NCBI RefSeq assembly: GCF_002022415.1
Contig: NZ_MUBG01000001.1
Coordinates: 372,001-436,000, forward strand
Direction: 5' to 3'
Source of the DNA: Bartonella sp. WD12.1
GTDB lineage: Bacteria > Pseudomonadota > Alphaproteobacteria > Rhizobiales > Rhizobiaceae
DNA length: 64,000 nucleotides
Of the stretch, positions 1 to 64,000 are shown one piece after another (within the stretch, counting starts at the first letter, position 1; each line of letters starts with the position of its first letter). The notes under the pieces were generated by a model, which had not been told where the DNA came from, ran no database searches, and saw nothing but the letters and a program-made list of their open reading frames with translations. The position numbers and the translations under genes were made by a program.

Positions 1-855
1 CACGGTGTTTTCAGGAAAGCTGAAGTTCATATTTTCAGCGATACTTATTGTTACAGGAAGATTTTCTATTGTAAACGGAATATGTTTGTCCATAACATCT
101 TTAACATGGTCAATACGCATTAAAGCTAAGGCTTCATTTTCTACACATGTTCCTAATTCACCAAGTATTTTAGTACCTGCTTGAATGGTGGATCCTGGCA
201 TTAAATTATGTTGGCCTTTTACTATCAAAAAACGGCGACGAACTGCTTTACGATGATGCATTCGTGAAACCACTTCCTGCCCAATGTAACAACCTTTATT
301 GAATGATAATCCACCGATTTGATCGTAATTAATATCATGAGGAAAGACTTTACCTATTTCATAATCTTGCCCACTTTCTGCAATTGCATAACGAATACGC
401 ATTCTGTTCCAATTATCATTATGTTTTGGAGCAAGAAAAGGTATTTTTCCATAAATACGTACAATTTTTTCTTTTTGTGGAAATCGTTTATCAATAAAAC
501 TTAAATTAAAATCACAAGTACTTATTTCATCTTTCCAAGAAACTGTTATAATTTCTTGTAATTGTTGTATAATTTCTATTTTTGTGTGTAATTTATAAAG
601 GGTAAGACGTTGTTGAAAAGTATCAGCTAAAGGTGCAGCGATATCAATTATATAACCTTGGTCTATTTTACCGATTAGAAAATCAGCAATAACTTTTCCT
701 TGTGGTGATAAAAGAGCACCAGGGAAGAGTTCTTGTGAGTTGATTTTTTCAACATCTGTTGTAATCAGGGCCTGTAGGAAACGTGTTGCTTCTTCACCTA
801 TAACTTTAATAATTTTGCGGTTTTTTAAGCTAATAGTGTTTTGTTTTTCGATCAT
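1..855 (-). CDS. ygfZ: YgfZ/GcvT-domain folate-binding protein, C-terminus cut by the window edge
   Basis: Reading the minus strand from the ATG at 855 gives an uninterrupted frame that runs off the window at position 1, so about 285 residues are visible and the C-terminus is missing. The family signature KGCYIGQEVVSRMHHR is present in the second half, followed by the usual RRRFLIVKG strand. YgfZ proteins are tetrahydrofolate-binding relatives of the glycine-cleavage T protein that help maintain or repair Fe-S clusters in enzymes such as MiaB. The N-terminus (MIEKQNTISLKNRKIIKVIG) is typical of the family. The gene is divergent from the dihydroorotase-like gene, with 58 bases between the two starts, so both promoters must lie in that gap. 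The assignment rests on the signature and is strong; no function beyond the family is claimed. Confidence 0.9.
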   Translation of the reverse strand, partial: MIEKQNTISLKNRKIIKVIGEEATRFLQALITTDVEKINSQELFPGALLSPQGKVIADFLIGKIDQGYIIDIAAPLADTFQQRLTLYKLHTKIEIIQQLQEIITVSWKDEISTCDFNLSFIDKRFPQKEKIVRIYGKIPFLAPKHNDNWNRMRIRYAIAESGQDYEIGKVFPHDINYDQIGGLSFNKGCYIGQEVVSRMHHRKAVRRRFLIVKGQHNLMPGSTIQAGTKILGELGTCVENEALALMRIDHVKDVMDKHIPFTIENLPVTISIAENMNFSFPENTV

Positions 856-913
856 GGTCCTTGCCTTTCTGTCCAGAGTTACATAATCGGTAAAGAGATG
901 ATGTCTAAGGAGT

Positions 914-2248
914 ATGGCTGTGTTTAAAACATTTGATACAATTTTAAAAGGTGCAACACTTGTTAATCATGATGGAAGTGGCAAACGTGATATTGGCATC
1001 ACAAATGGCCGTATTGCTGAAATTGGTGATCTTACGCGTGCATCTGCTAGTGAGGTGATCGACTGTACAGGACTTCATATTTTACCAGGTATCATTGATA
1101 GCCAGGTCCATTTTCGTGAGCCAGGGCACGTACATAAGGAAGACCTAGAAAGTGGCTCTCGTTCTGCAGTTTTAGGGGGGGTTACAGCGGTTTTTGAAAT
1201 GCCTAATACAAATCCACTAACAATAACAGAAGAGATGTTGACTGATAAAGTTAAACGCGGATTTCATCGGATGCATTGTGATTTTGCGTTTTGGGTTGGG
1301 GGAACACGTGAAAATGCGCATGAATTGGCTGAATTAGAAAGACTTCCTGGAGCTGCCGGAATTAAAGTATTTATGGGGTCTTCTACAGGTAATCTTTTAG
1401 TTGATGATGATGAAGGTGTTCGTCTAATTTTGAAAAATACACGTCGTCGTGCAGCTTTTCATTGTGAAGATGAGGAGCGGCTCAATGAACGTAAAACGCT
1501 TTGCGTTAAGGGAGATGTGTCATCACATCCGGTTTGGCGTGATGAAATTGCTGCTTTGAAATGTACGCAACGTTTAATTAAAATTGCGCACGAAATGAGG
1601 AAGCGCGTCCATATATTACATCTTTCTACAGCGGAAGAAGTTGATTTTCTGAAAGATTATAAGGATTTAGCAACGATTGAAGTCACTCAACATCATTTGA
1701 CTTTGACTTCTGATGATTATCAAAGGCTTGGCACATTGATCCAGATGAATCCACCTATTCGTGAAAGTCGCCACAGTAAAGCTCTTTGGTACGGTGTTCA
1801 GCAAGGTATCATTGATGTTTTAGGTTCAGACCACGCTCCTCATACGCTTGAAGAAAAGCAAAAGTCTTATCCTCTTTCACCTTCAGGTATGACAGGCGTT
1901 CAAACCACAGCAGCAATTATGCTAACTCATGTTAATACGGGAAGGATATCTCTTGAACGCTTTGTTGATCTCACTTCGCACGGCCCTAGTCGTGTTTTTG
2001 GTATAAGTTGTAAAGGACGCATTGCAGTTGGATATGATGCTGACTTAACCATCATTGACCTTAAGCGGGAAGAAATTATAACCGATGCACATATAGGTTC
2101 ACGTGCAGGGTGGACACCCTATGATGGCAAAAAAGTTAAAGGTTGGCCAGTTGGGACAATTATTCGTGGAATACGGGTTATGTGGGAAGGTGAAATTGTT
2201 ACACCTTCGCAAGGTGAACCTATTAAATTTATAGAAGCGTTGGCATAA
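914..2248 (+). CDS. pyrC: Dihydroorotase-family amidohydrolase (PyrC type I)
   Basis: This 444-residue cyclic amidohydrolase would catalyse ring closure of carbamoyl-aspartate to dihydroorotate in pyrimidine synthesis. Family motifs seen are PGIIDSQVHFREPG at about residues 58-71, EMPNTNP at 95-101, AGIKVFMG, and GSDHAPH near residue 300. The first metal-site motif, normally D-x-H-x-H, reads D-S-Q-V-H here, so the first histidine is glutamine. From memory, Rhizobiales relatives carry the same change. The start is uncertain. AAGGAG at 907-912 lies only one base from the ATG at 914, but seven bases from an in-frame GTG at 920, so GTG 920 giving MFKTFDTILKG may be the true start. The family call is firm; dihydroorotase specificity is likely but should be checked because of the altered metal ligand. 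Confidence 0.88.
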   Translation: MAVFKTFDTILKGATLVNHDGSGKRDIGITNGRIAEIGDLTRASASEVIDCTGLHILPGIIDSQVHFREPGHVHKEDLESGSRSAVLGGVTAVFEMPNTNPLTITEEMLTDKVKRGFHRMHCDFAFWVGGTRENAHELAELERLPGAAGIKVFMGSSTGNLLVDDDEGVRLILKNTRRRAAFHCEDEERLNERKTLCVKGDVSSHPVWRDEIAALKCTQRLIKIAHEMRKRVHILHLSTAEEVDFLKDYKDLATIEVTQHHLTLTSDDYQRLGTLIQMNPPIRESRHSKALWYGVQQGIIDVLGSDHAPHTLEEKQKSYPLSPSGMTGVQTTAAIMLTHVNTGRISLERFVDLTSHGPSRVFGISCKGRIAVGYDADLTIIDLKREEIITDAHIGSRAGWTPYDGKKVKGWPVGTIIRGIRVMWEGEIVTPSQGEPIKFIEALA

Positions 2249-3422
2249 TAAGATTAAAAGTTTGATGTGTTATTGAATGATTGTTTGATTGTAAAAAGGA
2301 TACTCATAATAATTTTGTCATGTATATATGCAAAATAACTTTAAAGCTTATTTTTCTGACTATGTTTACGCAGGATGTTGATATTATAAATATGGTGTAC
2401 CAAAAGCAGTTGTTACAAGAATTTGTGGCTTAATACCGTATACCATTTATAATTTCATTCAAGTTCATGCTTCAGTTTGATATTTCAATAGAAGTAGGTT
2501 TTTATTCCTTAGTTATTAAACAAGTCGTACTATAAAATGAGCTTATAGGTGATGCATTTTGGAACAATTATTGTTTTTGTAAAGTAAATTCGAAGTTTGT
2601 CAGCATGCGTTATCTTACCTGTTTCATCGTGATAATTTGCTACGCGTTAAGAATTCATTCTTCTTTAGTTCAAGCTGTGTGATATTGACTATAGGTGTTC
2701 AGTATTCAATATTCATTATTGAAATAATAAAAAAGAGAACAGCTTTTGTTTGTATATTGAATTATCGACATATGATGATACCTACGAACGAATTCTGTAA
2801 GTAAAATGTGATGTGAAAATTACAGCTTTATTTGTTGTGCGAATGAAGGCCTCATTGGTTTAGGTAAGGCTTATGGAAATGTGAAGTGCTATGAAAGAAT
2901 TGTAAATCAAGTACTATAATGATTATGCGTTCATCTACTCAAACAATATTATCTTCCATTTATTATTTTATGCCTACGATTATCAAGTCGTCACGATGTT
3001 ATGTGGTGGATTTGATTGTTACCATTGAAAAGCAGGATGTTACAGGATTTTATCAAAATGTCAGAATACGGTAATTTTGAGTTTTATTTTGTTGCAGATG
3101 AAGTAAATAATTGACTTATCTGTTGCCAGATATTCTTGAAACAATATCATTTGCCAAATGAAGTGTTTTTTTATCCATTATCAAAATAATAAACAGCTTA
3201 ATCTGCTTTAATTTTACGTACATATTATGTACGTATGGTGTATTTATTATGTATTTATTAATTATCGTTAATTAATATTTTTTGCATTATGTGGATCAAA
3301 TAGCTCGATATTGGAAATAAAAACCAATATAGCAGTATTTTTTTTCAAGCAGTGTTATTAGCTCATAATATGAACGAGTTTTGCCGGAGCGACACCAAGT
3401 AATATCACTACGGAGTATAATT
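2249..3422. other. Long AT-rich spacer, no supported gene
   Basis: About 1.17 kb between pyrC and cysS has stops in all frames I read and no recognisable protein remnant. It holds a perfect palindrome at 3215-3235 (listed separately). It also holds a weak hairpin with ATATTGG at 3308-3314 and CCAATAT at 3324-3330, followed by a T run at 3337-3344, roughly 80 bases upstream of cysS. Such spacers are common in Bartonella and usually represent eroded genes; here the ancestor is no longer readable to me. Confidence 0.5.
3215..3235. promoter_or_regulatory. Perfect 10-bp inverted repeat, candidate operator
   Basis: The arm TACGTACATA at 3215-3224 and its exact reverse complement TATGTACGTA at 3226-3235 flank a single T. 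It lies about 190 bases upstream of the cysS start in an otherwise gene-free spacer. Two-fold symmetry of this length fits a dimeric DNA-binding protein. The one-base centre makes it a poor RNA hairpin loop. No regulator is identified; the operator role is inference. Confidence 0.35.
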
Positions 3423-4931
3423 ATGGGAAATCTGCGGTTTTATAACACGCTTACACGTAAAAAAGAAGATTTTACACCGATTGATGCTACTAAGGTACGC
3501 CTTTATGTTTGTGGTCCGACAGTTTATGATTATGCTCATATTGGTAATGGGCGTTCTGTAATTGTTTTTGATATTTTATTTCGTTTTTTACGTCATGTTT
3601 ATGGCGAGGACCACGTGATATATGCTCGTAATATTACGGATGTCGATGATAAGATTAATGCACGAGCAATCCATAAATACCCAGAGCTTGCATTAAATGA
3701 TGCTATTCGTCAATTAACAGAATGTACATATGACCAATTTCAAAAAGATATAGCAGCGCTTGGTTGTTTATTACCAACTAGCCAACCACGCGCAACCGAT
3801 CATTTGGAAGAAATACGATCTTTGATTGAGAGACTTCTTGAAAGAGGGCATGCTTATATAGCAGGAAATCATATATTATTTTCTATAAGCAGTATGGGGG
3901 AATATCCCCGTTATGGTGAATTTGCAAAACGATCGCTTGATGAAATGAGAGCAGACTCACGTATAGATATTGCTATTTATAAAAAAGAGAAAATGGATTT
4001 TGTTTTATGGAAACCCTCTCAGGAATGGGAACCAGGTTGGCCATCACCAGCAGGAATCCCTGGTTTAGGGCGCCCGGGTTGGCATATTGAATGCTCAGCA
4101 ATGTCGATGGCAAAACTGTTGGCTCCTTATGGTGGTGGTTTAAATTGTGATGATCCTGAAGCAAATGTTTTTGATATCCATGGTGGTGGTATTGATTTGC
4201 TTTTTCCTCATCATGAAAATGAAATTGCACAAAGTTGTTCAGCTTTTGGGACTAAGCGAATGGCTAATTTTTGGATGCATAATGGTTTTTTGCAGGTTGA
4301 AGGCCAAAAAATGTCTAAAAGCCTTGGTAATTTTATTACTATTCGTACTTTATTAGAAAGTGATTTTCCTGAATTTAATGATACTTTGACAGATGAAATA
4401 AGACAAAATTGGGCAGGTTTGTCTATTCGTTTTTCAATGTTGCAAACTCATTATCGTGAACCGTTAAATTGGACAGCTCATCGTTTAGCACAATCCAGTA
4501 GCGAATTATATCGTTGGTATGAGTTGCTTCGCGGTGAGAAATATTGTTTGGATGGTAATGAATCTATAGATGAATCTTTAATTAATACATTAAGTGATGA
4601 CCTTAATACTTCAAATGCATTTACTATTTTACGAAAATTTTATAAAGAGGGGAATGCTAGATCTCTTGCACGCGGTATGGATTTACTTGGGTTGTTGCGG
4701 CAAGAGTGGGTTCAAGAAATAGAGTGCCCACTTTTTGTTAGAAAGATATACCTTGATTCAAAATTTATTGATCAGCGCATTGCCGAAAGGCTACGACTTA
4801 TCCATAATAAAGAATGGGAAGCTGCGGATAAAATTCGTGATGAGCTTGCAGTAGGGGGGATCTCATTAAAAGATGAGAAAGATCCGCAGACTGGCGAGCG
4901 TATTACTACGTGGGAAATAAAACGACAATAA
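3423..4931 (+). CDS. cysS: Cysteinyl-tRNA synthetase
   Basis: This class I aminoacyl-tRNA synthetase charges tRNA-Cys. The visible motifs are the zinc-site cysteine and HIGH-type motif in [15 protein letters not shown], the further zinc ligands in HIECSAMS and [11 protein letters not shown], and the KMSKS loop as [11 protein letters not shown]. The start is set at the ATG at 3423 ([14 protein letters not shown]), giving 502 residues. CGGAGT at 3411-3416 is a good ribosome site seven bases upstream, and the family begins at this point. A longer frame from TTG at 3381 adds 14 unconserved residues and is not preferred. The gene is isolated upstream by the 1.2 kb spacer and is followed 41 bases later by the broken DUF421 gene on the same strand. 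Confidence 0.96.
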
Positions 4932-4972
4932 TTCCTGTGTTTCAGCAGCTCTCATAAAAAGGAGAGAGTCTG

Positions 4973-5643
4973 ATGGAATTTTTATACTTTTATGGATATA
5001 TCGCGCTTAAATTAGTTGTGGGTCTTGCCGCCTTTTTGTTAATTTTAAGAACAACAGGTCGTGGTAATCTCAGTCAAATGACGCCAGTTGATTTGGTGAG
5101 TAATTTTGTAATGGGAGGCATTATTGGGGGTGTTATTTATAATCCAAGTATTAGTAGTATCCAGTTATTGCTTGTTTTGTTTATTTGGCAAACCTTGATC
5201 ACATTTCTTAATTTTTTTGCACGGCATTCAGTTTTTTTCACCGGCTTATTGCGGGAGGGAATGTTATATTAGTTTCAGATGGTGTATTTCAAATAGATGA
5301 AATTAAGCGTTTGCGCATTAGTATAAGTGATCTAATTACCATGTTGCGCATTAAAGGCTGTAGTTTATATGAGGCAGCTTTTGTTCGTTTGGAAACCAAT
5401 GGTGATTTTTCTGTAATTAAGAAAGAAGAAGGCAAAAAATCTACCATTGTGGTGCAAAATGGTGAAATTCTTGAAGAAGGCCTTAAAGCAATTAATAAAT
5501 CAAAGACGTGGCTTAAAGCAGAATTGAAAAAAAAACATGCAAAAGTAGAAGATTTATTCGTAGCAGAATGGTACGAAAATATAGACAAAGGCGATAAATC
5601 TTATAGCGGATTGTTTCTTGTTCCTTTGTCGAAAATAGTCTAA
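4973..5643 (+). pseudogene. DUF421 (YetF/YcaP-like) membrane protein, frameshifted
   Basis: The N-terminal part (4973-5272) has the DUF421 membrane segments and the motif LRTTGRGNLSQMTPVDLVSNFVMGG, then runs into a stop. The next frame carries the remainder: GGNVILVSDGVFQIDEIKRL, then the soluble domain ending at 5643. The two halves join correctly if the T7 run at 5232-5238 had eight Ts, giving SVFFHRLIAGGNVILVSDG and about 223 residues, the usual family size. Everything else is intact, so this is either a very recent mutation, a slippage site or a base-calling error. DUF421 proteins are inner-membrane proteins of poorly known role, some linked to stress or spore physiology in other bacteria. 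A good ribosome site (AAGGAGAG) precedes the start. Confidence 0.85.
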
Positions 5644-5766
5644 CCTTAAACTTCCATAAGTATATAGATTATTTAGAGGTGAAGGAAAGGTATGAATAAT
5701 CTATGAAGAACAGTTTAGAACTTATTTTTTGCATGTTTATGAATAATAAAAGAAATTAAAGGCTTT

Positions 5767-7653
5767 ATGAAACAGAATGAAAAAGTAAAAACCGTTTTAG
5801 TAGATTCAGGCCAAACTCTACGCACCCTTTATAATTTGTGGCCCTATATGTGGCCATCAGCCAGGTCTGATCTGAAGATGCGTGTGGTATGGGCAATATT
5901 TTATCTTATTTTGTCCAAACTTATTCTCATATCTGTGCCGTATTTTTTTAAATATGCTACAAATGCGCTTGATGTAGACTTTTTTCAGCTATTTGCAAAG
6001 CCTTCATCCATTTTGTTCGTGCCTATTATGCTGGTTTTGGCATATAATTTTGCACGTATAATTCAAGCTGGATTAAACCAGTTACGTGATTCTCTTTTTG
6101 CAACTGTTGGTCAATATGCTATTCGTCAACTAGCGTATAAGACTTTTGTTCATATTCACGGATTGTCTTTGCGCTTTCATTTAGAGCGGCGAACTGGTGG
6201 TCTTTCTCGTGTGATTGATCGTGGTACAAAGGGAATTGAGGCCCTTGTTCGATTTTCAATTCTTAATACGGTGCCAACCATTTTAGAATTTGTTTTAACA
6301 GCATTTGTACTTTTGATAAATTATGGGTGGGGTTATTTTCTTATCGTTGTTGTTATGGTTGGTTTGTATACTTGGTTTACAATCAAGGCGAGCGATTGGC
6401 GTATTAATATTCGGCAAGAAATGAATACGGCTGATACTGAAGCAAATACACGGGCAGTTGATTCTCTTTTGAATTTTGAAACAGTCAAATATTTTGGCAA
6501 TGAAGCTCTAGAAGCAAGTCGATTTGATTCTTCTATGGCGGGATATGAAAAAGCTGCAACAAAAATCTGGACATCTTTAAGCTGGCTTAATTTTGGTCAG
6601 GCTCTTATTTTTGGTATTGGAATGACAATCCTGATGTTAATGTCAGCTTATGAAGTTTTGCATATGACACAAACTTTAGGAGATTTCGTTTTTATTAATG
6701 CGCTTTTAATACAGCTTTCCATTCCATTGAATTTTATTGGCTCAATTTATCGTGAAGTTCGGCAGAGTTTAAGTGATATTGAAGCTATGTTTGATCTTTT
6801 AGATGTTCAACAGGAAATTGTTGATAAGCGAGATGTTAAACCATTGGTGGTAAGCGATGGTACTATTCGGTTTAATCAGGTGAAATTTTCCTATGATTGC
6901 GATCGTTCAATTCTCAAAGATATTGATTTTGAAATTCCTGGAGGTAAAACAGTTGCGATTGTTGGGCCATCAGGCGCTGGTAAATCAACGATCTCTCGAT
7001 TGCTTTTTCGATTTTATGATGTTGAATCAGGATCGATAACAATTGACGGGCAGGATATCCGTGATGTAACTCAAAAAAGTTTACGTGAAGCGATCGGTAT
7101 GGTGCCGCAAGATACAGTTTTATTTAATGATACGATTGCGTATAATATTCGTTATGGGCGCCCTAGTGCAACAGATGAGGAAATGCACAAAGCTGCTGAA
7201 ATGGCACAGATATTAAAATTTATTGAAATGCTTCCAGAAGGCTTTCAGTCTATGGTAGGTGAACGAGGTCTTAAATTATCTGGTGGTGAGAAACAACGCG
7301 TGGCAATTGCGCGGACACTTTTAAAAGCGCCTCCACTTCTTATTTTGGATGAAGCAACTGCAGCTCTTGATACAACAACAGAACAAGAAATTCAACGGGC
7401 ATTGGATATTATAAGCCGTGGTCGTACAACATTGATTATTGCTCATCGCCTTTCTACTGTTATTAATGCTGATGAAATTTTGGTACTAAAAAATGGTCGT
7501 ATTATTGAGAAGGGAAGTCACACCGACCTTTTGAACAAGAAAGGTTTATATGCTTCTATGTGGAATAAGCAGCTTGAGGCTTCACAGGCTGAAGAAAAAT
7601 TACGTAAAATACGTGAAGAAGATGAATTAGGTGTTGTTAATCGTAAGAACTGA
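5767..7653 (+). CDS. ATM1-type ABC exporter (fused membrane and ATPase domains)
   Basis: The 628-residue half-transporter has an N-terminal six-helix exporter domain (about residues 40-340) and a nucleotide-binding domain. Walker [10 protein letters not shown], starts near residue 400; the signature LSGGEKQRVAIARTLL is near 504, followed by the Walker B and D loop ILDEATAALD and the switch histidine in IIAHRLST. The motif LNFETVKYFGNEALEASRFD and the RRTGGLSRVIDRGTKGIE stretch are characteristic of the mitochondrial Atm1/bacterial HMT1 branch. Relatives export glutathione-linked or Fe-S-related thiols and help with heavy-metal tolerance. It would act as a homodimer in the inner membrane. It stands between the DUF421 remnant and psd with gaps over 100 bases, so it probably has its own promoter. 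Substrate is inferred only from family. Confidence 0.9.
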   Translation: MKQNEKVKTVLVDSGQTLRTLYNLWPYMWPSARSDLKMRVVWAIFYLILSKLILISVPYFFKYATNALDVDFFQLFAKPSSILFVPIMLVLAYNFARIIQAGLNQLRDSLFATVGQYAIRQLAYKTFVHIHGLSLRFHLERRTGGLSRVIDRGTKGIEALVRFSILNTVPTILEFVLTAFVLLINYGWGYFLIVVVMVGLYTWFTIKASDWRINIRQEMNTADTEANTRAVDSLLNFETVKYFGNEALEASRFDSSMAGYEKAATKIWTSLSWLNFGQALIFGIGMTILMLMSAYEVLHMTQTLGDFVFINALLIQLSIPLNFIGSIYREVRQSLSDIEAMFDLLDVQQEIVDKRDVKPLVVSDGTIRFNQVKFSYDCDRSILKDIDFEIPGGKTVAIVGPSGAGKSTISRLLFRFYDVESGSITIDGQDIRDVTQKSLREAIGMVPQDTVLFNDTIAYNIRYGRPSATDEEMHKAAEMAQILKFIEMLPEGFQSMVGERGLKLSGGEKQRVAIARTLLKAPPLLILDEATAALDTTTEQEIQRALDIISRGRTTLIIAHRLSTVINADEILVLKNGRIIEKGSHTDLLNKKGLYASMWNKQLEASQAEEKLRKIREEDELGVVNRKN

Positions 7654-7768
7654 TCTACATGGAAATCATATCTGGTTTTATATGAAGTAATCGATTAAAT
7701 ATACAAAAGAGAAGAGGGGAAAAACAGGAGTTTATTTATTGTTCAATCATTTGTGAATAGGAAGTTAT

Positions 7769-8467
7769 ATGCGTATTGTTCAATCTATCTGTAATAGTTT
7801 TGTCCCAATTCATAAAGAAGGCTATCCTTTTATTATAGCATTTTTTGTTGTTTCACTCGTTCTTGGTTGGATATGGAGCCCATTGTTTTGGTGTGGTCTT
7901 ATTTTAACCATGTGGTGTATATATTTTTTCCGTGATCCAGAACGTGTAACGCCTATAAATTCAAATTGGATTATCTCTCCTGCTGATGGCCGTATTTCAT
8001 GTATTGAATCATGTGTTCCCCCTGAAGAATTAGGGTTGGGGAGCGACGAAATGGTTTGTGTTTCTGTATTTATGGATATTTTCTCATGTCATATAAATCG
8101 CATTCCTGTGAGTGGTACAATAGAGTCTATTGTTTATCATCCAGGTAAGTTTGTGAATGCTGAGCTTGATAAAGCTAGTCAATTTAACGAACGTAATGGA
8201 GTGGTGATTAACAGTGAACATGGCAAGATTGGCGTTGTACAGATAGCAGGGTTGATTGCGCGTCGAATTGTTTGTTGGTCTCAAAAAGATGATGCCGTTA
8301 TTACTGGGCAACGTTTTGGATTGATACGTTTTGGTTCTCGCCTTGATGTTTATATGCCTGCTGAAGTAAAATTACAGGTCACTGTTGGTCAGGTAGCAAT
8401 TGCTGGAGAAACAGTTTTAGGTTCTTTTGGTGATGCTACTGCGATAACTGACTTTAGACGTGATTAG
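7769..8467 (+). CDS. psd: Phosphatidylserine decarboxylase proenzyme
   Basis: The enzyme converts phosphatidylserine to phosphatidylethanolamine at the inner membrane. It is made as a proenzyme that cleaves itself to form a pyruvoyl cofactor. The cleavage site is visible as RFGSRLD, with Gly189-Ser190 as the cut. The 232-residue length, two N-terminal membrane segments (about residues 20-53) and the motif [16 protein letters not shown] identify the short PSD-A type found in alphaproteobacteria. AGGAAG lies five bases before the ATG. The stop is eight bases before pssA, whose product supplies the substrate, so the two form a pathway operon. Confidence 0.96.
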
Positions 8468-8475
8468 GATGAATC

Positions 8476-9315
8476 ATGAAGTTTTTTTCGCTATTTTCTT
8501 CATTTGATCCTGAAGAGCAACGTGGCGATATTACGCATCGGTTACGTTCGCCTATGCCGATGCGGTTTGTTATTCCTAATATTATTACTATTTTAGCAAT
8601 TTGCGCGGGAATAAGCGGTATCCGTTTAGCTTTTGAGCATCACTATGAGTCAGCTATTTTGATGGTGCTTTTGGCAGCAGTTTTAGATGGAGCTGATGGC
8701 CGTGTTGCCCGTTTGATGGATGGCAGTTCATCTTTTGGAGCACAGATGGATTCACTTGCTGATGTTATTAATTTTGGTGTTGCTCCTGCTCTTGTTGTTT
8801 ATTCTTTTATTCTTGCTCAGGTTCATCAAGTAGGCTGGGTTGCAGCGCTTGTGTATTGTGTTGCTTGTTGTTTGCGGTTAGCTCGTTTTAATGTCACATT
8901 AGATAATGCTGATATACCAAGATGGCAGAGGAGTTATTTTGTTGGTGTTCCTGCACCAGCAGGGGCGTTATTGCTTTTATTACCTATTTATTTAGGGGCT
9001 CTTGGTTTGATACCCAATAGAGGTTGGGCTTTATTTTTTAGCTTGTATACTGTGGTTGTCGCTTTTCTTTTAGTAAGTCGCTTACCGGTATGGAATGCAA
9101 AAGAAATTGGTCAAAAATTAAGACGTGATATTGTTGTGCCGTGTATGCTGGTTATTGTTATTTATGTTGGTTTTCTTGCAACTTATACATGGTATACTTT
9201 ATTGATAACGGCTGTTGGTTATATGATTTTTCTACCTTGTAGTGCTTTGGCGTATCATAAACGAGCTGCTTTAGAAGCAAAGAAGGTAAATATTCAACCT
9301 GACCAGGAGTCATAA
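8476..9315 (+). CDS. pssA: CDP-diacylglycerol-serine O-phosphatidyltransferase
   Basis: This integral membrane enzyme makes phosphatidylserine from CDP-diacylglycerol and serine, one step before Psd. The CDP-alcohol phosphotransferase signature D-G-x2-A-R-x8-G-x3-D-x3-D is complete, with Asp74, Gly75, Ala78, Arg79, Gly88, Asp92 and Asp96. About eight hydrophobic segments follow, as in the Bacillus-type membrane PssA rather than the soluble E. coli type. The start is eight bases after psd with an AGGATGA ribosome site overlapping the gap, so the genes are cotranscribed. No defect is seen in 279 residues. Confidence 0.96.
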   Translation: MKFFSLFSSFDPEEQRGDITHRLRSPMPMRFVIPNIITILAICAGISGIRLAFEHHYESAILMVLLAAVLDGADGRVARLMDGSSSFGAQMDSLADVINFGVAPALVVYSFILAQVHQVGWVAALVYCVACCLRLARFNVTLDNADIPRWQRSYFVGVPAPAGALLLLLPIYLGALGLIPNRGWALFFSLYTVVVAFLLVSRLPVWNAKEIGQKLRRDIVVPCMLVIVIYVGFLATYTWYTLLITAVGYMIFLPCSALAYHKRAALEAKKVNIQPDQES

Positions 9316-9380
9316 GATTTTATCTAATTTTAAGAAGAAAAGTGAAATTATAGAAATTTAGTTCGATATATAAACTGTTA

Positions 9381-10129
9381 TCAATGAGGTGTATGATAGT
9401 TTATGAACTGATTTTTACGAACGTCAAAAAGCTTACCTGTTTCTTTTAAATAAGGTGAAGATAAATGTACTATTTTTGCAGCAACTTCTTGGGGGGAAGG
9501 TAAGGTCTGAGGATTTTCATTAGGCATAGCTTGTGCTCGCATTGCAGTGCGTGTTGCACCTGGGTTAACGCAATTAACTTTGATTGGTGTTTCTTTAAGT
9601 TCTTCTGCCCAGCAACGAGCGATAATTTCTAAGGCAGCTTTAGAGGCTGCATAAGGCCCCCAGAAAGCGCGTACACAGTGAGCAACATTTGATGATAGAA
9701 AAATAGCACGTCCAGCATCCGATTTGCGTAATAAAGGTTCAACTGCTTTCATTAAACGCCATTGATTGATGAGATTTACTTGAAACACTTCTTCAAATAT
9801 CGTATTTTCAATATGAGCTATTGGTGAAAGAGTTCCCAGAATTCCTGCATTTATAACCATAATATCAAGTTGTTTCCAGCGTTCAGAAATTGTAGTACTT
9901 AGAGTATCAATGGCTTGTGTATTATGTAAATCAAGTGGTACAAGCGTTGTGGAGGAACCTTTCTCCTGAATTTGGGTATCAAGCATGGTTAAATCACTAA
10001 TTGTTCGTGCAAGGGCTATAATATGGGCCCCCGTGCTGCTAGTTCTAGTGCTAAATGATATCCAATTCCTCTGGAAGCACCTGTGACCAGTGCGACACGT
10101 CCAGAAAGGTTAAAATCAGATTTCCTCAT
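9381..10129 (-). pseudogene. Short-chain dehydrogenase/reductase, frameshifted near the N-terminus
   Basis: The C-terminal 201 residues form an intact frame with the SDR features NAGILG, the catalytic serine region (FLSSN) and YAASKAALE (Tyr-x3-Lys). Upstream in another frame is a proper SDR start, MRKSDFNLSGRVALVTGASR, beginning at the ATG at 10129 and including the TGxxxGIG cofactor loop. The frames join if the C5 run at 10028-10032 (G5 on the coding strand) had one more base, giving ELAARGAHIIALARTISDL. The full protein would be about 249 residues, the usual family size. The ATG lies two bases after the purF stop, so it is the last gene of the cvpA-purF operon. As read, the gene lacks its cofactor-binding segment; real loss, slippage or sequencing error are all possible. 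Substrate unknown. Confidence 0.85.
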
Positions 10130-10131
10130 TA

Positions 10132-11625
10132 TTAGTTTCTTGTTTTCAGAACAGATAGTTTATGAACTTTTGGAATACTTTTTTGATCGGTAAGATGTGT
10201 GGGATAGTGGCCAGTAAAATAATGATCAGTAAATTGAGGGGAAGAATTATTTCGTTTTTCCCCTATAATAGCAAGATAAAGGCCATCAGTTGAAAGAAAT
10301 TCTAATGAATCAGCTCCAATGAAATTACACATAGATTTTAAGTCTGGGTATTTATTAGCTAAAAGATCTTCAGTCTTAGGTGTATCGATTCCATAAAAAT
10401 CAGGATAAAAAATCATTGGGCTGGAAATGCGCATATGAACTTCTTTTGCTCCTGCATCGCGGAGCATTCGTACGATTTTAGTGGATGTTGTTCCACGCAC
10501 AATAGAATCATCCACTAAAATGACACGTTTTCCTTCAATAATGGAACGGTTGGCAGAATGTTTTAATTTCACACCAAAAGCACGAATTTGCTGAGTTGGT
10601 TCAATAAAAGTGCGACCAACATAATGGTTGCGAATAATGCCGAGTTCAAAGGGAATACCAATTTTTTGTGCATAACCAATTGCAGCAGGCGTTCCCCCGT
10701 CAGGAACGGGGACAACAACATCACCCTCACACGGTGCTTCTTGAGCCAATTGGATACCCATATTTTTACGAACTGCATAAACACTACGACCTCCAACGAT
10801 TGAATCAGGTCGAGCAAAATAGACATATTCAAAAAGGCAAAGTTTTTCTGGTTTTTCTATTTCTGGTTTAATAGTTTTTGTAGTGATTTCACCATTGTCT
10901 TGTATTTCACATATGATGATTTCACCATTTTTGACGTCACGAACGTATTTTGCTCCAATGATATCAAGTGCACAGGTCTCTGAACAGAAGATTGGTTTAC
11001 CATCAAGTTCACCTAGAACAAGTGGCCGAATACCTGTTGGGTCACGTGCGGCAATAAGCTTGGTACGTGTTAGCGCTAACATAGCATATCCACCTTCCAC
11101 TTGGCGAATGGCATCAACAAAACGATCTGATGATGACTCATGACGCGAGCGAGCAATAAGGTGGAGAAAGACTTCGGAGTCTGAAGTTGATTGACATATA
11201 GCACCAGAGGCAATCAATTCATGACGTAGTGTAAGACCATTTGTTAAATTACCATTATGCGCAATAGCAATACCTCCGGCTTTTAATTCAGCAAATAGAG
11301 GTTGTACATTGCGTAATGCTATTTCTCCCGTTGTTGAATAACGAGTATGTCCAATCGCACGATCTCCAGGCAAACGGGCAAGTGTTGCAGGGTTTGTGTA
11401 GTGATCTCCAACAAGGCCTAGATGTTTTTCTTGATGAAACATCTTGTTGTGATAAGAAACAATACCAGCGGCTTCTTGTCCACGGTGTTGTAGTGCATGG
11501 AGTCCAAGAGCTGTTAATGTTGCTGCATCTTTGTGTCCAAGGATACCAAATACTCCACATTCTTCATGAAGGGTATCATCATCAAATGAAGGTTCCTGAT
11601 AAGGAATATTAATTTTTGTCATCAT
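10132..11625 (-). CDS. purF: Amidophosphoribosyltransferase
   Basis: The enzyme performs the first committed step of purine synthesis, transferring ammonia from glutamine to PRPP. A propeptide of 22 residues precedes the catalytic Cys23 in EECGVFGILG. The class II glutamine amidotransferase domain covers about residues 23-250. The phosphoribosyltransferase domain follows, with the PRPP loop VILVDDSIVRGTTS. Length (497) is normal. It lies downstream of cvpA with a 117-base gap, and immediately upstream of the SDR gene with a two-base gap, an arrangement common in Rhizobiales. Confidence 0.97.
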   Translation of the reverse strand: MMTKINIPYQEPSFDDDTLHEECGVFGILGHKDAATLTALGLHALQHRGQEAAGIVSYHNKMFHQEKHLGLVGDHYTNPATLARLPGDRAIGHTRYSTTGEIALRNVQPLFAELKAGGIAIAHNGNLTNGLTLRHELIASGAICQSTSDSEVFLHLIARSRHESSSDRFVDAIRQVEGGYAMLALTRTKLIAARDPTGIRPLVLGELDGKPIFCSETCALDIIGAKYVRDVKNGEIIICEIQDNGEITTKTIKPEIEKPEKLCLFEYVYFARPDSIVGGRSVYAVRKNMGIQLAQEAPCEGDVVVPVPDGGTPAAIGYAQKIGIPFELGIIRNHYVGRTFIEPTQQIRAFGVKLKHSANRSIIEGKRVILVDDSIVRGTTSTKIVRMLRDAGAKEVHMRISSPMIFYPDFYGIDTPKTEDLLANKYPDLKSMCNFIGADSLEFLSTDGLYLAIIGEKRNNSSPQFTDHYFTGHYPTHLTDQKSIPKVHKLSVLKTRN

Positions 11626-11742
11626 ATTACTTTCAGTAATGATGTTAAATGATTAATATTACACATACTACATATTATTTAAGACAAGTTCTCAAATAAA
11701 AACTATAATTCATTCTGTAGAGATATGTTTTGGTTAGTATTT

Positions 11743-12285
11743 TCAAAATCTTGCCGACAAGTCATCTTTGTTAAAGAGCTTCTCCAGTTTTTCGAGGGCA
11801 TAATCGGGATCTTTAGGCAACAATTCCCAAATTTGTTGGCTTAATGAATCCAACATAGGCTTTGTTTTTGCCTCTTTTAGCCAATCAGATTGTTGTTCGG
11901 GTTTAATAAGTGCATTAATAAGTAAAATGCCAATAACTGTGATTAATAAACCGCGAAATGCTCCAAAGATAAAACCAATAGTGCGGTCAAGTTTGCCGAT
12001 TCTACTATCAATGATAAAATCAGAAATTTTCATTGTAATGATAGAAATAATAATTAAAGCAATAATGAAAATCGTAACCAATGTAGCTATTAATGCGACG
12101 GTTTCATTAGAGAGGTATTGTTCAACAAAAGGCAATACAGGTTTAAATAAAAACAGTGTAATAACAGCTGAAATTACCCAAGAAAGTAATGATAAAATTT
12201 CGCGGGAAAAACCTCGGAGCATGGCTAGAAAAGAAGAAAACAGAATGATTGCAATGACAATGCCATCAAGAACTGTTACACTCAT
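11743..12285 (-). CDS. cvpA: CvpA family inner-membrane protein
   Basis: This 180-residue protein has four hydrophobic segments in the first 125 residues (around 5-25, 28-48, 62-85 and 100-122) and a charged C-terminal tail. That matches the CvpA family, which is needed for colicin V secretion and envelope stress tolerance in E. coli. The start MSVTVLDGIVIAIILFSSF and the RGFSREILSLLSW loop are typical. AAGGAGC lies a good distance before the ATG. Its position before purF is conserved widely in proteobacteria. The biochemical role of the family is unsettled. Confidence 0.92.
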   Translation of the reverse strand: MSVTVLDGIVIAIILFSSFLAMLRGFSREILSLLSWVISAVITLFLFKPVLPFVEQYLSNETVALIATLVTIFIIALIIISIITMKISDFIIDSRIGKLDRTIGFIFGAFRGLLITVIGILLINALIKPEQQSDWLKEAKTKPMLDSLSQQIWELLPKDPDYALEKLEKLFNKDDLSARF

Positions 12286-12439
12286 TTATTTGCTCCTTAT
12301 ATAGGTTATATAAAATTACGTTCTATTTTAATCAGTATAAAAGTGCGTAAGAACATTTCCTGTTATGCCAGTTTCTATTTTATAGCAAGGTTCTTTTGTA
12401 TTTTATAGAAGTGATTCTATATTATTATTTGTATGACAG

Positions 12440-13816
12440 TCATTTTTTACTTGCAACAATAGTGGCAACAAATTCAGAAAGATCGGAAAATATTTTTTGT
12501 TGAAAGGCTGTTGATTTTATTATTTCGGTTGTTATTGCGGGCTGAACAGCACCTTGAAAGCCAAGTTTTTGAGCTTCTTTGACACGTTGTCCTGAATGAG
12601 TAACAGCGCGAATTGTTCCTGAAAGGCTAACTTCACCAAAATATACATAATGAGTTGGAAGAGGAATGTTTACAAGGGAGGATACCAAAGCTGCTGCAAC
12701 GGTTAAATCAGCTGCTGGTTCTGATATTTTGTAACCACCTGCAACATTAAGGTAGACATCATGTTGTCCAAAACGAACACCACAGTGAGCTTCTAATACG
12801 GCGAGAATCATTGAAAGACGATTTCCATCCCATCCTAAAACAGCACGCCGTGGTGTACCAAGTGAAGAAGGTGCAACAAGAGCTTGAATTTCCACTAATA
12901 TAGGGCGTGTTCCCTCCATTCCTGCAAAGACAGCAGCTCCTGGAGCTTTTTCATTACGTTCACCTAAAAATAGTTCGGATGGATTGGTAACTTCTTTTAG
13001 ACCTTTGTCGGACATTTCAAAAACACCAATTTCATCTGTTGGTCCAAAGCGATTTTTCACAGTTCTAAGAATTCGATAACAATGACTATTCTCGCCTTCA
13101 AAATAGAGAACACCATCAACCATGTGTTCAACAACACGGGGACCAGCAATTTGCCCATCTTTTGTAACATGCCCAACAAGAACAACAGCTGCCCCTGTTT
13201 TTTTAGCAAAACGTATGATCGCTTGGGCGCTAATGCGTACTTGTGTTACGCTTCCGGGAGCTGAATCGGCTGCATCTGACCATAGAGTTTGAATTGAATC
13301 GATAATAACTAGATCAAGTTTTTTATGCGCATTTAAAGTTGTTAAAATATCTTCAACATTGGTTTCTGCAGCAAGTTTTACTGTTGTATCATCTGCACCA
13401 AGCCTTTGTGCACGTAAACGAATTTGTGCAACAGCTTCTTCACCAGAAACATAAATGACATTATATCCTTTTCGCGATAATGCGGCTGCCGTTTGTGTAA
13501 GCAATGTTGATTTGCCAATACCTGGATCACCACCAACAAGTAATGCTGATCCACGAACAAAACCACCACCGGTCACACGATCAAGTTCAGAAATACCAGA
13601 ATGAATACGTGGAGCATCTTCAAGATCTCCAGAAAGAGAAGTCAATGTTATGATACGCCCTTGACGAATATTTTGCGTTGGGCCACTTCCAATGCCACTG
13701 TTCGTACCTTCTTCGACAAGGGAGTTCCATTCTCCACAAGAATCACATTTGCCAGCCCAGCGTGAGTAGACGGTATTACAATTTTGACAAATAAATTGAG
13801 TGCGATTGCGTGCCAT
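12440..13816 (-). CDS. radA: DNA repair protein RadA (Sms)
   Basis: RadA is a RecA-like ATPase that promotes branch migration during recombination. Visible parts are the zinc finger with Cys10, Cys13, Cys24 and Cys27, Walker A in GGDPGIGKSTL near residue 97, the RadA-specific KNRFGPTDEIG motif, and a C-terminal Lon-like domain. The length of 458 is normal. It starts five bases after the dnaB stop, so the pair is translationally close. In several relatives, from memory, an alanine racemase gene sits between dnaB and radA; it is absent here. Confidence 0.97.
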   Translation of the reverse strand: MARNRTQFICQNCNTVYSRWAGKCDSCGEWNSLVEEGTNSGIGSGPTQNIRQGRIITLTSLSGDLEDAPRIHSGISELDRVTGGGFVRGSALLVGGDPGIGKSTLLTQTAAALSRKGYNVIYVSGEEAVAQIRLRAQRLGADDTTVKLAAETNVEDILTTLNAHKKLDLVIIDSIQTLWSDAADSAPGSVTQVRISAQAIIRFAKKTGAAVVLVGHVTKDGQIAGPRVVEHMVDGVLYFEGENSHCYRILRTVKNRFGPTDEIGVFEMSDKGLKEVTNPSELFLGERNEKAPGAAVFAGMEGTRPILVEIQALVAPSSLGTPRRAVLGWDGNRLSMILAVLEAHCGVRFGQHDVYLNVAGGYKISEPAADLTVAAALVSSLVNIPLPTHYVYFGEVSLSGTIRAVTHSGQRVKEAQKLGFQGAVQPAITTEIIKSTAFQQKIFSDLSEFVATIVASKK

Positions 13817-13821
13817 AGTGG

Positions 13822-15321
13822 TTAATTACGTTGCTCTGGAAGATAATCACTTTCTGCCAGGTCACTAAAGCGTGTAAATTCTGACTGAAAAGCAAGGTGA
13901 GCTGTTCCTGTTGGTCCGTGTCGTTGTTTTGCTATAAGAATATCAGCTATTCCGAAAACTTTTTCCATTTCAGCTTGCCATTTTACATATTCAGGAGTTC
14001 CTTCTTTAGGCTCTTCATTTTTGAGATAATATTCTTCACGATACACAAAAAGAACAACATCCGCATCTTGCTCAATCGAGCCAGATTCGCGTAAATCTGA
14101 TAATTGTGGGCGTTTATCAGTTCGGTTTTCAACTTGGCGTGAAAGTTGTGAAAGGGCGATAATAGGAACGTTAAGCTCTTTAGCTAAGGCTTTGAGCCCT
14201 GTAGTGATTTCTGTAATTTCTTGAACGCGATTTTCAGATGAACGTTTTGAATTGCTTGTCATTAACTGTATATAATCAATAATCAGCACGTCCAAACCGT
14301 GTTGTCTTTTCAGGCGACGTGCACGTGCAGACAATTGAGCAAGCGATATACCACCAGTTTGATCGATGTAAAGTGGAGCTTTTTGGAGGCGACGCGTTGC
14401 ATTCACTATTTTTTCAAATTGTTCTTCTGAAATATTACCACGTCGAATTTCAGAGGAAGATATTTCTGTTTGTTCAGAAATAATACGCGTTGCAAGTTGT
14501 TCTGATGACATTTCAAGTGAAAAAAATCCAACGATACCTCCCTCATTTTCTTGTGGTGAATTATTCTTAGCATCATGATTATAAGCGTCGGCAATATTAA
14601 AGGCTATGTTGGTTGCAAGAGAGGTTTTACCCATACCAGGGCGCCCAGCTAGGATAATCAAATCAGAAGGCTGCAACCCTCCCATTTTTTCATCAAGTTT
14701 TTTCAGATGGGTGGCTATACCTGACAGGTGTGAAGACCGTTTTTTGGCAGCGGATGCCATATCAATAGCTTTTTGGATAGCGTCATTAAAACTTTCAAAT
14801 CCACCACCATATTTTCCCGTTTCTGCCAATTGAAATAAATTACGTTCGACAATCTCAATTTGTTGGGTTGGCGTAAGTTCAACAGGAGCATCAAAAGCTG
14901 TATTTACAACTTGATTGCCAATATCAATCAAGGATCGTCGGATAAAAAGATCATAAATTACTCGACCATAATCTTCAGCATTAATGATGGTAACTGCTTC
15001 TTTGGCTAAGCGAATAACATAATTGAATACAGTGATATCGCCAATTTTCTCTTCAGCTGGAATAAAAGGTTTAATGGTAACAGGATTTGCGAGTTTTCCC
15101 TTTTTAATAATTTGTGATAAAATATCAAAAATTTTTTGATGCAATATTTCGAAAAAATGCTCTGGTTTTAAAAAATCTGAAACACGATCAAGTGCATCAT
15201 TATTAATGAGAATAGCACCAAGAAGTGCTTGTTCAGCTTCAATATTATGTGGTAGTTGCCGGAAAGAAGAAGTCTCTTCTTTATGTAAAGGGTTGAAATT
15301 AAGAATACTTGTTTCTTCCAT
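13822..15321 (-). CDS. dnaB: Replicative DNA helicase DnaB
   Basis: This is the hexameric helicase of the replication fork. The N-terminal domain begins with RQLPHNIEAEQALLGAILIN, where primase and loader contacts occur. The C-terminal RecA-like ATPase has Walker A AGRPGMGKTSLA, Walker B LIIDYIQLM and the arginine-rich SQLSRQVENR and LSDLRESGSIEQDAD motifs. No intein is present. The 499-residue length is normal. The promoter must lie in the 640-base spacer upstream, since the previous gene on this strand (rplI) ends at 15962. Confidence 0.97.
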   Translation of the reverse strand: MEETSILNFNPLHKEETSSFRQLPHNIEAEQALLGAILINNDALDRVSDFLKPEHFFEILHQKIFDILSQIIKKGKLANPVTIKPFIPAEEKIGDITVFNYVIRLAKEAVTIINAEDYGRVIYDLFIRRSLIDIGNQVVNTAFDAPVELTPTQQIEIVERNLFQLAETGKYGGGFESFNDAIQKAIDMASAAKKRSSHLSGIATHLKKLDEKMGGLQPSDLIILAGRPGMGKTSLATNIAFNIADAYNHDAKNNSPQENEGGIVGFFSLEMSSEQLATRIISEQTEISSSEIRRGNISEEQFEKIVNATRRLQKAPLYIDQTGGISLAQLSARARRLKRQHGLDVLIIDYIQLMTSNSKRSSENRVQEITEITTGLKALAKELNVPIIALSQLSRQVENRTDKRPQLSDLRESGSIEQDADVVLFVYREEYYLKNEEPKEGTPEYVKWQAEMEKVFGIADILIAKQRHGPTGTAHLAFQSEFTRFSDLAESDYLPEQRN

Positions 15322-15961
15322 TAAGTTTTTTCCACTAAGATTTTAAGTTTAGTCATCTTAGACAACGGATTGAATGCTGTACATTAAAAGAGCAAAATTG
15401 CAAATTTCCATTTTCAATTAAAACCGTATTTTTAATTTTTAATGATACTTTTTTCAACAAATCAATTGTTTATAATATGGAACTTATATTTTTTGTATTT
15501 TATGGTTTATAATTGCAATTATTTCAGGCAAAATATCAGAAACTGTTTTTTATATAATATAATATGGGTCAAAACGATTGCAATTTGTATGCAAATTATT
15601 TGAATTTGAAAAAACGCATTTTTATCAGAGAAAAAGAATATTTTCAGAGATTATAAAAAGGTGTTACATAAAATACAAACGGACACTCTAAAGAAATTTT
15701 TCTTTCTCCCAGAATGTTTAAAAAGTATGGAGCTATGTTTTAAATATTTTTAGTGTAGTTTCAAAATTATTATCAATGATAATAAGCTTACTTTTCTCTA
15801 TAATTTCCCTAATAAGAATAACTTCAGATAAAGTAGGGATACAATCGTTTTTCCCGCGGTATAGTTTTTTCTAGTTGGGATATAATATTATTAAAAAATA
15901 TCAATCTGTTAAATAGTAAAGAAATAAGAACAAAAAGTCGACTAGATAAGTACAAGATCAA
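15322..15961. other. AT-rich spacer between rplI and dnaB
   Basis: No gene or remnant is readable. It must contain the end of the rplI transcript and a dnaB promoter. An 18-base segment at 15691-15708 (AAGAAATTTTTCTTTCTC) recurs exactly at 51779-51796 upstream of yajC. Each copy contains a small AAGAAA/TTTCTT dyad. Confidence 0.4.
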
Positions 15962-16534
15962 TTAAGCTTTTTCGTTCACGCTCTTTTCATCATTGTCATC
16001 AATTTCTTCTGCTAATGGCTGTTCTTGAATACCATATATTGCTTCGATTGAGGTGAGATTTTCACCTTCTGCTTGACGTTGTGCTTCATTAGTCGAACGT
16101 GCAATATTAATTGTCACAGAAATTTGAACTTCAGGATGTAGGCTAATTGTGATGGTATGAAGACCGATTGTTTTAATTGGGTGATTAAGCTCAATCTGAT
16201 TGCGCCCAACAGAAAAACCTTCTTCTGTTATAATTTCTGAAATATCACGTGTCGACACAGAACCATAAAGTTGACCTGTTTCACCAGCAGAACGGACAAC
16301 AATAAACGATTGACCATCAAGTTTTTCAGCTACTTTTTGAGCTTCATTTTTGCGCTCAAGATTACAGGCTTCAAGCTGTACACGTTGTGTTTCAAAATAT
16401 TTTTTATTAGCTTCATTAGCTCGTAAAGCTTTACCTTGAGGCAACAAAAAATTACGTGCATAGCCATTTTTAACTGAAACAATATCACCTATTTGACCAA
16501 GATGAGGAATGCGTTCAAGTAAAATAATATCCAT
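15962..16534 (-). CDS. rplI: 50S ribosomal protein L9
   Basis: The N-terminal L9 signature [20 protein letters not shown] is clear, followed by the long connecting helix and the C-terminal RNA-binding domain. The 190 residues include a C-terminal acidic extension ([17 protein letters not shown]) found in alphaproteobacterial L9. The ribosome site AAAGGA precedes the ATG. It is the last gene of the rpsF-rpsR-DUF2232-rplI cluster and starts 25 bases after the DUF2232 stop. Confidence 0.97.
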
Positions 16535-16559
16535 AGTTTATTCCTTTCGAATAAATAAA

Positions 16560-17540
16560 TTAATGAAGTTTGTTGTATGATTGGAAGTTGTATTGAATAG
16601 TTGCCCAAATGCCCATCAGTATGGTCATGAAAGCAATAGGTGGAGCAAAAACAACAGTCAAAGCAGCTATATAAACAAGCGATAATATAATTGTCCGTCC
16701 ACTTACCTCTTTTGTAATATGATGGAGATACGCTAAGCCACTGATTAATATCACAATAGTATATGCAGTGGTAAAAACGCGTGCACCTAAATTAAGAATA
16801 GGACTGAGTTCAAGCATTGATACTATGCAAGCGACAATAAAAATAATGAGTCCAGAAAGTGGAAGACGAAAAGTTTGCCTCCAATCATCACGAGGTCTTG
16901 TCAACCACTTCATATGTCGTGCTGTTATCGTTGAAAAATAAAGATTGCCAATGAGAAAAATCAAACTGTAACCAGTAAGCGCAATAGCTGTTAAGGTGGC
17001 TGCATGTGTTGTTAAAAGTTCGCTAAAGGTAAGAATATCAGCTTCATTTATAGACTGCGATTGACGCATAATTTGCACTATATTTGCAGTAACTTCTTGT
17101 GCAACAATAGGAGTTATTGGATGCATTTGCACATAGATTCCAATAAGGGTTAATGTAAGAGCAATAAAATTGGTTGAAAGGAAAATAACTGATGATAATG
17201 GATACCATATTAGTTCATTTTCTTTTTGTGTTGATTGTGCAAGCCCAAAGAGCCAAGAGGTATACACGGCAGGAAGAAAAAACAGCAACATAAAGCCAAA
17301 ACCAATATAAATATTGTTAGCTATGCTGAAGATAAAAGTGACACTTGTTAAAGCGATAAGGCTGGATAACGTTCCAAAACCGAAGGCTACAATAAAAATC
17401 GGAAGTGAAATAAAACAGCCAAGAAGAAGAGAAAAATAAGGTGCAATATTGGCAACATTAATAATTGCCATTCCTATAACAGCAGCAAACAGTCCCGCTA
17501 AAATACCAATCATTATTTTGTAAAAATGAAAATGTTCCAT
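16560..17540 (-). CDS. DUF2232 multi-spanning membrane protein
   Basis: The 326-residue protein has about eight to nine hydrophobic segments and no large soluble domain. Its place between rpsR and rplI matches the YybS/DUF2232 membrane protein at this locus in many alphaproteobacteria. No catalytic motif is seen and the function is unknown. Cotranscription with the ribosomal protein genes is likely, although the rpsR-DUF2232 gap is about 154 bases. The ATG at 17540 gives MEHFHFYKIMIGILAGLFAA, starting directly with a membrane segment. Confidence 0.85.
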   Translation of the reverse strand: MEHFHFYKIMIGILAGLFAAVIGMAIINVANIAPYFSLLLGCFISLPIFIVAFGFGTLSSLIALTSVTFIFSIANNIYIGFGFMLLFFLPAVYTSWLFGLAQSTQKENELIWYPLSSVIFLSTNFIALTLTLIGIYVQMHPITPIVAQEVTANIVQIMRQSQSINEADILTFSELLTTHAATLTAIALTGYSLIFLIGNLYFSTITARHMKWLTRPRDDWRQTFRLPLSGLIIFIVACIVSMLELSPILNLGARVFTTAYTIVILISGLAYLHHITKEVSGRTIILSLVYIAALTVVFAPPIAFMTILMGIWATIQYNFQSYNKLH

Positions 17541-17694
17541 TTATCGCTGTCCTGCCTTTTGCAGTTAGGGGCAATGCCCCAACTTTAGGTATTTTATAGG
17601 TTTATATACTTGTATGTGAGTAGTTAATGTACTTCTAACATACCAATAAAAATAGTTTAAAAATATTCTGATTCTATTTTGTGTATGTAACAGC

Positions 17695-17943
17695 CTATTT
17701 AACAACATATGGAAGCAACCCGAGAAAACGGGCACGTTTGATAGCATTAGCTAATTCGCGCTGCTTTTTCTGGCTGACGGCTGTAATACGTGAAGGAACG
17801 ATTTTACCACGTTCTGAAATATAACGCTGCAACAGCTTAATGTCTTTATAATCAATCTTTGGAGCATTTGCACCTGAGAACGGACATGTTTTACGACGAC
17901 GATGAAAAGGACGACGTACAGGGGTTTGATTAGTTTCAATCAT
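17695..17943 (-). CDS. rpsR: 30S ribosomal protein S18
   Basis: The 82-residue protein has the S18 core [19 protein letters not shown] followed by [20 protein letters not shown]. The basic N-terminus [15 protein letters not shown] carries the single conserved cysteine. Its ATG shares one base with the rpsF stop (TAATG), so S6 and S18 are translationally coupled. This fits their assembly as a heterodimer on the 30S platform. Confidence 0.97.
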
Positions 17944-18350
17944 TATTCCATTCCTTCCGTGGTGTCTTCATGTTGGTGGCGTGTAGGACGAGAGCGATCT
18001 TCATCTTTGTTAAAGGAGTCTTCATGATTAGATCGTGAGAGCATAGGAGACTGTTCTTTTTCATGCTTTTCTACACGGATTGTCATATAACGCAAAACGT
18101 CTTCGTTAATGCGCATTTGGCGTTCAATTTCAGCAATTGCTGTAGCTGGAGCATCAATATTAAGCAATACGTAATGAGCTTTGCGATTTTTGCGGATACG
18201 GTAAGCAAGAGTGCAAAGACCCCAATTTTCAATACGCCCGATTGTTCCTCCGTGCGCTTCAATAACATTTTTATAAATTTTTAAAAGTTCATCAATTTGC
18301 TGTGGTGTGATACCCTGCCGAGCAAGAAACACGTGTTCATAAAGAGCCAT
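17943..18350 (-). CDS. rpsF: 30S ribosomal protein S6
   Basis: The start [20 protein letters not shown] and the RNA-binding segments [19 protein letters not shown] and [11 protein letters not shown] are typical of S6. The 135 residues end in a charged tail ([21 protein letters not shown]), as in other Rhizobiales. The ribosome site AAAGG precedes the ATG. The gene heads the operon, and the 200-base leader upstream has potential for structure that may be used for autoregulation by S6:S18 (listed separately). Confidence 0.97.
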
Positions 18351-18410
18351 TAATTTTGCCTTTCTTCAGTTCAACTTCACCAGTTTTGGCGCAAAGCCTC
18401 TGCGACTTGT

Positions 18411-18548
18411 CTTTTTAGGAAACCCAAAAAGAAGAAAGGACGCATTTATGATTCGAGACACCCGAGAGCGGAGATACGGGAGGTCGGAATTATTGTGTTT
18501 CCTACTGGTGTTTTCCAGCCCTCCGTTCAACCTCCAGCCAAATGCTGG
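18411..18548 (-). promoter_or_regulatory. Structured 5' leader of rpsF with possible pseudoknot
   Basis: In the RNA read from the minus strand, GGAGGUUG (18535-18528) can pair with CGACCUCC (18486-18479), enclosing the hairpin CUGG-AAAACA-CCAG (18518-18505). Inside that helix CGGAG (18525-18521) can pair with CUCCG (18473-18469), which lies outside it, so the two helices would form a pseudoknot. A competing hairpin CCAGC/GCUGG lies at 18548-18534. Nearer the start codon is another hairpin, CUUUUUGGG/CCUAAAAAG, at 18431-18411. The stretch is visibly more GC-rich than other spacers here. S6:S18 autoregulate through leader structures in several bacteria; whether this is that motif is inference from position. 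Confidence 0.4.
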
Positions 18549-18700
18549 TAATGTATAGCTGATGTTTACAGCTTATCTCAAAAAATAGCAAGTTGATGAT
18601 TACAAAAAATGTGACTTAATTAAGTTTTGATATATTTTTATATATCTATTGCTTTAAATATATAAAATAACATCTCTGTGTGCTGTAGGAATAAATAAGA

Positions 18701-19288
18701 ATGAATTTTTTAAATCAGATTGATGTAGCGCTTTTTGAAATACTTTCTGGCAATCATCAAATAGGGATGGTTTTTGTTTGGATTGGTATTATTTGTGCAA
18801 AGTTTTTAATTTATATTATTCCTATACATCTTTTTGTACTGTGGTTTTGCAGCGGATATATGGAACGGCGTGTAGCACTAAGTATTTGTGTTAGCATTTG
18901 TGCTGCTCTTTTTTTTAGTTATCTTATTTCTCTCATTTATTTTCGTCCACGTCCGTTTGTTGCAGGTTTAACACAATCACTAATTGAACATCGAGCAACA
19001 GCTTCTTTTCCTAGTCATCATGCTTTAGTTATTGCGTCCTACACTACTTGCCTTTATTTTTATCAGTACAAACTTGTCTCTAAGTTTGCATTAATATTGT
19101 TATTTTTGATCTGTTGGGGGCGTATTTTTACTGGCGTACATTATCCTTTTGATGTTTTAGGTGGTGCAGTTTTGGGAAGTCTAACAAGTTGGGGTGTTAT
19201 TCGATTAATTGTACCATATTTTCCTGAGTTTCTATATCAAATTCCACCCTTAAAATATAATTTTAAGACAAATATCTGTTCTAAATAG
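18701..19288 (+). CDS. PAP2-family membrane phosphatase
   Basis: This 195-residue protein has five or six membrane segments and the three PAP2 phosphatase motifs in order: YFRPRPF (arginine-proline of motif 1), SFPSHHAL (PSGH type, motif 2) and GRIFTGVHYPFDVLGG (R-x5-H-x3-D, motif 3). Relatives dephosphorylate undecaprenyl pyrophosphate or phosphatidic acid/lipid A phosphates at the periplasmic face. It could recycle the peptidoglycan lipid carrier (BcrC role), but the substrate cannot be told from sequence. It is divergent from rpsF and 74 bases ahead of fabD. Confidence 0.88.
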   Translation: MNFLNQIDVALFEILSGNHQIGMVFVWIGIICAKFLIYIIPIHLFVLWFCSGYMERRVALSICVSICAALFFSYLISLIYFRPRPFVAGLTQSLIEHRATASFPSHHALVIASYTTCLYFYQYKLVSKFALILLFLICWGRIFTGVHYPFDVLGGAVLGSLTSWGVIRLIVPYFPEFLYQIPPLKYNFKTNICSK

Positions 19289-19362
19289 GTTGCTTTGTTT
19301 TTATTTATGCTTATGTGTTGGGGCAATAAAAAATATTAATGCTCGTTTGAGGAGTTAAACTA

Positions 19363-20307
19363 ATGGTAGCAGCGTTTACTTTTCCAGGCCAGGGAAGCCA
19401 AGTTGTTGGTATGGGCAAAGTGCTTGCAGAGCAATTTGTTGAAGCACGTATGGTCTTTGAGGAAGTTGATGATGCTTTAGGTGAAAAATTATCACATATT
19501 ATGTTTGAGGGACCAGCAGATGTTCTTGCATTAACAGCAAATGCGCAACCAGCTTTGATGGCTATGTCGCTAGCAATTGTTCGTGTAATGGAAAAGTTGG
19601 GGTTAGACATAGAATCAAAAGTAAAATTTGTTGCAGGGCATTCTTTAGGGGAATATTCAGCGCTTTGTTCAGTTCGTACGTTAAGTTTGGCTGATACAGC
19701 CAGGCTTTTACGAATTCGTGGAAATGCTATGCAGAAAGCTGTCGCAGTTGGTGAAGGTTTAATGGCAGCACTTATCGGTTTGAATGAACAAGATGTTGAG
19801 GAAATTTGCAGCACTGTTTTAGGGAAAGGTGTATGTCAAATCGCTAATGATAATGGTGGTGGACAAATTGTTATTTCAGGTGAAGCAAAAGCAGTTGAAG
19901 TGGCAATGAAAGCTGCTTTAGAAAAAGGCGCTAAGCGTGCACTTCTTTTACCAGTTTCAGCACCGTTTCATTCAGCTTTAATGCAACCTGCTGCTGATGT
20001 AATGAAAGATGCGCTTTTAGCTGTTGACAAAGTAGCACCTATTGTTCCTGTTGTTGCAAATATTTCTGTTGCACCAGAGAGTGATCCAGAGCGTATTTTT
20101 ATGCTACTTGTTGAACAAGTGACTGGGCGAGTGCGGTGGCGCGAAACGGTTGAGTGGTTTGGATCCAATGGAGTTGATACACTTTTTGAGGTTGGTTCTG
20201 GAAAGGTGTTAACGGGTTTAGCCAGACGTATTAATAAAGACATTAAAGGGTTAACAATTGGTACGGCTGAGGAAATTGAGAGTGCATTACAGGTACTAGG
20301 TGTTTAA
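19363..20307 (+). CDS. fabD: Malonyl-CoA:ACP transacylase
   Basis: FabD loads malonyl groups onto acyl carrier protein for fatty-acid synthesis. The FPGQGSQ oxyanion motif opens the protein, and the catalytic Ser94 sits in GHSLGEYSAL. The distal histidine is in APFHSALM. GAGGAG precedes the ATG. Length (314) is normal. It starts the fabD-fabG-acpP-fabF cluster and is 18 bases ahead of fabG. Confidence 0.97.
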   Translation: MVAAFTFPGQGSQVVGMGKVLAEQFVEARMVFEEVDDALGEKLSHIMFEGPADVLALTANAQPALMAMSLAIVRVMEKLGLDIESKVKFVAGHSLGEYSALCSVRTLSLADTARLLRIRGNAMQKAVAVGEGLMAALIGLNEQDVEEICSTVLGKGVCQIANDNGGGQIVISGEAKAVEVAMKAALEKGAKRALLLPVSAPFHSALMQPAADVMKDALLAVDKVAPIVPVVANISVAPESDPERIFMLLVEQVTGRVRWRETVEWFGSNGVDTLFEVGSGKVLTGLARRINKDIKGLTIGTAEEIESALQVLGV

Positions 20308-20325
20308 TTTTAGGAAGTTTGAAGA

Positions 20326-21063
20326 ATGTTTAAATTAACAGGTCGTAGAGCTCTCGTAACGGGAGCATCAGGGGATATTGGTGAGGCAATTGCGCGTTTT
20401 TTTCATGCGCAAGGAGCAATTGTTGGGCTTCATGGAACACGTGAGGAAAAGCTCAAGGAAGTTGCTGCAGATCTTGGTCGGGATGTTTTTGTCTTTCCTA
20501 CTAATTTTTTTGAGCGTGAAAGTATTAAACAATTGGCTGAAACAGTAGAAAAAGAGATGGGTGGTGTCGACATTCTTGTTAACAATGCTGGCATTACTCA
20601 AGATGGTCTTTTTGTGCGTATGCAAGACCAGCAGTGGGATGATGTGTTAGCTGTCAATTTGACAGCTACTTTTACTCTAACGCGTGAGTTAGTACATGCT
20701 ATGATGCGGCGTCGCTATGGGCGTATTATTAATATAACATCTATTGTTGGTGTTGTTGGTAATCCTGGGCAAACAAATTATTGTGCTGCAAAAGCTGGTG
20801 TAATAGGCTTTTCTAAATCATTGGCACAGGAAATTGCATCACGAAATATAACTGTTAATTGCATTGCTCCAGGATTTATTAAATCTGCAATGACTGATAA
20901 ACTTAATGAGAAACAGAAAGATGCAATTATGGCTGCTATTCCCATGAAGCGTATGGGGATAGGTGAAGATATAGCTTCTGCAGCTGTTTATTTGGCGAGT
21001 GATGAGGCAGCATATGTCACAGGTCAAACGATCCATGTTAATGGTGGTATGGCAATGATCTGA
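20326..21063 (+). CDS. fabG: 3-oxoacyl-ACP reductase
   Basis: FabG reduces beta-ketoacyl-ACP with NADPH. The SDR cofactor loop TGASGDIG is at residues 11-18, NNAGIT is near residue 85, and the catalytic Tyr152 and Lys156 lie in NYCAAKAGVIGFSKSLA. The PGFIKSAMTDKL segment and the C-terminus VTGQTIHVNGGMAMI are typical. It is 245 residues long and intact, unlike the SDR gene after purF, so it is clearly the functional fatty-acid reductase. The 260-base gap to acpP suggests a separate promoter for acpP. Confidence 0.97.
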   Translation: MFKLTGRRALVTGASGDIGEAIARFFHAQGAIVGLHGTREEKLKEVAADLGRDVFVFPTNFFERESIKQLAETVEKEMGGVDILVNNAGITQDGLFVRMQDQQWDDVLAVNLTATFTLTRELVHAMMRRRYGRIINITSIVGVVGNPGQTNYCAAKAGVIGFSKSLAQEIASRNITVNCIAPGFIKSAMTDKLNEKQKDAIMAAIPMKRMGIGEDIASAAVYLASDEAAYVTGQTIHVNGGMAMI

Positions 21064-21323
21064 GTATTTACTTTATTCTACATTGATTTATAAGTTTTAT
21101 TATTTTAGATAATAACAAGTGAAATAAAGCAATGCGTTTATTTCTTTGACGGGGTGGTTGCTCAATCTTATATCTACGATGCAAAATTAGTTCATTTTTA
21201 AGGGATATCCACAGAATGTTCTAAAAATCATCGTTAAAATTTGGAGTAATGCATCTATTGCTTGATTAGGTAAACCTATATCGCTAACCAAATAGGGAAA
21301 CAATATAGAATTGTGAGGATAAT

Positions 21324-21560
21324 ATGAGTAATACAGAAGAGCGCGTTAAGAAGATTATCGTAGAGCATCTTGGAGTTGACGCAGATAAAGTTGTAGAGAA
21401 TGCAAGCTTTATTGATGATCTAGGTGCAGATAGCCTTGATACGGTTGAGCTCGTTATGGCTTTTGAAGAAGAGTTCGGTGTAGAGATTCCAGATGATGCT
21501 GCCGAAACGATTTTCACAGTTGGTGATGCTGTAAAATTTATTGATAAAGCTTCTGTGTAA
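21324..21560 (+). CDS. acpP: Acyl carrier protein
   Basis: The 78-residue acidic protein carries the phosphopantetheine attachment site Ser37 in [12 protein letters not shown]. It holds the growing fatty acyl chain for FabD, FabG and FabF and for lipid A synthesis. GAGGATA precedes the ATG. It is preceded by a 260-base non-coding stretch without other recognisable elements, and followed by a likely terminator before fabF. Confidence 0.98.
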
Positions 21561-21568
21561 TTTGATGT

Positions 21569-21601
21569 AAAGGGCAAGAGTGGTAGAATGCTTTTGCCTT
21601 T
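21569..21601 (+). terminator. Imperfect hairpin after acpP
   Basis: AAAGGGCAAGAG pairs imperfectly with CTTTTGCCTTT across a ten-base loop eight bases after the acpP stop, followed by a weak T-rich tail. It could partly terminate the abundant acpP transcript ahead of fabF. The stem has one bulge and G-T pairs, so confidence is moderate. Confidence 0.45.
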
Positions 21602-21674
21602 ATTCTTTACTTAAAGCCATTTGAATTTGAACATATGGCTTTGAGGGGTGAAGGGTTAATTCAAGGTTAAAAAT

Positions 21675-22937
21675 ATGAGACGGGTTGTTGTTACTGGTTT
21701 GGGGTTAGTATCTCCATTAGCTGGTAATGTCGAATATAGCTGGAAGCGGCTTCTTGAAGGGAAAAGTGGTGTTCGACGTATTACTGAGTTTGATGTAGAT
21801 GATTTACCGTGTCAAATTGCTGCACGTATTCCCTTGGGGGATGGAACAAACGGTACATATAATGCTGATTTGCATATGGAGCCTAGAGAACAGCGCAAAG
21901 TGGATGCATTTATTACTTATGCAGTAGCTGCTGCTGATCAAGCGCTTGCAGATGCTGAGTGGTATCCCAAAAATGATGAAGACCAAATTCGTACGGGTGT
22001 GATGATTGGTTCTGGTGTTGGTGGTATTGAAGGCATTGTTGAAGCTGGTTATACACTTCGTGATAAAGGGCCAAGGAGGGTTTCTCCTTTTTTTATTCCA
22101 GGGCGTTTGATTAATCTTGCATCTGGTTATGTTTCTATTAAATATGGTTTACGTGGTCCTAATCATTCCGTTGTAACAGCTTGTTCAACGGGCGCGCATG
22201 CGATTGGTGATGCGGCTCGTTTGATTGCGCTAGGTGATGCGGACGTAATGGCAGCAGGTGGTGCTGAATCCCCAATTAATCGGATATCTCTTGCTGGTTT
22301 TGCTGCTTGTAAAGCTCTTTCTACTGGTCGTAATAATGATCCTGAACGTGCATCACGCCCTTATGATGCAGATCGTGATGGTTTTGTTATGGGAGAGGGG
22401 GCTGCGGTTGTCGTTTTAGAAGAGCTTGAGCATGCAAAAAAGCGAGGTGCTCGCATTTATGCTGAGGTTATTGGTTACGGTTTGTCTGGCGATGCTTATC
22501 ATATCACAGCTCCTTCCGAAAGTGGCGAAGGTGCTCAGCGTAGTATGGTAGCTGCTCTTAAGCGTGCACAAGTGGATGTATGCGATATTGATTATATTAA
22601 TGCTCACGGTACATCAACAATGGCTGATGTTATAGAGCTGGCAGCTGTTGAACGTGTTTTGGGCAACCACGCATCGCAGGTATCAATGTCATCGACAAAA
22701 TCATCTATTGGGCATTTGCTTGGTGCGGCTGGTGCTGCTGAGGCTATTTTTTGTATTTTAGCAATACGAGATAATATAGCACCAGCTACCCTCAATCTTG
22801 ATAACCCGTCGATTGAAACACAAATTGATCTTGTGCCACATAAACCACGCGAACGAAAAATTGATACAATTCTTTCTAATTCATTTGGTTTTGGGGGAAC
22901 AAATGCATCTTTGGTGATGCGACGCTTTGGAGAATAG
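21675..22937 (+). CDS. fabF: 3-oxoacyl-ACP synthase II (KASII)
   Basis: FabF elongates acyl-ACP by condensation with malonyl-ACP. The Cys-His-His active site is visible as TACSTGAHA (cysteine near residue 170), NAHGTSTM and SSIGHLLGAAG. The C-terminal glycine loop NSFGFGGTNASLV is present. Length 420 matches the family. It follows acpP by about 115 bases and is 107 bases ahead of mltG. Confidence 0.97.
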   Translation: MRRVVVTGLGLVSPLAGNVEYSWKRLLEGKSGVRRITEFDVDDLPCQIAARIPLGDGTNGTYNADLHMEPREQRKVDAFITYAVAAADQALADAEWYPKNDEDQIRTGVMIGSGVGGIEGIVEAGYTLRDKGPRRVSPFFIPGRLINLASGYVSIKYGLRGPNHSVVTACSTGAHAIGDAARLIALGDADVMAAGGAESPINRISLAGFAACKALSTGRNNDPERASRPYDADRDGFVMGEGAAVVVLEELEHAKKRGARIYAEVIGYGLSGDAYHITAPSESGEGAQRSMVAALKRAQVDVCDIDYINAHGTSTMADVIELAAVERVLGNHASQVSMSSTKSSIGHLLGAAGAAEAIFCILAIRDNIAPATLNLDNPSIETQIDLVPHKPRERKIDTILSNSFGFGGTNASLVMRRFGE

Positions 22938-23044
22938 TAAACATTTTTATTTATTATTATCGCTTCTTGAGCTTTTTTCTTTATAATAAGTTTAGGGTGA
23001 GAAATGATAGAATAATATTTAAAAGTTACAAAAATTGATAAATC

Positions 23045-24154
23045 ATGTCCGATGCGAAAAATGAAATACCGCCACAGGACGTAAATGATTCTTTATTGAA
23101 TCATTTGCTAAATAATAATGGTGTATTACCGTATAAAAAGCGGAAGAGGTCGTCTATTTCTCGTAATCCATTTGTTATTCTCGGTAATTTTTTTTTAATG
23201 TTGATAGTAGTAATTATTTTGGCTGTCAGCATTCCTCTTTATATTGGAAAAAGTATATTTGAAGGAAAAGGAACGGCTGAGCAAGAAGAAATTATTTTGA
23301 TCCGTCCTGGAACAGGTATACGTGAAATTGCGTCATTTCTTGAACAACGTGGTCTCATTCGATCGTCTGATGTCTTTGTTTATGGGGTTGGTTATCATCA
23401 GAGTACGACACGTCTTAAAGCAGGTGAATATTTAATTCCAGTTCATGCTTCGATGAAAGATATCATGGATATTCTTGTGAAGGGAAAGTCTATTGAGCAT
23501 ACATTTACAGTACCAGAAGGTTTAACGGTTCAACAGGTTTTTGACCGATTAGCTGCTAATGAAGTTTTAGTTGGTGATCTTCCTGAGGTTTTGCCTCCGG
23601 AAGGGAGTTTGATGACTGATACTGTGCATTTCATTCGTGGTACAACACGTGCAGAGATTATAAAGAGATTGCGTGAAGAACAAACAAAATTAATTAATGC
23701 GATATGGGAATCTCGTTCACCCAATTTACCAATCAAGACTATTGACGAATTTGTTATATTGGCATCAATTGTTGAAAAGGAAACGGGAATTGCTTCAGAG
23801 AGACCTCAAATTGCTGCAGTATTTTATAACCGTCTTTCTAAAGGTATGCGCCTTCAATCTGATCCAACAGTAGTCTATGGTATTTTTGGTGGAAAAGGTA
23901 AACCTTTAGGTCGCCCGATTTATCGCTCGGATCTTGAGAAGGAAACTCCATATAATACCTATAAAATTAATGGATTACCGCCAACAGCTATTGCAAATCC
24001 AAGTCGTGATTCTTTAAAAGCAGTAGCGCATGCACCAAAAAGTGATGCGCTCTATTTTGTAGCTGATGGTTCGGGTGGGCATATTTTTTCTAAAACTTTA
24101 GATGAACATAATATAAATGTTCGTAAATGGCGTGCATTAGAGAAAGTACGTTAG
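23045..24154 (+). CDS. mltG: Endolytic murein transglycosylase
   Basis: MltG cuts nascent glycan strands and acts as a terminator of chain elongation in the periplasm. The protein has a cytoplasmic tail of about 45 residues, one membrane helix (about residues 46-67), a LysM-like region and the YceG catalytic domain. The latter contains ASIVEKETGIASERPQIAAV with the catalytic glutamate, then FYNRLSKGMRLQSDPTVVYG. It is 369 residues long. In many Rhizobiales, from memory, yicC lies between mltG and gmk; here only 78 bases separate them. Confidence 0.95.
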   Translation: MSDAKNEIPPQDVNDSLLNHLLNNNGVLPYKKRKRSSISRNPFVILGNFFLMLIVVIILAVSIPLYIGKSIFEGKGTAEQEEIILIRPGTGIREIASFLEQRGLIRSSDVFVYGVGYHQSTTRLKAGEYLIPVHASMKDIMDILVKGKSIEHTFTVPEGLTVQQVFDRLAANEVLVGDLPEVLPPEGSLMTDTVHFIRGTTRAEIIKRLREEQTKLINAIWESRSPNLPIKTIDEFVILASIVEKETGIASERPQIAAVFYNRLSKGMRLQSDPTVVYGIFGGKGKPLGRPIYRSDLEKETPYNTYKINGLPPTAIANPSRDSLKAVAHAPKSDALYFVADGSGGHIFSKTLDEHNINVRKWRALEKVR

Positions 24155-24232
24155 ATCTTTTTAGATCTGAAAATTCATGACTGAAATTTTAACGTACAGT
24201 TTTAGAAAAAAACTTTAAGAAAAAAGAGTGAC

Positions 24233-24901
24233 ATGATGGCATTACTAGATAGTAAATTAAGTGCTCAAATAACAAATAAACGTCGTGGTTTTCTATTTAT
24301 TCTCTCTTCACCTTCAGGCGCTGGTAAGTCAACCCTTTCTCGGTTAATGCTGAAAGATAAACAATTAGAATTATCTATAAGTGTAACAACACGACAAAGA
24401 CGTCCCAGTGAAGTAGATGGTCTCCATTATCACTTTATTTCAAAGGAAGAATTTGAACATAAGCGTGATAAAGATGAGTTTATAGAATGGGCTGAAGTTC
24501 ACGGAAATTATTATGGAACTTTACGTAAAAATGTTGAAAATGCACTGATAAATGGCCAAGATATGTTGTTTGATATTGATTATCAAGGGACCGAACAGCT
24601 TCAACAAAAAATGCCAGGGGATACTGTATCTGTTTTTATCCTCCCTCCATCGATGAAAGAACTAGTTTCCCGTTTACATCGTCGAGCAGAAGATAGTCAG
24701 AGTATCATTGATCTGCGGTTGCATAATGCACAAACAGAGATACAACAATGGCGTTCTTACGATTATGTTGTGATTAACGAAGATTTAAATCAGTCCTTAT
24801 TGCTTATTAAATCAATTTATCTAGGAGAAACAGTGAAACGTGAGCGTTGCAGCTTTCTTGAATCTTTCGTTAATACACTTATTACTGAAAGGATTGATTG
24901 A
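24233..24901 (+). CDS. gmk: Guanylate kinase
   Basis: Gmk phosphorylates GMP to GDP. The P-loop [13 protein letters not shown] is near residue 26, followed by the GMP-binding stretch [19 protein letters not shown] and the lid region. The protein is 222 residues, slightly longer than E. coli Gmk because of an N-terminal extension of about 20 residues. Two adjacent ATG codons are present and either could start. The gene converges on rsmA, with a small AAAAGTTT/AAACTTTT dyad at 24933-24948 in the 45-base gap. Confidence 0.97.
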
Positions 24902-24946
24902 GGCACTTATTATTTAGAAAGTTTTTATGAGCAAAAGTTTAAACTT

Positions 24947-25777
24947 TTAAATGACCAAATTTGCTAAAGATACAAATTCAGCAATAGAGAGTGTTTCAGC
25001 TCGACGTGTTCCGTCAATTCCAGATTTTTCTAAAAGCGTTTCGCCTCCAATAGTTTTAAGACTTTGACGAAGCATTTTTCGCTTTTGTCCAAAGGCAGCT
25101 TTTGTCACAAGGCTTAATTTTTGTGTTGAACAGGAGAGAGGTTGTGGACGTGGAATGATATGAACAACGGAAGAAGTAACTTTAGGTATTGGTGTGAAGG
25201 CTTGTGGAGGAACATCAAAAGCAATTTTTGCAATGGCACGCCAGCCAATTAATACACTAAGGCGGCCATAGTGAGGGGAATGAGGAGTAGCAGTAATACG
25301 TTTGGCTACTTCACGTTGGAACATCAGTGTCATTGATTTATAAAAAGGAGGCCATGGTTCAGTTAAAATCCAGTTTAATAGGAGCTGTGTTCCAATATTA
25401 TATGGAAGATTTGCGATGATATGTGGTTTCTCTGGACATGTTTCAAAAATTTCTGAAAAATTTTGCTTTAGTGCATCATTACAAATAATCTTTAATTTTT
25501 GCGGATAGTGCTTTTCTATATCTAATAATGCTTGTAGACAGCGTTCATCACGTTCTATTGCTGTTACAATAGCACCTTTTGCGAGCAGGGCACGTGTTAA
25601 ACCTCCAGGGCCTGGGCCAACCTCAATAACAGATTTTCCCGCTATATTTCCTGCTTGTTGGGCGATTTTAGATGTTAAATTAAGATCAAAAAGAAAATTT
25701 TGACCAAGAGATTTATTAGCTTGCAGTCCGTATGTATTAATTACTTCACGCAGAGGGGGGAGGTTATCTATTGGCAT
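24947..25777 (-). CDS. rsmA: 16S rRNA (adenine1518-N6/adenine1519-N6) dimethyltransferase
   Basis: RsmA (KsgA) dimethylates two adjacent adenines near the 3' end of 16S rRNA. The motifs [26 protein letters not shown] (S-adenosylmethionine site) and [12 protein letters not shown] (target adenine site) are all present. Its 276 residues are normal. Its start overlaps the end of pdxA by ten bases, so translation is probably coupled. It is the last gene of the lptF-to-rsmA operon. Confidence 0.97.
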
Positions 25778-26781
25778 GTTGTAAAATTATTTTTAGCAAG
25801 TTGATTTGCAAGTATAAGAGCAGCAATAAAACTTTCAGGAGAGGCTATTCCCTTGTTGGCAATATCAAAAGCAGTTCCATGATCTGGAGATGTTCGGATA
25901 AAAGGTAATCCTAAAGTGATATTAACGGTGGTATCAAAGTCTAAAGTTTTAACGGGAATAAGGGCTTGATCGTGATACATACAAAGAGCAACATCATACA
26001 TTTGTCTTGCACGTTGGTGGAACATTGTATCGGAAGGTAGAGGACCTATGATGTTAAGTCCTTTTTTCTTAAGATATTCAACAGCAGGAGAGATAATTTC
26101 AATATCTTCTTTTCCCATTGTACCATCTTCTCCGGCATGCGGATTAAGACCGGCTACAGCTAAACGGGGTGCAGTGATCGCAAATCGCTTTTTTAAATCA
26201 TTTTCAACGATTAATGCAGTTTGAATGATTAAGTTACACGTGAGGTGTGAGGGAATTTCATTGAGTGGAATATGGATAGTAATAGGTACTGTTTTTAATT
26301 GCGGTCCAGATAACATCATAACCGGGTGATAATGTTTATTTGAAGCTTTATGGGCAAGATAAGCAAGAAATTCAGTATGGCCTGGAAATTTAAATTTAGC
26401 ATCGTAAAGGCTTTTTTTTGCAATAGGGCACGTGATTAGTGCGCATGCATAACCATCTTGAATCAATTGAACACCGCGTGTGATAGCTTCAATTATTCCA
26501 GCGATATTGTTTGATGAGGGCATTCCTAATTGGTCATTTTGCCGATTTTTTAATGGCATTACAGGAAGGGCCGTTTGGAAATTTTTGACAAGATTATCTA
26601 CAAAAACAGTTTCTATATCAACGTTGAGTTGTAAGAAAGAAGCACGTGAACGAATAACTTCAGGATCAGCCAAAAGAACAAACGGTGGAATATGTCGTAT
26701 ATTACGCATACTCCACGCTTTTAAAACTATTTCAGGGCCAATACCTGCTGGATCACCGCTACTAACGACTAGTGGAGCCAT
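25768..26781 (-). CDS. pdxA: 4-hydroxythreonine-4-phosphate dehydrogenase
   Basis: PdxA acts in DXP-dependent synthesis of pyridoxal phosphate. The signature [14 protein letters not shown] opens the protein. Metal-binding histidines are in [18 protein letters not shown] and [11 protein letters not shown]. The protein is 337 residues and intact. It overlaps the surA-like gene by 20 bases at its 5' end and rsmA by ten bases at its 3' end. Confidence 0.96.
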
Positions 26782-27772
26782 GATGATTTTGAATATGCGC
26801 TCTTTGTCGCAATTCTTTCAAATATTTCTCACTTAAAGCTTCAAGTTTTTGAGGAGTCCTTTTTTGACTGTCTTGAATAGAAAACATAAGTTGGGCAACA
26901 CGATCGTCAGAAACTTTTTTTATTTGGCAGACAGCAAGTGCTTCAATACCATATGGAGTTTCGTGTGGTTGGGTCATTTTTCCAGCAGGTGTTGCACGGA
27001 TAGCTTGTTCCCAATCTGTAGGGAGTTGAGGTTCCAAAAATTTACCTAAATTACGAACAGTAACATCTAAAATGCCTCGTGTTTGTTTTTTAGTGTTATC
27101 GCATCCTCGGAAATGTGCACGGAAATTATTTATTTCTTGTGTACGTTTTGTGAGAAGTTCTGCACGACGGTGGGCAGGAATAACAAAAATAATTTGCTGT
27201 AGTGTATATTCATTTGTTGAAGGTTTTATACCACCATTTTTTAATATTCTATGTGCGGCTTCTTGTTCACTAAGGTACCCATCTTCAGATTGATAACGCG
27301 CATTAACAAGACGCCCCCATCCCATTTGTCCACTAATATATGCTTTAAAGTGCTCTTCTGTAACCTCAGTTTGATTCAACATTTCACGAAGCTGATCAAC
27401 GGTCATATTATTTTGTTCTGCAAAATTTGCAAAAGCGCTATTAATCTCATTATCACTAACATCAATATTAAGACGTTGTATTTCAATTTTTTTAAGCATC
27501 TCATCAATGAGTTCATTTCTGGCTTGTGCAGAAAGATCGCCTTGTTTTTGTTGTAATTTGAGAAAAGCGATGCGTCTTTGAATATCGTAATTTGTAATAG
27601 GATTACCATTGACTGTGATAGCAACTGTTGTTTGCGCAAATACTGATGATATAAAAAATGCGCCCATAAAGCTACTTACACCCAAAACAGCGATGCAAAA
27701 GGCCAAAATAGAAGTGTAAAATAAAACAAAAGAACTATTTTTAGATCTGTTCATATAAGTAAAATTTCGCAT
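26762..27772 (-). CDS. SurA-like periplasmic chaperone/peptidyl-prolyl isomerase
   Basis: An N-terminal signal or anchor (about residues 15-46, ending SSVFAQ) precedes a SurA-type chaperone domain that starts VAITVNGNPITNYDIQRRIA. A parvulin-like region follows (EYTLQQIIFVIP onward). SurA-family proteins escort outer-membrane proteins, LptD in particular, through the periplasm, and the gene sits directly after lptD. Only one, weakly conserved, parvulin domain is apparent, so chaperone activity may outweigh isomerase activity. The start could also be Met7 at 27754, closer to the usual signal length. The C-terminus overlaps pdxA. Confidence 0.85.
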   Translation of the reverse strand: MRNFTYMNRSKNSSFVLFYTSILAFCIAVLGVSSFMGAFFISSVFAQTTVAITVNGNPITNYDIQRRIAFLKLQQKQGDLSAQARNELIDEMLKKIEIQRLNIDVSDNEINSAFANFAEQNNMTVDQLREMLNQTEVTEEHFKAYISGQMGWGRLVNARYQSEDGYLSEQEAAHRILKNGGIKPSTNEYTLQQIIFVIPAHRRAELLTKRTQEINNFRAHFRGCDNTKKQTRGILDVTVRNLGKFLEPQLPTDWEQAIRATPAGKMTQPHETPYGIEALAVCQIKKVSDDRVAQLMFSIQDSQKRTPQKLEALSEKYLKELRQRAHIQNHHGSTSR

Positions 27773-27864
27773 TGTTTATCAATTTTCATTGGCAAATAAA
27801 ATATATGTTTTCCTACATAAAAACAATGATAAGTTAAAGCATTTCTACATTATTGCTACATTCA

Positions 27865-30237
27865 TTATAAATCTAATTTTATCTTTTGCCCAATATCTGT
27901 GATTGTACGTAATGAAAGAGAGAAATTAAAGTTCTGCAAAGGTGCATTTTTTCCTGGATTAACTATTTGTTTATAGCCGATTTTTATTTCAAAACATTCA
28001 TCTTTATAATTTAAATTTATTTCCCGTTTTACAAATGTACTAGATACTAAGTCATAACTAACATTATTATATATAGACCAATATTTAGAAAATTTAATAC
28101 CAGTTTGAAAAGAAATTTCTTGGCGATCCTGTATATATTCATAATTGGGTTGGCTTTGGATATAAGCATATTGTAAGGATGCTCTAAAATTTTCCCATTT
28201 TTGAGATGCTTCTACTTCACCACGGCGGATTTGACCTGTTTTTTTATCAAAACGTCCACGAGATTCTAAAGCAAAACCACTATCATGGTTTGCATTAAAC
28301 ATTGCAACATAATCTGAACGCGATGTTTCAAGACCAGAATTAGCACTTACATTGACAAAGTTTTTTTCTGCAAAAGAATTTTTTCCTGCGAGATGAAAAG
28401 ATTGTCCAACAAGACCATAAAGTGACCAATCATTGTTGAAGCTTCCGGAATATCTTAGGCCTATATTTGCTCTTGTTCCACCTTCAACACGGTCATAACC
28501 AGAGAATTTGTCGCGTTGAAATAGAGTAGTTGCATCAAATACCAAGCTTTGGGTATCTTCATTTGGTAACAGTCCGGCATATTGTTCATTATTGCGTATA
28601 AAGAGTTGTGCTGTTGGCTCTAAAACATGTGTAGAAATGCCAGAAGTTACAAGGAGGGGGTAACGTAACTCTAAACCTGCTGTTGCCATGCCTCGAATAG
28701 TTGGTGAGGCAATGTTAAATTTTGTCGACGAGTCATTTGTGAGATGGTCAGGATAATTTTCCCGGATATTTGTCATTGTATCAGTACGTAATGCGAGAAT
28801 AGGGGTTATTAGTAATCCGTTTTGTGTATTAAAACGCTTTTTCCATTCTATTTCACCTGTTAACCGAAAACTATTTCCAGGTATATCAGAAGGCCGAGAG
28901 ATATAAGGAGGATGTTCTTGCCAATCGGTATAGTTGAAGTCAGAGTGATTACGATAAATTGATTGCATATTGCCATGAAAAGTAAGTTCCCCAGTGTAAA
29001 CTTCTTTGTCTGGTGTGAAAAAATAATCGATACGGGGTAAAACCCATGCTTGCTGAGAATGACGTTTGTTAATGGTATTTGTAGGTATCAAATCTTGGAC
29101 TGTGAAATGGTAAAAACGCGTATCAAAGTAATTTTTTCCTCCAAGGCCGTTCAAATAAAGCTGAGAAAGTTGTACAGGATTACTATAGTTTTCAAGTTTA
29201 TATGTACGGCTAAAATGCCTATCTGATTGGGCAAAAATATCCCAACCATAAGTCCAGCGTGAATTAATACGGAAATCGCCTTTTGTTGCCACCATATAAC
29301 GGTTATTTTTTTGCGTATCAATTGTGTCATTATCGAACTTATGAGGATTAATTTGATATATATGAGCAAAACGGATGTTATAATTTCCTGTTTTTAAACG
29401 CTGACGCCATTCTCCTTCAGTTAAAAGTCCTTGTTTTGTGTAGAAAGTAGGGGAAAGTGTAAAGTCATAATGAGGTGAGAGATTCCAGAAATAAGAATTC
29501 TTAATACCAATACCAAGATGATCAGTATAAGAAAGGTGAGGAGTAAGTAACCCGCTAACGCGTTTTACATTTGGATCAGGCAGTTCAAAAATAGGAAACC
29601 GGGCGATTGGCACACCAAAAACTTCAAAATGACCGTCTTCAAATTGAATTGTTTTAGTGGTGTTATTCCATATGATCTTTTTTGCTTTAATTTGCCAAAA
29701 AACTTCATTGTCTGATTTGTGATAATGAGGTTCACATGCTGTATAGACAGCATTATTGAAGATTGTAAGCTGACTTCCTCTGCGTTCAGCATTTTCAGCT
29801 ACAAAATGTGTGTTGTTAATAGCTTCAACGCGTAAAAAATTTACAAATCCTTCACCAAGGTCTTGAGTCATGTCAATATAATCAGAATAGACTTTATTAC
29901 CATCCTTTTGAACAATTTCAACATTTCCTTGTGCTATAATACGTCCTGTTTTTTGATTGTAAGTGACTTTCTGGGCAATAACTTTATTGTTATCATATTC
30001 AATTTGAACATTTCCTTCAGCAGAGACAGTATCTGCGTCATGGTTGTAAGTGAGTTTGTCAGCAGAGAGTAAAAGGGGGGATGCTAGAGATTGAATGTGG
30101 TTTTGAGGAGAAAGATTAGAATTTTGTGCTATTGCAGAATAAGATAAGGTTATGCCTAAAACAAAACTAATAGCACTTTTAAAAACCAATATGTTCAGTT
30201 TTGTCAAAATTATCCTCTTACTTGTAAGCAATTTCAC
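27865..30237 (-). CDS. lptD: LPS-assembly outer-membrane protein LptD
   Basis: LptD forms the beta-barrel that inserts lipopolysaccharide into the outer leaflet. A signal peptide ends near residue 37 (SYSAIAQ). The LptA-like domain follows (ADKLTYNHDADTVSAEGNVQ, about residues 58-190), then the barrel from about residue 200 to the C-terminus. The length of 790 suits alphaproteobacteria. The ATG directly follows the lptG stop, so the export machine is made from one transcript with lptF and lptG. No defect is seen. Confidence 0.95.
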   Translation of the reverse strand: MKLLTSKRIILTKLNILVFKSAISFVLGITLSYSAIAQNSNLSPQNHIQSLASPLLLSADKLTYNHDADTVSAEGNVQIEYDNNKVIAQKVTYNQKTGRIIAQGNVEIVQKDGNKVYSDYIDMTQDLGEGFVNFLRVEAINNTHFVAENAERRGSQLTIFNNAVYTACEPHYHKSDNEVFWQIKAKKIIWNNTTKTIQFEDGHFEVFGVPIARFPIFELPDPNVKRVSGLLTPHLSYTDHLGIGIKNSYFWNLSPHYDFTLSPTFYTKQGLLTEGEWRQRLKTGNYNIRFAHIYQINPHKFDNDTIDTQKNNRYMVATKGDFRINSRWTYGWDIFAQSDRHFSRTYKLENYSNPVQLSQLYLNGLGGKNYFDTRFYHFTVQDLIPTNTINKRHSQQAWVLPRIDYFFTPDKEVYTGELTFHGNMQSIYRNHSDFNYTDWQEHPPYISRPSDIPGNSFRLTGEIEWKKRFNTQNGLLITPILALRTDTMTNIRENYPDHLTNDSSTKFNIASPTIRGMATAGLELRYPLLVTSGISTHVLEPTAQLFIRNNEQYAGLLPNEDTQSLVFDATTLFQRDKFSGYDRVEGGTRANIGLRYSGSFNNDWSLYGLVGQSFHLAGKNSFAEKNFVNVSANSGLETSRSDYVAMFNANHDSGFALESRGRFDKKTGQIRRGEVEASQKWENFRASLQYAYIQSQPNYEYIQDRQEISFQTGIKFSKYWSIYNNVSYDLVSSTFVKREINLNYKDECFEIKIGYKQIVNPGKNAPLQNFNFSLSLRTITDIGQKIKLDL

Positions 30238-31332
30238 CTAGCCGTCCTCTTCTTTATGAAGTAAAAAGGAAACTCCAAAAAACAACGCAATAACAACTGG
30301 TGTCCAAGCAGCAATAATTGGAGGAATGTATCCAGCATTACCAAAAGCTTGAACAAGTACGGAAATGACATAAAGCATGAATCCAGCGATTACACCACCA
30401 AGAATTAATGCTTTAGATTGTCCGAGGCGTGTAAATTTTAGCGATACTGTCGCAGCAATAAGAGTCATTGCTACAAGTAATGCTGGTAATGCAATCAATG
30501 ATTGCAAATACATATCGAACTTATTTGCAGAATAACCAAATGATCGCGCAGCTGAAATTTTTTTTGGTAATTTGTAAAATGGAATAGTTGCAGGATCGGC
30601 TAAATATTCAATTAAAAACTCAGGTTTTAGATTTGTTTTTATCCGAAATTCAGTAAATTTTTCAGGAACATAACCTGTTTTATAAATTGTTCCATTCGTT
30701 AACAGCCAAGCGTCATTTGTTAATGTTGCTTGTTTTGCGTGGATCCAGTTCTTAACTGTTGTGTTATCATTATATTGCACAAAGGTTGCATCAATAAGAG
30801 AGAGACCTTGCTGTGTGATTGATCTGGCCCCAATAGTTGTTATTCCTAGATTTGTATGTTGCGTTAACCATGGGATACGATTCTTGTTGATAGATGTTTG
30901 AACATTATTACTACGCCATTCAGCAATCATTTTTTCTGCTTGAGAAGATCCCCATGCGGCAAGTGGATTTATAAAAAGAATCGAAAACAATCCAAAAAGA
31001 AAAGCTCCAAGACAAGCGGGTATAAGAAACTGCCACGCAGAAACACCAATTGAACGAGCAACAACAAGCTCAAATGTTTTGTTAAGTGATATTAGCGTGG
31101 TCATTGCAGAAAATAGTGCAATAAAAGGAAAGAGTTGCTGCATAATAAAAGGGACACGCAACGCTGAAATGAGAAGTGCACCTTTTGCTGTATAATGGGG
31201 AAGAGAAGCTAATCGACCAGAATTTTCCGTAAAGTCAATTAAAAGGGCAAGTATAAAAATACTCAATACAAAATAACAGGTTGTTTTGATATAACGTACA
31301 AAAAAATATCGTCCAAGCGTCCATCCAATCAT
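30238..31332 (-). CDS. lptG: LPS export ABC transporter permease LptG
   Basis: This 364-residue YjgP/YjgQ-family permease has three membrane helices at the N-terminus, a periplasmic jellyroll domain (about residues 125-265) and three at the C-terminus. It partners LptF and the ATPase LptB (not in this window) to extract LPS from the inner membrane. The start MIGWTLGRYFFVRYIKTTCYF is typical of the LptG side. The gene overlaps lptF by four bases (ATGA) and abuts lptD. Confidence 0.94.
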   Translation of the reverse strand: MIGWTLGRYFFVRYIKTTCYFVLSIFILALLIDFTENSGRLASLPHYTAKGALLISALRVPFIMQQLFPFIALFSAMTTLISLNKTFELVVARSIGVSAWQFLIPACLGAFLFGLFSILFINPLAAWGSSQAEKMIAEWRSNNVQTSINKNRIPWLTQHTNLGITTIGARSITQQGLSLIDATFVQYNDNTTVKNWIHAKQATLTNDAWLLTNGTIYKTGYVPEKFTEFRIKTNLKPEFLIEYLADPATIPFYKLPKKISAARSFGYSANKFDMYLQSLIALPALLVAMTLIAATVSLKFTRLGQSKALILGGVIAGFMLYVISVLVQAFGNAGYIPPIIAAWTPVVIALFFGVSFLLHKEEDG

Positions 31333-32519
31333 GATGTTTTGTCCGAAGAATAGTGAGATTTTCGATATTTAGATTTGTTCGTCATTTTCTGAAGAAGTGC
31401 TTGAATAGTATCGTTAAATCTTGCGGGTATACTAATTTTACGGTTTGTCAGTAGCATAAAAAAAATTAATACGCTTACTCCTATTGGAGTAATATAGAGT
31501 AGAGGAACGTAAGTGAGATCATTCTTTGTTTTTTCAGCAAAAAAATATTCTATCCAATAAATCAGTAAGGAAGAAGTAATTGTAAAAACAATTGCTGATG
31601 TGCGTGCTTGTCGATGTGAACGCGCATCTCCTGCTGCAGCTACTGCAATTAAAGCAAAAACAATTGGGTAGAGCCACTCTGTGAGTCGACGGTGAAATTC
31701 AGCTTTGTATTGAAGCGGGTTACGCTGATAATAGGGATCATATGAATCAGGATGCAATAAGTAAGAAAGAGGCCTGTCTTTAGGGTAAATAGTTGGTACT
31801 CCATTATTGGGGATGAATTCGCTTAAGCTAAAAGTATAGGAGTTAAATTTAACAATCGAAACACTATCATTTTGATAATTCACTCTTTCAATTTCACCGT
31901 CATTGAGGACTAAAAAATTTCCATTTTTATTACTAACAATTGCGCCTTTTTTTGCATAATAGAGAAGATCAATTTTAGAATCGCGCTGATCGGCAATGAA
32001 AAGACGTCCAATGGTTCCATCTGGGTACCGTTCACCAATTTCTATATAAAGATTGTTTGTTAGTGCTTGAAAGCTGCCTTCGCGAATAAAAAGATTAATG
32101 AAGTCCGAATGAGTGCTTGCCAGCATTTGTCGCATATTAAGGCGTGCTTGAGGAGCAACAAAATTAGCGATTGAAAAAGATATACATGCAGTAAAAATAG
32201 CTAAAAGAAGAATTGGTTTTAAAACAGTGTTTTTGGAAAAGCCAGAGGCGCTGATAATAGCTAACTCTGAATCTTGATTCATTGTTGAAAGGATAGTTGT
32301 AATTGCAATCACTAGTGCAAATGGGATGATAAGGGAAATAACAGGAGGAACTAATAAGGATGAAAAGTATAAAACTGTTAGGAATGTTTGACCACTTGTT
32401 GTAAGAAAATCAATTCGTGCAAGGACTTGCACTGTCAAACTAATACCAATTGCTGCGGCCATCACAGCGCTAAATAGAATAAAAACACGTTTTAGGATGT
32501 ATAACTCAATAATGCGCAT
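31329..32519 (-). CDS. lptF: LPS export ABC transporter permease LptF
   Basis: This first gene of the LPS export operon has the same six-helix plus periplasmic-domain layout as LptG, with the N-terminus MRIIELYILKRVFILFSAVM and the conserved SASGFSKNTVLKP cytoplasmic coupling segment that contacts LptB. It is 396 residues long. The operon promoter must be in the 398-base spacer shared with the divergent holC. Confidence 0.94.
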   Translation of the reverse strand: MRIIELYILKRVFILFSAVMAAAIGISLTVQVLARIDFLTTSGQTFLTVLYFSSLLVPPVISLIIPFALVIAITTILSTMNQDSELAIISASGFSKNTVLKPILLLAIFTACISFSIANFVAPQARLNMRQMLASTHSDFINLFIREGSFQALTNNLYIEIGERYPDGTIGRLFIADQRDSKIDLLYYAKKGAIVSNKNGNFLVLNDGEIERVNYQNDSVSIVKFNSYTFSLSEFIPNNGVPTIYPKDRPLSYLLHPDSYDPYYQRNPLQYKAEFHRRLTEWLYPIVFALIAVAAAGDARSHRQARTSAIVFTITSSLLIYWIEYFFAEKTKNDLTYVPLLYITPIGVSVLIFFMLLTNRKISIPARFNDTIQALLQKMTNKSKYRKSHYSSDKTS

Positions 32520-32917
32520 AAATTGGGTAACATCCTTAGTTTTAATTTAAAGAAGATACTATATAATGTGCCAAATGAAGACATAGTGGTCAAAATTAAA
32601 AGACAACCTCTTTGTGCTCTTTTTTCTAATAAGCAACAAGAGATAATTCAATAATTTTAATTCATTTTGTTATGTTTTTTCAAGTATGGTATCAAGAAAA
32701 GCTAAGAAAATGGCACAGAATAAATTTTTTCATTTATTAAAAAAATTACGATTTTTCTTGTTTCTCTTTGCTATTATTTAATACATAAAAAAAGACAATG
32801 CACATAAAAAAAGAGGGAATTATAGTGTTCCAAGCCATTCCTTCTCTATTTAGAAATATAGAAATATTTCCAAAAGAGTGTTACACTTTTTCGATAAAGA
32901 GTGATGAGGATTAAGAG
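32520..32917. other. Divergent spacer between lptF and holC
   Basis: No gene is visible in these 398 AT-rich bases. Several relatives, from memory, have the leucyl aminopeptidase gene pepA here; I found no readable remnant of it. Promoters for both flanking operons are expected but no clear -35/-10 pair stands out. Confidence 0.4.
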
Positions 32918-33364
32918 GTGGATATTCTATTCTATCATTTAACACAATCAACACTAGAAGATATTTTACCAGTATTGATAGAACGTGCAGTTGCGCGTTT
33001 TGGCAGAGTAACAATACAATGTATGAGTGAAGAACAGCGCGATGCCATAGATACTCGTTTATGGGTTTACGCTGAGGGGGCATTTATTGGGCATGGAACT
33101 GAATGTGATAAATATCCAAATTTTCAGCCTGTATTTCTCACTACGGGGCATGAGAATCCGAATGATTCAAAAATACGCTTTCTTGTAGAGGGAGCGGTTT
33201 GTCCGGATATTAATATTTATCAACGACTTGTAGTGATATTTGATGGTCGTAATGACGAACAATTAAATCTCGCTCGTGCACAGTGGAAGGAATATGGAAC
33301 AGAAAACCATAATTTAACTTACTGGAAGCAGACTGAAAATCGCGGTTGGGAAAAGCAAATTTGA
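32918..33364 (+). CDS. holC: DNA polymerase III chi subunit
   Basis: The 148-residue protein shows the chi-subunit pattern: an opening FYHLTQSTLEDILPVLIERA, then LWVYAEGAFIGHG and a Rossmann-like end (LVVIFDGRNDEQLNLARAQW). Chi links the clamp loader to single-stranded DNA-binding protein. The start is the GTG at 32918, with an AAGAGG ribosome site directly upstream; no better in-frame start exists. It probably heads a short transcript. Confidence 0.92.
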   Translation: MDILFYHLTQSTLEDILPVLIERAVARFGRVTIQCMSEEQRDAIDTRLWVYAEGAFIGHGTECDKYPNFQPVFLTTGHENPNDSKIRFLVEGAVCPDINIYQRLVVIFDGRNDEQLNLARAQWKEYGTENHNLTYWKQTENRGWEKQI

Positions 33365-33477
33365 TATGCATAGCATTTATTATTCTAATTTATTGGTATT
33401 GTCTGGATAATTAATAAAGAACTCTTTTATTATGAAAAAATTAGAAGGAAAGTCATTATTTTATTGTTATTTTTCTT

Positions 33478-33789
33478 TTGGAGAGCGATAAAATATTACC
33501 TGTAATCACATATTGGAATGGAATAGCGGTGGTTGATCGGATTTTACTTGCTTTATGGTCAGTAATGCTGGCTTTTTTTTGTGTTTCATGGTTGGGTACA
33601 ACGCATATTCTATCACAAATATTTTCTATCATTCATGTTGATTATATTGCAGATATTTTATTCTTTTTTCTTTGTGTATTGTTTGCTGGGATATTATGGT
33701 GGAGTGTGCCTCGACCAATGTCTTTAAAAATAAAATTGGCGGCATTTCTGCCGCCAGCGTTAATTTTATTATATTTTATTGTATCTTAG
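33478..33789 (+). CDS. Small membrane protein of unknown function
   Basis: I do not recognise this 103-residue frame. It would have three hydrophobic segments (about residues 20-42, 56-75 and 84-102) and little else. No ATG is available upstream: the frame opens after a TAG at 33442, and the only early start is TTG at 33478, with a later GTG at 33529. A ribosome-site-like GAAGGA at 33444 is not followed by a usable start, so the original start may be lost. Its stop overlaps the convergent MFS stop by three bases. The codon pattern and clean membrane profile favour a real gene, but it could be a relic. Confidence 0.45.
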   Translation: MESDKILPVITYWNGIAVVDRILLALWSVMLAFFCVSWLGTTHILSQIFSIIHVDYIADILFFFLCVLFAGILWWSVPRPMSLKIKLAAFLPPALILLYFIVS

Positions 33790-35075
33790 TAAGATATCTC
33801 TTTATCTGTAAAGCAAATAAAGCAAATAAGTGAAATAAAAGCAGAAAAGAGAAGATAATAGCCAACGTAAGTTACATCAAAATATTGTACCAGAGATTCT
33901 GCAATATAAGGTGCAAAAGATCCGCCAACAATACCAGCTAAGTTGAAGGTTAAGGATACACCAGTGTATCGAATAGCTGTTGGGAATGGTGATGCAAGAA
34001 TGGTACCCAACGGGCTATATGTAATCCCTAGAAGCATTAAGCCAATGATAGACATTGCAAGAACGCCTACAATTCCAGAATGTAGGAAGTAGGGAATTGC
34101 AAAAGAGTAAATACCAGTACTTATTGTTACCCAAATCATCAAAGTTCTGCGCTTAATACGATCAGCGAATTTTCCAGTGAGGGCAATAGAAAGGCCAAAA
34201 ACAATAGCTCCAATCATCTCTATTTGCAGTGTTTGATTAAATGGTAATTGCAGATGATTTTTTGAGTAACTTAATAAATAGGCAGTGACCAAATAAAATA
34301 AGACAAATGCTGTCATGCTGGCAAATGTACCAAGAAGCACAATCCGCGGATGTTTGAAGAACACATTGATAACAGGTACTTTGACACGCTCTTCATGATC
34401 AAGAGCTTTTTTAAATTCAAGTGTTTCACCAATTGAAGTACGCACCCATAATCCTAAGATGACGAGAAAAGCTGAAGCAATGAATGGAATACGCCATCCC
34501 CACGTGAAAAGTTGGTCAGAGTCAAGGCTGTTCCACAGCCCAAAATAAACTGCAATAGATAAAAGTAAACCAGCTGGAGATCCTAATTGAGGAAACATTG
34601 CATACCAACCACGTTTTTCTGGTGGAGCATTTTCTGTTGCAAGTAGAATAGCTCCACCCCATTCTCCTCCCAATCCAATTCCTTGACCAAGACGGCACAT
34701 AGTTAAAAGAAAAGGCGCCCACCAACCGACTGTTTCATAAGTGGGAAGAATGCCAATAATAACTGTTGAAATACCCATTGTGAGAAGAGCAGCGACAAGT
34801 GTTGCTTTCCGTCCGATTTTGTCACCAAAATGTCCAAAAATAATAGATCCGAGAGGACGGGCAAAAAAAGCAACACCGAAAACAAGGAAAGATTGTAAAA
34901 TAGCAAGTTGATTGTTTTGCTGTGGAAAAAACAAATAAGGAAATACAAGAGCTGCAGCAGTTGCAAAAATGTAAAAGTCAAAATACTCAATTGTTGTGCC
35001 AACAAGGCTTGCAAACAAAATTCGAATAGGTGAATTTGTTTGATTTACGCGCTGTCTTTCTACGCTTATGGACAT
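33786..35075 (-). CDS. MFS transporter, metabolite:H+ symporter (MHS) type
   Basis: The 429-residue protein has twelve predicted membrane segments. It carries the MHS-subfamily pattern: GTTIEYFDFYIFATAAALVF at the first helix, the loop motif FGHFGDKIGRKATLV, and GLGGEWGGAILLATENAP in the middle. Relatives take up proline/betaine, shikimate, alpha-ketoglutarate or citrate; the substrate is not decided by sequence. It is monocistronic, convergent with the small membrane protein and divergent from the autotransporter gene. Confidence 0.88.
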   Translation of the reverse strand: MSISVERQRVNQTNSPIRILFASLVGTTIEYFDFYIFATAAALVFPYLFFPQQNNQLAILQSFLVFGVAFFARPLGSIIFGHFGDKIGRKATLVAALLTMGISTVIIGILPTYETVGWWAPFLLTMCRLGQGIGLGGEWGGAILLATENAPPEKRGWYAMFPQLGSPAGLLLSIAVYFGLWNSLDSDQLFTWGWRIPFIASAFLVILGLWVRTSIGETLEFKKALDHEERVKVPVINVFFKHPRIVLLGTFASMTAFVLFYLVTAYLLSYSKNHLQLPFNQTLQIEMIGAIVFGLSIALTGKFADRIKRRTLMIWVTISTGIYSFAIPYFLHSGIVGVLAMSIIGLMLLGITYSPLGTILASPFPTAIRYTGVSLTFNLAGIVGGSFAPYIAESLVQYFDVTYVGYYLLFSAFISLICFICFTDKEISY

Positions 35076-35583
35076 GAATAGGATATTCCTTTTATATAGA
35101 TAATTAAAATATTAAGATAAGATTTTAATAGTTATAAGAATTTCATATTAGTGTCGAGTCAGTATTGTTACGATTTAATTGTATAAGAATAATAATAGGG
35201 CATGATAAGAGTGAGGGAAAATGTATTGTTACTACTGATCATGCTATTTATTAAATTTAGCGTTAGATTAAATGTAATAAAAAAGCTTTTTTTAAAAGCA
35301 GCAGGGGGATAGAAGTATATCATTCTACATAAACGGCTTAAGCTCTCAATTGTTTCATTTTGTATTTTTAAATGAAAATATTGTTTTCATTTTTTCTACA
35401 CAGTTTTGCTTTTACAAGCTAAAGAAATCGGCCAAAAAGCGCTTTAGCAATTTCTGATTAAAATTTATTATCGCTGCATATAAAACACATTACGACATAA
35501 ATAAAACACATTATGATATAAACAGGAGCAGTCTGTTAAGAAGGAGGAGTGTTTATTTAATTATTGATAATGGAATGTAGATT
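35076..35583. other. Spacer upstream of the autotransporter
   Basis: About 500 AT-rich bases without a gene. A strong ribosome-site-like AAGGAGGAG at 35541-35549 is 34 bases before the GTG used by the autotransporter. The frame between them ends ATG-TAG at 35575-35580, which looks like a lost original start. Confidence 0.4.
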
Positions 35584-38229
35584 GTGCAGCACAAATACAG
35601 ACTAAATGTTTCGATATTATTAATGAGTAGTCTTCTCATACAAAATATAAATGCACGTGAAAAAATCACTGAAAATGTGAATGAGCTGTTGAAAAATTTA
35701 GTGATTGATAAAGGAGGGACACAGAGAAACGTACGCACTATTTGGGGTATCAGTCAGAATACTAAAATTGAAAGAGGTGAAATCAAAATTGTTGAGTACG
35801 GAAGCTCAGTGAATGCTACTGTTACCGAAGGTGGAAAACAGGTAGTTATGGGTGGAGCAACTGCAATGAATACTAAAGTCGAAGGTGGTAAGCAATTTGT
35901 TTTAGGAAGTAGTGATTTTCAGAGTAAGAAGAGTAGTGCTTATCATGCTATAATTTCTGGGAAAGATGGAGTTTTTGGGCAACAGAATGTATATGATGGT
36001 GGAGAATCTTGGTATACAAAAATTATGAAAGGGGGAGAGCAAAATGTTTATAAAGTAGTGCAAACAAAAAAAGGTGGTACTACATCAAATACTGAAGTTT
36101 CTGAAAATGGTAGGCAGCGCATTTTGGCAGGGGGTGAGGCTAAAAATGTTACTCTAAAAGATGATGCTGTTCAAATAGTATATAGGGGTGGGGTTGTAGA
36201 CAATCTAACAATTAGTGATTCTGCCAATTCATGGGTATATGTTGGCGCAACATTAACAGGAAAAACAATAGTTAATAATTCTGGGCATCTTCATCTTTAT
36301 GCTGGTGATCCTACAAGCCATATTACAAGAGAAGATATTATTGTGACTGGGCAGCCAAGTATATCATTGTTTTCTGTTGGTCCGTGGAGCGATGAAAGTA
36401 ACTCTCAAATTAATATTGAAAATTTAAGTGGGAATGGAACTGTTAGTGTTTCTTCTGTTGGGTATAACCATCATCATTTACATCTTTATGTTAAGAGTCT
36501 TTCAGGTAGTTTGCATTTCCAGTTTAATTTGAGTAATATGGGAGGCCGTAGCGATTACCTTTTAATTGATAATGGTACGGGTAATCATAAAATAAGCGTT
36601 ACTGATTCAGGTACTGAAATTGCAAATTTTTTCTTACAAAAGAATCATGTAGTTACCGGACTCAATTTAATTACCGATAAAAGTAGAAAAGCTAAGTTTA
36701 CTTTAGTAAATCGATCTGGTCAAAATACTAATGCTTTTGATGGTGGAACCTATATGTATGGTTTGTATTCTAGAGAAAGCGTGAAAAATGGAAAAAATGA
36801 AAAAATTTGGTATTTGGGGGCAAACATTCCTAAAACACATCGGATCCGATCTCGTCGGTATGCGGGGCAGCATGATTTCGATACTTCAGTGCTCAGTTCA
36901 GAAAGTTCGCAGGTTTCTGATGTATTAACTTCTCTATTTCTGGAAGATCGGGTTGCTGAACCTAAATCTCGAAGACGTCCTCCTCGGCATGTGAGACAGC
37001 ATGAGCCTGATATTTCAGTACTTAGTTCAGAAAGTCCGCAGGTTTCTGATGTATTAACTACTCCGTCTTTACAAGATCAAACCACTGAACCTAAACCTCG
37101 AAGACGTGCTCCTCGGCATGTGAGTCAGCATGAGCTTGATATTCCAGTGCTTAATTCAGAAAGCTCGCAGGTTACTGATCCGTCAACTGCTCCATCCTTA
37201 GAAGATCAGAACACTCAGCTTAAATCTCGAAAACGTTTTCCTCGGCATTTGAGTCAGTATCAGCCGAACTCTTTGGAGTTTGATTTAGAGGAACCGCAAG
37301 CTTCTGATTTTTTAACCACTCCTTCAACTGATGCAGTACTATCTCTAGCGGTTGCTCCTGAACTTGTTTTTAACAATGAGTTACAAAGTTTGCGTGCTGG
37401 AAGGGGTGTTTTAGAGAAAAATAGGGAGAATACGGCTCTCTGGACATATACGATCAAGAACAAAGAACAAATTGCTACAGGTCATACACACTTTAAGTTG
37501 GATCAAGCAGGGATAATGTTGGGTACTGATTGGGTAACACAGTTACTATATGGAAAGCTCTATATTGGTGGTTTTGGCAGTTATGATCAAGCACGTATTA
37601 ATCATGCTCGTCGTGGTGTCAGTGGTATGAATACTTATAGCTTTGGAACTTATGCGACCTATTTAAATGAATATGGTTGGTATTTGGATAGTATTGTGAA
37701 ATATAATCGTTACCAAAATCATCTTAAAGCAGTTTCTACAAGTGGTTTGGCTATCCAAGGAGATTATAATCAATGGGCGATAGGTACATCCTTGGAAGGA
37801 GGTTATCGTTTTCAAACAGGGCAAAGCACTTGGGTGCGACCTTATAGCCAATTCACGTGGTTACAGGTTAAAGATAAAGAAATACAGCTTTCCAATGGTA
37901 TGATAGGTGATATAAGTTCATCTACTTCATTACGTAGTGAGGTTGGACTGTCTATTAGGCATGCATTTAACTTTAATACAAATGTTTCTTCTTTAATAGG
38001 TTATGTGACGGCCGCTTGGTTGCGTGAGTATATAGATAATAATCATACAATGATTAATAAACGGCATAAATTTATCACTGACTTGTCTGACAATGCAGGT
38101 AAATTGGCAATAGGTTTGAATAGTTTTGTCAGCAAAAACTTAACATTTTATACAGAGGCTCAATATCTTAAAGGTCATAAAATGACGCAGTCACTTCAGG
38201 GGATTTTGGGTATACGCTACAGTTTTTAA
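35584..38229 (+). CDS. Autotransporter adhesin with arginine-rich tandem repeats
   Basis: The 881-residue protein has a signal peptide (residues 1-24, ending QNINA) and a passenger of AIDA-like glycine-rich repeats (such as VTEGGKQVVMGGATAMNTKV and VSENGRQRILAGGEAKNVTL, residues about 50-215). A pertactin-like beta-helix end follows at about 240-400. Next is a 43-residue tandem repeat region (428 to about 594) and a C-terminal beta-barrel (about 610-881) ending GILGIRYSF with the terminal Phe. It should be exported by Sec, inserted by Bam and displayed on the surface. The GTG start lies directly after an in-frame TAG, and no ATG start is available. Bartonella uses such proteins in host-cell contact; the target here is unknown. 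Confidence 0.88.
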   Translation: MQHKYRLNVSILLMSSLLIQNINAREKITENVNELLKNLVIDKGGTQRNVRTIWGISQNTKIERGEIKIVEYGSSVNATVTEGGKQVVMGGATAMNTKVEGGKQFVLGSSDFQSKKSSAYHAIISGKDGVFGQQNVYDGGESWYTKIMKGGEQNVYKVVQTKKGGTTSNTEVSENGRQRILAGGEAKNVTLKDDAVQIVYRGGVVDNLTISDSANSWVYVGATLTGKTIVNNSGHLHLYAGDPTSHITREDIIVTGQPSISLFSVGPWSDESNSQINIENLSGNGTVSVSSVGYNHHHLHLYVKSLSGSLHFQFNLSNMGGRSDYLLIDNGTGNHKISVTDSGTEIANFFLQKNHVVTGLNLITDKSRKAKFTLVNRSGQNTNAFDGGTYMYGLYSRESVKNGKNEKIWYLGANIPKTHRIRSRRYAGQHDFDTSVLSSESSQVSDVLTSLFLEDRVAEPKSRRRPPRHVRQHEPDISVLSSESPQVSDVLTTPSLQDQTTEPKPRRRAPRHVSQHELDIPVLNSESSQVTDPSTAPSLEDQNTQLKSRKRFPRHLSQYQPNSLEFDLEEPQASDFLTTPSTDAVLSLAVAPELVFNNELQSLRAGRGVLEKNRENTALWTYTIKNKEQIATGHTHFKLDQAGIMLGTDWVTQLLYGKLYIGGFGSYDQARINHARRGVSGMNTYSFGTYATYLNEYGWYLDSIVKYNRYQNHLKAVSTSGLAIQGDYNQWAIGTSLEGGYRFQTGQSTWVRPYSQFTWLQVKDKEIQLSNGMIGDISSSTSLRSEVGLSIRHAFNFNTNVSSLIGYVTAAWLREYIDNNHTMINKRHKFITDLSDNAGKLAIGLNSFVSKNLTFYTEAQYLKGHKMTQSLQGILGIRYSF
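36865..37365 (+). repeat. 129-bp in-frame tandem repeats in the autotransporter
   Basis: Three full 129-base units (36865-36993, 36994-37122, 37123-37251) and a diverged partial unit (from 37252) encode 43-residue repeats. Each begins xQHxxDxxVL and includes SSESxQVSD, an acidic E/Q-D pair and an arginine-rich end such as SRRRPPRHV. The units differ by point changes, so the array is old enough to have diverged but could still change copy number by recombination. It lies between the passenger beta-helix and the barrel. Confidence 0.9.
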
Positions 38230-39471
38230 GTATGCGATTATTTGTTCTCTGATCAACTTTAGATATGTATCTGTTTATTGCAAATAAATGCTTCAATGTG
38301 AGACCTATTTTCGAAAGAGTGTACTTTATAAGCTTTAATGTATTATTGTGTGTTGTGTTTTTGTATTTTGTCCTCCTATTTAATCCTTGATCTTAGAGGC
38401 ATATTTTAGAACAAACGGAGTATTCTTAAGTCAAATAAAATCTTATGGAATGAAAAAGGAGTCTTTGTTTTGCCTGCTTTTGAAACATATGAGTGATTTG
38501 ACCTAATTAATTGATCAAGATAATTGAGGATGTAAAGAAGTATCTCTTTTATAAAAGAAAATAGAAATAAAATAGCAGTGTCTTTAATTCTTATGTCTAT
38601 TTGTATTTCGTGTTGATAAAGCAATGTAAATTTAGTGCATTTGGAATTCTTTTATTTTTTTATGTTTGTGCATATTTTATAATTTTTTCAAGAAATAGGT
38701 TATGAAAATAGGTAAAAGCTCATTCTTCATTGAAATAAGCAGTTCGTTTATTGAAAATGCTTATTGATGCTTTGGTTCTGGCTATTTATGTGTGTGATGA
38801 TACAAGATTGGAATGTTTTTAACGGTGCCGTTTTGTTGGTTGTTCTTACAAAAGCAACTTTGTTCTCTTGGAGAAGTTAAGAACTTCTATTAACAATGTA
38901 TGAATAGCAATAATACATATAGGATTAATTTCTATTTTTATTTTAAGGAAAAGATTAGCATATTTTTTGTCGTGGCTAGAACAATTTCAAGCAAAGATTG
39001 TTTAGTTGTTTGTACTTCTTAGATAACTTGTTCAATTCACTATTTTAAGACATGATGATATTACCACTTTATGGTAGGGAGGTCGCCTGTGATAGCGTGA
39101 AAAAGATTAATTTCCAATTAGTTATGATGGTAGATTCAGTTTTTGAAGCAATGGGATGGGAAAGCGATGTTGGAGCGGTGATCAATCAAAAATATCTGGC
39201 CATCCGTATTGCAATATCATTAGATATTAAATGAAATGAGAATCTTCCTTTTTGTATGGATTTTTAATCAACACGATTAGATTTGACCTGTAGAAAATAG
39301 AAGATGATTTTGTAAGTGTGAAGTCATTGACCGATAGCATTTCTATTTTATAGAGGTAAGCTTTGTAAAAATATGCAATTTTAAAATTGATATAAATTCA
39401 CTAACGGTTACTTGGCAAAAGGCTTCTTATAGAATAACAAGATAATTTTTTATGAAATTAAAGGTAATCAA
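38230..39471. other. Long AT-rich spacer between autotransporter and ndk
   Basis: These 1.24 kb have no supported gene. A 60-codon frame at 39052-39234 has no recognised domain or ribosome site and is not called. A hydrophobic stretch readable around 38775-38880 (FWLFMCVMIQDWNVFNGAVL) may be a scrap of a lost membrane protein, but I cannot name it. In relatives an ABC-F ATPase gene often neighbours ndk; no trace was found. Confidence 0.4.
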
Positions 39472-39894
39472 ATGGCTGTAGAACGTACTTTTTCGATGAT
39501 TAAACCCGATGCAACGCGTCGTAATTTGACAGGAGCAATTACTAAAATGCTTGAAGATGCAGGTTTACGTGTTATTGCATCTAAACGTGTGTGGATGAGT
39601 CAACATGAAGCTGAAGGGTTTTATGCGGTTCATAAAGAACGCCCTTTCTTTGGAGAGTTAGTACAATTTATGTCTTCTGGTCCAACTGTTGTTCAGGTTT
39701 TGGAAGGAGAAGATGCAATCGCGAAAAACCGTGAAGTTATGGGGGCTACGAATCCTGCTGATGCACAGGAAGGGACAATTCGTAAAGTATACGCCTTGTC
39801 GATTGGTGAAAATTCTGTTCATGGTTCAGATAGTGCTGAATCTGCAAAAACAGAAATAGCTTATTGGTTTTCCGATATTGAAATCGTTGGTTAA
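39472..39894 (+). CDS. ndk: Nucleoside diphosphate kinase
   Basis: Ndk balances nucleoside triphosphate pools by phosphate transfer through an active-site histidine, visible in [17 protein letters not shown]. The opening [15 protein letters not shown] is the family start. At 140 residues it is the standard length. AAAGG precedes the ATG. A strong intrinsic terminator 20 bases after the stop makes it monocistronic. Confidence 0.98.
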
Positions 39895-39916
39895 TGAAAG
39901 CATGTGCGAAAATTAG

Positions 39917-39946
39917 AAAATCCTGAAATAGTGTTCAGGATTTTTT
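39917..39946 (+). terminator. Intrinsic terminator of ndk
   Basis: An 11-bp stem, AAAATCCTGAA (39917-39927) with TTCAGGATTTT (39934-39944), has a six-base loop and continues into a run of Ts. It sits 20 bases after the ndk stop. Confidence 0.85.
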
Positions 39947-40217
39947 CTTGCTAAGTGATAAATCTCTATTCAAAAATTCATAACATAAATATCATATAAA
40001 TTTTTCGATTGTTTTAAGATAATACTCCATTTCCAATATATGCAATGGAGTATTTTATCACGACAAAAGCTCAAAAATGCATAATTGTAATCGATGGCTT
40101 TATTATTTGCATATTTTCCGAATTTTACCATTGATATTAAAAAACATTACATTTCAGTACAATAGTATCGGATATTTTTCTAACCGCTAATTAAGCTACA
40201 ATTTTATCATTTATCTT
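39947..40217. other. Spacer between convergent ndk and pgsA, with an 11-bp hairpin
   Basis: AATACTCCATT (40021-40031) and AATGGAGTATT (40044-40054) are perfect inverted repeats around a 12-base loop. It may help end transcription from either side, though no strong T run follows on either strand. Nothing else is seen. Confidence 0.45.
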
Positions 40218-40799
40218 TTATGTAATAACGTGTTTTAAGCCTGCACGAAAATAATCCCATCCTGTCCACAATGTGAGAAGAGCTGCAATCCATAGCATAG
40301 TTATGCCAAATTCCATTGTATAAGGAAAAATTTTATTACCAGCTGGGCCTGCTAAGAGAAAGATAATGGCTACCATTTGTACAGAAGTTTTCCATTTTGC
40401 AAGACAAGAGACGGGAACACTAACTTTTAATTCAACCAAATATTCACGTAATCCTGATACAAGAATTTCCCTACAAAGAATGATAATGGCTGCCCAAAGT
40501 GTCCACCCAGCAATAGTGCTATCTGCTGCAAGCAACAGCAAACAGGATGAAACAAGCAGTTTATCTGCAATTGGATCTAACATACGACCAATGTTGGATG
40601 TTTGTTTCCAAATACGGGCAAGATAGCCATCCAAAAAATCTGTAATAGATGCAATCACAAAAATAAAAACAGCGATCCAGCGTCCAATATCGCTTGATTG
40701 TAGCCGTCCTTCTAAAAAAAAACACGCAACAACTAATGGAACTGCGACAATTCGTGCGTAAGTCAGAATATTTGGAAAAGAGAAAGTATGATTTTCCAT
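40218..40799 (-). CDS. pgsA: CDP-diacylglycerol-glycerol-3-phosphate 3-phosphatidyltransferase
   Basis: PgsA makes phosphatidylglycerol phosphate, the precursor of phosphatidylglycerol and cardiolipin. The CDP-alcohol phosphotransferase signature is complete in SITDFLDGYLARIWKQTSNIG and the following MLDPIADKLL. Four or five membrane segments are present. I set the start at the ATG at 40799 (MENHTFSFPNILTYARIVAV), which matches family N-termini. A longer frame from 40856 would add 19 unlike residues but begins only 18 bases after uvrC, so it is not excluded. The gene is cotranscribed with uvrC. Confidence 0.93.
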   Translation of the reverse strand: MENHTFSFPNILTYARIVAVPLVVACFFLEGRLQSSDIGRWIAVFIFVIASITDFLDGYLARIWKQTSNIGRMLDPIADKLLVSSCLLLLAADSTIAGWTLWAAIIILCREILVSGLREYLVELKVSVPVSCLAKWKTSVQMVAIIFLLAGPAGNKIFPYTMEFGITMLWIAALLTLWTGWDYFRAGLKHVIT

Positions 40800-40874
40800 T
40801 GAGCCGTTTTCAATCCTTTGTGAAGTACAGCATGTTTTATAAACGTAACAAGGCAATGAATATGAAGCAAGTCC

Positions 40875-42860
40875 TTATTTTTCATTAAAATGGTTATGAA
40901 TTTTTTGTGCCATTGCGGTAGAAATACCTGCTACTTTGTTTAAATCTTCAACAGAAGCATTGGCGATGGCTTTGGTGCTTCCAAAATGGTTAAGCAAAGT
41001 ATATTTTCTTGTAGGGCCTATATTTTCGATTTCATCAAGTAGATTTTTGAATGTTTCTTTTTTTCGTTTTATTCTATGGGTTTCGAGTGCAAACCGGTGT
41101 GCTTCATCACGTAAACGTTGCAAAAAGTAAAGAATAGGATCGTGTGAGGGGAGTGTGAAAGGTAGTTTCCCTTTTATAAAAAATCGTTCACGACCGGTAT
41201 TACGGTCAGCACCTTTAGCTATACCAATTGCTGTGACAAAATCATCTAATCCCAATTGAGATAATAATGTACGAACGACATTTATTTGTCCTTCACCACC
41301 ATCAATTAGGATAAGATCAGGCCAAATGGGAAAAGAATTATCACTATCATTTTTTGTATCTTTGTTCCTATTAGGCAAGCCATGTTCTTTAATAAGACGT
41401 GAAAATCTTCGTTCAATAACTTCTTTCATCATACTAAGATCATCACCAGGTGTAATATCAGTCGAACGAATGTTGAATTTGCGATATTGATTTTTAATAA
41501 ATCCTGTTTGATCAAAAACAACCATTGCACCTACCGCATTGGTACCCATGATATGTGAATTGTCATAGATTTCTATGCGGCGTGGGGTATGGGGTAGTTG
41601 AAATGTTTCAGCAACACCTTGAAGGAGTTTTATATGTGTTGCTGTTTCAGCAAGTTTACGTCCCAGAGCTTCATAAGCATTGGTATAAGCGTGATTAACA
41701 AGAGATTTGCGTTCACCTTTTTGCGGTAAGGATAGAAATATTTTGTGATTTGCTTTTAGATTTAATGCTTCCGTAAGAAGTGCTTCTTCTTCAATTTTTT
41801 CCGATAAAAGAATGAGTTTTGGAATTGGTTTATCATCATAAAATTGGGTGATAAAACTCGTTAAAATCTCAGCATTAGAGAAAGATGAATCTGCTTTTGG
41901 AAAATAAGCTCGATTTCCCCAATTTTGCCCCATGCGGAAAAAAAACACTTGAATACAGGTCATTCCTCCTTGTTGTGCAATTGCAAATACATCCGCTTCT
42001 TTTACCGTTTGAGGATTAATGCCTTGATGGCTTTGTATATGAGAAAGGGCTGATAAACGGTCGCGATAAGCAATAGCTTGTTCAAAATCAAGATTTTCTG
42101 AGGCTTTATGCATAGCTTGAGCCATATCTTTTTTTACCGATTGGCTTTTCCCAGAAAGGAAAGCTTTTGCTTTTTGAACCAGTTTTATATAATCGCTATC
42201 ATTGATTTCATGTGTACAAGGGGCTGAACATCGCTTGATTTGATAAAGCAAACAAGGTCGTGTGCGATTGTTAAAAACTGAATCAGCACAAGTTCTTAAT
42301 AAAAAAGCGCGTTGTAAGACGTTGATTGTTTGTGCAACAGCACCGGAAGAGGCAAAAGGACCGAAATAATGGGCTTTTCGTGTTCGAGCGCCGCGATGTT
42401 TGTAAAGTGCAGGTGCTCGGTGATCATCAGTAATAATGATATAGGGGAAGCTTTTGTCATCGCGCAGTAGTACATTAAAACGCGGGTGTAATCTTTTGAT
42501 GAGATTAGCTTCTAAAAGTAATGCTTCTGTCTCTGTATGGGTAACAACAAATTCCATATGATATGTTGCACTAATCATACGAATAATACGGTTATTATGC
42601 CCTTGTTCACGGGTATAGCTTGAAACGCGTTTTTTTAAATTCCGTGCTTTACCAACATAGAGAACGTCACCATTTTCATTAAACATTCGATAAACCCCTG
42701 GTTTGTGAGGAAGGTGTTTAACAAATTCTTGTATAAGTGCAGCTCCTTTGAGTTGATGGTTATCATTTCTTTGGTGAGCATTGTCCCATATGATATTAGA
42801 CAGAAAAGATAGTTTTTTTTCTTTATTTGGAAGACAGGATGTATCGTTTTTCAGGGTCAT
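40875..42860 (-). CDS. uvrC: Excinuclease ABC subunit C
   Basis: UvrC makes both incisions in nucleotide excision repair. Domains in order are the GIY-YIG nuclease ([20 protein letters not shown], about residues 53-130), the cysteine-containing segment and UVR motif (about 200-270), the RNase H-like nuclease with [20 protein letters not shown] and [13 protein letters not shown], and a C-terminal helix-hairpin-helix pair. It is 661 residues, with an N-terminal extension of about 40 residues common in Rhizobiales. It is followed closely by pgsA. Confidence 0.97.
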
Positions 42861-43297
42861 TCAATTTTTCCAACAAGATTTTGCGTTTGCCACGTGAAAT
42901 GTTGTTTTCTGTCAAATATTATTATTCGTTTGTTTGAAGTTTTATCTCCCAATAAATAGACGCATTATAGTATAAATTCTATGATTTTTAATTATCATTT
43001 TAGACCAAAGATCATCAAGTTAATTCCATAAGGCAATTTATGAGCTGGTCTATCCTACCTATAAATTAATTGAAAGAGTGAGTTTGATTATAGCCTGATT
43101 ACCAGAGATTTTTAGAATGGTTTTGGAAAAAGAAAATCAAATTTATATTGTTAGCCGTCATATTCATTTCTGTTTTATAATCAATCTTCAAAAGTTGAGT
43201 AATCTGTAATGGAGTAAGTTCTCTTGCTAATCAGCTTGATAGCTTTATCTTCGTTGTGAAGAGTGCTTTATTAAAGTGGAATGCCTTCATATTATAA
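42861..43297. other. Spacer between rlmJ and uvrC
   Basis: About 440 AT-rich bases with no readable gene or clear remnant. It should contain the uvrC-pgsA promoter. Confidence 0.4.
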
Positions 43298-44149
43298 CTA
43301 TTCTTTATGGAGCCATTTATAGGTAATTTGCGCACTCTTATCCTGTCCAAGACGGTTAATAAGGAAAGGAGTAAGTTTTTGCATTTCTTCTTCAAGAAGA
43401 TAAGGAGGATTGATAAGAATCATACCACTCCCATTCATTGTAGTTGGTGTTATTTTTTTTCGAATACGCATTTCAAGCTGGAGAATTTTTGGAATTCCCG
43501 TTTTATGTAGAGCATGAAGAAAATTCTCGATTTCTTCATTATATTTAACAGGATACCATAAAGCGTAAGTGCCTCCAGAAAAACGTCGATATGCTTTCAC
43601 CACCCCATCAATGAGACGAGAAAATTCATCAGGTTTTTCAAAAGGTGGATCAACAAGAATAAACCCACGTTTTTCTTTTGGTGGTAAGTGAGAATTTAAA
43701 GAGAGCCAACCATTTAAATGCAAAATTTTTGTTTGATAATCGCCGGCAAAGTTGTTTACTAAGGTTTGGTAATCTTCCTTATGTAATTCAATAGCAGTGA
43801 GCCGGTCTTGCTTACGCAATAGTTGACGGATAAAAATAGGTGATCCAGGATAGAATATAAGCTCTTTATTTCCTTTATTTATTGTATTAATGACATTACA
43901 CCATGGATGTAAGAGTGTTTTCACATCTTCCGGAATGGGTGTTGACAAAAGCCTTCCCACGCCATCACGCCATTCTCCTGTTTTATGTGCTTCTAGGGAA
44001 GAGAGATTATAAAGTCCAATTCCTGCATGCGTATCTATAACGCGAAAAGCTTTTTCTTTACGTTTGAGGTACTCTACGATGCGTGTGACAATAATGTGTT
44101 TAAAAACATCAGCAAAATTGCCAGCATGATAAATATGCCGATAATTCAT
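43298..44149 (-). CDS. rlmJ: 23S rRNA (adenine2030-N6)-methyltransferase
   Basis: The protein begins MNYRHIYHAGNFADVFKHII, a hallmark of RlmJ (YhiR). It has the methyltransferase loop VIDTHAGIGLYNL and the catalytic DPPF motif in FILVDPPFEKPDEFSRL. RlmJ methylates A2030 of 23S rRNA. I chose the third codon of the open frame (44149) as start because the family begins there; two further codons upstream (from 44155) are possible. The 283-residue length is normal. It is monocistronic. Confidence 0.94.
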   Translation of the reverse strand: MNYRHIYHAGNFADVFKHIIVTRIVEYLKRKEKAFRVIDTHAGIGLYNLSSLEAHKTGEWRDGVGRLLSTPIPEDVKTLLHPWCNVINTINKGNKELIFYPGSPIFIRQLLRKQDRLTAIELHKEDYQTLVNNFAGDYQTKILHLNGWLSLNSHLPPKEKRGFILVDPPFEKPDEFSRLIDGVVKAYRRFSGGTYALWYPVKYNEEIENFLHALHKTGIPKILQLEMRIRKKITPTTMNGSGMILINPPYLLEEEMQKLTPFLINRLGQDKSAQITYKWLHKE

Positions 44150-44155
44150 AACCAA

Positions 44156-44637
44156 ATTTTATCATATATATGATTGATTGACCAAAATTCTTTTATTTCT
44201 TTTTAAATCTTTTTTTGATGTAAAATAACAATTTTATGTATCAGTGAGAGCTCTATTATAAAAGCAATATATTGATTAAAAAGGCTGATGCATCTAGAAA
44301 ACTTCACTATGCATTGGCGTTTATCCATTATATTATTTTTTACATCGATGCGATTTATATAAATGAGGTTTATCGTTAGTATTTAGGCTATTTACCAACC
44401 CAATGAAAAATTAGTGCTTGTAAAGTAAACACAGTTATTTTGTCGGAATTTTTTCAAATTATAAGATCATACTGGGTAAAATCTCTATCTTTTATTAACA
44501 TGATTATCTCGTGCTAAAATAATAAGATGATTGTACATAATATTTGTCTTTAAAATTAGTATGGGTTTGAAAGCATTTCAATTCACTCAAAATATATTGA
44601 TAAATCATTATCAAATAAATATTAAGGTTTTATAATA
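44156..44637. other. Divergent spacer between rlmJ and nagZ
   Basis: About 480 AT-rich bases with no gene. In other Rhizobiales an SPOR-domain gene usually precedes nagZ; no remnant could be read. Confidence 0.4.
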
Positions 44638-45672
44638 ATGTTAGAAATAAAAGCCATGATTACCGGTATTTCAGGTCCGGTTCTAACAAATGATGAAAAG
44701 GCATTTATTACTGAGCATAAGCCTTGGGCTTTTATTTTATTTGCGCGTAATATTAGTACCGCAGACGATATCAAAGCACTTACTGCATCTTTATGTGAAG
44801 TTAGTGAACGTGATGATATTTTTATTTTCATTGATCAGGAAGGGGGAAGGGTGCAACGCTTGCGCCCACCTTTAGCACCTAATTATCCAATGGCTGCAAC
44901 TTTAGGAGCTATTTATAAAAAAAATCAGGAAGCAGGTCTTCGTGCTGCTTGGATTATGTCACGGCTTCATGCTTTTGATTTGATGAAGCTTGGCATTAAT
45001 GCAAATTGTCTTCCGTTGTTAGATGTACCGGTGGTAGGGGCTCATGACGTTATTGGAACGCGCGCTTATGCTCAAGAACCAGAAACGGTTACTGCTTTAG
45101 GGCGTGCAGCTGCTAGGGGGCTTTTAGATGGTGGTGTTTTACCAGTAATGAAACATATTCCCGGACATGGTCGGGCATTGTGCGATACGCACTTAAAGAT
45201 GGCACGCGTAGATGCAACCTTTGATATTTTAGAACAATATGATTTTATACCTTTTAGAAATTTAGCGGATTTTCCAGCTGCAATGACTGCTCATATTGTT
45301 TATGAGGCAATTGACGATAAAGTACCTGCAACATTGTCTAAGAAAGTTGTAGAGGATATTATTCGTAAAAAGATTGGTTTTGATGGTCTTTTAATGACAG
45401 ATGATGTGTCAATGAAAGGTCTTTCAGAGAGTATATGTTCGAACGATCTTTCAGATTTAACACATAAAATTTTTGCAGCAGGTTGTGATATTGTTCTTCA
45501 TTGTAATGGTAATTTGGAAGAAATGCTTGTTATTGCTCATGCTACTCCGTTTTTATCAGGAAAAGCCTTAGAGCGTGCTTGTAATGCCCATGCTAGGGTT
45601 GGAAAGCCTGATGTGTCAGATGAGGTTGCTTTAAGAGAAGAATTTTCAAGTCTCTTAGCTTTTGTTAAATAA
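44638..45672 (+). CDS. nagZ: Beta-N-acetylhexosaminidase
   Basis: NagZ removes N-acetylglucosamine from anhydro-muropeptides in the cytoplasm during cell-wall recycling. The family signature K-H-x-P-G-H-G-x4-D-x-H is seen in MKHIPGHGRALCDTHLKMA, supplying the Asp-His dyad. The nucleophile aspartate is in LLMTDDVSMKGL. The length is 344. It was once followed by the tat genes, now fossil (see 46043-47252). Confidence 0.95.
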   Translation: MLEIKAMITGISGPVLTNDEKAFITEHKPWAFILFARNISTADDIKALTASLCEVSERDDIFIFIDQEGGRVQRLRPPLAPNYPMAATLGAIYKKNQEAGLRAAWIMSRLHAFDLMKLGINANCLPLLDVPVVGAHDVIGTRAYAQEPETVTALGRAAARGLLDGGVLPVMKHIPGHGRALCDTHLKMARVDATFDILEQYDFIPFRNLADFPAAMTAHIVYEAIDDKVPATLSKKVVEDIIRKKIGFDGLLMTDDVSMKGLSESICSNDLSDLTHKIFAAGCDIVLHCNGNLEEMLVIAHATPFLSGKALERACNAHARVGKPDVSDEVALREEFSSLLAFVK

Positions 45673-46042
45673 ATATGTAATTTTGAGTTGGCTTGATTTA
45701 TTAAATATGTTGCATAAGAGTGAAAATGGCATAACAATATTAGCTTGAGACAATCGATGTTTTGTTACGTTTCATTTAGAAAAGAAATGTACAAATAAGA
45801 TATAATTATATTTAAAATATCATTTATATAGTGAGTGTTCATGCTATGAAATTGAAGTTGGTTTCAACAATTTCAATTGTTATCAGTAAAATTTGCAAGT
45901 CAAATGCCAAAAGAAATTCTTCTTTTTTAAAAACAGGAAAAAGCCTGTTTCTAAAAAGTAATATATGAAATCACAAAGACGAAATCATAATTTTAGCATG
46001 AATCATTTTAAGTGAGAAAGTCGAGTCTAAACAATGTGTAGG
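45673..46042. other. Spacer after nagZ with a terminator-like hairpin
   Basis: No gene is readable. Relatives carry scpA, scpB and tatA here. AAACAGG (45932-45938) and CCTGTTT (45945-45951) form a 7-bp stem with a six-base loop. On the minus strand it is followed by a short T run, on the plus strand by CTAAAAAG. Role uncertain. Confidence 0.4.
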
Positions 46043-46382
46043 ATGTGGGATTAATAGGGCAAAGTTTTTAATTATCTTATTTGTTTTTATTATTGTAGTT
46101 GAATTAAAAAATTGGCCTAATGTATAATAATAAAGGCCAAGGCATATATACGTTTGACGGCCAATAAATCTCAACATCAGTTTGATGATACAATAAAATA
46201 AACTGAATTGAATAATTTGCAAAAGACATTATCAAATAACAAAAATTCCTAATCCTTACAAAGAATTAACGATTTTTTTTGATTCAATTCATGATGTATT
46301 GAAGGATATCCAAGATAATCTTGATGTAAATACGATATTTCATAAATTGGAACAAGATAAAGGCGTTTTTTACATGCGCTAA
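46043..46382 (+). pseudogene. tatB: Fossil tatB (twin-arginine translocase subunit)
   Basis: Three broken frames in order reproduce TatB. First is the membrane segment (AKFLIILFVFIIVVELKNWP, near 46059-46118), matching the TatB N-terminal helix and its conserved hinge. After stops and a frame change, SQHQFDDTIK-stop-TELNNLQKTL (46160-46240) aligns with the TatB amphipathic segment of the type FQQQFDDAVREAELDDLRKT. After another shift, NPYKELTIFFDSIHDVLKDI leads to a stop at 46382. At least two frameshifts and several stops rule out function. Position, just before tatC and after nagZ, is the expected Rhizobiales one. Identification is by reading, not alignment software. Confidence 0.75.
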
Positions 46383-46500
46383 AAAGCATTGAAATAAAGA
46401 ATTAAGGGTATTTGTTATTCATAGTTATAAGCTATAGGTATAACTTCTAAAGATAGGAAAAATAGTAAAAACGTGTCGTAAATTTAAAAAAGATAGAATT

Positions 46501-47252
46501 AACACCAGTGTAGCACCGTTTTTAGAGCACTTACGTTAAATTACGTTAGCAAGTTATTGCATCTCTAATTGCATTTTTATCACATTTTATAATGTGTTTT
46601 CTCCCTCAAGGATTATTTTTGTATTTTTTGATATAGCCTTATCAGTGGATGATAAAGATATAGGGTGGTGATCCTGAAAATATTTGTTTTCAATCAGCGC
46701 AAGTATAGGAAACTTTTTTACGAAAATAAAACTTTCCGTTTTGGGATAGCCATTTATCATTTGCCTATATGGCTTCAGCTTTATAATTTAGAGTGCCAGG
46801 GCTTTAAAAATAAGCGTCTGACTTTTTCACCATTTCTTATCAGTGCGCCGTTTTTTAATTGGGGTGCATTTGTTTACGGTTTATTAGCACCTTATGATAC
46901 TTCGGTTTAGCCTCTCTCTGAATCTTCATTGAAGAGTAAAGTTTATAGCGCGTATCTCTAGTTATCTGAACTTTGTGACTTCATTTATCTGGATTTTTGG
47001 TTTGATTTTTCAATTATCTCTTATTGCTAGGTTATTAATGAAAATTGGATTGTTGACATCTCATATGTTGCCGTCCAAATGAAAGTGGGTCGTCCTGATT
47101 TCTTTTATAATTGCGGTTATGGTAACACCATCGGATTTTTTTCTATGTTTGCAGTAGCTTTACCGACGATAATTCTCTATGAAATATCAATTTTAATTGC
47201 TTGCTGGATAGGAAAAAGAAATCCTCTTAATAGAAGTTTATATTTTGTATAA
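46501..47252 (+). pseudogene. tatC: Fossil tatC (twin-arginine translocase core)
   Basis: Most of TatC can be followed through frame changes. SVAPFLEHLR (46507 on) matches the APLxxHLxELR start, and IAFLSHFIMCFLPQG matches the first helix. GFKNKRLTFSPFLISAPFFN (near 46800) matches the PGLYKNERRAFLPFLIAAP region. ARISSYLNFVTSFIWIFGLI (46948 on) and FQLSLIARLLMKIGLLTSHM match VSEYLSLVMTLIFAFGLxFQLPV. Finally KWVVLISFIIAVMVTPSDFF and FAVALPTIILYEISIL reach the stop at 47252. An in-frame TGA at 47080-47082 replaces an Arg codon. At least three disruptions are present. An 81-codon open frame at 46665-46910 is part of this fossil, not a gene. Confidence 0.9.
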
Positions 47253-47291
47253 TAAGCAATCAAATAAAAACGATGTAAATAAGGAGTTCTA

Positions 47292-48569
47292 ATGCTCGAT
47301 ATTAAATGGATCCGTGAAAATCCTGAAAAATTAGACGCAGCTCTAAAAAATAGGGGGATTGAACCACAAGCTCAAAGGTTGATAGAGCTTGATCTTGAAC
47401 GTCGATCGCACGTTGCAAAAATACAATGTGCACAAGAACGTCGCAACGTGGCTTCAAAAGAAATAGGGCAAGCTTTAGCTGCGGGTGATCAGAAAAATGC
47501 TGAACGTATTAAAGCTGAGGTTGAGGAAATTAAAGATTTTCTTTCTTCTGCTTCAATGGAAGAAAAGCAACTAACGGAAAATCTTGAAAAGACTCTTTCA
47601 GCTATACCAAATATTCCATTAAGTGATGTTCCGGAAGGCAAAGATGAAAAAGCTAACGTTGTTGTTCGGCACTTTGGTACACCTACGACGTTTGATTTTA
47701 CACCGAAGGAACATTTTGATCTTGGTCAGAATCTTCAACAGATGGATTTTGAACAGGCAAGTCGTTTATCTGGTGCACGCTTTACAATACTTTCAGGGGC
47801 ATTGGCACGGCTTGAGCGCGCATTAGGTCAATTTATGCTTGATATGCATGTAGATGAACATGGTTATACAGAAGTTTCAGTACCTCTTCTTGTACGTGAT
47901 GAAATTGTTTATGGAGCAGGACAATTACCAAAATTTTCTGACGATCTTTTTCGAACTACAGATGGCAAATGGCTTATTTCCACAGCGGAAGTGCCATTAG
48001 TTAATTTAGTAAATAGTGAAGTTCTTGATATATCAGATTTACCTTTACGGTTTTCTTCTCTTACACCTTGTTTCCGTTCAGAAGCAGGGGCAGCTGGGCG
48101 TGATACACGTGGGATGCTGCGTCAGCACCAGTTTTGGAAGGTAGAAATGGTATCAATTACTACCGAAGAACAATCCTTAAGTGAATTAGAGCGTATGACA
48201 GAATGTGCGGAAAATGTATTGAAGCGGCTTGGGTTGCCTTTTCGTACTGTGCTTCTTTCTACTGGTGATATGGGGTTTTCTGCTCGTAAAACTTATGATA
48301 TTGAAGTTTGGCTTCCGGGGCAGGGGTGCTATCGTGAAATTTCAAGTTGTTCAGTTTGTGGGGATTTTCAAGGACGACGTATGAATGCTCGGTATCGTAC
48401 AAAAGGTGAAAAAACATTACACTTTGTGCATACTCTGAATGGTTCTGGTACAGCTGTTGGTCGTTGCCTTATTGCTATTCTTGAAAATTATCAGCAGGCT
48501 GATGGATCAGTTATTGTCCCAGATGTTTTGCAGCCTTATATGAAGGGAATAAGTCGTCTCACTATTTAA
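47292..48569 (+). CDS. serS: Seryl-tRNA synthetase
   Basis: This class II synthetase charges tRNA-Ser. It has the N-terminal coiled-coil arm (about residues 30-105), motif 2 in [20 protein letters not shown] and motif 3 in [26 protein letters not shown] precedes the ATG. The 425 residues are intact. It starts 40 bases after the tatC fossil. The surE gene usually found between serS and pcm is absent; only 133 bases separate them. Confidence 0.97.
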
Positions 48570-48702
48570 CTTGTGTGAATAAGCACCAATACACGTTTAT
48601 TATTGATAAATGATAATAGCGTTTATTAGAAAATTTGAATGCTTTTAAAAAGTAATGCACGTGTAAATAGAGTAATCGTTACATTAAAAATCGAATGATA
48701 TT

Positions 48703-49362
48703 ATGGAGCAGAAGAAAAATTTACAATTTCGTGAGGAATTGGCAAGCCTTGTACTGAAAATGCGCAGTAAAGGGGTTGATGATCTACGCTTTTTTGCTGC
48801 GTTTGAGAAAATTCCACGTCATCATTTTGTCGCTGTTCCTTGGCTTAAGGGTGCATATGATAATAAAATTATTCCAATTGAGTGTGGTGAGTATATTGAG
48901 CGTTTAGAAGAACAGCTTTTAATTCTCGCTGCGTTATCGTTGAAAAAAAAGCACCGTGTTTTAGAAATTGGTACAGGTTCTGGTTTTTGTACTGCTCTTA
49001 TGGCGTGTCTTAGTGATCGAGTGATAACGATTGATCGTTATAGAACACTTGTTGAATTGGCACGGCAAAGATTTCAAACTTTAGGGCTTGACAATATTGT
49101 TGCACAGCAGATTGACGCAAGTAAAGGTATTACGAGTTTTGGATCGTTTGATCGTATTCTTATTTGGCCATCACGCTCTGATGAACCGGAAGAATTTTTA
49201 GAAATTTTAGCTGGGAATGGAATTCTCATTCAAGCTATTGGGCCAGATGAAGGGGTGCAAACTGTTATGCGTTATACGAAAATTGGTAGCCAATTTGAAC
49301 GTTCAGAAATGTTTCAAGTACGTTATCAACCCTTTATTGAAAACGTTGCAGAAATACTTTGA
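48703..49362 (+). CDS. pcm: Protein-L-isoaspartate O-methyltransferase family protein
   Basis: The enzyme would repair isoaspartyl residues by methylation. The SAM-binding motif VLEIGTGSGFCTALMA is near residue 88, preceded by KIPRHHFVAVPWLKGAYDNK, typical of the family. The usual substrate loop G-x-T-I-S-Q-P reads GEYIERLEEQ here. The Rhizobiales branch of this family also differs at that loop, but this version is further changed. It is 219 residues and is followed by the LysM/M23 lipoprotein gene, an arrangement like pcm-nlpD elsewhere. Confidence 0.85.
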   Translation: MEQKKNLQFREELASLVLKMRSKGVDDLRFFAAFEKIPRHHFVAVPWLKGAYDNKIIPIECGEYIERLEEQLLILAALSLKKKHRVLEIGTGSGFCTALMACLSDRVITIDRYRTLVELARQRFQTLGLDNIVAQQIDASKGITSFGSFDRILIWPSRSDEPEEFLEILAGNGILIQAIGPDEGVQTVMRYTKIGSQFERSEMFQVRYQPFIENVAEIL

Positions 49363-49553
49363 TTTTTTAGGTTAAGAGGTTGTGAAGAAACCTATGTGCT
49401 CTATTTATAACAAATTCATTTTGGTCTTTTTGTGAAATTTTTATAGGTAAAATATTCAATCTTTAACTCTTAGGTAATATTAGCAAGATTTAATAGAATG
49501 AGTTGGGTATTGGCCAATAAATAAACCATATATTTGAATTTTTGAGTAACATT

Positions 49554-50708
49554 ATGCGGTATAGTCTTCAGGGGATAGTTCTTTGGGTTGTAGTAACGAT
49601 AATAACGGGTTGTAGTTCTGGTACACAGCGTTTTTATGATGGTTTTTATAAAGGTCCTGCTCAGTCGACTACACTCACAACAATGTCTGATGATCCACAA
49701 ATGTTATCAGAAGGTGGGATAATACAAAGCAGTGAGCTACCACCTGTGGAGTCACCTTATGATTCAGGAGTTAATGATAGTTCGTATGATTCTCTAGAAC
49801 AGGGAACCACATCTTATTCTGATAAGCACAGAGAGTTTTCCTCTGATGGGCGAATTATGGGCTCTCCACCGCAAAATCTTGGAACACTTTCTCATTCACA
49901 AGTGAATAATCCTCCTACTTCTAGGCGGGGATCTTATATTGTACAAAGTGGTGATACCCTGTTAAGTATTGCACGGCAAATAGGAGTTAGTGTTGAGGCG
50001 TTAAAATTAGCAAATGGTATGAATAATCATTCTATCCATGTTGGTCAGGTGCTCATTATCCCAGATGAACGCACAAGTGTACCTTCAAATGCTTCCAATA
50101 ATACTCAAGTAACATCACAAACTCCATCTTCAACTCCATCTAAAGTTGTATCCTCTGTTGAAAGTAAAAAGGATCCATCATCTGTGTATGGAACTTCTGT
50201 AACAACTACATCTGCGAGCAAGACTGATTCCTCAAATGTTAAGCAGGATTCTTCTCTGCAAAAGCCTGTAACTGCTTTATCGGATACAGTGGTTGATTCA
50301 GATGATGTTGTTGCTCCGCAAGCAACAGGGATTTCTAAAATGCGTTGGCCAGTACGAGGGCGTTTGTTAAGCCACTTTGGTCAAAAGAAAGGAACAGTAG
50401 TTAGTCGAGGAATAGAAATTACTGTACCTGAAGGTTCATCAGTAAAGGCAGCGGAAAATGGTGTTGTTATCTATGCAAGTGATGGATTAAAAGAACTTGG
50501 CAATGTTGTCATGATTCGGCATGAAGACAATATTATTACTATTTATGGACATAATAATAAACTTGTTGTTAGTAGAGGGCAAAAGGTACGGCGTGGTGAT
50601 GAGATTGCTAAGTCTGGTGTTTCAGGAGATGCTACAACACCGCGCGTTTATTTTGAGGTCCGTAAGAACACTGTGCCTGTCGACCCTATCAAATATTTAG
50701 AAAATTAA
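49554..50708 (+). CDS. LysM/M23 lipoprotein, NlpD/LppB-like
   Basis: The ATG at 49554 gives a lipoprotein signal MRYSLQGIVLWVVVTIITGC with Cys20 as the lipidated residue; a TTG four codons earlier is less likely. After a Ser/Pro-rich stretch there is one LysM domain (SYIVQSGDTLLSIARQIGVS, about residues 127-170), a second low-complexity linker, and a C-terminal M23 fold from RWPVRGRLLSHFG. The zinc ligands are degenerate: the H-x3-D site reads SRGIEI and the H-x-H site reads RVYFEV. It therefore probably activates amidases, as NlpD and EnvC do, rather than cutting peptidoglycan itself. Outer-membrane anchoring is inferred. Confidence 0.9.
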   Translation: MRYSLQGIVLWVVVTIITGCSSGTQRFYDGFYKGPAQSTTLTTMSDDPQMLSEGGIIQSSELPPVESPYDSGVNDSSYDSLEQGTTSYSDKHREFSSDGRIMGSPPQNLGTLSHSQVNNPPTSRRGSYIVQSGDTLLSIARQIGVSVEALKLANGMNNHSIHVGQVLIIPDERTSVPSNASNNTQVTSQTPSSTPSKVVSSVESKKDPSSVYGTSVTTTSASKTDSSNVKQDSSLQKPVTALSDTVVDSDDVVAPQATGISKMRWPVRGRLLSHFGQKKGTVVSRGIEITVPEGSSVKAAENGVVIYASDGLKELGNVVMIRHEDNIITIYGHNNKLVVSRGQKVRRGDEIAKSGVSGDATTPRVYFEVRKNTVPVDPIKYLEN

Positions 50709-50899
50709 CGGAAGAGTCATTTTATTATATAAAATTAAAGGTTGTCTAAGTTGTTTTTAATTGTATATTAAAACAAAGGCTTATTTAGGGCCGTTATTCA
50801 GGTTCTTGTCTGTTATAATTTTGCTATTTTTATAGTATTAGAATGATTTTCGTATGTTATTGCTCTTTCTAAGATGTGATTTATGAGTTTTTTAAATTA
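50709..50899. other. Spacer after the NlpD-like gene
   Basis: AT-rich sequence with no gene; it leads into the DUF815 fossil on the opposite strand. Confidence 0.4.
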
Positions 50900-51515
50900 T
50901 TTTGTAGTTTATTATAAAAAGAGTACTATAAGTATTCATCATATTATAATGTGATTTTTTACTGCAATTTATAAAGAAGCTAAAAACTAGAGGTGATTAG
51001 AGAATCATCTTTTTATAGCTGTACAGAAATAGTAATAACTATAAAGTACGTGTTGTCAGTTATATATGGTAGCCATAGATGTTACCTTTTTGATGTTGCA
51101 TGAAACATGATATTTTGAAAGTGTTTTTGACACTATTATCAAAGTAGTTTTTAAAGCTTTAGATAATGGATTGTTATAGTAAATAAAAACTATTACAGAA
51201 GATGATAAGGTGATATTTCTTATTTTAAAGGGGTTCATTAAAGTAAGAAGGGCGATGCTGTTAAACAGTATTTTCAATAAGTTTAAGAGTTTTTTCGATA
51301 TCCAGTATATTTGGATTACACTATATAATTTATTGAATCACTAATGACTAACCTGTGTTGTATATGTTCGGCAGTCCCATAAAATGGGCTGTTCTTGAAC
51401 AGATTATTACATATTTTCAGTGAGATGTCCTTGATATTAAAGATTGCAAATAAAGTTTATGTCAACTCAATTGATGTTATTAACAAACCCGAAATATAAT
51501 TTACTGGAATTTAGC
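50900..51515 (-). pseudogene. Fossil DUF815 P-loop ATPase
   Basis: Reading the minus strand downward, fragments match DUF815 ATPases in the correct order. FVNNIN-stop-VDINFICNL is the segment before the P-loop. LTENM-stop-stop-SVQEQP-ILWDCR (near 51370-51415) corresponds to LLxNTxxFxxGxPANNxLLWGxRG. LKLIE then YHLIIFCNS (near 51190-51280) corresponds to the Walker B FILFCDDLSF. SKALKTTL matches YKALKTAL, and CSKKSHYNMMNTY (near 50930-50970) matches the CSxxxYLxMVxxY segment. The Walker A lysine region is lost and many stops intervene. From memory, Rhizobiales keep this ATPase gene between nlpD and yajC, facing this way. Confidence 0.6.
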
Positions 51516-51858
51516 AAAGTAATCAGCTCAGGTAGCATTTAAACGAAAGATATTATACGATTAAGATTGGCGATCAATTGATCTAATTTTGGAAACAAAA
51601 AATTATTTTACATTAGTTGTTTTTTCAATTTATGAGAGATCTTATATTTTTTGTATGTATTGGACAGAATGAAATCGTTTTTTAGAAGTATTTATTTGTT
51701 GTGTTTTAGCTTTTAAGGTTTTATTTCCTTTGGAAAAGCTAAAACTGTATAATGTAGTGGTTAGGATATATAGTATCTAAGAAATTTTTCTTTCTCTAAG
51801 CCAAAAGCTTATTTTAGTAGAGGGGAAATATATGAAGTTTAATCTATAGGAGATCAAA
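51516..51858. other. Spacer upstream of yajC
   Basis: About 340 AT-rich bases with no readable gene. It carries the second copy of the 18-base sequence at 51779-51796 shared with the dnaB upstream spacer, 63 bases before the yajC start, and presumably the yajC promoter. Confidence 0.4.
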
Positions 51859-52317
51859 ATGTTTATTACTAACGCTTATGCTCAGGCTGCAGGCGGCATT
51901 TCTGGTGGGTCGTCGCTTATTACCTTTGTTCCTTTCATTCTGATTTTTGCTATTATGTATTTTTTGATTATTCGCCCACAGCGTACGCAAATGAAAAAGC
52001 GGCAGGAAATGCTTAATGCTGTACGCCGTGGTGATACAGTTGTGACGGGTGGCGGTATTATCGGTAAAGTTACAAAGGTTTATGATGAGCAGGGTGAGTT
52101 AGAGGTTGAAATTAATGACAGTGTATGCATTCGTGTTGTTCGTTCAACTTTAGCTGATGTTCGTATTAAAGGTGAGCCACTTTCGGAAGAAAAGCCAAAA
52201 TCTACTGCTAATGCAAAGGCACCAAAAAAACCCGTAGCTAAAATTGCAAAGAAAACAAGTACGGTAATAACGAAGAAGGAGAAAGTTGCACCAAAGGGGG
52301 ATAAACCGAAACTGTAA
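51859..52317 (+). CDS. yajC: Preprotein translocase accessory subunit YajC
   Basis: YajC associates with SecDF and SecYEG. The single membrane helix (about residues 20-40, ending YFLIIRPQRTQMKKRQEML) is followed by the conserved cytoplasmic segment RRGDTVVTGGGIIGKV. The C-terminal 40 residues are lysine/alanine-rich, extending the protein to 152 residues. AGGAG precedes the ATG. A strong terminator follows, and the secD-secF genes that normally come next are missing. Confidence 0.95.
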   Translation: MFITNAYAQAAGGISGGSSLITFVPFILIFAIMYFLIIRPQRTQMKKRQEMLNAVRRGDTVVTGGGIIGKVTKVYDEQGELEVEINDSVCIRVVRSTLADVRIKGEPLSEEKPKSTANAKAPKKPVAKIAKKTSTVITKKEKVAPKGDKPKL

Positions 52318-52350
52318 TTGCACTTGTAGAATTTTCACCCTTATAGAGGT

Positions 52351-52383
52351 AAAATGGCTTTTCATAGAAAAGCCATTTTATTT
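52351..52383 (+). terminator. Intrinsic terminator of yajC
   Basis: A perfect 12-bp stem, AAAATGGCTTTT (52351-52362) with AAAAGCCATTTT (52368-52379), has a CATAG loop and a T-rich tail. It lies 34 bases after the yajC stop and ends the transcript where the secDF genes are gone. Confidence 0.88.
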
Positions 52384-52613
52384 TAGGGGTCTTTATAATC
52401 AATAATAAAGATTGTATCTTTGGTTATTATTCTATGAGAATATATTTTATTTGAATAGTCGTTGTTAAATTAATAAAGGGTTAGAACGGTTTTAGCTATT
52501 AATATAATTGTTATATGACTGAAATTACTTATTTTTTGAGCAAATAGGCTAAAATAAGTCTTCCTTTTGAAGCATAGTTATTTAAATATCATTTGTAATA
52601 TTTTTTTGTATAT

Positions 52614-52730
52614 TCACCTGTTTTGTTTGATGATTTTGATAAAAGATTTTGTGTCAGTGTTGTTATAGGAGCTATTATAGCAGCCTAATTTATTATTGGT
52701 CTTTTGTTAGTTTTTGGGGGAGGAAAAAGG
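52614..52730 (+). pseudogene. Possible relic of the secF C-terminus
   Basis: One frame reads YSPVLFDDFDKRFCVSVVIG, then AIIAA, a stop at 52686, then FIIGLLLVFGGGKR. This resembles the last helix of SecF (pattern vLxDFsfaLxiGxivGTYSSIFIAaPLLLwLGxKR). It lies just where secF would end, between yajC and the Mth938-type gene, as in other Rhizobiales. Only about 40 residues are readable and the match is by eye. Confidence 0.4.
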
Positions 52731-52760
52731 ACAGTTGGGTTTTTAAAAAAGGCGCTTATT

Positions 52761-53147
52761 ATGTTTCATGCAATTCAAATCCGTGAAGCACATTTTCCAG
52801 GACGCACACCTATTGATGCTTATGGAAATGGTGGTTTTCGTTTCGCTGATATGTCACATCGTGGTTCTATTATGTGTGTACCATCGGGCGTTTACGGTAT
52901 TAATATGGTAGAGCCTATACCCACTCGGGATGATATTTCTCGTATTTTAGAAGAAGCAGATCAGATTGAAGTTTTATTAGTGGGTACTGGAGTCGAATTA
53001 TTGCGATTACCTGAAACATTACGAGCACTTTTACGAGAAAAGCATATTTCAACAGATACTATGAGTACAGGAGCAGCAGTGCGTACATTTAATATTCTTT
53101 TAGCTGAAAATCGTGCAGTTGCTGCAGTGTTGTTTGCAGTAGAATGA
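52761..53147 (+). CDS. Mth938/DUF498 domain protein
   Basis: The 128-residue protein has the Mth938-like fold pattern: GNGGFRFADMSHRGSIMCVP early, VLLVGTGVELLRLPETLR in the middle, and STGAAVRTFNILLAENRAVA at the end. The human homologue NDUFAF3 takes part in complex I assembly. The next gene resembles NDUFAF6, another complex I assembly factor, so a joint role is tempting but inferred. The ATG at 52761 is used; the frame is open upstream from 52704, but that part reads as the secF relic. It overlaps the next gene by four bases (ATGA). Confidence 0.9.
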   Translation: MFHAIQIREAHFPGRTPIDAYGNGGFRFADMSHRGSIMCVPSGVYGINMVEPIPTRDDISRILEEADQIEVLLVGTGVELLRLPETLRALLREKHISTDTMSTGAAVRTFNILLAENRAVAAVLFAVE

Positions 53148-54004
53148 CAAGTTTTCTCCCTTATTGTTTTGATATTTTACGTGCTACAGACCGTGATCGC
53201 TATATATCAGTTTTATTTGCACCCAAAAACAAGCGCAGGGCATTAGCTGCTCTTTACGCTTTTAATGCAGAAATTGCTCGTATTCGTGAAAGTGTGCACG
53301 ATCCACTTATTGGTGAGATACGATTACGTTGGTGGTATGATTCTATTGCCAATGGTGAAATAAAAAATAATAAACATAATCCAATTTTGGATGATTTATT
53401 GACAACAATTGCTCTGTTTAATTTACCTAAGACAGCTTTTTTACGTTATTGCGATGCACGGGTTTTTGATCTTTATAATGATCCAATAATAACCATTCAT
53501 GATCTTGAAGCTTATTGTAGTAAGACAGCAAGTACAATTTTACAGCTTGCATGCCAGATATTAGATTTTGATGCAGCACAAAATTTCACAAAAGCATACG
53601 AACATGGAGGAATTGCTCAGGCAGTGAGTGGTATATTGCGTCTTTTATCGTTTATGCAATCACGATATCAACGCTATTTTCCTTCTGATATGCTAAAGGT
53701 TATGGGGATGGAAAGGGAAGAGTTGGAGTTCAATCATATCAATAATGAACAAAAACATGAGATCATTAAAGCTATGGTAGCGTTATCAAAAGACCATTAT
53801 CTCAAGTTTTACGAACATTCTATCACTTTACCTAAAACACTCAAACCAGCATTCCTTCCATTGTCAATTACACCAGCATCTCTTCAAAGAACGATGCAAT
53901 TAGGAGCGAAAGTTTTTCAAGAGAATGTAACTTTATCTCAGCTTCATCGTTATTGGTTGATAACAAAAGCAGCGATGAGTGGCCATTTTCCAAAATTATT
54001 ATAA
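53144..54004 (+). CDS. Squalene/phytoene synthase-like protein (NDUFAF6 type)
   Basis: The 286-residue protein has the all-helical squalene-synthase fold pattern (RRALAALYAFNAEIARIRES, EIRLRWWYDSI, GGIAQAVSGILRLLSFM). It lacks the two aspartate-rich D-x3-D motifs needed to bind prenyl diphosphates: the first reads NAEIARIRE and the second is absent. This is the pattern of NDUFAF6-like proteins, which assist respiratory complex I assembly, rather than of carotenoid enzymes. It is translationally coupled to the Mth938-type gene. Confidence 0.85.
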   Translation: MTSFLPYCFDILRATDRDRYISVLFAPKNKRRALAALYAFNAEIARIRESVHDPLIGEIRLRWWYDSIANGEIKNNKHNPILDDLLTTIALFNLPKTAFLRYCDARVFDLYNDPIITIHDLEAYCSKTASTILQLACQILDFDAAQNFTKAYEHGGIAQAVSGILRLLSFMQSRYQRYFPSDMLKVMGMEREELEFNHINNEQKHEIIKAMVALSKDHYLKFYEHSITLPKTLKPAFLPLSITPASLQRTMQLGAKVFQENVTLSQLHRYWLITKAAMSGHFPKLL

Positions 54005-54109
54005 ATCAATGTCATCTAAGAAGGAGTTTATTTAACTTTTTCCATTGTTAAGCAAAACGCTTATTACAATTTTGTCATTGAATACGTAAAATCATTCATA
54101 AAATTTTCA

Positions 54110-55995
54110 TTAAAAAGTATTGAAGATGCGATTATAGTTAGAATTGTTAATTTTCACTGGGTGTTCTTTATTCGCAACTTGGAGTATTTCTAGCTTTAAA
54201 TCTTCTCTTATCATCATATTCAGATTATTACGAACATCAGATGAAATGGTTTGAGCGGTGATATTGTCAGGTATCGCTGAGGCCGTTATTTTATAGACGA
54301 TGCGGTTTGTTGTGAGTGTACCTTTAGCGATGCCATAGTGACCTTTAGGGTTAGAAAATAATGCTTTAATGTCTTCAGATCCGAAAATTTCTGATGAATC
54401 TTGGCGCCGTAAAGCTTGAGTCGTTTGTTTTTTAACGCCAAATTCAACAGCAAGAGAATCAAGGCTTTTTCCTTTATTGAGCTGTTTGAGAGCATTTTCA
54501 GCTTTTTCATCGAGAAGGCGTTGGATTTCTTCACTTTTCCATTGAGTAATGGCGTCTTGTTTTACTTCTTCAAGTGTTCTGTCACGAGCAGGGATGATCG
54601 TATCTACTTGATACCAGAGATATCCTCCTTCTTGAAGAGAGAGCAGGTCAAGCTCGGTTTCTACATTTGCTTGATAGATAGCATCTAACAAGATATCTTT
54701 TTCAGGTAAATCTGTTAGTGTTATCCCTTCAATTGTTTTTCCTTGTTTATCGATAGTGATTTTACGCAGAGGCAAGTTATATTGGTCGGCAATTTCTTTA
54801 AGAGAGGCTCCTTCAAAACGGGCATTTTCAATTTCTGTATACTTATTGTGTATATCAGTAGCAGCACGGTTTTGTGTAAGTGTTTGGCGAATATTCTTTT
54901 CTACAGTTTCAAAAGGAATAGAACTTGAAGGTGTAATATCTATAACACGAATAATTACAGGACCTTGCAAATCATCAATGACAGTACTAACTTGTCCTTT
55001 TTTGAGTTCAAAAATCTCAGATTCCAGGTGATTAGGACGTTCACTTTTTACTAAGGGTCCTTTTTTTATATCATTGAGAGTCTTTTTTTCAGCTTTAACT
55101 AAGTCATCAAAACTTAAACCATCAGCTATTTTTTTTGCAGCTTCATCAGCCGCTTCGCGTGTAGGGAAGCGTAATTCTTCAATTATACGTTTCTCAGGAG
55201 TTGTAAAACGTGAGATATTTTGAGTGTAATAAGCTTTGGCTTCATCTTTAGAAATATCTTCTAATTGCACAAACTTTTCTGGTGTTATAGACAATAAAGA
55301 GACAGTGCGATATTCTGGGGCACGAAATGCATTTTTGTGCGTATCAAACCATTTTTGCAAAGTTTTTTGATCGGGATCGGCAGTTATTTCTTTTTCTTTT
55401 AAATCGACAATGAAATAATCAGCAATACGCGTTTCTTCCTGATAAATAGCAAAGGCTTTATAGAAAATATCTGGCACCTTCATACCAGAAAGTAAAGCTA
55501 GAGTGAGCTGATTGCGTTTTTCTTTTTGAGTGTAATAATCAAAGAAATCATTTTGGTTAACACGTAATTGCTGAAGAAAATTGAGAAATAAATCTCGACT
55601 GAAGGCTCCATTTTCTTGAAAAATATTGTCAGCACTAATAGCCTGGGCTATCATGTCTTTTGAAAGATTAATTTTCATTTTACGTGCTTGTTCATTTAAA
55701 AGTACATCTTGTTGTAATTGAGTAAGAACAAAAGCAGGGATTCTATATTGCTGTATTTCCTCTGGGGTAAACATTCGTTCAAGATGGGAATTGAGCGCTA
55801 AACGTAAGCTCTGATCAGCAAGTGCAAGGCGGTAAGTATCAACAGTTGTTGTTGACTTGCCAGAGGTGAGTAAATCTCTCTCACCTTGTGTGTATAACTG
55901 TGGTACACCCCATAAAAAAATGAAACATAAAAGTAAAACAGCAAAAAAAGCCTAGCAAACCAAGAATTTTTAGCGCTTCTTAGGGTATCAAGCAT
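54110..55995 (-). pseudogene. ppiD: Peptidyl-prolyl isomerase D (PpiD), frameshifted after the N-terminus
   Basis: The long frame (54110-55774, 554 residues) has the SurA_N/PpiD chaperone region, a parvulin region (ITPEKFVQLEDISKDEAKAY onward) and the helical C-terminal half. The true N-terminus is upstream in another frame: MLDTLRSAKNSWFARLF from the ATG at 55995, an inner-membrane anchor. The frames join if the A7 run at 55943-55949 had eight bases, giving ARLFFAVLLLCFIFLWGVPQ and on to LALNSHLERMFTPEEIQQ. The restored protein is 628 residues, normal for PpiD. PpiD sits near the Sec translocon and helps newly exported proteins fold. Apart from one base the gene is intact. It is divergent from tpiA. 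Confidence 0.88.
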
Positions 55996-56146
55996 CGTTT
56001 AATTCCATTTATATGCACAATGATTATCAAAGCAGTGATCGAATTTGCAATAAAGATGCACAAGATGCAAGCTTAAAGACTTGCTTTCGTTTCATAATTT
56101 GGTACTTAAAGCGATAATTTTTTTTTAAAGCTCTTGAGGTAAAGAC

Positions 56147-56911
56147 ATGACTCCAAATATTCGGCCTTTAATTGCTGGAAATTGGAAAATGAATGGAATG
56201 GGTGAATCTCTTAAAGAGTTACATGCCATCGCTACTGGTATTCGCTCTGATTTGGGTTGTTTATTTGAAGCGCTTATTTGTGTTCCAGCAACGCTTTTAT
56301 CGCGTGCTTCTGATACGTTGAGTGGTGAAAAGTTGTTTTTAGGGGGGCAGGATTGTCATTTCAGTGATAGTGGTCCTTATACTGGAGATATTTCAGCTGC
56401 TATGCTTAAAGAGGCAGGGGCCAGTCACGTTATTATTGGACATTCAGAACGTCGTACGGCTTACCATGAAAATAATGCGATTGTTTGTGCTAAAGTACAA
56501 GCTGCATGGAGGGCAAATCTTGTTGCTCTTGTTTGTATCGGTGAGACATTAGAAGAGCGTGAAAATGGCAAAGTATTAGATGTAATCGCGCACCAGCTTG
56601 AGAGTTCTTTACCAGATAACGCGACAGCACAGAATATAATTATTGCTTATGAACCTATATGGGCTATAGGTACGGGTAAAACTCCTACTTCAGAGGATGT
56701 TGCACAAGTGCATAATTTTATTCGTGATAAGATCAGTTATCGTTTTGGTAACGAAGGGTGTCACATGCGTTTGCTTTACGGTGGATCTGTCAATTCATCA
56801 AATGCACTTGAATTTTTGAGTACTAATCATGTTAATGGTGCTCTAATTGGTGGAGCAAGTTTAAAAGCGATTGATTTTTTAACTATTTGCGATGTTTATC
56901 GTCAATTATAA
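56147..56911 (+). CDS. tpiA: Triosephosphate isomerase
   Basis: TpiA interconverts dihydroxyacetone phosphate and glyceraldehyde 3-phosphate. Catalytic residues are in GNWKMNG (Lys), IIGHSERR (His) and AYEPIWAIGTGKTP (Glu), with the phosphate loop LLYGGSVNSSN and ALIGGASL. GAGGTAAAG precedes the ATG. It is 254 residues and intact. Confidence 0.98.
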   Translation: MTPNIRPLIAGNWKMNGMGESLKELHAIATGIRSDLGCLFEALICVPATLLSRASDTLSGEKLFLGGQDCHFSDSGPYTGDISAAMLKEAGASHVIIGHSERRTAYHENNAIVCAKVQAAWRANLVALVCIGETLEERENGKVLDVIAHQLESSLPDNATAQNIIIAYEPIWAIGTGKTPTSEDVAQVHNFIRDKISYRFGNEGCHMRLLYGGSVNSSNALEFLSTNHVNGALIGGASLKAIDFLTICDVYRQL

Positions 56912-56991
56912 GAAAAGAATTCATAATTATCTCTTGGATTATGCGCAATTTGTATATAAATAACTATAAGTGTTTATAAAGAGCAGAGTTT

Positions 56992-57447
56992 ATGCAAACA
57001 GTACTACTTGTAATTCATTTTTTGATTGTTATCACTTTGATTGGCGTTGTGTTGATTCAGCCTTCAGAAGGTGGCGGGCTTGGTACGAGTAGTGGTTCGG
57101 GGTTTATGAGTACTCGTGGGACCAAAAACATGTTGACACGTTTAACGACTATTTTAGCAATTTGTTTTTTTACAATGTCCATTGTACTGGTTGTAGTTGG
57201 AAATATATCAAACTCTGATTCTGATATTCTTAATCGCATTCCGATTAATTCAGAACAAAATCCGGCGAACAAAAGTACGACAGAAGAGGGTAAACCATCA
57301 TCTAATCAAAGTTCCAAGCCTTCTATTTTCGAACAATTAGGTGGTGCTTCGACATCTTCTCAAAAACAAAGTAAGCCTACTGCCCCTGCAGTTGAAAATC
57401 CAATTCCATCACCAGTTGAAAATCCAAGTGATAATGGCGTCAACTAA
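56992..57447 (+). CDS. secG: Preprotein translocase subunit SecG
   Basis: SecG is the small accessory subunit of the SecYEG channel. Two membrane helices (about residues 3-22 and 53-73) flank the conserved loop VLIQPSEGGGLGTSSGSG. A Ser/Pro/Gln-rich tail of about 70 residues lengthens it to 151, as in other alphaproteobacteria. It precedes pyrG by 130 bases. Confidence 0.95.
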   Translation: MQTVLLVIHFLIVITLIGVVLIQPSEGGGLGTSSGSGFMSTRGTKNMLTRLTTILAICFFTMSIVLVVVGNISNSDSDILNRIPINSEQNPANKSTTEEGKPSSNQSSKPSIFEQLGGASTSSQKQSKPTAPAVENPIPSPVENPSDNGVN

Positions 57448-57577
57448 TTTTTAAAAATTTAATATGGATTTTAAAAAGATTGTTTTTGCACCTTTTTTAC
57501 TTTGCAAAAATAAAAATTTCTTTTTAGCATTTTTTTGACTAGAAAAATTATAATAAACTGCTTATTACCGTAAGCTC

Positions 57578-59206
57578 ATGGCACGTTATGTTTTTATTAC
57601 TGGTGGTGTGGTTTCTTCTCTTGGGAAAGGCATTGCTGCGGCAGCTTTAGCTGCGATATTACAGGCACGCGGATATCGTGTACGGATCCGTAAGCTTGAT
57701 CCTTATTTGAATGTTGATCCAGGCACGATGTCGCCTTATCAACATGGTGAAGTATTTGTTACTGATGATGGCGCAGAAACAGATCTTGATCTTGGTCATT
57801 ATGAACGCTTTACTGGGCGTTCTGCTAATAAACAGGACAGTATCACGGCAGGGCGTATTTATCGCAATATCATTGAAAGAGAACGCCGCGGTGATTATTT
57901 AGGGGAAACAGTTCAAGTTATTCCTCATGTTACAGATGAGATTAAGGCATTCATTACTACAGGAAATGAAGAATTTGACTTTGTCTTATGTGAAATAGGT
58001 GGAACTGTTGGTGATATTGAGGCAATGCCTTTTTTGGAAGCGATTCGTCAGCTACGTAATGAGTTGCCAAGGCAAAGTGCTGTTTATATGCACCTTACGT
58101 TAATGCCTTATATTGCTTCTGCAGGTGAATTAAAAACTAAACCAACACAACACTCCGTTAAAGAGTTACAATCAGTTGGTATAGCTCCTGATATTTTATT
58201 AGTGCGTGCAGACCGACCTATTCCAGAATCAGAACGGCGCAAGTTATCACTTTTTTGTAACGTTCGTCCAAGTGCAGTTATTCAGGCGTTAGATGTTCTG
58301 ACTATTTATGATGTTCCTGTAGCATATCATAAAGAGGGTTTAGATTCAGAAGTTCTTTTTGCTTTTGGAATTAATTCAGCGCCTCAACCCAATATGGATC
58401 GTTGGGAGGATATTACATATCGCATTCACCATCCTGAAGGGGAAGTAACGGTCGCAATTGTTGGGAAATATATAGGCCTGAAAGATGCTTATAAATCTCT
58501 TATCGAGGCAATTGCGCACGGTGGGTTAGCTAATAAAGTGAAGGTTAATATTGAATGGATTGAAGCGGAGCTTTTTGAAAAAGAAGATCCTGAACCTTAT
58601 TTACAAAAAGTTCATGGGATTTTGGTTCCTGGTGCTTTTGGTGGACGTGGTGCAGAAGGTAAAATCCGAGCAATTCAATTTGCACGAGAACGTAAAATTC
58701 CATTTTTTGGCATTTGTTTTGGTATGCAATTAGCTTGTATCGAGGCTGCTCGCAATATTGCAAATATTGTAAATGCTTCATCGAGTGAATTTTGTGAGAC
58801 AAAGGATGCAGTTGTAGGTTTAATGACGGAATGGCTTAAGGGGGATTTGCTTGAAAAACGCACAGCGTCTGGAAATCTTGGTGGAACAATGCGTCTTGGT
58901 TCTTTTGCAGCTCAATTAAAAGAAGGTAGCCATATCTCCAAAATTTATGGAACAACAAATATTTGCGAGCGACATCGCCATCGTTATGAAGTCAATATTC
59001 ATTATAAAGAAAAGCTAGAACAACTTGGATTTATTTTTTCTGGTATGTGTCCAGATGGTATTTTACCAGAAACAATAGAATATGTAGATCATCCGTGGTT
59101 TATTGGTGTTCAATATCATCCAGAGTTAAAGTCACGTCCATTTGATCCGCATCCACTTTTTTCTTCTTTTATTGAGGCTACTTTGGAACAGAGCAGGTTG
59201 GTTTAG
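57578..59206 (+). CDS. pyrG: CTP synthase
   Basis: PyrG aminates UTP to CTP using glutamine. The synthetase domain opens [20 protein letters not shown] and contains the [20 protein letters not shown] motif. The glutamine amidotransferase domain has the nucleophile in [11 protein letters not shown] and the His-Glu pair in QYHPE. The 542 residues are intact. The start codon has no evident Shine-Dalgarno sequence. It is followed closely by kdsA. Confidence 0.98.
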
Positions 59207-59242
59207 CTTTATAAATTACGTGCTCACTTTTTGAGGAATACA

Positions 59243-60076
59243 ATGTCTAAACCAAATGTTTCTGTTAAAGTTGGAAATATCGTTTTTTCCAATGATGCGC
59301 CTTTGTCTTTAATTGCAGGTCCTTGCCAAATGGAAAGTAGAGATCATGCTTTTGAAATGGCAGGTCGGCTTAAAGCAATTACTGATCAAATTGGCATTGG
59401 GTTTGTTTATAAATCTAGTTACGATAAAGCTAATAGGACGTCTCTTAATGCAGCACGTGGTATTGGTCTTGAAAAAGCAATGATTATTTTTTCTGATCTT
59501 AAGAAAGAATTTGGCTTTCCGATATTAACTGATGTACATACAGAAGAACAATGTGAGGTAGTTGCTTCAACAGTAGATATTTTGCAAATACCAGCTTTTT
59601 TATGTCGTCAAACCGATCTTTTAATTGCGGCAGCTAAAACGGGGCGTATAATCAATATTAAGAAAGGTCAGTTTTTAGCTCCTTGGGATATGGAGAATGT
59701 CTTAAAAAAAGTAACTCAAAGCGGTAATCCTAATGTTATGCTTTGTGAACGTGGTACTTCATTTGGTTATAATCGTCTTGTTTCTGATATGCGCTCATTG
59801 CCAATTATGCGTTCATTTGGAGCGCCTGTTATTTTTGATGCAACACATTCTGTTCAAGAACCAGGTGGAAAGGGTGATTCATCTAATGGACAGCGGCAGT
59901 TTGTTGAAGCATTAGCACGCGCAGCTGTTGCTGTTGGTGTTGCAGGTGTTTTTTTGGAAACGCATCAAGACCCAGATAATGCTCCATCTGATGGGCCTAA
60001 TATGATTAAAATTGATAGTTTACAAAGATTGCTTGAAATTTTGATGGATTTTGATTGCTTGGCAAAAAAACATTGA
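59243..60076 (+). CDS. kdsA: 3-deoxy-8-phosphooctulonate synthase
   Basis: KdsA condenses arabinose 5-phosphate with phosphoenolpyruvate to make Kdo 8-phosphate for LPS. The motifs AGPCQMESRDHAFEMA, YKSSYDKANRTS and FDATHSVQEPGGKGDSSNGQ are typical. The ATG at 59243 is used (MSKPNVSVKVG, 277 residues) with GAGGA six bases upstream; a TTG four codons earlier overlaps that ribosome site. It supplies the LPS pathway whose export genes are at 27.9-32.5 kb. Confidence 0.97.
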   Translation: MSKPNVSVKVGNIVFSNDAPLSLIAGPCQMESRDHAFEMAGRLKAITDQIGIGFVYKSSYDKANRTSLNAARGIGLEKAMIIFSDLKKEFGFPILTDVHTEEQCEVVASTVDILQIPAFLCRQTDLLIAAAKTGRIINIKKGQFLAPWDMENVLKKVTQSGNPNVMLCERGTSFGYNRLVSDMRSLPIMRSFGAPVIFDATHSVQEPGGKGDSSNGQRQFVEALARAAVAVGVAGVFLETHQDPDNAPSDGPNMIKIDSLQRLLEILMDFDCLAKKH

Positions 60077-60119
60077 ATATTCGAGTGTAGATAATTTCTA
60101 TGAATGACGTTAAGAATAA

Positions 60120-61424
<1,305 letters not shown>

Positions 61425-61545
61425 TAGCTGTTAGGCAAAATTATTATATTCTTTATATTAACAGCATTTTTAAATTTTACTATTTTATTAATAGTTTTAC
61501 TATTCTATTAATAATTGAGTAAATAATAATTTATAGGTGGTGGTG

Positions 61546-61944
61546 ATGAGAGGAAGAATTATTAGTCAGGAACAGGGGACGTATCTTATTTCAGGTGATG
61601 ATGGTGAACGTTATCGATTTGCACTTTGTGATTGGTTAGGAAAAAGCTCACCAAAAGTTGGTGATTATCTTGACTTTGTAGGTAAAGATGGCGCTGCTAC
61701 TTCTGTTTTTCCATTGGTAAAACAACAATATTCAAAATTAGTTCTCGCACTTGTTTGTTTTTTTATAGGTACTTTTGGTGTTCATCGTTTTATAGTTGGT
61801 AAAACTGGAACTGGTGTTTTTATGCTTATCGTATCTTTATCTATTTTAGGATTACCTATTGCTGGAATTTGGGCATTTATTGATTTTATCGTCATTTTAG
61901 TAGGAGGGTTTACTGACAAAGATGGAAATAAAATCAGAAGTTAG
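61546..61944 (+). CDS. TM2-domain membrane protein
   Basis: The C-terminal half (about residues 60-130) is a TM2 domain: two membrane helices with FFIGTFGVHRFIVGKTGTGV between, and a charged end FTDKDGNKI. The N-terminal half (GRIISQEQGTYLISGDDGER) looks like a small beta domain. Start at the ATG at 61546, with AGGTGG eight bases upstream, although three GTG codons precede it in frame. The role of bacterial TM2 proteins is unknown. Its place between eno and ftsB breaks the usual eno-ftsB adjacency. Confidence 0.85.
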   Translation: MRGRIISQEQGTYLISGDDGERYRFALCDWLGKSSPKVGDYLDFVGKDGAATSVFPLVKQQYSKLVLALVCFFIGTFGVHRFIVGKTGTGVFMLIVSLSILGLPIAGIWAFIDFIVILVGGFTDKDGNKIRS

Positions 61945-62098
61945 CGGATGTTTTATGTTTCGGTATAGTCGGTATAAAATGTGACATTTTTATTTTTGCG
62001 GGTAATATAAAGTATAAAATAGGCTGCGTACGATTGTTTTGATAATAAGCTGTTAATCAAAGTCATGCATAAATTAGATAGAATATTTTAAAAAGATC

Positions 62099-62437
62099 AT
62101 GACTGTTATGTGGACGAAACAAAAACGTAGATCAATTACAGCGCGCTTTATTCTACCATTTATGACGGTTGGGGTTTTAGGCTATTTTGGTTATCATATT
62201 TATCATGGTGATTACGGACTTTCTGCACGCAGTAAAATTATTCAGCATATTGCTGAATTGGAGGAGGAGCTTCATAAAGTAGAAGTTGAGCGAACATCTA
62301 TTGAAAAGCGTATTTCTCTTTTACGTGATGGGCATATTGAAAAAGATATGTTGGATGAATATGTGAGAAAGAATTTAAACTTTTCCAGACCAAATGAATT
62401 GACAATTTTAATTTCTCCTGACGAGATTAAAAATTAA
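62099..62437 (+). CDS. ftsB: FtsB/DivIC-like septum formation protein
   Basis: A short cytoplasmic tail, one membrane helix (about residues 18-37) and a coiled coil (about 45-80, IIQHIAELEEELHKVEVERT) match the FtsB/DivIC family, which joins FtsL and FtsQ in the division complex. The C-terminal DMLDEYVRKNLNFSRPNELT segment is typical of alphaproteobacterial members. It has 112 residues and lies between the TM2 gene and pdhA, the usual spot before the pyruvate dehydrogenase genes. Confidence 0.88.
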   Translation: MTVMWTKQKRRSITARFILPFMTVGVLGYFGYHIYHGDYGLSARSKIIQHIAELEEELHKVEVERTSIEKRISLLRDGHIEKDMLDEYVRKNLNFSRPNELTILISPDEIKN

Positions 62438-62565
62438 TTAGAAATCGATTAATCTAAAAAACAATTTAAAACAGTCACTTATGGCGAAATGTGAACTGAT
62501 TTTATAATACTTGTAACTTTTGTTCGTAGAGGTTATTTCTAGATAATCATCGAAGGGAGTTTAAT

Positions 62566-63606
62566 ATGGCAGAACGGGCTAAAAAAAAATCTGCGCCGGT
62601 AGTGCAAGCCACATTGTCAAATGTTACCAAAACAGCAAAGAAAGCTAGTTTTACAAAAGATGAAACAATTGCTGCTTATCGCGAAATGCTTTTGATTCGT
62701 CGTTTTGAAGAAAAAGCAGGTCAACTTTATGGTATGGGCTTAATTGGTGGGTTTTGTCACCTTTATATCGGGCAAGAAGCCGTTGTTGTTGGTACATTAA
62801 AAGCGGCAAAAGAAGGTGATCAGGTCATCACATCTTATCGTGATCACGGTCATATGTTAGCAGCTGGTATGAGTCCGCGTGGTGTTATGGCGGAATTAAC
62901 AGGACGTCAGGGAGGCTTTTCCAAAGGAAAAGGTGGCTCAATGCATATGTTTTCCAAAGAAAAGAATTTTTATGGTGGGCATGGTATTGTTGGTGCGCAG
63001 GTTCCAATTGGTACAGGTTTGGCTTTTTCGAATCAGTATCTTGGTAAAGATAATGTGACATTGGTCTATTTTGGTGATGGTGCTGCAAATCAGGGGCAAG
63101 TTTATGAAAGTTTTAACATGGCCTCACTTTGGAAGCTGCCTGTTGTCTATATTATTGAAAATAATCAGTACGCTATGGGGACGTCAGTTTCTCGTGCATC
63201 TGCGGAGACGGATTTTTCCCGTCGTGGTCTTTCTTTTGAAATTCCAGGTATTGTTGTTGATGGTATGGATGTTCACGCAGTAAAAGGTGCTGGTGACGAG
63301 GCAATTGCTTGGGCACGTTCGGGAAAGGGGCCGATCATTCTTGATATGCAGACTTATCGCTATCGTGGTCATTCCATGTCTGATCCAGCAAAATATAGAT
63401 CAAAAGAGGAAGTACAAAAAATAAAAGAAGAGCAAGATCCGATTGATCAAATAAAACAACACGTTATTAAACAAGGTTGGGTTAGTGAAGACGATTTGAA
63501 GTCTATTGATAAAGAAGTCCGTGCAATTGTCGCTGATGCAGCAGATTTTGCACAAAATGATCAAGAGCCAGATGCTTCTGAGCTCTATACTGATATTCTA
63601 GTTTAA
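62566..63606 (+). CDS. pdhA: Pyruvate dehydrogenase E1 alpha subunit
   Basis: PdhA is half of the thiamine-dependent E1 enzyme. The thiamine-diphosphate motif is [19 protein letters not shown] and [14 protein letters not shown]. The phosphorylation-loop-like [20 protein letters not shown] is also present. A basic N-terminal extension ([20 protein letters not shown]) is common in Rhizobiales. GGGAG precedes the ATG. It is 346 residues and is followed after 16 bases by pdhB. Confidence 0.97.
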
Positions 63607-63622
63607 AGTGGGGAACGTGAAT

Positions 63623-64000
63623 ATGTCTATTGATATTTTGATGCCAGCACTTTCACCAACAATGGAAGAAGGTAAATTGTCTAAATGGCTCAAGAAAGAG
63701 GGTGATAACGTCAGCTCCGGTGATGTGATTGCTGAAATTGAAACTGATAAAGCAACAATGGAAGTAGAAGCTGTTGATGAAGGTACTATTGGTAAAATTT
63801 TAGTTCCTGAAGGTACTGAAGGTGTAAAGGTTAATACTGCTATTGCTATATTATTAGAAGAAGGTGAAGATGTTGCAAACATTTCACAAACCACAACTAA
63901 AAAAATAGAGAAAGCTCCTTCTTCTTTATCAATGCCGGTTTGTCCTGTTTTTGATGTTGAAAGTGATCCTGATATCCCTGCGGATGTTGAAATGGTTACG
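63623..64000 (+). CDS. pdhB: Pyruvate dehydrogenase E1 beta subunit with lipoyl domain, cut by the window end
   Basis: The visible 126 residues begin [20 protein letters not shown] and form a complete lipoyl domain, with the lipoylated Lys43 in [14 protein letters not shown] linker rich in Lys/Ser/Pro/Asp follows. In alphaproteobacteria the E1 beta subunit carries such a lipoyl domain at its N-terminus, and pdhB normally follows pdhA. The E1 beta catalytic part lies beyond the window. An E2 (pdhC) start would look similar, but the position favours pdhB. Confidence 0.88.

What the first reader, a model, noticed from the sequence alone, without database searches (positions are those of the whole stretch)
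46043..47252. Fossil tatB and tatC: Tat export appears to be lost
Between nagZ and serS, where Rhizobiales keep tatABC, the sequence still spells TatB and most of TatC in order. TatC is readable from its APLxxHL start to its FAVALPTIILYEISIL end, but across at least three frame changes and stops, including an Arg-to-TGA change at 47080. I could not read tatA. Losing TatC should abolish folded-protein export, so any Tat substrates (such as the Rieske protein) would need another route or be lost.
Basis: partly seen in the sequence, partly recalled or inferred. Interest (0 to 1): 0.7.

Follow-up and report, generated by a model that had tools for sequence, protein, structure and literature searches.

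The report
Bartonella losing its Tat protein exporter
A Bartonella has wrecked the genes of its Tat machine, which exports folded proteins; related species seem to have lost the machine several times over, each time where the respiratory complex that needs it had also gone.

Summary
Between nagZ and serS lie decayed tatB (46047-46370) and tatC (46478-47240) pieces in several frames, with nine stops in the Pfam match, ten frame-shifting indels against an intact relative, and no readable tatA. No other TatA, TatB or TatC match exists in this 99.98% complete genome, a Bartonella close to B. melophagi.

The Rieske puzzle resolves: cytochrome bc1 (petABC) is gone, its flanks intact. Of 71 Bartonella genomes 11 have TatC wrecked or gone, and all 11 lack a whole Rieske gene; the 50 with a whole Rieske keep TatC, one with a single frame change. 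Forty bootstrap trees need 6-7 separate Tat losses.

Ten Rieske-less genomes keep a constrained TatC. All ten keep a twin-arginine signal on one L,D-transpeptidase lipoprotein; of 11 Tat-less genomes 5 keep it, 2 with its proline. That site outranks all 64 testable columns of the protein. Tat seems to be dropped once its last cargo is lost or rerouted. The rerouting is inferred, not shown.

The parts
44638..45672 (+). nagZ (beta-N-acetylhexosaminidase, GH3), intact left flank of the tat site
   Evidence: 344 aa open frame, PF00933
45673..46046 (+). stretch where congeners have tatA; no TatA reading found
   Evidence: no TatA match at E 0.01 with four congener queries; no TatA_B_E match at E 0.1 in the whole genome
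46047..46370 (+). tatB relic, pieces in two frames
   Evidence: tblastn with TatB of congeners, best E 1e-8
46478..47240 (+). tatC relic, pieces in three frames, many stops and frame-shifting indels
   Evidence: tblastn best E 3e-39; Pfam TatC E 1.3e-15 with nine stops; 10 frame-shifting indels
47080..47082 (+). TGA within the tatC relic at a conserved Arg codon
   Evidence: sequence against intact TatC of L150, L161, L180, L191
47292..48569 (+). serS, intact right flank of the tat site
   Evidence: 425 aa open frame; PF00587, PF02403

Best explanation
This is a dead tatABC operon in a Bartonella of the B. melophagi group. Proposed course: (1) the ancestor of the 57 non-basal Bartonella genomes (vertebrate-associated, by recall) lost its CtaD-like cytochrome oxidase and kept a bo3-type quinol oxidase, leaving cytochrome bc1 without its usual partner; (2) petABC, whose Rieske subunit is the classic Tat cargo, was lost many times in parallel; (3) Tat then stayed only while another cargo needed it, most likely an L,D-transpeptidase lipoprotein with the signal SRRxFLIAAPLALxGC; (4) where that signal drifted towards a Sec-type one, tatABC decayed. 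Shown here: the relic, no other copy found, the loss of petABC, and parallel Tat losses tied to Rieske loss. Inferred: step 1 from the distribution of oxidase matches, that the L,D-transpeptidase travels by Tat, and the order of steps 3 and 4.
For: Sole TatC match in the genome is the relic; no TatA/B match. Of 71 genus genomes 59 have TatC without stops, 1 (G040) has a single frame change, 11 are wrecked or empty. Rieske: 50 whole, 8 broken, 13 without a match; cytochrome c1 agrees broadly. All 11 Tat-less genomes are among the 21 Rieske-less. Flanks of the pet site (ychF, trmL) stand in all 13 genomes without a Rieske match; 9 of 13 keep no detectable pet piece, 4 keep pieces. In the 57 non-basal genomes every full-length heme-copper oxidase match is of one kind; the window's own, the one typed, is CyoB; a CtaD-like one is in the 14 basal genomes only. 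ML on the tree: Tat-loss rate depends on Rieske state, nominal p 1.6e-5, or 1.5e-3 with G040 counted as Tat-less; 40 of 40 bootstrap trees give 6-7 Tat losses and p at most 6.9e-5. Signal of the L,D-transpeptidase: Rieske-less Tat+ RR in 10 of 10; Tat-less RR in 5 of 11 (Fisher p 0.012, not corrected for kinship), RR plus Pro in 2 of 11. The RR state scores above all 64 testable columns of that protein; the h-region Pro is the top single column. tatC of Rieske-less Tat+ genomes is still constrained: mean dN/dS 0.21 in 8 partly overlapping pairs, against 0.15 in 16 Rieske+ pairs; serS 0.125 and 0.08. COG1376, by recall the L,D-transpeptidase group, is a predicted Tat substrate in 10 of 10 Brucellaceae (PMC3305326 section 19).
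Against: G007 and G008 lost tatC yet keep RR and Pro in the L,D-transpeptidase signal; G000, G029 and G038 keep RR. 25 of 49 Rieske+ Tat+ genomes lack RR there, so that protein alone does not hold Tat; RR loss may also follow Tat loss. Mean h-region hydropathy does not separate the groups simply (2.80 Rieske+ Tat+, 2.46 Rieske-less Tat+, 2.83 Tat-less). Several columns of that protein outside the signal give likelihood ratios up to 11, one of the two highest in the opposite direction, so nominal p values for it are too small; by rank the result is 1 in 65. The TAT_signal profile did not report this lipoprotein and found no other confident signal in 20 genomes, so it is insensitive here and other cargo may exist. 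No Tat dependence was measured. 36 non-basal genomes keep a whole Rieske without a CtaD-like oxidase, so step 1 did not force step 2. bd oxidases were not searched.
Confidence: 0.75

Rival explanations
1. Plain genome erosion: tatABC decayed as part of general reduction of host-bound genomes, with no special tie to its cargo.
For: PMC3827258 (passages) links absence of tatC to genomes of 2 Mb or less. nagZ next door is also decaying in many congeners, and the pet locus erodes in parallel.
Against: Among the 21 Rieske-less genomes the Tat-less ones are not smaller (mean 1.65 Mb of 11 against 1.61 Mb of 10, p 0.83, from rounded sizes) and nagZ state does not split them (whole in 4 of 11 against 6 of 10). 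No clear Tat loss in 50 Rieske+ genomes, nine of them 1.7-1.9 Mb.
Confidence: 0.2
2. Another, unidentified Tat cargo decides when Tat goes; the L,D-transpeptidase signal only follows, decaying after Tat is lost.
For: G000, G029 and G038 keep RR although their tatC is far decayed, G007 and G008 keep RR and Pro. The cargo list is not known here; the TAT_signal profile is insensitive in this genus.
Against: RR is missing in 25 of 49 Rieske+ Tat+ genomes, so it can go first. The RR state outranks 64 columns of the same protein.
Confidence: 0.35
3. Sequencing or assembly error, or a duplicate relic with a working copy elsewhere.
For: G040 shows one frame change in an otherwise normal tatC, which could be an error.
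Against: The window's relic has 10 frame-shifting indels; relatives G029, G038 and G012 carry tatC relics too, with one frame-shifting indel placed alike in all four (G038 aligns poorly). No other TatA/B/C match in a 99.98% complete genome.
Confidence: 0.02

Closest known systems
Repeated loss of TatC from mitochondria (PMC6251230, passages seen)
   Same: Repeated loss of the same translocase (at least 21 losses counted there), with the Rieske protein as the cargo in question.
   Different: There Rieske stays in many lines (recalled) and in yeast is moved by Bcs1; here Rieske goes as well and needs no substitute. Here relics are still visible.
tatC absence in reduced bacterial genomes (PMC3827258, passages seen)
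   Same: Small, host-bound genomes lack tatC.
   Different: There whole groups lack it; here one genus shows intact, decaying and empty states side by side, which allows a test against cargo.
tatABC operon of Rhizobiales (PMC3305326, passages and section 19 seen)
   Same: Same operon; intact congeners have tatA, tatB, tatC in order just before serS.
   Different: That paper, whose main text does not name Bartonella, concludes in its title that Tat is functionally preserved in alpha-proteobacteria; this is an exception.
Shewanella oneidensis tat mutants, growth defect due mainly to PetA (PMC3623810, abstract seen)
   Same: Rieske is the cargo that makes Tat matter for aerobic growth.
   Different: Laboratory mutants; here the loss happened in nature.

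Membership tests
Functional Tat translocase (TatC, PF00902) | uninterrupted TatC reading frame over the family's 208 positions | tested here: not met
   one match, nine stops inside, longest open frame 111 aa
Functional Tat translocase (TatC, PF00902) | a TatA/TatB partner gene in the genome | tested here: not met
   PF02416 finds none at E 0.1 in G000, while the controls G064, G023 and G040 give two each
tatABC pseudogene of Rhizobiales | site between nagZ and serS, pieces in order tatB-tatC, homologous to intact congeners | tested here: met
tatABC pseudogene of Rhizobiales | no transcription or product | not testable with these tools
   no expression data
Tat cargo: Rieske protein (TIGR01416) | whole petA gene in the genome | tested here: not met
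   no match in G000; no pet piece found between h146 and trmL
Tat cargo: L,D-transpeptidase lipoprotein (PF03734) | YkuD domain and a twin-arginine signal before a lipobox Cys | tested here: met
   YkuD scanned in two proteins only, of G011 and G003; twin arginine before a lipobox Cys in 39 of 70 genomes read, the window's own among them
Tat cargo: L,D-transpeptidase lipoprotein (PF03734) | export depends on Tat | not testable with these tools
   needs a reporter assay

The most novel reading that the evidence does not exclude
In Bartonella the Tat translocase is held by a two-cargo gate: it persists while either the Rieske protein or one twin-arginine L,D-transpeptidase lipoprotein still needs it, and it decays within a lineage once the first is deleted and the second has drifted from a Tat to a Sec signal. 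The genus then gives a natural series, run 6-7 times, of how a whole protein-export pathway becomes dispensable cargo by cargo.
Probability: 0.4. Interest if true: 0.75.

Novelty: new variant of a known kind. Interest (0 to 1): 0.6.

Why it matters
Loss of Tat in small genomes is known, but usually as an all-or-none trait of whole groups. Here one genus holds every stage, from intact through fresh breaks and relics to empty sites, in 6-7 separate lines, and the losses line up with a named cargo. That makes a general question testable with gene removals in a few related strains: what minimum of cargo keeps a translocase alive. It also bears on two statements in print: that Tat is preserved in alpha-proteobacteria (title of PMC3305326), and that among the genomes compared ubiquinol-cytochrome c reductase genes are unique to rodent-associated Bartonella (PMC2697382 passage), since Rieske and cytochrome c1 are in the basal genomes too and were lost elsewhere.

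Tried and rejected
A second tatABC copy: not found. Chance similarity: 20 shuffles gave no hit. General shrinkage as sole cause: size and nagZ state do not separate Tat+ from Tat-less among Rieske-less genomes. Other Tat cargo by profile: TIGR01409 over the genus rang in 33 of 71 genomes, in 22 at the Rieske gene itself and in 11 basal genomes elsewhere; in 20 chosen genomes at E up to 3 it gave three Rieske signals and four weak matches below the cut-off. An Rfam element in 44000-49500: none. Outside the genus no co-loss was seen: of 374 other genomes of the order, 2 (G116, G327) gave no TatC match and both have a Rieske match, 2 (G314, G378) gave no Rieske match and both have a TatC match (whether TatC is intact was not checked for all, the match list was cut). 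G116 and G327 count against a strict rule; they are drafts (97% complete; 900 contigs with 7% contamination) and were not followed up.

Weak points kept in view: the main tree is a quick search with several open backbone forks and 23 of 74 rows under half filled (13-47% of columns); p values from my own loss models are nominal; the proline criterion was chosen after seeing the signals.

Full report
What is in the window. The interval between nagZ (44638-45672) and serS (47292-48569) is 1.6 kb without an open frame of 100 aa. With TatA, TatB and TatC of four intact congeners as queries, tblastn finds TatB pieces at 46047-46370 in two frames and TatC pieces at 46478-47240 in three frames; TatA gives nothing at E 0.01, and 20 shuffles of the interval give nothing. 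The Pfam TatC model finds this as its only place in the genome, with nine stops inside. Aligned to the intact tatC of G011, the relic has 10 frame-shifting indels. TGA stands at 47080 where relatives have a conserved Arg.

Which organism. The window lies in G000, 1.81 Mb, 3 contigs, 99.98% complete. Its SerS is 97% identical to that of B. melophagi K-2C among named records and 97-98% to G029 and G038 among genus genomes. G029 has a contig of the same length as the B. melophagi record (272,158 bases).

Is Tat lost from the genome? No second TatC and no TatA or TatB match at E 0.1, while the controls G064, G023 and G040 ring twice each. So the loss is genuine as far as the assembly goes.

The genus. 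Of 71 Bartonella genomes 59 have a TatC match without stops. G040 has a single frame change in tatC with tatA and tatB normal; I treat it as uncertain. Eleven are wrecked: G000, G007, G012, G019, G029, G036 and G038 have broken Pfam matches; G006 and G008 show relic pieces only by tblastn, G046 one small fragment, G047 nothing.

The cargo. Rieske (TIGR01416) has no match in 13 of 71, is broken in 8 and whole in 50. Cytochrome c1 also has no match in 13 of 71, but not quite the same ones: G015 and G023 keep c1 pieces, G019 and G062 have none, and G042 keeps a whole-length c1 beside a broken Rieske. The pet site lies between ychF and trmL. In all 13 genomes without a Rieske match both flanks are present; in 9 of them no pet piece was found, in 4 (G015, G023, G037, G047) pieces remain. 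In G000 about 590 bases separate the neighbours (L222:4217-4805). All 11 Tat-less genomes are Rieske-less; all 50 with a whole Rieske keep TatC (G040 with its one change). Ten Rieske-less genomes keep TatC: G001, G002, G010, G015, G023, G024, G033, G037, G041, G042.

How often. On a tree of six genes (uvrC, rlmJ, serS, pcm, yajC and pgsA by my reading; 5,862 columns, 71 genomes and 3 outgroups) the Tat-less genomes fall into 7 groups: G046; G047; G006; G007 with G008; G012 with G000, G029 and G038; G036; G019. FastTree bootstraps gave 7 losses in 36 and 6 in 4 of 40 trees, and 8-12 Rieske losses. A model in which the rate of Tat loss depends on the Rieske state beats one in which it does not (nominal p 1.6e-5; 1.5e-3 with G040 counted as Tat-less; at most 6.9e-5 over 40 trees).

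Why bc1 could go. In 57 non-basal genomes every full-length heme-copper oxidase match has the same length and score range; 55 have one such match, G051 and G052 two alike (their assemblies are 7% and 10% contaminated), and G047 has one extra weak fragment. A CtaD-like oxidase is present in the 14 basal genomes only (two were typed, both best matched by TIGR02891 but below its cut-off). Quinol oxidation thus need not pass through bc1. bd oxidases were not searched; a passage of PMC5322542 says that B. tamiae alone in its family has one. Against a simple story, 36 non-basal genomes keep a whole Rieske without a CtaD-like oxidase.

Why Tat outlived Rieske in ten genomes. There tatC is still under purifying selection: mean dN/dS 0.21 in 8 partly overlapping pairs, one of them 0.51 on few changes, against 0.15 in 16 Rieske+ pairs; the control gene serS gave 0.125 and 0.08. 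Next to ychF lies an L,D-transpeptidase (PF03734 in the two proteins scanned) with a twin-arginine lipoprotein signal. I read that signal in 70 of 71 genomes (G062 ends before it). Rieske-less Tat+: RR in 10 of 10, with the h-region proline in 10 of 10. Tat-less: RR in 5 of 11, RR and proline in 2 of 11. Rieske+ Tat+: RR in 24 of 49, much of the loss lying in a few clades. Adding this state to the model improves it (nominal p 1.7e-4 for RR; at most 0.0064 over 40 trees; 1.9e-5 for RR with proline). As a control I ran a like test, with reversals allowed, on every testable column of the protein: RR (16.2) exceeds all 64; the proline is the best single column (12.3), but columns outside the signal reach 11, so the fair reading is a rank of 1 in 65. 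Independent support: COG1376 is a predicted Tat substrate in 10 of 10 Brucellaceae in PMC3305326 (section 19 read); that COG1376 is the L,D-transpeptidase group is recalled, and that it is the same gene was not tested.

What fails. G007 and G008 keep RR and proline without Tat; G000, G029 and G038 keep RR, though their h-region is more hydrophobic (3.0-3.3 against a mean of 2.46 in Rieske-less Tat+ genomes). Over all 11 Tat-less genomes mean hydropathy is 2.83, no higher than in Rieske+ Tat+ genomes (2.80). The order of signal drift and Tat loss is not resolved. Tat dependence was not measured.

In print. Searches for Bartonella with twin-arginine (26 papers), tatC (7), Rieske (8), cytochrome c reductase (12) and bc1 or quinol oxidase (20 of 248 listed), and for Tat loss in general (5; 15 of 104 listed; 15 of 27 listed) listed no title or abstract start that reports Tat loss in Bartonella. 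A search for D-transpeptidase with Tat signal listed 3 papers, none on this. Only listings were seen except for eight papers seen in part: PMC3305326, PMC5322542, PMC4013037, PMC2697382, PMC6251230, PMC3623810 (abstract), PMC3827258 and PMC4623201. Subscription papers are mostly not covered.

Noticed in passing
genus genomes: 36 non-basal Bartonella genomes keep a whole Rieske gene although no CtaD-like oxidase match was found in them; what accepts electrons from cytochrome c there is unexplained.
   Followed up: no
window 44638-45672 and relatives: nagZ, intact here, is decayed in many congeners that keep tatABC intact (whole in 7 of 50 Rieske+ genomes, though 10 of those loci are short and may not reach it).
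   Followed up: partly
L199:3726-5334 against L150:5656-5860: In basal G003 two open frames that look like scpA and scpB (by eye, not scanned) lie between nagZ and tat; in G011 only a 0.2 kb gap is there. The window was not searched for them.
   Followed up: no
G040 tatC (L178): A single frame change early in tatC with Rieske, tatA and tatB normal: sequencing error, fresh loss or a variable site.
   Followed up: partly
G116 and G327 (order-level sample): Two draft genomes with a Rieske match but no TatC match; perhaps gaps, not checked.
   Followed up: no
PMC2697382 passage: States that ubiquinol-cytochrome c reductase genes are unique to rodent-associated species among those compared; the genus-wide data fit ancestral presence with parallel loss better.
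   Followed up: partly
L222:1574-2224 (own genome): The window's own L,D-transpeptidase keeps RR but lacks the h-region proline (SRRAFLMAVCLVLVGC), as do its closest relatives G029 and G038.
   Followed up: yes
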